Positions 1-39,015 of a stretch of DNA of 39,015 nucleotides are shown here, piece after piece. Both the position numbers and the translations under genes were made by a program. This stretch comes from Candidatus Tayloriibacteriota bacterium (GTDB taxonomy: Bacteria > Patescibacteriota > Minisyncoccia > Phycocordibacterales > PALSA-1337): contig CALRBR010000006.1 in NCBI GenBank assembly GCA_943354385.1, forward strand, positions 1 to 39,015, in the 5' to 3' direction. Within the stretch, counting starts at the first letter, position 1. Every line of letters begins with the position of its first letter. The notes under the pieces were generated by a model that made no database searches, had not been told where the DNA came from, and was given only the letters and a program-made list of their open reading frames with translations.

Positions 1-668
1 TTTTTCAAAATCATCTGCGTGTTTGAAATAGTGAGAACTTTACCATTTTTAGACAGCAAGCCCTTTTGGGCGAGCAAATTCCTTGTATCTTTCAGAGAAT
101 AATTTCCAGTAGCGTAGACTTCGAACATTTTTCTGACGAGGCGAAATCTTTCAGGGTCGGGAATAATTTTCTTGTTCAATTTGTCATTCAAATATCCCGT
201 CAATGCTTGACCGCTTTGTTCGCCTCGTCTTACTTTTTGTCGAAGTCCACGCTTCACATTCTCTGAAAGATTATCTACATAGTATTTGCTCTGCCCAAAA
301 GCAATATTTAACATAAACTTACCTTGTGGCGTAGCGTCAAACCAAAAGGTCGGGAATTTTAGCTCCTTAATTTTACCAAGGTCGCATAGATAGATTATCT
401 TTCCACCGTCAATGCTATTTCTCGCTAATCTATCGGGATGCCACGCTAAAATTCCCGACGCTTTGCCTTTTTCTATGAACGAGAGCATATTGTTGAAAAT
501 AGGTCTGCCCGGCTCTTTAGCGGTCTGTGATTCAACAAAAGTTTCAACAATCTCTAACTGCTCTCGCTCTGCAAATTCTTTCAACTCGTCAATCTGCGAT
601 TCAATACTCAAAATCTGACGATCTGGTTCATCAGTAGATTTACGAGCATATAGAAAGAATTTGTTCAT
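1..668 (-). CDS. Serine site-specific recombinase (resolvase/invertase family), C-terminus beyond the window edge
   Basis: Manual minus-strand translation: MNKFFLYARKSTDEPDRQILSIESQIDELKEFAEREQLEIVETFVESQTAKEPGRPIFNNMLSFIEKGKASGILAWHPDRLARNSIDGGKIIYLCDLG... has YARKST with the catalytic Ser, and the LARN motif. The frame stays open to position 1. Absent from the ORF track because it runs off the edge. Confidence 0.93.
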   Translation of the reverse strand, partial: MNKFFLYARKSTDEPDRQILSIESQIDELKEFAEREQLEIVETFVESQTAKEPGRPIFNNMLSFIEKGKASGILAWHPDRLARNSIDGGKIIYLCDLGKIKELKFPTFWFDATPQGKFMLNIAFGQSKYYVDNLSENVKRGLRQKVRRGEQSGQALTGYLNDKLNKKIIPDPERFRLVRKMFEVYATGNYSLKDTRNLLAQKGLLSKNGKVLTISNTQMILK

Positions 669-828
669 AGAAAAAGGTTTATATTAAATATTGATAATTA
701 TTCGCTTCCAGATTGGCTCGCAAAACTTTGTTTTGAATGATGTACTCATCATAAACCCCCGCCTCGCGTCCCGCTCGCTTCTTTTGGATTTCAAAAACCC
801 TTGGCTGATTCTCTCGGAAACCCCTGTC

Positions 829-845
829 GCGTCGCTTTGCGACGC
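829..845. repeat. Perfect 7-bp inverted repeat (GCGTCGC-TTT-GCGACGC) between tRNA-Gln and the recombinase
   Basis: Direct reading; lies downstream of the minus-strand tRNA. Confidence 0.7.
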
Positions 846-879
846 TCCGAATTTTGGCGAAAAAACGAATTCTGAAACT

Positions 880-953
880 TGGCTGCGGGACTTGGAATCG
901 AACCAAGATTCACGGCTTCAAAGGCCGCTGTACTACCATTATACGATCCCGCA
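880..953 (-). tRNA. tRNA-Gln (anticodon UUG), CCA encoded
   Basis: Minus strand TGCGGGATCGTATAATGGTAGTACAGCGGCCTTTGAAGCCGTGAATCTTGGTTCGATTCCAAGTCCCGCAGCCA: 7-bp acceptor stem with U1-A72, U8, loop CTTTGAA giving anticodon TTG, T-arm GGTTCGATTCC, terminal CCA. Confidence 0.95.
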
Positions 954-1080
954 ATTATTAATCTTTATATGTACTTACTGACCTATGGGTATAATTTTAC
1001 TTTTGTGTCGTACTACCGATTCGCTGCACTCATCGGTACTTGCTGTTTACACACCAATCGGAATACCTCTTGGGTAAACA

Positions 1081-1107
1081 GGTTCACTACCATTATACGC
1101 TCCCACA
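1081..1107 (-). pseudogene. tRNA 5'-half-like relic resembling the adjacent tRNA-Gln
   Basis: Minus strand TGTGGGAGCGTATAATGGTAGTGAACC matches the tRNA-Gln 5' half (TGCGGGATCGTATAATGGTAGTACAGC). No matching TCCCACA acceptor 3' strand or T-arm follows. Confidence 0.55.
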
Positions 1108-1173
1108 ATACATGAAAGTGATGCCTACATACTATAGAGTAAAAACGACCATTACTCAAGAGATTACTTGTCT

Positions 1174-2211
1174 TTATCCTAGTACCTTCAAAACAGCAAG
1201 CTCTAGCGGAAGCTGCTCTATCGCCGAAACTCCGAGGAGGTTGTAGGTGTTTAAAAGCTCAAGAAGAGTGTTTGAGGAGATAGCGCTGGTAGGTGAGGTG
1301 GCCAGATTTTTGAGTAGTTCAAAGTCTTCGGTAGAAAATTCATCCGCTAGTCGCTTCCCTGCTCCCTCACTATTTTTGATAAGCAACACAGCACGGACTT
1401 TCTGCAAAATCAGTGTGAGATATATTTTCATGTCTAGGTTTTCGGTGATAGCTGAATTAATAGCCCCTAGACATTTTTCTCTATCTTTGAAAGCGAGACC
1501 TGAGACAAATTCATTTACCAGCTCTCCTTTCGGTGCGCCAGTCACACTCTGTACGGCTTCGAGAGTAATTTTTTTGCCTTTGACTGCCCCCAGCACTTTT
1601 TGCAGAATACCGTGTGTATCTCGAAATGATCCATCTCCGAGAAGCGCAATAAGGTCTGCTGATGGATGATCTACTGAGTAGCCCTCCTTTTCCGACGTTT
1701 TTTCAATCACCTTTTTTAAAATCTCCCGGCTAGGCTTTCGAAAGGTAAATGTCTGACAACGAGACACGACTGTCTCAGGAAGCTTGTGCATCTCTGTGGT
1801 TGCAAGAATAAAAACCACATGTGCTGGCGGTTCCTCGAGCGTTTTCAGAAGTGCATTAAAGGCTTCTTTGGTGAGCATGTGCACTTCGTCGATAATGTAG
1901 ACTTTGTATTTTGATTGAAATGGTAACGTACTAACCGACTCACGGAGCTCACGAATATCATCAATACCTCGGTTTGAAGCGGCATCGATTTCATAGAGGT
2001 CTTCGGGAGATGTACCGATAGCCTGAGCAAAAATGCGCGCCACACTCGTCTTTCCAGTACCTCGAGAACCACAAAAAAGATACGCGTGAGAAATAGTACC
2101 AGAAGCTATGGCACTAGTAAGTACATTTACCACCGCTTCTTGTCCGCGGACTTCCTTAAAAGCTTGTGGTCGATATTTTCGATAGAGAGCGACTTGAGTA
2201 GCTTGGGACAT
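1174..2211 (-). CDS. dnaX: DNA polymerase III subunit gamma/tau (short form, no zinc module)
   Basis: YRKYRPQAFKEVRGQEAVVNVL, CGSRGTGKTSVARI Walker A, EIDAASNRGIDDIRELRE, IIDEVHMLTKEAFNALLKTLEEPP. Start taken as MSQATQ at 2211. Confidence 0.95.
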   Translation of the reverse strand: MSQATQVALYRKYRPQAFKEVRGQEAVVNVLTSAIASGTISHAYLFCGSRGTGKTSVARIFAQAIGTSPEDLYEIDAASNRGIDDIRELRESVSTLPFQSKYKVYIIDEVHMLTKEAFNALLKTLEEPPAHVVFILATTEMHKLPETVVSRCQTFTFRKPSREILKKVIEKTSEKEGYSVDHPSADLIALLGDGSFRDTHGILQKVLGAVKGKKITLEAVQSVTGAPKGELVNEFVSGLAFKDREKCLGAINSAITENLDMKIYLTLILQKVRAVLLIKNSEGAGKRLADEFSTEDFELLKNLATSPTSAISSNTLLELLNTYNLLGVSAIEQLPLELAVLKVLG

Positions 2212-2253
2212 TGGCACAGTATAGCAGTAAATAAAAGAAAAATGAAAAAGTTT

Positions 2254-2287
2254 GACCGCCACACTCCTTGAGAGGAGTGTGGCGGTC
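2254..2287. terminator. Perfect 15-bp stem-loop between dus (3' end) and dnaX (5' end)
   Basis: GACCGCCACACTCCT-TGAG-AGGAGTGTGGCGGTC. Confidence 0.75.
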
Positions 2288-2348
2288 GTAACATTGTGGT
2301 ATACAGATGTTTTCAACTCTCATTTCGAAAGTTGGATATCGATAGTGG

Positions 2349-3440
2349 CTAGAGATATTTTATACTTGAAATTAAACCTCGGGTCACCCCCTCCCCGGAC
2401 GAGGATACGGCCGGAGCATTCTCCAGACTTGGTACTTTTGACTTTAGACTATTCTCTAGGTACTCCTCCACAATTTTCCTCCCCTCCTCCGCATTCTGGG
2501 TCTCCATCAGTTTCGCTCGCAACTCCTTTGCCCCATCAAATCCTGTCACATACGCTTTGTAATGTTTTTTCATAATCGCAAAATTTTTAATATCCCCCAA
2601 CAATTTTTCATATAGCAATGTATGCTCCAGCATCACCTCGAGCTTTTCTCGCATTGTCACCTCTTTTTTCTGGGTATCAAACAGCCAGGGGTTACCGAAA
2701 ATCGCCCGCCCAAACATCACCCCGTCCGCCCCACTTGCCTCTGCTTTTTGTTTCCCATCTTCGAGATTGAGCGCATCACCATTACCGATAATCAAAGTCT
2801 CCGGAGAAATCTTGTCTCGCAAGGCAATTATTTCTGGCATCAGCTCCCAATGCGCCGGAACATCCGACATTTCTTTTCGAGTACGCAAATGTATGGTAAG
2901 CACGGGTAGTTTGAGTTCGAGCAAAAAAACGATCCACGTATTAATTTCATTTTTATTGTAGCCAATTCTTGTTTTGACCGACACCGGAATATCTCCCGCT
3001 CCCTCTCGCGCAGACTCTATTACTTTTCGAGCTAGCTCTGAGTCTTTAATCATCGATGCACCAGCACATTGTTTTTCTATCGACTTGTCTGGACAGCCCA
3101 TATTGATATCTATTCCATTAAAGCCGAGCGAGCGGGAGAGAGCACATGCCTCCTTCATTTTTTCTGGATGACCTGTAAAAAGCTGTGCCACAATAGGTCG
3201 CTGAGCTTCCGTATATGCAAGGTCTCGCTCGAGTATTTTCCGACCAGGAGAACAAAGTCCATCGGCAGACACAAACTCAGTCCAATGTACTGCAGGTCCA
3301 CCCCCTTTTTTACCCATCCTGCTATATTTAGCAATAATATCCCGAAAAGCTACATCGGTCACATCAGCAAGTGGCGCCATTACAAAAAATGGCTCCTTGC
3401 CAGCTTTTTTCTTTACCTCCTCCCAAAAACCTTTTATCAT
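2349..3440 (-). CDS. dus: tRNA-dihydrouridine synthase family protein
   Basis: FFVMAPLADVTDVAFRDII, GIDINMGCPDKSIEKQCAGASMI, VSVKTRIGY, IIGNGDAL, GADGVMFGRAIFGNPW. Confidence 0.93.
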   Translation of the reverse strand: MIKGFWEEVKKKAGKEPFFVMAPLADVTDVAFRDIIAKYSRMGKKGGGPAVHWTEFVSADGLCSPGRKILERDLAYTEAQRPIVAQLFTGHPEKMKEACALSRSLGFNGIDINMGCPDKSIEKQCAGASMIKDSELARKVIESAREGAGDIPVSVKTRIGYNKNEINTWIVFLLELKLPVLTIHLRTRKEMSDVPAHWELMPEIIALRDKISPETLIIGNGDALNLEDGKQKAEASGADGVMFGRAIFGNPWLFDTQKKEVTMREKLEVMLEHTLLYEKLLGDIKNFAIMKKHYKAYVTGFDGAKELRAKLMETQNAEEGRKIVEEYLENSLKSKVPSLENAPAVSSSGEGVTRGLISSIKYL

Positions 3441-3484
3441 CCGGCCAGTTTAGCATCCAAATGCCACTTTTTGCAAACTGTTCT

Positions 3485-3513
3485 TTGACATATTTCACTT
3501 TTACTGATAGATT
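3485..3513 (+). promoter_or_regulatory. sigma70-type promoter TTGACA-N17-TAGATT
   Basis: ttgaca at 3485-3490, tagatt at 3508-3513. Confidence 0.6.
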
Positions 3514-3552
3514 ATGTTTCAGAAAAAGGTTCACCTTCAAACATACGCCCAA

Positions 3553-3834
3553 ATGATTAGTGCGCACGAATCGCCCGAAAACACTCATGACCGTCGTCGC
3601 TTACCAAAAGCGACCAAGGCTCAAATCAAAGCCAACAAAAAAGCCCGTAACCAAAAATATCGTCGAAAAGGAGTTCCCGCTTGGGGTTGTCATCGAAAGC
3701 CTTGGACAGCAAAAGAAGAGTGGCTTGTCTTTCACCACAATGGTTTCTCTGATTTCGACCTCAGCAAAGTGCTTGGTCGATCGAGGACATGTATCCAAGT
3801 GAGGCGATCTAAACTCAATAAACTCAAAAAATAA
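3553..3834 (+). CDS. Small basic protein with Myb/SANT-like helix-turn-helix
   Basis: PWTAKEEWLVFHHNGFSDFDLSKVLGRSRTCIQVRRSKLNKL. The ORF track starts at 3514, but the promoter overlaps that ATG, so M14 (3553) is preferred. Confidence 0.7.
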   Translation: MISAHESPENTHDRRRLPKATKAQIKANKKARNQKYRRKGVPAWGCHRKPWTAKEEWLVFHHNGFSDFDLSKVLGRSRTCIQVRRSKLNKLKK

Positions 3835-3961
3835 CTTTCGGTGACCCATCTCAACAACTGTTGGGATTTTTAATTAAAAAAAGCCTATTTTGTGCTAGTA
3901 TAAATGAAGGTAGCTCTTCCAAACTTATTTACTAGGAACAAGCGACCAAAAAAGGAATTTT

Positions 3962-4219
3962 ATGGCAACAGCGCCAAAAAACCCACCAAAGAAATACACG
4001 AAAAACGCTCCAGGTGAATGGTCTGTGACTGACAGATGTATTGCATGTATAAAGTGCACCCTCATTGTCCCGACAGTTTTTGGACTAGATCATGAAAATG
4101 GAGGTTACGCATACATTCTTCGTCAGCCAATAGATTCAGAAGAGAATGACGATTGTCGTGAAGCACAACGACAATGTCCCCTCCAAGCAATCAACTACCG
4201 GAAAGCAGACAAAGCCTAA
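3962..4219 (+). CDS. 4Fe-4S ferredoxin paralogue 1
   Basis: CIACIKC ... CREAQRQCP; similar to the next two ORFs. Confidence 0.85.
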   Translation: MATAPKNPPKKYTKNAPGEWSVTDRCIACIKCTLIVPTVFGLDHENGGYAYILRQPIDSEENDDCREAQRQCPLQAINYRKADKA

Positions 4220-4240
4220 GCGCACGCCTTGCGCTTTTTT
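4218..4240 (+). terminator. Intrinsic terminator of ferredoxin 1
   Basis: AAGCGC-ACGCCTT-GCGCTTTTTT. Confidence 0.75.
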
Positions 4241-4339
4241 AATTGTACTCTTCTGCCTGTCTATGCTAACATAGCCCAAGGTATTTTAAAAAACGCTCAT
4301 TTTATAGGGTCGGTCAACTTCTACTAACTGGAGTCTACA

Positions 4340-4570
4340 ATGCCCAATATTAGTCAGCGAAATCAATCAAGTGTAGCAGGTCCGTACTTCGTCGATCAAT
4401 TAGTTTGTAATGGATGTGGAATCTGTGTTTTGCTTGCCAAGGAAAACTTTAGGTCAGACAATGATGGATTGGCCTTCGTTGCCAAGCAACCTAGAGGAAG
4501 CAAACAGGAAGCCTGTTGCGCAAAAGCTCTCGAACAATGCCCCGAGTTCGCCATCGGCAAGGTGGACTGA
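4340..4570 (+). CDS. 4Fe-4S ferredoxin paralogue 2
   Basis: GPYFVDQLVCNGCGIC ... EACCAKALEQCPEFAI; SD-like ggag upstream; stop codon is TGA, supporting the standard code. Confidence 0.85.
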   Translation: MPNISQRNQSSVAGPYFVDQLVCNGCGICVLLAKENFRSDNDGLAFVAKQPRGSKQEACCAKALEQCPEFAIGKVD

Positions 4571-4619
4571 GGTAGACCAAACATAGATCTCGACACTAGT
4601 CGGGCTCTTTTTATTTCAG

Positions 4620-4804
4620 CAAGCGAGAAGCGCGTAAGCGAGTACTCTTGTTTACAGCGTTAGAGTCGAAGTTGAAAAAAGCTTTGCTTATTTGAACAAG
4701 CGAGAAGGCACATCGTTTGATAATGTGAACCTGTCGACGGTGCTTGCGCGAGTACTCTTGTTTACAGGGTTCGAGTCGGAGTCGAAAAAAGCTTTGCTCA
4801 TTTA
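4620..4804. repeat. Two-copy imperfect tandem repeat (110-bp offset over the main block)
   Basis: GCGAGTACTCTTGTTTACAG[C/G]GTT[A/C]GAGTCG[A/G]AGT[T/C]GAAAAAAGCTTTGCT[T/C]ATTT at 4638-4693 and 4748-4803; AAGCGAGAAG at 4621 and 4698. Confidence 0.85.
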
Positions 4805-4807
4805 AAA

Positions 4808-4831
4808 ACTACTACAATATATTGTAGTAGT
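4808..4831. repeat. 24-bp perfect palindrome upstream of ferredoxin 3
   Basis: ACTACTACAATATATTGTAGTAGT. Confidence 0.85.
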
Positions 4832-4920
4832 AATACATACCCACCCTAATAGTTTTGTGCTAATATAGCAAAAGTGGTCTACAGACCGTTCCCGTTTTAA
4901 AACCAAAACCTAAAGAAATT

Positions 4921-5154
4921 ATGGCCGACATTGCCAACAAATACAAGCAGAATGTTCCTGGTAAATACTTCGTGGACAACCAGTGCATTGACTGTGATCT
5001 GTGTCGGGAGCATGCCCCAGGATTTTTTGAACGAAATAATGATGGGGGTTACAGTTACGTTTTCCAGCAACCAGAAACGGCAAGGCAAGAGGCTTTGTGC
5101 AAAGAAGCCATGGAAGCTTGTCCCGTCGAAGCGATCGGAAATACTGGAACCTAA
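4921..5154 (+). CDS. 4Fe-4S ferredoxin paralogue 3
   Basis: VPGKYFVDNQCIDCDLCREHAPGFF ... ALCKEAMEACPVEAIG. Confidence 0.9.
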   Translation: MADIANKYKQNVPGKYFVDNQCIDCDLCREHAPGFFERNNDGGYSYVFQQPETARQEALCKEAMEACPVEAIGNTGT

Positions 5155-5158
5155 GCCT

Positions 5159-5185
5159 GAGCCCGGAAACGGTGCTCTTTTTATT
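5159..5185 (+). terminator. Intrinsic terminator of ferredoxin 3
   Basis: GAGCCCG-GAAA-CGGTGCTC followed by a T-rich tract. Confidence 0.7.
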
Positions 5186-5206
5186 TACAAAGTAAATTTA
5201 GAGGTC

Positions 5207-5236
5207 AAAGGCTCAACAGTTGATGGTTGAGCCTTT
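5207..5236. terminator. Stem-loop of the AAAGGCTCAAC family
   Basis: AAAGGCTCAAC-agttgatg-GTTGAGCCTTT between convergent genes. Confidence 0.75.
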
Positions 5237-5322
5237 CTGATAAAGTAAGCCTATACTTGAGGCTATTTCTGTTAAAAAACTCAGGCCCCAGCGGCGTACT
5301 CACCACTGGGGGGGGAAACTCT

Positions 5323-6024
5323 CTACCAAGACTTCTCCTTCAATCCATTTTCCGCAGCCTTCTGCTCCGCCTCCTGTTTTGATGGACCGTCACCTATCGC
5401 CACCTGTACCTCCCCAAGAAAAACTCCGAGTGTGAACACCTTGTCATGATCTGGACCTTCCTCCCGAAGTGTTTTATAAGAAGGAGTCACTCCCAGCTTT
5501 TCCTGTGCCTGCTCCTGAAAACGACTCTTGGCATCCAGCCACAGCTTATTCTTGACAATATATTCAATATCGATCAAATCAAACAAGTTACGTTTAATAA
5601 AATCTTTAACCCCTTCATATCCACCATCTATATATAATGCAGCGATCACAGCCTCAAAAGTATCAGCGAGAATTATTTGTCGAGCCCTCCCCATATCTTT
5701 GGCTTCACCTTTCGACAAAAGCAAATAATCATTAACGTCTAGATTAATCGACGCTTTTGCTAAACTATGCGTGTTGACCAACGCCGATCGATACGAAGTG
5801 AGATCCCCCTCTGTTTTGTCTGGATATTTTTTAAATAAATAGTCGGTCGAGACAAGCTCGAGCACCGCATCGCCGAGGAACTCAAGTCGCTCATTATGGG
5901 ACATCTTGAGCCCTTTGTTTTCATTCAAATATGAACGGTGCGTAAAAGCCTGCGTCAAAAGTGTCTTATCATTGAAAGTCACTCCGGCCTTTTTTTCAAA
6001 TATTGAAATATCTGTAGTTGCCAT
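5323..6024 (-). CDS. rnc: Ribonuclease III
   Basis: LTQAFTHRSYLNENKGLKMSHNERLEFLGDAVLELV; C-terminal dsRBD (EAEQKAAENGLKE). Confidence 0.96.
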   Translation of the reverse strand: MATTDISIFEKKAGVTFNDKTLLTQAFTHRSYLNENKGLKMSHNERLEFLGDAVLELVSTDYLFKKYPDKTEGDLTSYRSALVNTHSLAKASINLDVNDYLLLSKGEAKDMGRARQIILADTFEAVIAALYIDGGYEGVKDFIKRNLFDLIDIEYIVKNKLWLDAKSRFQEQAQEKLGVTPSYKTLREEGPDHDKVFTLGVFLGEVQVAIGDGPSKQEAEQKAAENGLKEKSW

Positions 6025-6029
6025 AAAAA

Positions 6030-6932
6030 TTACTTACTGGTTAAAAGGGTGATTGCCTTGGTCACGAGCGGAAGAATGTCATTGTATAAATTGAGCTCGG
6101 CTATTTCTCCTAGCGGGAACCAGCGAAGATCGTTCAGTCCTCCACTCGTCTTGTCGAGCACCAGTGTGTCGTAGTCGGTCTTGGCGAGATAGTAGATCAC
6201 TTGTTTTCGAAGCTTACCTTTCTCTGGATCGGACGCGATATATTCGTTGTTGCCAAGCTTCAAACCAACCTTGACTGAAAGGCCAATCTCCTTTTGTACA
6301 ACTCGCTCGGTCCCTACCTCATCACCTTCCTCCGGTGTGATATGTCCTTTTGGTAAAGTCCAATGACCAAAGATATCGTGTACAAAAGCAAAATTAAGCT
6401 GGCCACTGCCATCCTTTGCATACACCACCGCGCCACCAAGCTTCTCGATCGGCATCTCTTCGTACGGCACATTTTTAAAAAGTTTCTTCTTTGAAACGCT
6501 GTCTTTACCTGGCTCACCAATCTCTTTGTACACTGAGCCGAGCACTCCGTTTATAAATTTACTACTATTTTCTCCACCAAATGTTTTTGCCAGCTCGATA
6601 GCTTCGTTGATCGCCACCTTTGCGGGCACTTCTGCACGGTCAGAAAAGAGAAGCTCATAGAGACCAATACGGAGTATATTTCGGTCTACAATAGAAATCT
6701 TGTCTATCGGCCAGTCCGGTGCAGCTTTTTCAATAATTTTGTCAAGGTCTGCGCGCTTGCTCAAAAGACTTTCCACTAGCTGTTCCATAAACGAAAAATC
6801 TCCGAGGCCGGGGGCAAACTCCTCCATATTACGGACGAAAATTGCCTTTGCCTTGGAGATATCGTAATTGCGAAAATCCCACTCGAAGAGTGATTGGAGT
6901 ACTATTGATCTTGAAAGGTGCCGATTTGCCAT
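6030..6932 (-). CDS. nusB: NusB transcription antitermination domain fused to a C-terminal Nudix-like domain
   Basis: N-terminal NusB (SRSIVLQSLFEWDF ... VDRNILRIGLYELLFSDRAEVPAKVAINEAIELAKTFGGENSSKFINGVLGSVYKE). C-terminal Nudix-like (GGAVVYAKDGSGQLNFAFVHDIFGHWTLPKGHITPEEGDEVGTERVVQKEIGL). Single open frame. Confidence 0.9.
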   Translation of the reverse strand: MANRHLSRSIVLQSLFEWDFRNYDISKAKAIFVRNMEEFAPGLGDFSFMEQLVESLLSKRADLDKIIEKAAPDWPIDKISIVDRNILRIGLYELLFSDRAEVPAKVAINEAIELAKTFGGENSSKFINGVLGSVYKEIGEPGKDSVSKKKLFKNVPYEEMPIEKLGGAVVYAKDGSGQLNFAFVHDIFGHWTLPKGHITPEEGDEVGTERVVQKEIGLSVKVGLKLGNNEYIASDPEKGKLRKQVIYYLAKTDYDTLVLDKTSGGLNDLRWFPLGEIAELNLYNDILPLVTKAITLLTSK

Positions 6933-6976
6933 TTTATTTAAAGAACCATTTACCAAACCTTCTCCGCTTTTTCTTA

Positions 6977-7210
6977 TTACTTTGCTGTAGCTGACGCTGT
7001 CTGTGCTTTTGCTTTCTTCTCGACTTTTGCAATCCTTGCGGTCATATCAATAATAGTCTTACCTCGGTATTTACCACAATTGCCACAAGCAGTGTGTCGC
7101 AGACGCGGAGAATTACACTCGCTACAGAGGGTCGTCTGGATAGCAGTGAGAGCGTGATGTGACCGTCTATTGTCCCGGTGTGCCCGGGTGGCGCGCATTC
7201 GATTTACCAT
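6977..7210 (-). CDS. rpmF: 50S ribosomal protein L32
   Basis: RRSHHALTAIQTTLCSECNSPRLRHTACGNCGKYRGKTII: L32 fold with CxxC...CxxC. Confidence 0.92.
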   Translation of the reverse strand: MVNRMRATRAHRDNRRSHHALTAIQTTLCSECNSPRLRHTACGNCGKYRGKTIIDMTARIAKVEKKAKAQTASATAK

Positions 7211-7248
7211 AGTTCATATAGTATATATAGTTTTGGGGAAATTGCAAG

Positions 7249-7318
7249 GCCCGGTAGTAGATTTTGACATTGTGCCAGTAGGCACTGGCGAAGCCAATGC
7301 CAAAATTCACTATCGGGC
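7249..7318. repeat. Large imperfect inverted repeat with nested hairpin, between divergent genes
   Basis: Arms GCCCGGTAGTAGATTTTGACATTG / CAATGCCAAAATTCACTATCGGGC enclosing GCCAGT-AGGC-ACTGGC. Confidence 0.75.
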
Positions 7319-7493
7319 AAGCCCTGCCGATTTATATCCCCGACTTTATGCCCCCGCTTTTTTGCTAAAAATCGGGGGCGCCGAGGTATCTCCGAAGCTT
7401 GACTTTTATACTAAATGGGTGTATAATGAAACATAGTTAAACTTCTTGTAAAAAAGTATCTAATTCTTTACGGAACCTGTTCTTTTCTTAATC

Positions 7494-7748
7494 ATGAATG
7501 CTGAAATCTGGCAAAATCTCGGTGTAGTAATGGGAGTGGCAGGGGTAATCTGGTCGACACTGTGTCTTTCGAGGCCTGGCAAAATGGGCTGTCACAGACA
7601 TTTGCGCAACCTGTTCCTTGCAGGTATCTTGACGGCAACGGGCACGGTGCTTGTGGTCATGTCCGCGATGGACATCGAGTCTAGGAAAAAAATCCCTATT
7701 CGTCCATTGTCTCCGCCGATCCGCCACGTTTCCGAGGATTACGTGTAG
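7494..7748 (+). CDS. Small hypothetical membrane protein (two predicted TM segments)
   Basis: Hydrophobic stretches NLGVVMGVAGVIWSTLCL and LFLAGILTATGTVLVVMSAM; tataat-like box at ~7421; terminator downstream. Confidence 0.6.
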   Translation: MNAEIWQNLGVVMGVAGVIWSTLCLSRPGKMGCHRHLRNLFLAGILTATGTVLVVMSAMDIESRKKIPIRPLSPPIRHVSEDYV

Positions 7749-7778
7749 AAAGACACCCCCCCATCACCAAATGGCTAG

Positions 7779-7802
7779 CCGAGTGCCCCACTCGGTTTTT
7801 TA
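7779..7802 (+). terminator. Intrinsic terminator
   Basis: CCGAGTG-ccc-CACTCGG-TTTTTT. Confidence 0.8.
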
Positions 7803-7846
7803 TTTTCTAGATACTCTAATTAACTACGCTAGGTCTTGCGTAACGC

Positions 7847-7870
7847 ACATCTAAGCCATGGCTTAGATGT
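7847..7870. repeat. 24-bp perfect palindrome 3' of rnhB
   Basis: ACATCTAAGCCATGGCTTAGATGT. Confidence 0.85.
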
Positions 7871-7882
7871 AGAATGAACAAA

Positions 7883-8512
7883 CTATTCAAATCGGTCTTT
7901 AAGAAAACTCCTTCGGTGCAATGGCGATAGACCATACTTTTTGATTTTCTCATAATGTTTTTTAGTACCGTAGCCCTTATGTATTTCAAAATCGTACTGT
8001 GGGTACTTTTTCGCATACGCCACCATCTGTCTATCACGCATTACTTTTGCTACGATAGAAGCGAGGCCAATAATTGGCTCTTTCAAATCACCTTTGATAA
8101 TTGTTTTTTGATTTTTATATTCGGCTGGAGCATATAGGCTACCGTCCAGAAGGACTTGGGTTTTCTTGGGATCAGGCGCTACCTTTTTTAGTGACTTTTG
8201 AAGCGCTTTTTTTATAGATTGAGAAAGACCCTTCGCATCTATCTCTTTTGCAGATATAAAAGTGACTACAAAGTTTAGTGCACGGTTTTTTTTAGCTGCC
8301 AAGATTTTCGCAAACCAACTCTCTCTCCTTATTGACAGTAATTTTTTAGAATCTTTGATGCCAGAAAAAAGGGCACGGTACTCGGCACTCGAAAGCTTAG
8401 TTTTCGCGTGTGCCACATCCACGCAGACGGCCCCAACCGCCACCGGCCCCGCTATTGGCCCGCGACCAACTTCATCTACACCCACAAGATACTTAGGAGT
8501 ATATTTTTTCAT
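7883..8512 (-). CDS. rnhB: Ribonuclease HII
   Basis: YLVGVDEVGRGPIAGPVAVGAV, IKDSKKL, IGLASIVAKVMRD, GYGTKKHYEKIKKYGLSPLHRRSF. Confidence 0.96.
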   Translation of the reverse strand: MKKYTPKYLVGVDEVGRGPIAGPVAVGAVCVDVAHAKTKLSSAEYRALFSGIKDSKKLLSIRRESWFAKILAAKKNRALNFVVTFISAKEIDAKGLSQSIKKALQKSLKKVAPDPKKTQVLLDGSLYAPAEYKNQKTIIKGDLKEPIIGLASIVAKVMRDRQMVAYAKKYPQYDFEIHKGYGTKKHYEKIKKYGLSPLHRRSFLKDRFE

Positions 8513-8557
8513 TCTAAAGTCATTTTATATAGTATACCTAGTATACCCCGAATTTTT

Positions 8558-8605
8558 TACAAACAAACGACATCTACGCTATAGCGTAGATGTCGTTTGT
8601 TTGTA
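8558..8605. repeat. 48-bp perfect zero-spacer palindrome between divergent rnhB and dnaE
   Basis: TACAAACAAACGACATCTACGCTA|TAGCGTAGATGTCGTTTGTTTGTA; all 24 pairs checked by hand. Confidence 0.93.
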
Positions 8606-8722
8606 TTTTTCTATTCATACATCCTACACATTCGCTCTGGTGAGCTCGGTACTTCCGCCGTAAGTCACGGCTTCTGAATCTTACTTCTTAAATCTATTCT
8701 CAAATGCTATAGTATACGAACT

Positions 8723-11700
8723 ATGGCCTCGAAATTCGTCCATCTCCACACACACAGCCACTATTCCCTCCTCAATGCCTTACCGAAAATAGACGAGCTC
8801 GTAAAAACTGCAAAAAAACAGGGGCAGACTGCACTCGCACTCACTGACGCAGGAAATCTCTACGGCGCTATCGAGTTTTATAAAGCCTGCAAAAAAGCCG
8901 ATATCAAACCAATCATCGGTATCGACGCCTATGTGGCAGTCCGTACTCGAAAAGATATGCAAGCCGGAGTAGATAATCGTCGTGCCCGCCTCGTTTTGCT
9001 AGCCAAAAATCTCGAGGGCTACAAAAATCTCATCCAGCTAGTAACCAAATCACACCTCGAGGGCTTTTATTACAAACCCCGTATCGATAGCGAACTCATC
9101 GAAACACATCCTCAAGGTCTCATCGCTATTGCCCCCTCTTTTTCGAGTGAGATCAGTCTCGCCCTCAAAAATCGCGATGTCGAAAAAGCCAAAACAAAAA
9201 TCGTCTGGTACAAAAAAGTTTATGGCGTAGATAACTTTTTTATCGAAATCACCCACCACCCCGAAATCGATGGTCATGAAGCCCTGATGCAACAGCTTTT
9301 GAAACTCGCTCGAGAGACCGACACTCCTATCGTCGCCGCGCACGATGTCTACTATATACACACCAGTGACAGATCTGCTCGAGATACCCTCATGCTCGTC
9401 AACACTCACGGCGATGTTTCTGACCGTATCTCGGACAACGATGACGAAAACTTTTCTTTCCTTTCTGGAGAAGAAATGGAAGTTCTATTTAAGGATGAGC
9501 CTGATGCTATCGAGAACAGTGCGAAAATCGCCGATCTATGCAACCTCGAGCTCGAGCTCGGCAAGTGGGTGTTTCCCGACTACAAAGTAGCTAGTGGCCT
9601 TTCCTATGATGACGAACTACGCCGACTCGTATATGAAGGTCTTTTAAAAAGAAAAGTTGAAAAGACAGACGAAGTGGAAAAACGCGTTGAATATGAGCTA
9701 TCCGTCATCAAAGCAAAAGGCTATGCTCCGTACTTTCTCGTAGTATCCGACCTGCTTCACTTTGCACACGACAATCACATCCTCACTACAATTCGAGGTT
9801 CGGTGGCGGGCTCTATGGTCACGTATCTAGCGGGAATTACAAATGTAAACCCTATCGAGTACAAGCTTCCCTTTGAGCGTTTTCTAAACCCCGAGCGTCC
9901 CTCTGCTCCCGATATCGACATGGACTATGCCGATAATCGCCGAGACGAAATGATCGAATACGCCAAGAAAAAATACGGTGCAGATCGCGTGGCACAGATC
10001 GGTACTTTTGGTACTATGGCTGCCCGTGGAGCGGTGCGCGATGTCGCGCGAGCCATGGGCTTCCCATATGACGTCGGTGATCGTATTTCCAAGCTCATCC
10101 CAATGGGCGCGCAAGGCTTTCCCATGACTATCGACCGCGCCGTCGAAGAAGTTCCCGAGCTCAAAGATATTTATAAAAAAGAAGCCGATGTCAAAAAGAT
10201 TATCGACATGGCAAAGAAGATTGAAGGTTGTGCCCGACACATCTCTGTGCACGCTGCTGGTGTGGTGATCGCTCCTCGACCACTGACGGACTTTACTTCT
10301 CTACAGTACGATACCAAGGGAGAAAATAAAATCATCACTCAGTTTGATATGCATGCAGTGGAAGATGCAGGTCTTCTCAAATTTGACTTCCTTGGTATTA
10401 AAAACCTTTCCATCCTCGCCGACGCTGTTGAGCGAGTAAAGAAGATTGAAAATATTGATGTTGATATTGAAAATGTCCCGCTCGAAGATGCAAAAACATT
10501 TTCCATGCTGGCCAAAGGCGAGACGGCTGGACTTTTCCAGCTCAATGGCGCCGGCATGACCAAATTTCTCAAAGAACTCCGTCCGAGCACTATTCATGAC
10601 ATCAACGCGATGGTGGCACTCTATCGACCAGGACCAATGGAATGTATTCCTCAATATATCGAACGAAAAAATAATCCCGAGCTTATAAAGTATCTCGACC
10701 CACGCATGAAAGAGATCCTCGCTCAGTCATACGGTGTCATCACCTATCAGGACGACGTCATGATGATCGCGATCAAGCTCGGTGGCTACTCCTGGCTCGA
10801 GGCAGACAAACTCCGTAAGGCGATGGGTAAAAAGATTCCAAAAGAAATGGAGGAACAAAAAGGCAAGCTCCGTGAGGGACTTTTAAAAAATGGTATGAGC
10901 GAGAGGAAGGCTGACACACTATGGAAGCTCATCGAGCCTTTTGCCGCATACGGATTCAACAAAGCCCACGCCGCTTCTTATGGTCGTGTTGCATACCAAA
11001 CGGCATACATGAAAGCCAACTTCCCGACCATCTATATGTCTGCGGTACTTACTGCTGACTCAGGAGATGTAGAGAAGATTTCTGAATTTATTACAGAATG
11101 TAAGCGTATGGAGATTCCCGTTTTACCGCCAGATATCAACGAAAGTTTCAGTCAGTTTACCATTGTCAAAGGCGACAACACTCCTATCAACCCCGACCGT
11201 ATTCGCTTTGGACTGGTCACCATTAAAAACTTTGGCCAAGGTATCGCCAGTGCCATTATCGAAGAGCGAAAATTAAACGGCAAATTTAAATCTCTCACCG
11301 ACTTCCTCGACCGAGTCAAAGATAAAAATTTAAACAAAAAATCTCTCGAAGCGCTCGTGAAAGCTGGGGCAATGGACTCATTTAGTGAACGTGGCAGTAT
11401 GATCGGCAACATGGAACAGCTCCTCGCCTACAACAAAGAAAAGGGTAAAATGCCAGATAATCAGGACTCGCTTTTTGGACTAATGGCCGACCACTCAAGT
11501 GTTCCTACTCTACGCCTAGCCGAAGTTCCACCCGCGTCTGCTTCAGAAAAATTGATCTGGGAAAAAGAGCTCCTCGGCCTCTACATTTCCGGCCACCCAC
11601 TCGACAAATATCGCGACGTTTTTGCAAAAAGAGATGTGGTGATTAAAACTATAAAAGACACGCCTAAAGAAGGTCAGATTGTGGTGCTCGCAGGCATCAT

Positions 11701-11920
11701 AGAAGAAGCAAAAATCATCGCTACCAAAAAAGGTGATAACATGATGTTTCTCCGTCTCGCTGACTTCACCGGCTCACTCGAAGTCGTCGTCTTCCCCCGT
11801 GTCTTTGCCGAGTCAAAAAGTTTCCTCATCGCCGAATCCTGCGTGGCCATCAAAGGCAAAGTATCTCTGCGCAACGGCGAAGTGAGCTTCCTCGCAGAAA
11901 AAATAAAGAAGTTAAGTTAA
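8723..11920 (+). CDS. dnaE: DNA polymerase III subunit alpha
   Basis: FVHLHTHSHYSLLNAL PHP domain, PDIDMDYADNRRDEMIEYAKKKYG, YRPGPMECIPQYIERK, YGFNKAHAASYGRVAYQTAYMKANFP, C-terminal OB domain. Confidence 0.97.
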   Translation: MASKFVHLHTHSHYSLLNALPKIDELVKTAKKQGQTALALTDAGNLYGAIEFYKACKKADIKPIIGIDAYVAVRTRKDMQAGVDNRRARLVLLAKNLEGYKNLIQLVTKSHLEGFYYKPRIDSELIETHPQGLIAIAPSFSSEISLALKNRDVEKAKTKIVWYKKVYGVDNFFIEITHHPEIDGHEALMQQLLKLARETDTPIVAAHDVYYIHTSDRSARDTLMLVNTHGDVSDRISDNDDENFSFLSGEEMEVLFKDEPDAIENSAKIADLCNLELELGKWVFPDYKVASGLSYDDELRRLVYEGLLKRKVEKTDEVEKRVEYELSVIKAKGYAPYFLVVSDLLHFAHDNHILTTIRGSVAGSMVTYLAGITNVNPIEYKLPFERFLNPERPSAPDIDMDYADNRRDEMIEYAKKKYGADRVAQIGTFGTMAARGAVRDVARAMGFPYDVGDRISKLIPMGAQGFPMTIDRAVEEVPELKDIYKKEADVKKIIDMAKKIEGCARHISVHAAGVVIAPRPLTDFTSLQYDTKGENKIITQFDMHAVEDAGLLKFDFLGIKNLSILADAVERVKKIENIDVDIENVPLEDAKTFSMLAKGETAGLFQLNGAGMTKFLKELRPSTIHDINAMVALYRPGPMECIPQYIERKNNPELIKYLDPRMKEILAQSYGVITYQDDVMMIAIKLGGYSWLEADKLRKAMGKKIPKEMEEQKGKLREGLLKNGMSERKADTLWKLIEPFAAYGFNKAHAASYGRVAYQTAYMKANFPTIYMSAVLTADSGDVEKISEFITECKRMEIPVLPPDINESFSQFTIVKGDNTPINPDRIRFGLVTIKNFGQGIASAIIEERKLNGKFKSLTDFLDRVKDKNLNKKSLEALVKAGAMDSFSERGSMIGNMEQLLAYNKEKGKMPDNQDSLFGLMADHSSVPTLRLAEVPPASASEKLIWEKELLGLYISGHPLDKYRDVFAKRDVVIKTIKDTPKEGQIVVLAGIIEEAKIIATKKGDNMMFLRLADFTGSLEVVVFPRVFAESKSFLIAESCVAIKGKVSLRNGEVSFLAEKIKKLS

Positions 11921-11926
11921 AAACAT

Positions 11927-12385
11927 TTACCTGCCCATTCTACAAATCTCCTCAAAATGTTTTTCTAAAAGTGGCTGTATCGAGAGTCGACTTCCTACTT
12001 GTGCGACAGGAACACCTTTGAGTTTTGGGTTTACCTTAATCAAAGAAATTGATACAGGATTTTTAAATTTTTCCACAAAGGCCGCTTCTACCTGCATCCA
12101 GATTGGATTTTCTTTGGTTGCTCTCGGGTCGTAATGATCATCTTTTGGATCCACAGCGGTCGCATCAGGATATGCAGGACTCACCACTCTTGCCACACCT
12201 ACCCCCGAGGGCGGATTGGCACTCGAATGATAAAAAATCACCAAATCCCCCACCTTCATGCCATCGCGCATAAAATTCCTGGCTTGAAAATTCCGCACCC
12301 CACCCCACGCCGTCTTTTTATCTCGCTTCAAGTCATCTATCGAGTAGCATGTCGGCTCACTTTTTATCAACCAGTAGTTTTTCAT
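11927..12385 (-). CDS. EVE (PUA-like) domain protein
   Basis: MKNYWLIKSEPTCYSIDDLKRDKKTAWGGVRNFQARNFMRDGMKVGDLVIFYHS: classic EVE signature. Confidence 0.93.
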   Translation of the reverse strand: MKNYWLIKSEPTCYSIDDLKRDKKTAWGGVRNFQARNFMRDGMKVGDLVIFYHSSANPPSGVGVARVVSPAYPDATAVDPKDDHYDPRATKENPIWMQVEAAFVEKFKNPVSISLIKVNPKLKGVPVAQVGSRLSIQPLLEKHFEEICRMGR

Positions 12386-12438
12386 TAAAATAGTATAGCA
12401 TAGCTATTCCAGCCTCGAGTAGAGCCACTGTTTAGTTT

Positions 12439-12468
12439 AAAGGCTCAACGGGCACCCGTTGAGCCTTT
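12439..12468. terminator. Stem-loop of the AAAGGCTCAAC family between divergent promoters
   Basis: AAAGGCTCAACGGG-CA-CCCGTTGAGCCTTT. Confidence 0.75.
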
Positions 12469-12485
12469 CAAAGTTTTTTGACCAG

Positions 12486-12525
12486 AATTCCCCCGAAAAT
12501 GTCTACTACCATTTTCGGGGGAATT
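12486..12525. terminator. 16-bp perfect stem-loop between divergent promoters
   Basis: AATTCCCCCGAAAATG-tctactac-CATTTTCGGGGGAATT. Confidence 0.75.
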
Positions 12526-12577
12526 TTTCCGCCCTATTCTTAATTCATGAATCTAGATTCTGACTTCTACAGATCGT

Positions 12578-12606
12578 TGACACCCCTCCAATACCGTGAT
12601 AACATG
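12578..12606 (+). promoter_or_regulatory. Promoter TTGACA-N17-TAACAT
   Basis: Upstream of the adenylate-kinase-like ORF. Confidence 0.55.
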
Positions 12607-12639
12607 CACTTCGGCTCTGTTCCTTGATAGTGTGAGGAA

Positions 12640-13329
12640 ATGGAGGAAAATTTAGGTAATAAACGTCAGAAAAATGAAAGGCTGGATACGAAAATGACTC
12701 GTAAAAAACTTCGGTTACGTCGACTCATCATCTTTTTTGGATGTGTCGGTTGTGGAAAAGGTGCAGCAGGAAAAGAGCTGCGTCGGACTTACAACCAATT
12801 GGTCATCGGACAGAGTGATCTGTTGCGATTCTACAGCGGTTACTTTCCCAACAGTCCCGAAGCGCACGACTTCCTTAGTGCGGGAGACCAAGGTAACTAT
12901 GCTTCAGACGAAACAGCACTGAGCACCTTTGAATACTTCCTGCCGACCTTTCTCCATGGTCACGAGACTGCATTTGGTGACGGGTTGTGTCGAACACCTC
13001 CTCAGTTCGAAGCACTCTTGAATCTGGCAGTAAAGCACGAGTTTTTGCTTTGTGGTGCTTTCATCAACCTCCACGAAGACGAGTGTCGCAAACGAATTCT
13101 AACGTTTCGAAAGGCACAGGAAAATCGTGCCGACGACAACCCAGAAACGCTTGAAACTCGGCTCAAGCTGTATCACGAGAAGACTCTGCCCGTCATTCGT
13201 AAAGCTCGGGAGATCTTTGGCGAAGACTTCCTTGAGGTGCCTGGAATCCTCGAGCCCGCACAAAAAGCCGATCTCATTGCCAGACACTTCAAACTTGAGA
13301 AACATCACCCAGCAACAAACTGTAGCTAG
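12640..13329 (+). CDS. Adenylate-kinase-like P-loop nucleotide kinase
   Basis: LIIFFGCVGCGKGAAGKELRRTY (Walker A); ENRADDNPETLETRLKLYHEKTLPVI resembles the AK R.DD..E....Rl..Y motif. Start codon uncertain (MTRKK possible). Confidence 0.75.
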   Translation: MEENLGNKRQKNERLDTKMTRKKLRLRRLIIFFGCVGCGKGAAGKELRRTYNQLVIGQSDLLRFYSGYFPNSPEAHDFLSAGDQGNYASDETALSTFEYFLPTFLHGHETAFGDGLCRTPPQFEALLNLAVKHEFLLCGAFINLHEDECRKRILTFRKAQENRADDNPETLETRLKLYHEKTLPVIRKAREIFGEDFLEVPGILEPAQKADLIARHFKLEKHHPATNCS

Positions 13330-13444
13330 ATGACACAACATGGCGTGCCCTACTTCAAGTAGTCGGCCGCTTTTTTATTTATTGATCTACTCTATAGAAT
13401 TACTCCTCCAGAAATTTTTAATAAAAAGTTTCTGGTGTCCCGGA

Positions 13445-13608
13445 GTTTTGTCTAGTAAAAAAAAGACTTTCACATCGGTAGATGCTGTATTCCTGTAGAC
13501 GGCGCTGGACGGGAGCCGAGACTGGAGGAAAATTTCAGCAGAAATTTATTCTTGCTTCGTCTATAGATGCCTATACCTAACCGATAGGCCTTTTTTACTA
13601 GACAAAAC
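13445..13608 (+). repeat. Structured intergenic element E1
   Basis: Outer arms GTTTTGTCTAGTAAAAAA / TTTTTTACTAGACAAAAC, inner arms TAGACG/CGTCTA, core GGACGGGAGCCGAGACTGGAGGA-AAATTT-CAGCAG-AAATTT-ATTCTTGC. Confidence 0.8.
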
Positions 13609-13663
13609 GAAGCATCGGTGCTATTATATCCCTCCAAGGCCTACGGGCTCTATTTTTAATTAT

Positions 13664-15442
13664 ATGGATATACGAAACATCGCAATTATCGCTCACGTGG
13701 ACCACGGCAAGACCACTCTTACCGACGCTATTTTAAAGCAAACTGGCTTTTCTAAAGAAGGTGTTTCTATGGACAGCAATACACTCGAGCTCGAGCGTGG
13801 TATTACTATTTATGCAAAAAACGCATCAATAGAATACAAAGGTACAAAAATCAACATCGTGGACACCCCTGGTCACGCCGACTTTGGCTCAGAAGTAGAG
13901 CGGGTGCTCCGCTCTATCGATACCGTGCTTCTCATCGTTGATGCGCAAGAAGGTCCGATGCCTCAGACTCGTTTCGTACTCAAAAAGTCACTCGAGCTCG
14001 GCCTCAAGCCTATCGTTGTTTTGAATAAAATCGACAAACCCGCTGCCCGGCCCAAAGAAGCACATGATGAAATCCTCGAACTCTTTATTGAGCTTGGTGC
14101 GACCGACGAACAGCTCGACTTTCCGTACGTCTACGCTATCGGTCGACAAGGTATTGCCAAATACAAGCTTACTGATGATAGCAAAAATCTCGACCCTATT
14201 CTTGACACCATTCTCGCCAAAGTTCCCCCATCAAAAAATGATATTTCTGCTCCACTTCGAGCGCAATCTTTCAATCTCGGATACGACAACTTCCTCGGAA
14301 GACAAGCGATCATCCGTATCTACGAAGGTATTATCAGAACTGGCCAAACCGTCTTTGCAAAAACTAATTCTGGCACACTCCACACAGGTAAAATTACCAA
14401 AATCCTCGCCTTCGACGGTCTCGACCGAAAAGAGGTCTCTCAGGCTGAAGCGGGTGACATCGTGATTATTTCCGGCCTTCCTGATATTTATATCGGCGAA
14501 ACTATTTGTGAAAAAGCAGATCAGGAAGCCCTTCCTGCTATTGCGATCGACGAGCCAACTATTTCCCTTACTTTCCTTGTAAACAATTCCCCTTTTGCGG
14601 GACGAGAAGGCAAATTTCTCACTACACGTCAGATCCGTGACCGACTCGAAAAAGAACTCGAGATCAACGTTGGCCTTAAGGTTGATTTTGGCGCCAACGA
14701 TACATTCAAGGTGTTTGGTCGAGGTGAGCTACACATTTCTATTCTTCTTGAAAATATGCGACGAGAAGGCTACGAGCTTCAGGTCTCTCAACCGCAAGTA
14801 ATTATTAAAGAAGTTGATGGCAAGAAAACCGAGCCGTTTGAAGAGCTTACTGTAGATGTGCGTACTGAACACGCTGGTGCGGTAATCGAAAAGATTGGCA
14901 GACGAAAAGGTATTATGACCGACATGCGAGAGAGAGAAGGTATTTCTCGAATTATTTTTGAAATTCCAACACGAGGATTGCTCGGTTACCGAGGACAGTT
15001 TGTGATCGATACCAAAGGTGAGGGTATTATGTCTTCACGAGTGGTTGGTTTTAGGGAATACGTAGGCGAAATCAACAAACACGAGACTGGTTCTATGATT
15101 TCTATGGAAAGCGGTAAAGCGCTCGCATTTGCACTTTGGAATCTTCAGGAACGAGGAGTGCTCTACATCAAGCCGACTGACGAAATCTACACCGGTATGG
15201 TTGTTGGTAATGTTACAAAAGGCGATGAGATGACGGTAAACCCTACCAAAGGTAAACAGCTCACAAACATGCGAGCGTCTGGCTCTGACGAAAGTATTTA
15301 CCTCACTCCGGCCTGGGAGCTCACTATCGAACGAGGTCTTGAGATCATGCATGAGGATGAATATCTCGAAATCTGTCCTAAAAGCGTGCGTCTACGCAAG
15401 AAATTTTTGACCGATACGGACAGGGCGAAGGCGAAGAGATAG
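13664..15442 (+). CDS. typA: Ribosome-associated GTPase TypA/BipA
   Basis: RNIAIIAHVDHGKTTLTDAILKQTG, ERGITIYAKNASIEY, NIVDTPGHADFGSEVERVL, VLNKIDKPAARP. Confidence 0.97.
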   Translation: MDIRNIAIIAHVDHGKTTLTDAILKQTGFSKEGVSMDSNTLELERGITIYAKNASIEYKGTKINIVDTPGHADFGSEVERVLRSIDTVLLIVDAQEGPMPQTRFVLKKSLELGLKPIVVLNKIDKPAARPKEAHDEILELFIELGATDEQLDFPYVYAIGRQGIAKYKLTDDSKNLDPILDTILAKVPPSKNDISAPLRAQSFNLGYDNFLGRQAIIRIYEGIIRTGQTVFAKTNSGTLHTGKITKILAFDGLDRKEVSQAEAGDIVIISGLPDIYIGETICEKADQEALPAIAIDEPTISLTFLVNNSPFAGREGKFLTTRQIRDRLEKELEINVGLKVDFGANDTFKVFGRGELHISILLENMRREGYELQVSQPQVIIKEVDGKKTEPFEELTVDVRTEHAGAVIEKIGRRKGIMTDMREREGISRIIFEIPTRGLLGYRGQFVIDTKGEGIMSSRVVGFREYVGEINKHETGSMISMESGKALAFALWNLQERGVLYIKPTDEIYTGMVVGNVTKGDEMTVNPTKGKQLTNMRASGSDESIYLTPAWELTIERGLEIMHEDEYLEICPKSVRLRKKFLTDTDRAKAKR

Positions 15443-15595
15443 CTACAGTATCGAGATAGCTAGAATTTCCCCGATTTTTCTTTTTGACCGAACATGTACC
15501 CATATCTTAGATTAGATAAATCGGAGGGAATTTTCGTTTTCAACAATATGTCTTTATACCCCGAATTACTAAGTACTGTCATAGGCGTATCATTT

Positions 15596-15690
15596 GAATA
15601 GGGTTTTTAGGCTGGCAAGCCGAAAACTTCAGAATTTTTCTAGCTCCGAAAAATCCGTACTTTTTCTACAGAGGCATACCCCTAAACCGA
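15596..15690 (+). repeat. Divergent member of the structured element family (E5)
   Basis: GGC-TGGCAA-GCC-GAAAACTTCAGA-ATTTTTC-TAGCTCC-GAAAAAT-CCGTAC keeps the two-hairpin layout; shares ACCGATAGGC downstream with E1. Confidence 0.5.
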
Positions 15691-15799
15691 TAGGCTTCGA
15701 AAAAATATGCCAAGAGAAGTATTCTACAATTGGGGCGGCTATAAATCCGCTCTAATGGCTCAAAAAACTGTCGAGCCGTTTACCTTTTTAGTAAGACCT

Positions 15800-15839
15800 T
15801 ACACACCTTTAGTACCCGGTCGGGTACTAAAGGTGTGTA
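15800..15839. terminator. 19-bp arm stem-loop
   Basis: TACACACCTTTAGTACCCG-GT-CGGGTACTAAAGGTGTGTA. Confidence 0.75.
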
Positions 15840-15868
15840 TCGCGGGGTTTTCACTCAATAAAATAAAA

Positions 15869-15886
15869 AGTCGGAAGTTCCGACTA
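15869..15886 (-). terminator. Intrinsic terminator of the 15899-16345 gene
   Basis: Minus strand AGTCGGAACTTCCGACT followed by TTTTATTTTATT. Confidence 0.7.
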
Positions 15887-15898
15887 TCGTCAACAACC

Positions 15899-16345
15899 TC
15901 AGAACACCATACCGAGCCAATCACAGAGACTGGCTGGTCCAAGAGCATCTGGGTCGAAGGCGATATTGATATCTAAGGGTTGAATGCCAGCTTCGACAAA
16001 ATGCTTCAGGTCGTATCGAAACGCCCCTGCTTGCCAGACAGCTTTATGCCGAAGACTGCCTACCGAAAAGATCTTATCGTGTCGCTCGTGAGCAACCTGC
16101 TTCCCACAGCGCTTACAGTAGGTAAACTTGAACACCGCAAAGAGCATATCGTCACCGACAAGAGTGTTCTCTACGACCCTCGCATGATCCTTACGTGTCC
16201 TTGGACACATGATGATCACTCGATCTACCTTTGTGCATTGGCACTTCGAGCAACGACGCTCCCATGCTTTGCGACGACGATAGTGCACACAACCTCCTGC
16301 CCCAGCGAGACAGGCGCAACCGACTACTGCTATGATTAGATTCAT
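15899..16345 (-). CDS. Hypothetical membrane-anchored protein with Cys-rich (zinc-ribbon-like) region
   Basis: N-terminal hydrophobic MNLIIAVVGCACLAGAGG; CSKCQC...C...CKRCGK; good promoter and terminator. Confidence 0.65.
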   Translation of the reverse strand: MNLIIAVVGCACLAGAGGCVHYRRRKAWERRCSKCQCTKVDRVIIMCPRTRKDHARVVENTLVGDDMLFAVFKFTYCKRCGKQVAHERHDKIFSVGSLRHKAVWQAGAFRYDLKHFVEAGIQPLDINIAFDPDALGPASLCDWLGMVF

Positions 16346-16363
16346 AAAATAACTCCGACACTC

Positions 16364-16392
16364 ATACTACAACATTTGGAACCTAAAGTCAA
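16364..16392 (-). promoter_or_regulatory. Promoter TTGACT-N17-TAGTAT
   Basis: Minus strand ttgactttaggttccaaatgttgtagtat upstream of the 16345 start. Confidence 0.65.
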
Positions 16393-16447
16393 TTTGTGTA
16401 ATAAAGACTTGCGATTTACAATTTAAGGACCATAGATGGTACGGAAA

Positions 16448-16475
16448 ACGCATCTACGCTATAGCGTATATGCGT
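16448..16475. repeat. 28-bp palindrome (one mismatch) 3' of truB
   Basis: AACGCATCTACGCTATAGCGTATATGCGTA region; core identical to the 8558-8605 palindrome. Confidence 0.85.
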
Positions 16476-16491
16476 AAAACTATCCTCTTGA

Positions 16492-17241
16492 TTATGTCAT
16501 ACCATACTCCCCCACCTTGGTTCTAAAAATACTCAGAGCGATCGCTGGTACGCCAAGCTTTTTCCCAAGCTCATGGGCAATAGAGCGAATATATGTACCA
16601 CTTCCACAAGAGATTTTTATTTTAATCACAGGAAACTTTTCATCTGCCGGCTGTGACTCAAAAAACTTTTTCCAGCCTGTAATAATTTTCTCCTGCCGAA
16701 AATCTCCCTGTACTAAAGAAATATTTTTGAGTATTCGAGCTTCAAGAATCTGTGCAGAAATATCTCCCACAGAAAGCACTTCCGTACTATATACCTCCAC
16801 CTCCCGACTCGGAATATCCTCCTCTCGTAGCTCTCCGTCTTTTGCAAGCTGAAAAAGCGCTTTGCCTTTTACTGTCTTTGATGAAAATGGCGGATATTTT
16901 TGAACATATTTTCCAACGAATAATGCGAGACTAGACTCGATAATGGCCCGCGCCGGTGTGCTCACCGGCGCGGGGGTAACATCTCCGATCCTTCCCAAAA
17001 CATCATAGGTATCTGTTCCTACACCCAAAAGCATTTCGCATTCATACTCTTTATCCAACACCAGATACCTCTCCCTTTCTTTATTTTCTTCACCCACAAT
17101 CACCAGCATCACCCCCTCCGCCATTGGATCAAGTCTCCCAGCATACGAAAGCACTGTGTCTTTGTATTCCGGTTTCATCTTTCTCAGCGCATCCAAGCAC
17201 TGCAATGGCGTCTCCCCTAATTTTTTATACAGGCAAAGCAT
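16492..17241 (-). CDS. truB: tRNA pseudouridine(55) synthase
   Basis: LYKKLGETPLQCLDALRK, LSYAGRLDPMAEGVMLVIVG, QKYPPFSSKTVKGKALFQLA, KISCGSGTYIRSIAHELGKKLG. Confidence 0.95.
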   Translation of the reverse strand: MLCLYKKLGETPLQCLDALRKMKPEYKDTVLSYAGRLDPMAEGVMLVIVGEENKERERYLVLDKEYECEMLLGVGTDTYDVLGRIGDVTPAPVSTPARAIIESSLALFVGKYVQKYPPFSSKTVKGKALFQLAKDGELREEDIPSREVEVYSTEVLSVGDISAQILEARILKNISLVQGDFRQEKIITGWKKFFESQPADEKFPVIKIKISCGSGTYIRSIAHELGKKLGVPAIALSIFRTKVGEYGMT

Positions 17242-17319
17242 TTTAATAGTATTTCACTTCTTAATGTACAGTAAAAGTGGCAGATTGTGAACAGGCTCTA
17301 GTTTTGCTAGAATACACAT

Positions 17320-18633
17320 ATGTCAGAAAACGAATCAAAAGTAAAAAAGATATCCACCGAAGGTTACAAAGGTGTGCGTGATTTCTACCCAGCCGACATG
17401 ACGATACAAAATTACATTTTCAACACTTGGAAACAAGTCGTAGAAAAGTTCGGATATCAGGAATACAGTGCATCAGTACTCGAGCCAGCTGAGCTCTACC
17501 GTGCCAAATCTGGTGAGGAGCTCGTGAACGAGCAGACCTATACTTTTACTGACCGAGGCGAACGAGAAGTTACCCTCCGTCCTGAAATGACCCCGACTGT
17601 CGCCCGCATGGTAGCAGGTAAAAAACGCGAGCTCTCATTCCCCCTTCGTTGGTATTCTATTCCCAACCTCTTCCGATATGAACAACCTCAGCGGGGACGA
17701 CTCCGCGAACACTGGCAACTAAATGTAGATCTATTTGGCGTGAAGTCTCTCCAAGCCGAAGTAGAGGTGATTTCTCTGGCAGTAGAAATCTTACGTGCTT
17801 TTGGTCTCAAAGATCAGCAGTTTGCGGTCCGAATAAACAATCGCAAGATTGTAAACTTTGTCATGAACGAAGTCCTCGAAATTTCTTCTGAAAATGCCCA
17901 TACTCTCGCAAAGCTCATCGACCGAAAAACCAAAATGCCTGCGAGTGAATTTGCCGAAAAAGCCGAATCACTCGTGGGTCTTAAATTTGACCTTTTCAAA
18001 GAACTCGTCAACTCTCAAAACTTTGAAAACTTTATCTCCGTGCTCCCCGTACCAATGCGTACCTATGAGGGAATACTGGAAACAAAATCTGTCATAGAAA
18101 ATCTCGAGAAGCTTGGTATTACCAACGTCATCTTTGACCAGACCTTAATGCGGGGTTTTGACTACTACACCGGTACTATTTTTGAAATCTTTGATACTAA
18201 CCCATACAATCGCCGATCGGTCTTTGGAGGCGGACGCTATGACGATCTCCTCTCTATCTTTGGCCAGGAAAAAGTCTCGGCGGTAGGCTTTGGTGCGGGG
18301 GACGTCGTCATGAAAGACCTCCTTGAGACCTATGGACTACTACCAACCGAGACTTCAAAAACCAGACTATATGTCGCTATCGCCGATGACAGTGCCACAG
18401 CTTTCGCTCAAGACTTCGCTCAAAATCTTCGCGAGGCAGGGGTTTCTGTGGCCATCGACTATTCTGGAAAGAAAATCGGGGATCAAGTAAAGTATGCCGA
18501 CAGAAACAAAATTACTTTTGTAACTGTCCTCGGTACAGACGAAGTAAAATCTGGCCAATTCAAAATTAAAAATATGGCAACCGGAGAAGAGAAAATGGCT
18601 ACAGAAAAAGAGATTATATTTATAGTAAAATAA
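17320..18633 (+). CDS. hisS: Histidine--tRNA ligase
   Basis: GVRDFYPADM, TLRPEMTPTVARM, RWYSIPNLFRYEQPQRGRLREHWQLNVDLFG, MRGFDYYTGTIFEIF, GGGRYDDLL. Confidence 0.97.
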   Translation: MSENESKVKKISTEGYKGVRDFYPADMTIQNYIFNTWKQVVEKFGYQEYSASVLEPAELYRAKSGEELVNEQTYTFTDRGEREVTLRPEMTPTVARMVAGKKRELSFPLRWYSIPNLFRYEQPQRGRLREHWQLNVDLFGVKSLQAEVEVISLAVEILRAFGLKDQQFAVRINNRKIVNFVMNEVLEISSENAHTLAKLIDRKTKMPASEFAEKAESLVGLKFDLFKELVNSQNFENFISVLPVPMRTYEGILETKSVIENLEKLGITNVIFDQTLMRGFDYYTGTIFEIFDTNPYNRRSVFGGGRYDDLLSIFGQEKVSAVGFGAGDVVMKDLLETYGLLPTETSKTRLYVAIADDSATAFAQDFAQNLREAGVSVAIDYSGKKIGDQVKYADRNKITFVTVLGTDEVKSGQFKIKNMATGEEKMATEKEIIFIVK

Positions 18634-18674
18634 CCATTTTTTTTATACTTTCGAAACACACTTTACATTTGACT

Positions 18675-19250
18675 ATGCGCAAAATTATTTTTGATATTGA
18701 AACAAAGAATCTTTTTGAGGAAGTGGGTAGTAATGACCCCGCAGCACTTGATATATCTGTCATCGGCATCTACGATTCAAGTACTGATATATACACTGCC
18801 TACACCGACAAAGAACTCAAGCAAGTCTGGCCTATTATAGAGAGTGCGGATATACTCATCACCTACAACGGTGATCATTTCGATATACCCCTACTCAACA
18901 AATATTATCCAGGGGACCTTTCAAAAATAAAAAGTCTCGACCTCCTTGTCGAAATTCGCGCGGTGCTTGGTCGCCGACTAAAGCTCGACTCTGTAGCGGA
19001 GGCCACGCTCGGTAAAAAGAAGATCGGTCATGGTCTCGAAGCAGTAGAGTGGTACAAAAAAGGCGAAATTGAGAAAATTAAAAAATACTGCTTGGAAGAT
19101 GTAAAAATCACCAAGGAAGTCTACGAATACGCTCTTGCAAACGGTCATCTAAAATACAAAGATAACGGAGAGCTCAAACAAATCAAACTTGACACTTCAA
19201 AGTGGCAAGACAAAAAAGAAAGTGGAATGACTTTTACCCTACCTTTCTAG
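18675..19250 (+). CDS. Ribonuclease H-like 3'-5' exonuclease family protein
   Basis: KIIFDIETKNLFEE, ILITYNGDHFDIPLLNKYY, SLDLLVEIR, KKYCLEDVKITKEVYEYA. Confidence 0.85.
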   Translation: MRKIIFDIETKNLFEEVGSNDPAALDISVIGIYDSSTDIYTAYTDKELKQVWPIIESADILITYNGDHFDIPLLNKYYPGDLSKIKSLDLLVEIRAVLGRRLKLDSVAEATLGKKKIGHGLEAVEWYKKGEIEKIKKYCLEDVKITKEVYEYALANGHLKYKDNGELKQIKLDTSKWQDKKESGMTFTLPF

Positions 19251-19963
19251 TGTGCAACCTTAATAATAGCGTACAAAATAGCCATACCCAGAACTGTTGC
19301 AAATGTAGTCCAGTATGTAGGGTGGCGATGGTGACTCTCCGGAAGTAAATCACTCGCTCCAATATACAAAAAAAAGCCACCAAATAGAGCCAGAACAAGT
19401 CCCAACGATGACTCCTGTAGTGTAAATAACTTTGTAGACAAAATACCAAGTACTGGAGCTATCGCACCAACGGAAAGCCATTTCACTGCCTCTTTCTGTG
19501 TACCCCCATTTTTCAAAATAAGACTAACTGTATTAAGCCCATCAAAAAACTTATGTGCTAGCACAGCTAAAGTAACCACAAGACCGACCTCTGTAGAAAC
19601 CTGAAAAGCAAGACCGATAGCCATGCCGTCCAAAAAACTGTGGACAGATAAACTTCCAGCACCGAGTCGCCCTCTATGGTTCTCGTTTTCACAGTGCTCG
19701 TCTATATGCTCATGTCCCACAGCAAAACGATCTAGAAGCATGTAGATAATAAATCCAAGCGCTACAATACTAGTAACAACAGAGACATCAAATGCACCAT
19801 CCGATAGTTCGATTGCTTCCGGTAGTAAATCAAAAAATGCCACTCCAATAATGGCACCCGCACTAAAGCCTAGTACCAAATGAAGCTTGTCTTGATACTT
19901 AAATGCAAATAAGCCTCCCAAAACAGTACAGACGATCGCACTGATAGCTACAAGTATTATCAT
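19247..19963 (-). CDS. ZIP family metal transporter
   Basis: Multi-TM; GFSAGAIIGVAFFDLLPEA, VHSFLDGMAIGLAFQ, LAVLAHKFFDGLNTVSLIL. Confidence 0.92.
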   Translation of the reverse strand: MIILVAISAIVCTVLGGLFAFKYQDKLHLVLGFSAGAIIGVAFFDLLPEAIELSDGAFDVSVVTSIVALGFIIYMLLDRFAVGHEHIDEHCENENHRGRLGAGSLSVHSFLDGMAIGLAFQVSTEVGLVVTLAVLAHKFFDGLNTVSLILKNGGTQKEAVKWLSVGAIAPVLGILSTKLFTLQESSLGLVLALFGGFFLYIGASDLLPESHHRHPTYWTTFATVLGMAILYAIIKVAH

Positions 19964-20107
19964 ATAGTAATTATAGCACAAAAATCGCCAATCCGCTAAT
20001 ATGCACCTCCCATCTATTCTGTGTTACTATTCGTAAATCATGAATAATAAATCTTGCTTCTATCCGAATTGTGCTATAATTAAACCACTTATTTTTAATA
20101 TATACAC

Positions 20108-20857
20108 ATGGAAAATACATCACAGCATGTCACTCATTCAACAACATCATCCCCAAAGGACAGTATCCTCACGGTACCGATGGCTATTATTATTGCAGGT
20201 CTATTAATTGCTGGTGCACTCTACTATTCCAAAAAGCCAGCCACCGCACCTGATCCATCAAAAGAAAGTGTGGCTGTTCAATCTACTGATGTAAATATTG
20301 TCCCTGTGACAGAAGCCGATCATATTCTGGGTAATCCAAATGCGCCCATCAAAATCGTTGAGTTTGCTGACCTTGAATGTCCTGCGTGTATTTATTTTCA
20401 CCCTATCATGAAGCGTGTTATGGCTGAGTATGGTAAGGATGGCAAAGTTGCATGGGTTTATCGACATTTTCCACTTGACCAGATTCACCCGAAAGCACGC
20501 AAGGAAGCTGAGGCGACCGAATGTGTAGCCAAGCTCGGTGGCAATGATCAATTCTGGAATTATGTACACCGCATATTTGAAATAACCAAAGGTAACAACA
20601 CCCTCGAAGAGGGTTTACTTGGAAAAACAGCTGTTGAGATTGGTATTAATAAAAAAGCATTCGACACCTGTCTCGCATCAGGAGTATTTAAAGCCAAAAT
20701 TCAGTCACATCTTGAGGATGGTATTAAAGCAGGTGTCAAAGGTACACCATACAGTATCATTATTAAAAAAGACGGAACAAAAATACCAATAGAAGCTGCG
20801 TACCCTTATGAAAACATGAAGATTATTTTGGATGCGGTGATTGCGGATTTAAAGTAA
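20108..20857 (+). CDS. Membrane-anchored DsbA-like thiol-disulfide oxidoreductase
   Basis: TM anchor, FADLECPACIYFHPIMKRV (CPAC), RHFPLDQIHPKA, GVKGTPYSIIIKKDG. Confidence 0.93.
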   Translation: MENTSQHVTHSTTSSPKDSILTVPMAIIIAGLLIAGALYYSKKPATAPDPSKESVAVQSTDVNIVPVTEADHILGNPNAPIKIVEFADLECPACIYFHPIMKRVMAEYGKDGKVAWVYRHFPLDQIHPKARKEAEATECVAKLGGNDQFWNYVHRIFEITKGNNTLEEGLLGKTAVEIGINKKAFDTCLASGVFKAKIQSHLEDGIKAGVKGTPYSIIIKKDGTKIPIEAAYPYENMKIILDAVIADLK

Positions 20858-20874
20858 GTAAAATTGCAAAAAAC

Positions 20875-20904
20875 AAAAGGCCAAACATTAGTGTTTGGCC
20901 TTTT
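20875..20904. terminator. Bidirectional terminator between convergent genes
   Basis: AAAAGGCCAAACA-ttag-TGTTTGGCCTTTT. Confidence 0.85.
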
Positions 20905-20927
20905 AAATTACCATATTTAGACTTTTT

Positions 20928-23849
20928 CTACCTAGCCATCCTAGCTAATCGACACCATCTACATTCTTCATCATCACAGAAACTCGTCACTAGTTTACCC
21001 GACTTCACTGCCTCCACCAAAAAAGCGATCTCCCCTTTTACTTTAAGAATATCTGAATCTGATATAGGTAGAGAAATAGTTGGGCATCTTCCTTTTTCAT
21101 CCGGTTTAATAAACACCAGTGCTGGCAAAATCCTTTTACTCTTGTACTTACTCTGAGATGACAAGAGAATATAGTAGAAAACTAACTGACGAAAATAATC
21201 TCCCGTACTGGTTTTGGTTTCACCCTTAATACTCGCCTCTGACATCCCCTGTTTAGTTTTGTAATCAAAGACACAAATATGCTCACCGTCCCTTACCACA
21301 ACATCCATTTTTCCATGAAGTCGTATCCCTGCTTCCTCTGTATCAAACCATGACTCTGTAAGTACATCTCCCGCTGTTGCAAAATGTGGCTGAAGTGCTT
21401 TGGCTACAGTTTCTGAAGTTTCAAACAACTCTTCACGCACAGCCTCCTTTTCAAACGAGGGTAGAAGTGATCCGCCAAGATACTCTGCTACCGCCATACG
21501 AATCTCCGCGTTTATACCCTCAACTGACGAGTCCTTTCGCACCATTCGCCAGACGCGGTCCATCGCGAGGTGCATCGCACTTCCCCCCTCAGATTTCGCT
21601 GAAGGCGGTTCAGGCACTTTCAAAATACTTTTGTAGAAAAAGGCTTGCGGACATTTTAGAAAATGATTGAGCGCCGTCACCGAAAGTCCCTTCTCTATTA
21701 AAATCGTCTGTGCATACGCAGATAGTTCCGCTATGCGTTTATCATTTCCTCTTGTCTTCGCCAGTGCAAAGCCATCATCCGATACCGCTGATAATATGCT
21801 TCGAGCAATATCTTTTTCTGAAAGCTCATCGACAAAAGATAGTGGAGTAAATGCCTTACCCGATACATCCTCGAGAGGAGTAATGATGGTAATGTGTTTC
21901 CGCGCCCGAGTGATAGCGACATAAAAAAGTCGTCGAGAATCACGAAGCTCATCACCATCGTCTTTTTGATTATTTGGTAATACAAATGATGCTGACCGAG
22001 GACGAGTGAGCCACGATTCATTGACTGCGTAAGGTAGGAAAACTTCGTCATATTCGAGCCCTTTTGAGCCATGGGCGGTCATAATTCGAATCGGTGCATC
22101 TGGTACTCCAGAAAGTACTTTTACACTACGAGTTTCTGCTACCTTGCGATATGAGAGTAGAGCTTCTATAATTTTTCGTGGATCATCAGCGAACGATCTG
22201 TCACGACCAGCAAGCTCCGTAGCAAGGGCAACTATACCTCGCCAGACTTCAGCATTTGCTGGACTTTTTATGATAATGTTTTTCAAACCGCTCTGCTCTG
22301 CAACATATACAAGGAACGCCAGCCCGCCTCGTTGTGAAAGTTCATTGGAAATAGCTTCAATCTTTGGCAATGCCCGGAGTATCTCTGCAATCTTTCCGGT
22401 CTTCACTAAATGAATAAATTCAGAAGTTTTAGTAAATTCCACATCCCACAATCCAGAAGCTAGGGTCACCGCGAGTGCCTCTGTTTGCGATGGGTCATTT
22501 ATAAAACTAATCAATTCAAAAAATAAAGCCCCGATCGGGTGAATAAAGATATTAATTCCTCGCTCAGAAACGGCGTGAATATTATGGGCCTCACAGAGAG
22601 TCGCCAGACGCTCCACGTCCCGATTTCGGCGCACAATAACGGCCACAGTCTTATCTGATTGCCCAGAAAACGCTTGCAATCGTTCAATCAGTGCCATGTC
22701 TCCGGCAGTACTATTTCCAGCTATAATCACTTCAATTGGTCGCGGTTTTTCATCCCCACCAGCAGTGAGTTTGATTCTCAGCAGTGGGTGTTCACCATCT
22801 GTATAATTATTTTCGATCAGCGAAAATCCGGCATCCAAAATATGCTTGTGTGAGCGATAATTTTCCTCCAGTGAAATCATCTGCATATTTTTCCAGGTAC
22901 TTTGGAATTGGAGGAAATTTTTAACTGAAGCTCCTTGGAAACGGTAAATCGCCTGTTTTTCATCACCCACCACAAAGAGATTTGGTGAATCAAAGAAACT
23001 GGCAATAATCCGAATAATTTCATTCTGAGAATCATTAGTATCCTGATGTTCATCTACCAAAAGATACAGATATTTCTCTTGAATCAATGATTTGAGCAAT
23101 TCATCCGTGCGGATAGCTTTTAGTAGTTCAAAAATAAGGTCATCGAAGTCTATTTTCTTTTCAGCTCGCTTTTTAGCTTCATACGCCTCATATACATCAG
23201 CAAATAGTAGGGTCTTTTCTGTCTTTTCAATCAGCCTTCGTGCATCAGCTTTGAGCTGGCCTTTAGTCGTACCACGAGTTGAGATAGAGCTCTCATCATT
23301 CTTAATACGCTTAGCTTCAGTAGAAGCAAAATCCACCACCATTTCTGGTGTAAGTGCTTCGCGCTTGGCATCACTAATAGTCTTTAAAATAGTTGAAATG
23401 TAAAAATCAGGTTCACCGAGTGGGCGAATTTGTTTGTATTTTTTGTCCTTCAAGATCTCACGCACAAGCTCTTGCGCCTCAATATCAGTCATTTGCTGCG
23501 TTCTATAGATGTGTGTTAAATGATCAGGAAATTCTGCAAAAACAGATGAAGCAAATCCATGAAAAGTGTTTAGTCGTACTTCGTCAGCTCGACCCCCAAT
23601 AATCTTACGGAGCTTCATGCGCATTGCCTTCACCCCAGCATCGGTAAAAGTGATTGCTAGAATACCCGACGGTGGTGTGTCGGTCAGACGCAAAATATTG
23701 GCAATACGAAGGGTTAAAATGGTCGTCTTGCCCGTCCCTGGCCCCGCAATGACCATGACTGGCCCCTCAATAGTATCCACCGCCAATTTTTGCTTTTTGT
23801 TGAGCTTTTTGTAGGCTGTATCAAAAGCTTCGCTCGTCTTTGGAGTCAT
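20928..23849 (-). CDS. UvrD/AddA-type superfamily 1 helicase with C-terminal PD-(D/E)XK nuclease and probable Fe-S cysteines
   Basis: VMVIAGPGTGKTTILTLRI, LLVDEHQDTNDSQ, VVGDEKQAIYRFQGA; C-terminal GKMDVVVRDGEHICVFDYKTKQ; Cys in FLKCP plus C-x5-C-x2-C at the end. Confidence 0.92.
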   Translation of the reverse strand: MTPKTSEAFDTAYKKLNKKQKLAVDTIEGPVMVIAGPGTGKTTILTLRIANILRLTDTPPSGILAITFTDAGVKAMRMKLRKIIGGRADEVRLNTFHGFASSVFAEFPDHLTHIYRTQQMTDIEAQELVREILKDKKYKQIRPLGEPDFYISTILKTISDAKREALTPEMVVDFASTEAKRIKNDESSISTRGTTKGQLKADARRLIEKTEKTLLFADVYEAYEAKKRAEKKIDFDDLIFELLKAIRTDELLKSLIQEKYLYLLVDEHQDTNDSQNEIIRIIASFFDSPNLFVVGDEKQAIYRFQGASVKNFLQFQSTWKNMQMISLEENYRSHKHILDAGFSLIENNYTDGEHPLLRIKLTAGGDEKPRPIEVIIAGNSTAGDMALIERLQAFSGQSDKTVAVIVRRNRDVERLATLCEAHNIHAVSERGINIFIHPIGALFFELISFINDPSQTEALAVTLASGLWDVEFTKTSEFIHLVKTGKIAEILRALPKIEAISNELSQRGGLAFLVYVAEQSGLKNIIIKSPANAEVWRGIVALATELAGRDRSFADDPRKIIEALLSYRKVAETRSVKVLSGVPDAPIRIMTAHGSKGLEYDEVFLPYAVNESWLTRPRSASFVLPNNQKDDGDELRDSRRLFYVAITRARKHITIITPLEDVSGKAFTPLSFVDELSEKDIARSILSAVSDDGFALAKTRGNDKRIAELSAYAQTILIEKGLSVTALNHFLKCPQAFFYKSILKVPEPPSAKSEGGSAMHLAMDRVWRMVRKDSSVEGINAEIRMAVAEYLGGSLLPSFEKEAVREELFETSETVAKALQPHFATAGDVLTESWFDTEEAGIRLHGKMDVVVRDGEHICVFDYKTKQGMSEASIKGETKTSTGDYFRQLVFYYILLSSQSKYKSKRILPALVFIKPDEKGRCPTISLPISDSDILKVKGEIAFLVEAVKSGKLVTSFCDDEECRWCRLARMAR

Positions 23850-24006
23850 GGGGTAAGTATAGCAAAAATAAAAGCATTCGAGGAATATTTTTTAATAGTC
23901 ACATATGTGCCATGGGTATGTTTCAAGAGTAACTTCTAATATAAAAAATTTATAACTATACAATGCCACACTTTTTACAAAAGAATGCTGGCTTTTCCCA
24001 TAACCA

Positions 24007-24297
24007 TTATCTGGGAAAAATAAGATTAAACAAGAATAATACCAATACGGTTATAATAGTAACAATTACGATTGAACCTACTTTGTACCTTGGTGCTCTT
24101 AAAAATTTCTCCTCTGTATATGTAAAAAAACGAATCAGGGCTGTAATAATACGAATTCCCCAAAATAACGAATAAACCACAATAGCATGCCATTCTTCTA
24201 ATTTTAAGTTACTCCGCTCAGTCCCAACCATATCAGAATCTGCCAAACTAACAACTAGAAAAACAAAAAAATACCTAGGATTATAGGAATTGTACAT
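24007..24297 (-). CDS. Hypothetical small membrane protein
   Basis: MYNSYNPRYFFVFLVVSLAD... with C-terminal hydrophobic VGSIVIVTIITVLVLFLFNLIF; TATAAT upstream. The track start at 24372 appears to include leader sequence. Confidence 0.55.
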   Translation of the reverse strand: MYNSYNPRYFFVFLVVSLADSDMVGTERSNLKLEEWHAIVVYSLFWGIRIITALIRFFTYTEEKFLRAPRYKVGSIVIVTIITVLVLFLFNLIFPR

Positions 24298-24436
24298 CCC
24301 AGGCCCCGAAGGGCGTAAATAAATCTGTTCATAAAGATAATTATACCACTTAAAAAAAATGTACAGAACCAAAAATGTAAAAATTAAAATTTTAACGAAA
24401 TGTGTAAAATACAGCTCTACAGAAGCCTCATATAGC

Positions 24437-24470
24437 TTAAAGGCTCAACGATGTACCGTTGAGCCTTTAA
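24437..24470. terminator. Stem-loop of the AAAGGCTCAAC family
   Basis: TTAAAGGCTCAACG-atgtac-CGTTGAGCCTTTAA. Confidence 0.8.
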
Positions 24471-24517
24471 CGTATTTTCCCTCCCCACCACCCTTCCGAC
24501 AGAAATTATTTAAATTT

Positions 24518-24638
24518 ACAAAACTCGTTGAAGGCTTGTTTTTAAAAGGACTTCGCAAGGCGGGTAGCCGAGACTTGAGAAAAATTTTAGTAGAAATTTA
24601 TTCGTGCCTTTTAAAAATATGCCGAGAAAAAGTTTTGT
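24518..24638 (+). repeat. Structured intergenic element E2 (3' of rpoD)
   Basis: Arms ACAAAACT/AGTTTTGT and TTTTTAAAAGG/CCTTTTAAAAA; core ACTTCGCAAGGC-GGGTA-GCCGAGACTTGAGAA-AAATTT-TAGTAG-AAATTT-ATTCGTG. Confidence 0.85.
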
Positions 24639-24645
24639 TAAGTTT

Positions 24646-25842
24646 TTAATAATTTCTTAGCCTATTTATCTTCTCATGCTGTCGTATCTTCTCATGCGCC
24701 TTGGCTTCAATCTGGCGAATACGTTCACGAGTTACTCCGAACTCTTTACCCACCTCTTCGAGTGTGTGTGTGATTCCGTCCACGAGTCCATGTCGCATTT
24801 CTAAAATTTTGCGCTCTTTGAATGACAAATCTCCAAGAATCTCCTTGACCTGATCAGTTAAAATGCGTCGGGAAGAATCTTGATCTGGGGAAAGGATTTT
24901 GTCGTCAGAAAGAAAGTCGCCGAGTGTCGATTTTCCATCATCTCCATCATCACCTACTGGACTTTCGAGTGAGATAGTATCCTGGTCTATTTTTTCAATA
25001 TTATAAATCTTTTCTACATCCAGACCCATTTCTACCGCAATCTCCTCTGCAAGAGGCTCTCGGCCAAGGTCTTGAGAAAGTCGTCGTACCACCTGCTTGT
25101 ATTTGGCAATAGTTTCCACCATATGCACTGGCACGCGGATCGTACGAGACTGATCGGCAAGCGCACGAGTAATCGCCTGTCTAATCCACCAAGTCGCGTA
25201 TGTCGAAAACTTATACCCCTTAGTCCAATCAAATTTATCCACCGCCTTAAAGAGGCCAAGGTTGCCTTCTTGGATAAGGTCCAGAAGGGTGAGGTCAGCA
25301 CTTCGTCCAACATATTTTTTAGCGATGGAGACGACTAGTCGGAGGTTGGCACGAGCGAGGAGATTTTTGGCCTCTTCGTCACCCCTTTCAATACGCTGAG
25401 CGAGCTCCTTTTCCTGTGTTCCTGGAATAAGCGGGTACTGTCCGATCTCCTTCAAGTACATCTGAATCGAATCGTATGATGCGTCACTTTTACCTCCATA
25501 TGAATACTTTTTTGTTGCGGATTCGTCTGGCTCAATTTCTAGCAAGCCCCCGCCCTCAAGAATATCTATGCCGGCTACAGAAAGTTTGCTGTATAGGTCA
25601 TCGAGAAACATCACATCCTGTTCGATGTTTGGAAATTCTTTTAATATTTCATCGAAAGTTACGAAGCCCCGCTCCTTACCCTTTACTTGCAAACGAGCAG
25701 CTCGAATCTCCCACTCTTTTTTGTTGACTCGAGGTGTACGAGCAACTTTTTTTGTTTTTACCTTTGATTTAACTTTTACCTTCTTTACAAAAGACTTTGC
25801 CTTAGATGAAACCTTAACTGTCTTTTTTGTTCGTTTTTTCAT
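24646..25842 (-). CDS. rpoD: RNA polymerase primary sigma factor
   Basis: [104 protein letters not shown]. Confidence 0.97.
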
Positions 25843-25856
25843 ATGTGATTTGATTA

Positions 25857-27593
25857 TTATTTTTTAGAAAGTTGAGCTAATGTATTACTTAGTTCCTGAC
25901 ATCGAGCTAGAAGTTTGGTGACTCCGGCTCCGTCTTTCTTTTTTTCAGCCTCATCAAGCGCTTTCATTACTTGCCCAAACTCCTTTTTTAAATAATCTGT
26001 CTCAAGTCCTTTTAACATTTCTTCTATCTCCTCTGCCATCTTTTCCGAGTTTTTGTAAACAACTTCTGATTCAAATATAAATTCTGGTTTTTTTTCTAAA
26101 CTATCTGCGAGTATTCTATCCCAATTTTCCTTTCCCATTATTTTTTCTAGGCGCTTTTTAAGTACATGAACATCAAGGATTTGTTTTTCTTGAGACCCCT
26201 GCCAATAAACGATACCTAGTATTTTTCTTTCGATTGAATCCTTGCGAGAAAGTGGCGAGGTTTCATTGACTCCGTCCCCTGCAGGAGTACCTTCAGCAAC
26301 CTGCATACTTTTCTCCAATCTCTTCAGATCTTCCCAAATTGCGTTCTCATCTATCTTGGTCATGTCCCGGATTTTTGCCACGAAGTGTGCTTTTTCCATC
26401 CTACTCTGAAGTACTACAATGTATGGAAGCACCTCTTCAGAAATAGCTTTTGTAAGCTTACGATCATCTAGCTTTCTAGCAAGCACTGTATCGAGATGAA
26501 ATTCTATCACTTGCTTTGCACTACGAAGCATATTTTTCCAATCTTCTATTGAATGTAAAATAATGTCTGCGGGATCTTTACCACCCTCTATTTGCACAAT
26601 CTTTACATCCATACCAAGAGACAATGCAACTTGTGATGCACGCGCAGAAGCACGTATTCCTGCACCATCAGCGTCAAACGCTATAATCATATTGCTAGAT
26701 AAACGCCGAACGAGACCTAGATTGTTTACAACATCATCACGAGAAACTACTGAATCCGTAAGAGCGGTACCTGACACTGCCACTGTATTTTTAATACCTG
26801 CCTGATGAGACATAATGAGATCCATTTGTCCTTCGACGAGGATGGTATAGTCGCGCTTACGAATATCGAGCTTGGCTTTATCGAGCCCATAGAGAATGTT
26901 TGATTTGTTAAAAAGTACAGTATCTGGACTGTTGAGATATTTGGCTGATTTGCCATCGTCCACTAGTATTCTTCCAGAGAAAGCTATTATCCTGCCACTA
27001 CTGTCGGAAATTGGAAACATAATTCTTCCACGAAACCGGTCATAGTAGCCCTTTTCAGTCTGTTTAATCAAGCCAACTTTTTCAATTTCAGCTACTGAGA
27101 AACCTTTTTTGAGAAGATGGTCATGTATTGCTCGCCAGCCCTCTGGAACAAAACCGATACAAAACTCCGATATGGTTGTATCTGTTATACCACGATTTTT
27201 GAGATAATCTTTAGCCGCCGCACTTTCTTTCAAAAGATTTTGATAGTAGCTTGTCGCTTCTTCCATGGCTCCGTACAAACGATCCAGCTCATTACGGGCC
27301 TGCACATTTTCTCTTACGAGTTCTACACCCGCTCGAAGAGCCAGAGTCTTTAATGCACCCATAAAATCTAAGCCTTCAAACTCTTGCACAAAGGTGAAGA
27401 TATCTCCTTTTGCACCACAACCAAAACAATAGTAAGAGCCACGATCCGGAGACACAAAAAAAGAGGGTGTCTTTTCGTTGTGGAACGGACACTTACCTTT
27501 TAGATTGCCTCCGGCCTTGTCGAGTTTTATATATGACTCAACTACCTCGGTAATCGTCAATCGCTCTTTAATTTTTTCAACTGAAGATGACAT
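25857..27593 (-). CDS. dnaG: DNA primase
   Basis: [40 protein letters not shown] zinc finger; [23 protein letters not shown]. Start placed at MSSSVEK (27593); the upstream 59 codons of the track ORF run through element E3. Confidence 0.96.
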
Positions 27594-27617
27594 GTATTGT
27601 ACGTTTCGGTTACATAC

Positions 27618-27744
27618 ATTACAAATTTCTTTCTTGGCACATCTTTTAAAGAGTACGAGTATTTTTCTGCTGAAAAATCTCTCAGTCTCGGCTACCGCCT
27701 TTCGAAGCCTCTTTAAAAGATATGCTTGCGACGAATTTTGTAAT
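27618..27744 (-). repeat. Structured intergenic element E3 between rpoC and dnaG
   Basis: Minus-strand core ATCTTTTAAAGAGGCTTCGAAAGGC-GGTA-GCCGAGACTGAGAG-ATTTTT-CAGCAG-AAAAAT-ACTCGTACTCTTTAAAAGAT. Confidence 0.85.
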
Positions 27745-27787
27745 ACCTCAACTTGTGGTGAAAGGTACAATTTCAGTAAAAATTGTA

Positions 27788-30700
27788 CTAATTACCACTC
27801 ACTTCACCTGCATCTCTCGCCTCCATTTCCGCAATCATATTCCATTTTGGACTACCCTTGAAACCACTACCTGCTGGAATAAGTCGTCCAATAATCACGT
27901 TCTCCATGAGACCAGCGAGCTCATCCTTACTGCCTCGGATTGCATTGTTGATTAAGATTCGAGTGGTGTGTTGGAATGATGCTGCCGACAAGAAGCTCCG
28001 TCTTGAAAGTGATACTTCAGTGATACCCATCACGACCGCCTCGGCTTTTGCCTCGATACCGCTGGCTTTCCTTACGATTTCATTCTCAGCATTTAGCTCG
28101 TGTTTATTAACAATATCACCAACCATGAGCTCAGTATCACCCCCATCCCTTACCTTAAGTCTAGAGAACATCTGTCTAACGATAATTTCAATATGTTTTC
28201 GAGACACGGCCTCCCCCTGAAGTTCGTAAATCTTACTTACTTCTGTAATAACATATTCTCGAGCCTTGTCCTTACCCGCGTACTTAAACACCTCGTCAAT
28301 ATCAGCTGAACCGTCAGTGATAATGTCTCCCTTCTTTACTTTATCGCCCACCTTTACAAGTGGCATACGTCGATAGTTGATAGAATATTCAATTGCGCTT
28401 GCCTTCTTGCCTCGGTCTTCGAGTTCTGGCATAACAGTGATAATCTTTTCCTTACCGAGTTCCTTGATATCAGTCACGAGACCGTCGACAGTATTTACTA
28501 CTGCAGGATTCTTTGGCTTTCGCTTTTCAAAGATTTCTTCCACTCGAGGAAGACCGGCAGTAATATCTCCGCCCACAGACGCCGTACCTCCAGCGTGGAA
28601 TGTACGCATTGTAAGCTGTGTACCTGGCTCACCGATCGCCTGACCTGCCACAGTACCTACCGCTTCACCAAGATCAACGAGCTTGTTTTTACCAAGATCA
28701 AGACCGTAACACTGGGCACAAATACCATTTAGAGACTTACACGAGAGTGGAGATCGTACAGAAACGTGATCAACGCCTGCCTCCTCGAGCATCACTGACT
28801 CTTCTTTGCTGATAAGATGACCCTTTGGCAAAAGTACCTTTCCTTTTACATCGAGACAGTCAGCAGCAAGTACTCGTCCGCGAATACTCTTTGATATAGC
28901 GACCTCGATACCGAGGGCATTTAATTTGGTAATTGCTATACCTTCTTTGGTACCACAATCATCTTCACTTACCATAATATCTTGTGCTACCACGAAAAGT
29001 TTTCGAGTAAGATATCCTGCTTTTGCGGTGTTGAGTGCGGTATCTGTGAGACCCTTTCGAGAACCGTGAGTAGTAATAAAGTATTCGATCGGTGTAAGAC
29101 CTTCTTTACTACATGAGAGAATTGGGAGTTCGATAGTCTCTCCGGCAGTATTCTGAATAAGACCCTTCATACCGGCCATCTGTGTGATCTGTGAGTAGGA
29201 ACCTCGAGCTCCAGAGTTTACCATATCGTATACTGAGCCATTTTTATCTAGTGACGCAGGCATCAGTTTTTCAACATCGTTCTTTGCCTTGTGCCAGATT
29301 TCAATATTTTTTCTAAGTCGCTCTTCCTCTGTAAGGAGCCCTTCGTTGTACTGACTTACCACAGCTTCAGACTGAATTTTTGCTTTTGAGATAATACCAT
29401 TTCTTTCTGCTGGAATCACTATGTCGTCAATACCCCATGTGATACCTGAGCGAGTAACGTACTTGAATCCGAAGGCTTTGATACTATCGATAATAGGTGG
29501 GACGTTTTCAATGCCGTATTTGTTAATAAGTTTATCCACAATCACAGTCATCTTCTTGCGATCGATTTCTGAATTTATATATGGATAATCCTTTGGCAAA
29601 ACAGCGTTGAATAGAATTCTACCGACAGTAGTCTCGAATACCTTACCTTCAAACTGTGCGTACTTTTCACTTTCTGAACCAAGTACCCTAATCTTCGCAC
29701 GAATATCCACAGCATCGAAGTTATATGCTACGAGAGCACTACCGGGACTCTCAAAGAATTTACCCTCTCCTTTTTGTTTCTCCATGTCTTTGGTCACCCA
29801 GAAACAACCGAGCACAATGTCCAACATTTTATTTGAAACCACAGGTTCCCCACTACCTGGCTTTAGAATGTTTTTATCTGATGCCATAATTTCCTTTGCC
29901 TCTAGCTGAGCTGCGTCTGAGAGGGGTACATGAACAGCCATCTGATCTCCGTCGAAGTCCGCGTTGAAAGCGTTACAGACGAGTGGGTGCACCTGAATAG
30001 CATCACCCTCGATGAGGATTGGTTTGAATGCCTGTATACCAAGTCGGTGCAAAGTCGGTGCACGATTCAAAAGCACATAGCGGTCTTTGATTACATCTTC
30101 GAGAATCGCCCACACTTCTGGAATACCGTCGTCAATGAGTCGGCCAGCTCCACGGATGTTAAAGGCAAGCTCTTTCTGGAGCAACTGTGATATAACAAAT
30201 GGCTTAAAAAGTTCGAGTGCCATGTGTTTTGGAAGCCCACACTGATTGAGGTTGAGCTCTGGGCCAACAACAATAACGGATCGTCCTGAATAGTCTACTC
30301 GTTTACCGAGAAGATTTTGACGAAAAAGACCTCGTTTACCCTTAAGATTGTCAGAAAGTGATTTGAGTGATCTCTTTTGTGCCTGACTGACAGACGAGAA
30401 GACATTATTACCATGACGTATTGAGTTGTCGATAAGAGAATCCACCGCCTCTTGCAAGATTCGCTTTTCATTTCGCAAAATTACATCAGGAGCACTGATT
30501 TCTTTGAGCTTTAGAAGACGATTATTTCGATTGATTACACGGCGATAAAGATCGTTAATATCTGATGTTGCATATCGTCCACCATCAAGCGGTACCATTG
30601 GTCTTAGTGCTGGTGGGATAACTGGAATACGAGTCAGAAACATCCACTCAGGCCGAATTTTTGATTCAAGCATAGAAGACACGAGGCTAAGTCGCTTGTG

Positions 30701-31456
30701 TATCTTCTCTCGATCTACTGAACTGGCATCTTCGAGCTCAGCAGTAAGATTTTCAAAAAGTTTCTGAAGATCTATATTTTTGAGAATATCAAAAATTGCT
30801 TCTGCGCCAATAGCCGCCTCAAACAAAGTGCCGTACTTTACAGAAAATTTGTGATACAGCAATTCATCAAGTACCACTCCAGGCGTAAGACTTTCTATTT
30901 CTTTTTTTGCGTTGATCAAAAGTTCCTTCAGAGCCTCTTTGGTCTTCTCGTCCTGTGCAGCTTTTACCTTTGATTTGAATTCGGAATCCAGCTCTCGTAG
31001 AAACTGCTCTTTTGCCGGTTCTGAAACAGATGTAACGATATATCCCGCAAAGTAAATTACTTTTTCAAGATCGGCTGTCGTCATACCGAGAATAGTACCG
31101 ATACGAGATGGCATGCTTCGGAGAAACCAGATATGTGACACTGGTGTCGCTAGCTCAATATGTCCCATTCGCTCTCGTCTTACAATAGACCGAGTAATTT
31201 CCACCCCACACTTCTCACAAACAATCCCCTTGTATCTGATACCTCGATATTTTCCACAATAACACTCCCAGTCCTTATCTGGTCCAAAGATTTTTTCATC
31301 AAAAAGACCACTTTTCTCAGATCGCTGAGTTCTGTAATTAATAGTTTCTGGCTTAGTAATCTCACCAAATGACCAGTCGAGGATACGATCTGGTGATGCA
31401 AGTCTTAGGCTCACTACATCAAAATCATGCACATCTGTTGTTTTATTTTTTATCAT
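27788..31456 (-). CDS. rpoC: DNA-directed RNA polymerase subunit beta'
   Basis: [66 protein letters not shown]. Confidence 0.98.
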
Positions 31457-31480
31457 TGTATTTGTGTGATTATGTAATGA

Positions 31481-34400
31481 TTAATAATTTGCATCCTGAT
31501 CATTGTCTGGTTTCTCCTTCTTGAGCTCAACATCAAGAGCAAGACCACGTAGACTATTCAAGAGTACGTTAAATGATGCTGGGATGTTTGGAAGGCTGAG
31601 CTTATTGCCCTTTACGATCGCATCAAATGCAGCTGAACGACCGACAATATCGTCTGATTTTATAGTCAACATTTCACGAAGTGTATGTGCTGCACCATGA
31701 CCCAGGAGGGCCCACACTTCCATTTCTCCAAATCGCTGTCCTCCACCCTGTGCCTTTCCTCCAAGTGGCTGTTGGGTAATGAGTGAATACGGACCAATAG
31801 ATCGCATGTGGATCTTGTCTTCCACCATGTGGTGAAGCTTCATGATGTACATGTATCCGACAGCAATATCCTGATCAAATTTAACACCAGTTCGGCCATC
31901 ATAAAGAGTCATTTTGCCGTTTTCGTTGAAACCCGCCTTCTTCAGTTCAGCCTTGATCTCAGTATCTGTTGCACCTACAAACGGTGGCACAATAGCCTGA
32001 TAATTTAGGGCATTTGCAGCAAGACCGAGGTGGAGCTCGAGGATTTGCCCAAGGTTCATACGAGAAGGTACACCGAGTGGAGTAAGGATCACGTCCACAG
32101 GGGTTCCATCTGCCATATATGGCATATCTTCCTCAGGAAGGATTCTAGAAATAACACCCTTGTTTCCGTGTCGTCCAGCTAGCTTATCTCCTACTGATAC
32201 GTTTCGGAGCTGTGCTACTTCAATATAAATCTTCTTTATAATACCTGATTCGAGCTTGTCTCCCTTTTCTCGAGAAAAGATTTTAACACTGATCACACGA
32301 CCTCGCTTACCGTTTTCAATTCGCTTTGAAGTATCTTTTACGTCCCGAGCTTTTTCACCGAAAATAGATCGCAAAAGTCGCTCTTCTGGAGTGAGCTGTG
32401 TTTCGCCCTTTGGAGTAATTTTACCGACGAGAATATCACCTGGTCGTACTTCCGCACCAACTCGGATCACACCGTCTTCTGCGAGGTTTTTGAGTTTGGT
32501 CTCCCCTACATTTGGAATATCACAAGTAGTGACTTCTGGGCCGAGCTTTGTATCTCGTACATTCACCACAAACTCTTCTATATGAATACTGGTAAACTTA
32601 CTGTCTTTCACAAGTCTCTCTGAAAGAATGATCGCGTCTTCGTAGTTTGATCCAGACCAGGTCATGAAAGCCACAAGCATGTTCTGACCGAGAGCAATTT
32701 CTCCGTTATCACTTGATGAGGTGTCCGCGAGAATATCGCCCTTCTTTACTTTTTGTCCAAGGTCGACAATAGGTCGCTGGTGGAAAGCAGTAAAGCCGTT
32801 GGTTCGAGAAAAATGCACGAGAGTGTAATGTTTCTCCTTACCTTTTGCATTCTTTACTTTGATTTGTTTTGAGTCTACATAAGTAACAGTGACGTCCTCT
32901 TCAGCTACGATCACTCGTCCTGAGTCGAGCACAGCCTTTCTTTCAATACCGGTTGCTACGAGTGGCGCTTCTGGCACGATACATGGTGTCGCCTGCTTTT
33001 GCATGTTACTACCCATGAGTGCTCGGTTTGCATCATCGTGGTTTAGGAATGGAATCATACCAGTCGCGATAGAAAAGGCCTGGTTTGTAGCCACGTCGAT
33101 GTAGTCCACTTCATTTGACTTAACCAAAACTGGGTTACCATTTACACGCACCTCTACTTCGTCCTGAGTGATTTTACCTGACTTGTCGTATGGAGTAGCG
33201 GCAGAAGCTATTTTGAAGTTTTCCTCTTCGAGTGCGTTAAAATATTTGATTTCTTTGGTAACCTTACCCTCCTTTACTTTTGCATATGGAGTTTCGATCA
33301 TACCGAACTCATTGATTCGTGCATAAACAGAAAGGCGCAAAATGAGACCGATGTTTGGACCTTCGGGAGTATGAATAGGACAAACGCGACCATAGTGTGA
33401 AGTATGCACGTCTCGCACTTCAAAGCCCGCTCGCTCTCGTGTAAGTCCACCTGGTCCAAGTGCTGAAAGTGTTCGTAGGTGCTCAACCTCCTGTAGCACG
33501 TTTTCCTGTGCCATAAACTGTGAGAGCTGGTTGGTAGTGAAAAACTCTTTGAGTCGAGCTTGGAGTGGTCGAGGAGAAATAAATTGCACAGGCAAAGAAG
33601 TGTCTGGATCGATGGTCGACATTCGATCAGTAATATTTCTCTTCATCTGAGACATACCGACACGGATCTTCTGTTGTAGAAGTTCTCCCACATATCGCAC
33701 TCGTCGTGAGCCGAGGTGGTCAATATCGTCTTCTACCGCGTCAGGAGTACTATTCAAAGTAATAATGTGAGCCACGATAGTTGCCACGTCCTCAGCTGAT
33801 ATGGTTTTTCTCTCCGTAGACTTTTCATCAACAGGCTTTGAAAAGCGTTTATTAAATCTAAGTCTTCCAACTTTTGAAAGGTCGTATCTTTCAGGGCTAA
33901 AAATACCCTGCACAAATTCTCGCGCGTTATCTGCGGTTGCCAAATCTCCATCTCGAAGCTTTTTGTGGATTTCAATATACGCATCATCAGTAGTCTTTGC
34001 GTGATCCTTTGCAAGAGTCGTCTCGATATATGGCTTTGCTAAATCATTTCCCTTGAAAAGAGCTAGAATATCGGCATTGCTCGAAGCACCGAGGGCTCGC
34101 ATGAGCGAAGTCACCGCAAATTTTCTCTTGCGGTCGATACGTACATAGATAACACCATCTGGATCGCTTTCGATTTCAATCCATACACCTCGAGCTGGGA
34201 TGATTTTCGCTCCAAAATAGTTTTTACCTTTTGATTCAGATACCGTAAAGAAAATACCGAATGATCTTGCGAGCTGTGGCACGATAACTCGCTCGATACC
34301 ATTTATAATAAAGGTACCGTGTGAAGTCATGAGTGGAAAATCCGCCAAAAACATTTCCTGCTCCTTTACAGAGTTGAAAAGTTTGTTCTTGAGCTTGATT

Positions 34401-34663
34401 TTGATCTTTAGTGATCCCTCGTATGAAAGTTTATTGGCTTTTGCGTAGTGTTCGTCACATTTTGCCTGACCAAGTTCAAAACCCGTGAAAGAGAGCTCAA
34501 ATTTCTTCTTTGAGTAATCCTCGATTGGAGAAAATTCAGTGAACACATCACTGAGGCCTTTTTCAATGAGCCACTTGAAAGAGTCTGTCTGTGCCTCTAC
34601 GAAGTTTGGCATCTCCGTGAGCGCCTCCTTGAATCGTCCGAAATACTTTTTCTCTCTTTTCAT
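31481..34663 (-). CDS. rpoB: DNA-directed RNA polymerase subunit beta
   Basis: HYGRVCPIHTPEGPNIGLI, SGSNYEDAIILSERLVK, GDKLAGRHGNKGVISRILPEEDMP, GGKAQGGGQRFGEMEVWALLGHGAAHTLREMLT. Confidence 0.98.
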   Translation of the reverse strand: MKREKKYFGRFKEALTEMPNFVEAQTDSFKWLIEKGLSDVFTEFSPIEDYSKKKFELSFTGFELGQAKCDEHYAKANKLSYEGSLKIKIKLKNKLFNSVKEQEMFLADFPLMTSHGTFIINGIERVIVPQLARSFGIFFTVSESKGKNYFGAKIIPARGVWIEIESDPDGVIYVRIDRKRKFAVTSLMRALGASSNADILALFKGNDLAKPYIETTLAKDHAKTTDDAYIEIHKKLRDGDLATADNAREFVQGIFSPERYDLSKVGRLRFNKRFSKPVDEKSTERKTISAEDVATIVAHIITLNSTPDAVEDDIDHLGSRRVRYVGELLQQKIRVGMSQMKRNITDRMSTIDPDTSLPVQFISPRPLQARLKEFFTTNQLSQFMAQENVLQEVEHLRTLSALGPGGLTRERAGFEVRDVHTSHYGRVCPIHTPEGPNIGLILRLSVYARINEFGMIETPYAKVKEGKVTKEIKYFNALEEENFKIASAATPYDKSGKITQDEVEVRVNGNPVLVKSNEVDYIDVATNQAFSIATGMIPFLNHDDANRALMGSNMQKQATPCIVPEAPLVATGIERKAVLDSGRVIVAEEDVTVTYVDSKQIKVKNAKGKEKHYTLVHFSRTNGFTAFHQRPIVDLGQKVKKGDILADTSSSDNGEIALGQNMLVAFMTWSGSNYEDAIILSERLVKDSKFTSIHIEEFVVNVRDTKLGPEVTTCDIPNVGETKLKNLAEDGVIRVGAEVRPGDILVGKITPKGETQLTPEERLLRSIFGEKARDVKDTSKRIENGKRGRVISVKIFSREKGDKLESGIIKKIYIEVAQLRNVSVGDKLAGRHGNKGVISRILPEEDMPYMADGTPVDVILTPLGVPSRMNLGQILELHLGLAANALNYQAIVPPFVGATDTEIKAELKKAGFNENGKMTLYDGRTGVKFDQDIAVGYMYIMKLHHMVEDKIHMRSIGPYSLITQQPLGGKAQGGGQRFGEMEVWALLGHGAAHTLREMLTIKSDDIVGRSAAFDAIVKGNKLSLPNIPASFNVLLNSLRGLALDVELKKEKPDNDQDANY

Positions 34664-34709
34664 GGGTGTGTTCTAAATTATTAAAATAATAACTACCGGG
34701 CACAAAATA

Positions 34710-34745
34710 AGCACAAAAACAAAAAACCTGCCACATGTTGTGGCA
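34710..34745 (-). terminator. Putative attenuator/terminator hairpin in the rpoB leader
   Basis: Minus strand TGCCACA-ACA-TGTGGCA-GGTTTTTTGTTTTT, downstream of the 34859-34887 promoter and upstream of the rpoB ATG. Confidence 0.6.
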
Positions 34746-34858
34746 ATTTCTAATAAAAACTATTTGCTATTATATATGTGTATGCAAGATTCTTAGGCTT
34801 AATTACTTCCTAAAATACGATTTGTGTGCCATAACTCAATCCTGCAATCGTGGGGGAA

Positions 34859-34887
34859 AGTATATACCCATGCCTTTTTCTTGTCAA
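34859..34887 (-). promoter_or_regulatory. Near-consensus promoter for rpoB (TTGACA-N17-TATACT)
   Basis: Minus strand TTGACA-agaaaaaggcatgggta-TATACT. Confidence 0.85.
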
Positions 34888-34953
34888 GACCTTAGTTATC
34901 CACAGGATAGATAACTAAAACACAACTATTTAAAATAGACCACTCCGATATTC

Positions 34954-35829
34954 TTACTTTCCCATCGGTATCTCCAATGTAAATATCGAACCTTTATTTA
35001 CCCCTTTTGAATACGCAGAAATCTTTCCATTATGTCTATCAACAATTGTACTCGAAACGTATAGGCTAACACCCATTCCTTCTGTATCCATTTCTTTTGC
35101 ATCTTTTCCTCTAAAAAAACTTTTAAAAAGGTGCCTACGGTCACTTTTTTTCAAACCAACTCCACTATCAGTAATTTTTAAGACAATAACATCTTTATTG
35201 CGATAAATAGAAATACCCACCGTTCCACCGACTGGTGTATACCTTATTGCATTATCAATAAGTGTATTTACAACAAAAGTTATTTTTACTTTATCAATAA
35301 TTATTAGTGGCAAATCACTCTCATTACTAATTGAGAACAAAATTTTCTTTTGTCGTATTAATTCTGAGTGTTTTATAAGGACAGAGTCAATTATTTCCCT
35401 AATAGCCACGGCTTCGTATGCATATTCACTCATTTTTTCATCTGATTTTGAAAACCCAACCAAAATATTAACTATTTCTATCAACTTACTATCCGCTATC
35501 TCTATTTGCTTTAATAAGTCTTCTTTTTGTTGAAAGGTGATATCCTTTTGAAGTGTTTCGATCGCCCATTTTATACCAGTGAGCGGTGTTCGAAATTTGT
35601 GAGTAACGATAGTAATAAACTCACTCCTGATCCGATTTTCCTCAACCCTCTGCAGGTAAAAAATTAAGGCCACAAAAAAAGCGAGGAGTGCTGATATATA
35701 TGTTGTTGTTTTTAATGACCATGCTGAAATATTCAAACCGAAAAAACTCTTATCTATCGTCAACATCACCATCAAAACAAGGATGCTGATAATTAGAAGA
35801 AAATTCAATCTAAATTGATTTTTGTCCAT
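34954..35829 (-). CDS. Membrane sensor histidine kinase
   Basis: Two TM segments; H-box ITIVTHKFRTPLTGIKWAIE; N-box TLIDNAIRYTP; G-box ITDSGVGL and GMGVSLYVSSTIVDRHNGKI. Confidence 0.92.
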   Translation of the reverse strand: MDKNQFRLNFLLIISILVLMVMLTIDKSFFGLNISAWSLKTTTYISALLAFFVALIFYLQRVEENRIRSEFITIVTHKFRTPLTGIKWAIETLQKDITFQQKEDLLKQIEIADSKLIEIVNILVGFSKSDEKMSEYAYEAVAIREIIDSVLIKHSELIRQKKILFSISNESDLPLIIIDKVKITFVVNTLIDNAIRYTPVGGTVGISIYRNKDVIVLKITDSGVGLKKSDRRHLFKSFFRGKDAKEMDTEGMGVSLYVSSTIVDRHNGKISAYSKGVNKGSIFTLEIPMGK

Positions 35830-35842
35830 ACTTTATATTATA

Positions 35843-37009
35843 TCACAACGAAATATCTGGCGTATTTACCTGTTGATTGATACGTGTATAGATAACGGTC
35901 TTGGCAAAATTTACCTCCCCCATCCTAATCTGGGATTTCACATCTTCTGATACCGGTGACAGATCGGCGAGAGAATCTAGGATAGCTGTAGTGTTAGCGG
36001 GTGAAGCCACCTTTACTTCCGATTTGATAATCGATATCGGAATAAGTCTATATACACTTTTTTTCTTTGTATACGTAAGCTCGAGGGTCAATCCATGGGT
36101 AGTGTCGTATGAAAAATCCTGATCAAATACAAAATTACCGAGAGAGTAGAAAATCGGCTTATCTTTGTATATTTCAATCGGCTCGATGACGTGTGGATGT
36201 GCACCTACCACCACATCAGCACCAGCATCGATAAATGCACGGGCAAGCTCTTTCTGATTTGCGTTGGCTTTTTTATTATATTCAGATCCCCAATGTGGAA
36301 ATACGATGACTAAATCGGCTTCGGCCTTCATTTTACTTATTTCCACTAGCACAAGGTCGAGATTTTGATAAATAAACTCATGGAAACCGACAAAGCCGAT
36401 CTTTACTCCATTGACCTCGACTATTTTTGATAATTCTACAGTATTAAATGGATCTCCAAAATATCCAATGCCACTTTCAGACAAATATTGGCGGGTCTGG
36501 ACCAGTCCCTCCTCTCCAAAATTAGTGGTGTGATTATTCGCTAGAGAGAAAAGAGTGAAGCCGAGATTTTTTAACATAGGAATCACTGTTGGGTCAAAAG
36601 TAAATGTCAGTGGTGCATCTTTTATACCCACAGTCTTTGATTTAAAATCTGTAAAAGACCCTTCGAGATTACCGACCACAATGTCGTGTCCCGAAAGTAG
36701 GTCTTTTATCTGAGCAAAAGGATACTCCTGACCATATTCGCCCATTCTATACCTCACACCACGGTCAAGCATCATGTCCCCAAAAAGGAAAAGTTTTACT
36801 GACTGAGTTTTGTATATAACTGGCAAGTCTATAGCCAACAGAGCATCCGAAATATTTTCTTCGCCAAAAACCTCAATTCTCGCGTTCAATATAAAAATAA
36901 ACTCCACAAAAAAAATTGCTAGGAGCAACCACGCCCAGACAATCGGTTTTACCGAACTTTTAGCAAGAACGGTCCTTTCTAGGATTTGTTCCTCATTTGA
37001 TTTCTCCAT
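35843..37009 (-). CDS. CapA-family (poly-gamma-glutamate synthesis type) metallophosphatase-like protein
   Basis: LFLFGDMMLDRGV, VGNLEGSFTD, FSLANNHTTNFGEEGLVQT, VFPHWGSEYNKKAN, GADVVVGAHPHVIEPIEIYKDKPIFYSLGNFVFDQ. Confidence 0.93.
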   Translation of the reverse strand: MEKSNEEQILERTVLAKSSVKPIVWAWLLLAIFFVEFIFILNARIEVFGEENISDALLAIDLPVIYKTQSVKLFLFGDMMLDRGVRYRMGEYGQEYPFAQIKDLLSGHDIVVGNLEGSFTDFKSKTVGIKDAPLTFTFDPTVIPMLKNLGFTLFSLANNHTTNFGEEGLVQTRQYLSESGIGYFGDPFNTVELSKIVEVNGVKIGFVGFHEFIYQNLDLVLVEISKMKAEADLVIVFPHWGSEYNKKANANQKELARAFIDAGADVVVGAHPHVIEPIEIYKDKPIFYSLGNFVFDQDFSYDTTHGLTLELTYTKKKSVYRLIPISIIKSEVKVASPANTTAILDSLADLSPVSEDVKSQIRMGEVNFAKTVIYTRINQQVNTPDISL

Positions 37010-37650
37010 TCGTCAATTTTTTTATGATCTCCAGAAAGCAATACAGGTGGCACACTATACTTTTTCTTTTTATAGACAATAGTTTCAGGGCGAGTATATA
37101 CATCTGGGCTCGAAGCCCGGGCCTCTTCCCTCGAAGCAAAATCCCCAAGCACCCCTTCTACTTGCCGTGCCATACAGTCTATCACAAGCATCGCGGGGAG
37201 CTCCCCTCCGGTCAAGACAAAGGGCCCCACAGAAACTTCCTCCACTTTAAAAACTTTTTTCACCCGCGCATCGATTCCCTCGTAGCGACCACAAACAAGG
37301 ATGATATCTGAGCAATTTTTTGTGGCCACTTTTGCATATTCAGTATCAAACTGTTTACCCGATGGAGAAAAATAGACGATCTTTACTTTTCTTTTTTTAC
37401 CTTTTGCTTTTTCGATAGCTTTTATAACTGGCAGGGCTTCTATCACCATACCGGGGCCACCGCCATACGGCTTATCATCTACTCTCCTTTCAGAATATGT
37501 TTGTGGGCGGTTTTTAGGCTGTATCACAAATTCCCGTGGGTTGTAAAAATTAACCGTAATTTTTTTGTCTTTTATCGCCCGTTTCAAAATAGACTCGCTG
37601 AGATAAGAGCTAAATGATTCTGGGAATAAGGTGATGATATGGAAATTCAT
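36979..37650 (-). CDS. trmD: tRNA (guanine(37)-N1)-methyltransferase
   Basis: MNFHIITLFPESFSSYLSESILKRA, DDKPYGGGPGMVI, LVCGRYEGIDARV, VGPFVLTGGELPAMLVIDCMARQVEGVLG. Overlaps the annotated capA start by 31 nt. Confidence 0.96.
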   Translation of the reverse strand: MNFHIITLFPESFSSYLSESILKRAIKDKKITVNFYNPREFVIQPKNRPQTYSERRVDDKPYGGGPGMVIEALPVIKAIEKAKGKKRKVKIVYFSPSGKQFDTEYAKVATKNCSDIILVCGRYEGIDARVKKVFKVEEVSVGPFVLTGGELPAMLVIDCMARQVEGVLGDFASREEARASSPDVYTRPETIVYKKKKYSVPPVLLSGDHKKIDEWRNQMRNKS

Positions 37651-37671
37651 GATCTATAGTATTGACTCAAC

Positions 37672-37861
37672 AAAAAAAATAAACCCCCGGCCTATTACTC
37701 ATTCGGCCGGGGGTTTTTCGATTCTACTTCGGTGTTACACCCTTTTTTTGAGAGTAACTGCATCGTGTGTCGCACGACCGAGTGACCGAAGCTGCTGCCT
37801 CAACATTCGCTACTCAGACACCTACCCGTCAGGTGGGGGAAGCGATGGGTACAAGCATCTA
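37672..37861 (-). ncRNA. Candidate structured RNA / leader upstream of trmD
   Basis: Minus-strand promoter TTGACT-N16-TATAAT just upstream; internal stems (CATCGCT/AGCGaATG, CACCT/AGGTG, TTGAG/CTCAA, TCGTG/CACGA); ends in a 12-bp GC-rich hairpin plus U-run. No ORF explains it. Confidence 0.6.
37681..37716. terminator. Strong 12-bp GC-rich terminator hairpin upstream of trmD
   Basis: AAACCCCCGGCC-N12-GGCCGGGGGTTT; T-runs on both sides. Confidence 0.85.
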
Positions 37862-37867
37862 TAGCCT

Positions 37868-37895
37868 ATTATAGCAGAATTTAATACAAAGTCAA
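37868..37895 (-). promoter_or_regulatory. Promoter TTGACT-N16-TATAAT with extended -10 (TGCTATAAT)
   Basis: Minus strand ttgactttgtattaaattctgctataat. Confidence 0.8.
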
Positions 37896-37896
37896 G

Positions 37897-37922
37897 AAAA
37901 AACACCTTGCGAGGTGTTTTTT
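37897..37922. terminator. Terminator 3' of khpA
   Basis: AAAAACACCT-TGCG-AGGTGTTTTTT. Confidence 0.8.
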
Positions 37923-37947
37923 CTGCTTAATTTAGAGTAGCGGCAAC

Positions 37948-38256
37948 CTAAATCTTCAAATCACTCAAAGCCTCGTCAATCGTCTTGTCTGTTCGCTCTC
38001 GTGGAAGAGCTCCTGCAGGCTCATTGATCTTTAGGTTTACTCGAGCGTTATTTTTCATACCCACCACACGAAGAAGTGTTCGGATCGCCTTTGCAGTATT
38101 ACCAGTACGGCCTATCACCTTACCCATATCTACAGGATTAACCTCCATAGTCATGAGTACTCCCATCTCATCTACAGAACGTACAATCTTTACATCATTT
38201 GGATTATCTACCAGCGACTTCACCACATAGTCTAAAAACTTTACATCGTTTTCCAT
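37948..38256 (-). CDS. khpA: KH-domain RNA-binding protein (KhpA/YlqC-like)
   Basis: FLDYVVKSLVDNPNDVKI, VNPVDMGKVIGRTGNTAKAIRTLLRVVG; located between rpsP and trmD. Confidence 0.9.
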   Translation of the reverse strand: MENDVKFLDYVVKSLVDNPNDVKIVRSVDEMGVLMTMEVNPVDMGKVIGRTGNTAKAIRTLLRVVGMKNNARVNLKINEPAGALPRERTDKTIDEALSDLKI

Positions 38257-38416
38257 CTTTTTGTATTTAAATTAACTAACCTTATCAGTCTTATAAATCT
38301 TTTGAATAGCTTGCCTTTTGCTGGAATACTCGACCACTAGCTTCCCGCGAGTTTAATTGTATCATGTCAAACGACACCTAGATATTAGGTGCTGTGTATA
38401 ACCCAAAAGCTCGAAA

Positions 38417-38773
38417 TTAAGCCTTTGGAGCCTCTGCGGGAGCTGGAGTAGCCACAGGAGTATCTGCTGTTTTTGCAGCCTCAGCCTTTACAATCGCTTT
38501 CTTGAGCGGGAGCACATTCTTCTTTTTACCATCGAGCACTTTCTTTCCTACCAGGAAATTGTGTACCGTATCAGAAATCTGAGCACCCTTTGAAATCCAG
38601 TATTTTACCTTTTCAATATCAAACTGTTTAATATCATTTTCTCGTCGGCTATCAAATGAGCCTAGCACCTCGAGAGATTTACCACTCTTTGGTCCGTTCT
38701 TTGAGTCAGTCAAAACTAGCCGAAATGTTGGTTCGTGCTTTCTTCCTACTCGCTGTAATCTTATTTTTAGCAT
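38417..38773 (-). CDS. rpsP: 30S ribosomal protein S16
   Basis: MLKIRLQRVGRKHEPTFRLVLTDSKNGPKSGKSLEVLGSFDSR. Confidence 0.96.
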   Translation of the reverse strand: MLKIRLQRVGRKHEPTFRLVLTDSKNGPKSGKSLEVLGSFDSRRENDIKQFDIEKVKYWISKGAQISDTVHNFLVGKKVLDGKKKNVLPLKKAIVKAEAAKTADTPVATPAPAEAPKA

Positions 38774-38780
38774 GAAGACT

Positions 38781-38809
38781 ATACTATCAGAAGAGCGCCT
38801 TTAGGTCAA
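38781..38809 (-). promoter_or_regulatory. rpsP promoter TTGACC-N17-TAGTAT, -10 box 7 nt before ATG
   Basis: Minus strand ttgacctaaaggcgctcttctgatagtat agtcttc atg. Confidence 0.75.
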
Positions 38810-38816
38810 ATACTAC

Positions 38817-38912
38817 GCAATGATACCAAAAAAGATTACGAGTATTTCCTTGGTAGGAAATCTCTCAAGTCTCGACTACCCGTCTCCGAAGTCTCTTTTT
38901 TGGTATCATTGC
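38817..38912 (-). repeat. Structured intergenic element E4
   Basis: Minus-strand GCAATGATACCAAAAAAGAGACTTCGGAGAC-GGGTA-GTCGAGACTTGAGAG-ATTTCC-TACCAA-GGAAAT-ACTCGTAATCTTTTTTGGTATCATTGC. Confidence 0.85.
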
Positions 38913-38918
38913 TCCGTG

Positions 38919-38951
38919 ACACTAGAAATTTTTTGCTAAAATTTCTAGTGT
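38919..38951. terminator. Stem-loop adjacent to E4
   Basis: ACACTAGAAATTTT...AAAATTTCTAGTGT followed by a T-run. Confidence 0.7.
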
Positions 38952-38998
38952 TTTTATTGTATTTCTCTCAATTCCATGCTACACTACGCAACATATTT

Positions 38999-39015
38999 AT
39001 GAAAACTCAACAAGT
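38999..39015 (+). CDS. Possible start of a plus-strand gene cut by the right edge (MKTQQ...)
   Basis: ATG AAA ACT CAA CAA after a TGCTACACT -10-like box; too short to identify. Confidence 0.3.

Follow-up and report, generated by a model that had tools for sequence, protein, structure and literature searches.

A genus-restricted family of perfect zero-spacer palindromes with a common core and private arms in Candidatus Taylorbacteria

Introduction

The 39,015-nucleotide stretch of DNA analysed here (the window) is contig 6 of a Candidatus Taylorbacteria genome (G000; 662 kb, 97% complete), whose nearest named relatives are Patescibacteria FW305_bin.8 and Candidatus Taylorbacteria CH-Oct18-75. 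Between two divergent genes, rnhB and dnaE, lies a long palindrome without a spacer, for which an earlier note on this DNA had offered three roles: a bidirectional terminator, a cruciform or a protein-binding site. What might such a sequence do, and how do its arms stay perfect? Intergenic stem-loop repeats are a known kind of sequence (PMC2267715, PMC3733652), and the origin of long perfect stems and the survival of their pairing under sequence change is an old question (PMC8794818).

The palindrome in the rnhB-dnaE gap

The palindrome TACAAACAAACGACATCTACGCTA|TAGCGTAGATGTCGTTTGTTTGTA occupies positions 8558-8605 and is exactly what had been claimed: 48 bp, made of two 24-nt arms (8558-8581 and 8582-8605) that are 100% complementary with 0 nt between them. 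No other perfect inverted repeat of the window is as long. The inverted-repeat scan and a covariance model place it in a family of zero-spacer palindromes, here called family E; the model matches 8566-8597 on both strands with 48.6 bits, a score obtained with this copy in the training set. Its 24-bp core, ACATCTACGCTA|TAGCGTAGATGT (8570-8593), is common to other family E copies in the family alignment, with the consensus centre GCYA|TRGC. The left outer arm, TACAAACAAACG (8558-8569), is private to this copy when the copies are compared, and the right outer arm, CGTTTGTTTGTA (8594-8605), is its exact reverse complement. As RNA, the palindrome folds with -37.6 kcal/mol (z -11.6) on the plus strand and -39.1 kcal/mol on the minus strand. 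A T-run (TTTTT, then C; 8606-8610) follows the plus-strand hairpin, and the minus strand and the sister species described below have no such U-tract. The sole match in an Rfam search of the window is a tRNA, and membership of a known RNA family was rejected.

Both neighbours were named by NCBIfam models above their curated cut-offs and are divergent: ribonuclease HII (rnhB; 7883-8512, minus strand; NF000595, 1.7e-53) and DNA polymerase III alpha subunit (dnaE; 8723-11920, plus strand; NF004226, 1204 bits). Read by eye, the -10-like elements of the two genes lie outside the palindrome. They are a putative extended -10 of dnaE, TGCTATAGT (8705-8713, plus strand), identical in the sister species, and two candidate rnhB -10 elements, TATACT, at 8536-8531 and 8545-8540 (together 8531-8545, minus strand). 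Since the putative dnaE -10 sits 9 nt from the start codon, neither rnhB nor dnaE mRNA should include the palindrome, and this layout suggests a near-leaderless dnaE mRNA.

Moreover, the same gap of the sister species CH-Oct18-75 (G002; locus L056) holds ACCCAAAACTCTAATATACGCCA|TGGCGTATATTAGAGTTTTGGGT, a 46-bp zero-spacer palindrome with the same type of core and with outer arms that are different yet again perfect. It lies there 33 and 29 bp from the two start codons, and the spacing to dnaE is 29 bp as against about 118 bp here. A survey of related genomes, as the earlier note had advised, covered 55 relatives' loci with divergent rnhB-dnaE: only the sister species has such a palindrome and a few others have unrelated hairpins, so that conservation at this site beyond the genus was rejected (1/55 loci). 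An unrelated hairpin with 24-bp arms and internal repeats (ACTTGGAAACCCCGACTTGGAAAC) is located 62-112 bp upstream of dnaE in Parcubacteria group bacterium GW2011_GWA1_40_21 (L064).

Members and distribution of family E

We searched for zero-spacer arms around GCNATNGC in three species of the genus, covering G000, G001 up to contig 60, and G002 with contigs C7 and C8 up to their final parts. As a result, 23 family E sites were obtained, 5 in G000, 6 in G001 and 12 in G002. They have in common the centre GCYA|TRGC and an AT.T..GC frame, while each copy has outer arms of its own, nearly all of them perfect; the copies have no common sequence outside the stem. With the covariance model all three genus genomes match, and the other members of the 53-genome taxonomic family gave a single site, in one genome of another genus. 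As judged from these matches, family E is restricted to the genus. In L067, another Patescibacterium, two zero-spacer palindromes end in TTTAGCAAATCCCGACGG and differ at their outer ends, and from this locus the pattern of a core with private arms may be present beyond the genus. The half-site ATCTACGC is not enriched genome-wide, with 14 occurrences against 11.8 expected in G000 and 18 against 15.8 in G002.

The window holds three copies. Besides 8558-8605, the inverted-repeat scan found ACATCTAAGCCA|TGGCTTAGATGT at 7847-7870, 12 bp past the rnhB stop codon, and a copy with one mismatched pair at 16448-16475, 16 bp past a gene 3' end. The G001 site that matches 16448-16475 also carries a family E palindrome with other arms, so that two sites (the rnhB-dnaE gap and 16448) are conserved between species. 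Other copies have no counterpart: for C53:13823, C1:22201 and C1:216010 of G001 and G002, the aligned G000 site is without a family E palindrome, and therefore gain and loss also occur. Neither a clean empty site nor a target duplication was seen at the compared sites. In the open-access literature we found no report of a fixed core flanked by private perfect arms, nor of arms replaced at the same site, and family E is apparently undescribed.

Hairpin load of the genome

Family E is one part of a large hairpin set. Counting arms of at least 12 bp and loops of no more than 8 nt, G000 has 161 perfect hairpins, whereas three whole-genome Markov-1 simulations gave only 3-5 hairpins with 10-11 bp arms and none longer, which rules out a chance origin. 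By comparison, 50 kb of E. coli K-12 contained two such hairpins. For arms of at least 14 bp, the three genus genomes have 19-23 per 100 kb versus 6.9 per 100 kb in 80 dnaE comparison loci, nearly all of which come from other Patescibacteria. The hairpins fall into sequence families, namely terminator-like A/GC/T stems, CCCCGAAAAT stems with tact/agta loops, a large GGCTMA family and family E; palindrome families BC and A_AT are also spread, mostly without a U-tract. In most G000 hairpins the arms are 1-8 nt apart, and they change jointly in the way described below for family E.

Several further observations concern this set. Some 10-mers are strongly over-represented, such as ATTCTCCCTT in G000 (59 vs 1.8 expected) and ACGGCTCAAC in G002 (63 vs 1.0 expected), with CTGTAGACGG, GTCGATCGTT and ACAGGTGTCG further examples from G000/G002. 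Palindromes of different families stand in tandem within 100-250 bp at 12436-12557 of the window, C2 14932-15106 and C4 41963-42180, as if such sites collected palindromes. A small family with a 2-nt spacer (gt/ac) was seen at 15800-15839 of the window and at C9:12868-12909, with TTAGTAAGA before it and a GGGGTTTT stretch after it. Finally, the palindrome CCTTGCGCAAGGAC|c|GTCCTTGCGCAAGG lies inside a conserved 2.2-kb gene (C1:70215-70243, within L030 = C1:59701-73740); both relatives are without about 30 bp there, and it therefore looks like a clean, frame-keeping insertion. Similar GCAAGGAC hairpins are found near Y1 transposase matches at C5:32.4-33.7 kb.

How do such palindromes persist? 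For SbcCD hairpin cleavage in vitro, the lower limit has been quoted as palindromes of 20-36 bp (PMC4245961). Perfect palindromes above this limit are common in G000, where 52 hairpins have arms of at least 18 bp. SbcD was not found in the genus, and in the taxonomic family no genome reaches the cut-off, with five weak matches. The premise that a sequence of this kind is normally unstable was thus overstated, as a 48-bp palindrome is not intrinsically unstable. That absence of SbcCD lets palindromes persist is a correlation, and the wider family is also without a clear SbcD yet without family E.

Joint change of the two arms

In a 32-column alignment of family E, both partners change in 10 of 14 pairs, with 76 two-sided against 1 one-sided changed pair cells and a covariation score of 0.589 versus 0.152 in shuffles. 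The members were picked as palindromes, which favours perfect arms, and therefore the 76:1 ratio is not independent proof. For all hairpins of the genome, 28 tightly anchored orthologous intergenic comparisons were chosen only by their flanks. In 28/28 of these a hairpin is present in the relative too, and in 25/28 it is perfect, with 73 two-sided and 3 one-sided differences. However, tRNA stems of the same genomes, used as a control, gave 35 two-sided against 5 one-sided differences, not significantly different from 73:3 (p 0.12). Compensation alone therefore cannot tell selection from copying, and the ratio was rejected as proof of template switching.

Other features bear on how the arms change. 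Mismatches in near-perfect stems are not mainly G-U. Arm changes are clustered in blocks (39 runs vs 48.6 expected, p 0.0004), to which alignment offsets could add, and the loops are inverted in 2 of 11 classifiable orthologous comparisons. An overall excess of transversions (p 0.013) was discarded, as it is gone in the strictest subset aligned without offset (16 vs 15). Polymerase template switching is reported to leave homogenised arms and inverted spacers (PMC8604942, PMC8794818), and the blockwise changes and the two inverted loops would match what template switching during replication predicts.

Position at gene ends

Family E is mostly intergenic, with 19 intergenic copies among the 23 sites, and 11 of these 19 lie within 35 bp of a gene 3' end versus 2.8 expected, a count that none of 1000 placements reached. 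The terminator-like class F behaves much alike (74/158 vs 24 expected). Beyond position 12, the 5' arms of family E are rich in A (A 59, T 20). Moreover, Rho was not found in the three genus genomes nor in the 53 genomes of the taxonomic family, by a search that was positive in 12 of 14 known genomes used as control.

These results agree with one part of the proposed bidirectional terminator, namely the 3'-end bias, the A-rich 5' arms and the lack of a detectable Rho. The other part has less support, because only 3 of the 11 3'-end-proximal copies have a U-tract where the stem ends in the sense direction (vs 55/90 in class F), and because the 8558-8605 copy is upstream of both its divergent neighbours rather than behind a gene 3' end as family E as a whole is. 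Its own U-tract is on the plus strand only, and the sister palindrome has none. Divergent gaps hold 3 of the 19 intergenic copies, close to the 3.5 expected.

Discussion

As a classical terminator fits only in part, with a U-tract in 3/11 copies and the present copy upstream of both genes, we read the family E palindrome as a strand-symmetric border hairpin, in which both arms would be rewritten jointly. This reading is tentative, although we prefer it to the others. Whichever strand is transcribed, family E RNA would fold into the same strong hairpin, and the likeliest role of the family would be to mark transcript ends or borders in bacteria without Rho. At the divergent site the hairpin might stop or trim stray transcripts that head from one promoter to the opposite gene, chiefly in the rightward direction, in which the T-run follows. 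The arms would remain perfect despite sequence turnover because both are rewritten at once. The simplest cause would be a replication fork that switches template across the hairpin, perhaps aided by selection on the stem, and without the hairpin nuclease SbcCD such palindromes could then persist. Two points speak against a border hairpin: by the putative promoters, 8558-8605 is in neither mRNA, and terminator logic leaves the common core sequence unexplained.

The main rival, in our judgement unlikely but to be taken seriously, is that family E is a functionless or selfish repeat, which spreads like REP or miniature mobile elements and is tolerated behind stop codons; its perfect arms would be a by-product of template switching without SbcCD, and it would have no part in transcription. 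Such a repeat would account for a common core with private flanks, the restriction to one genus, the many copies without a U-tract, the likewise spread families BC and A_AT, the several sites not conserved between species, and the blockwise changes and loop inversions. It is less easily reconciled with the strong bias to 3' ends (11/19 vs 2.8) and the A-rich 5' arms, with the two sites conserved between species, and with the lack of a transposase common to the three genomes and of any clean empty site or target duplication at the compared sites.

An operator or roadblock, with a dimeric protein that sits on the GCYATRGC-centred core and controls the divergent rnhB and dnaE promoters, is improbable. 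The dyad core is conserved, and in the sister species the palindrome would abut both -10 regions, 33 and 29 bp from the two start codons. However, divergent gaps account for only 3/19 intergenic copies, against 3.5 expected, and most copies are at 3' ends. Complementarity also extends to 24 bp and takes in the private outer arms, which is more than an operator usually has, and the spacing to dnaE differs between the species. The suggestion of a protein-binding site is therefore weakened, as the outer arms differ from copy to copy and the majority of copies lie elsewhere than in front of promoters. Perfect palindromes with no spacer are well suited to cruciform extrusion, yet a topological element that senses supercoiling at the divergent promoters is very improbable, since most hairpins of the genome have spacers of 1-8 nt with the same joint arm change and the copies at 3' ends would be left unexplained. 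Metagenome assemblies can contain fold-back artefacts, but an assembly artefact is in practice ruled out because an independently assembled sister genome carries a palindrome with the same core at the same site, and 23 family E sites occur in three assemblies.

Returning to border hairpins with jointly rewritten arms, a wider proposal, which we regard as speculative and rather doubtful, is that in Patescibacteria without Rho and SbcCD template switching keeps writing and rewriting intergenic hairpins. Transcript-end hairpins would then evolve by block replacement of both arms rather than through compensation step by step, and new sites would be seeded by a zero-spacer family whose core is fixed. 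A 0.7-Mb genome with more than 100 perfect hairpins, exchanged arms at the same site and no detectable SbcD offers a natural test bed for the old question raised above. It also suggests that transcript ends in these bacteria may be made without Rho, by a large set of hairpins that is open to testing in a laboratory host.

Comparison with known systems

Several known systems resemble family E in part. First, REP/BIME sequences (GTAG and CGTC super-families, PMC3733652) are likewise short intergenic palindromic repeats, often just behind stop codons, genus-restricted and with several subfamilies. Family E is an extragenic palindromic repeat, but it has no GTAG or CGTC tag at the foot outside the stem, its stems are long and perfect instead of 5-13 bp, it has zero spacer, private outer arms and 5 to about 12 copies per genome, and no Y1/RAYT transposase is associated with it in two of its three genomes. 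In fact, the Y1 transposase (PF01797) was found only in G000 and not in G001 and G002, which carry as many or more copies, and a REP with Y1 transposase was rejected. Second, the DUS/USS inverted-repeat terminators of Neisseria and Pasteurellaceae (mentioned in PMC2267715) are also repeated sequences arranged as palindromes at gene ends; the half-site of family E, unlike theirs, is not over-represented alone, and identity with an uptake signal was rejected. Third, bidirectional intrinsic terminators (A-tract, hairpin, U-tract) share the strand-symmetric hairpin, the A-rich 5' and U-rich 3' arm and the position near gene ends, whereas family E is mostly without a U-tract, has a common core and includes copies in divergent gaps.

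Fourth, Parcubacteria related to this host (Ca. Campbellbacteria, Ca. Kaiserbacteria) head a published list of inverted-repeat density (PMC13155455), and that survey, as far as consulted, deals with density and says nothing of families, of orthologous sites or of the two arms changing jointly. Finally, inverted repeats homogenised by template switching (PMC8604942, PMC8794818) are alike in their perfect arms, multibase two-sided changes and spacer inversion. They differ in that no single event was caught here between close strains, and in that the present hairpins occupy more than 100 sites per genome and include a family built on a common core.
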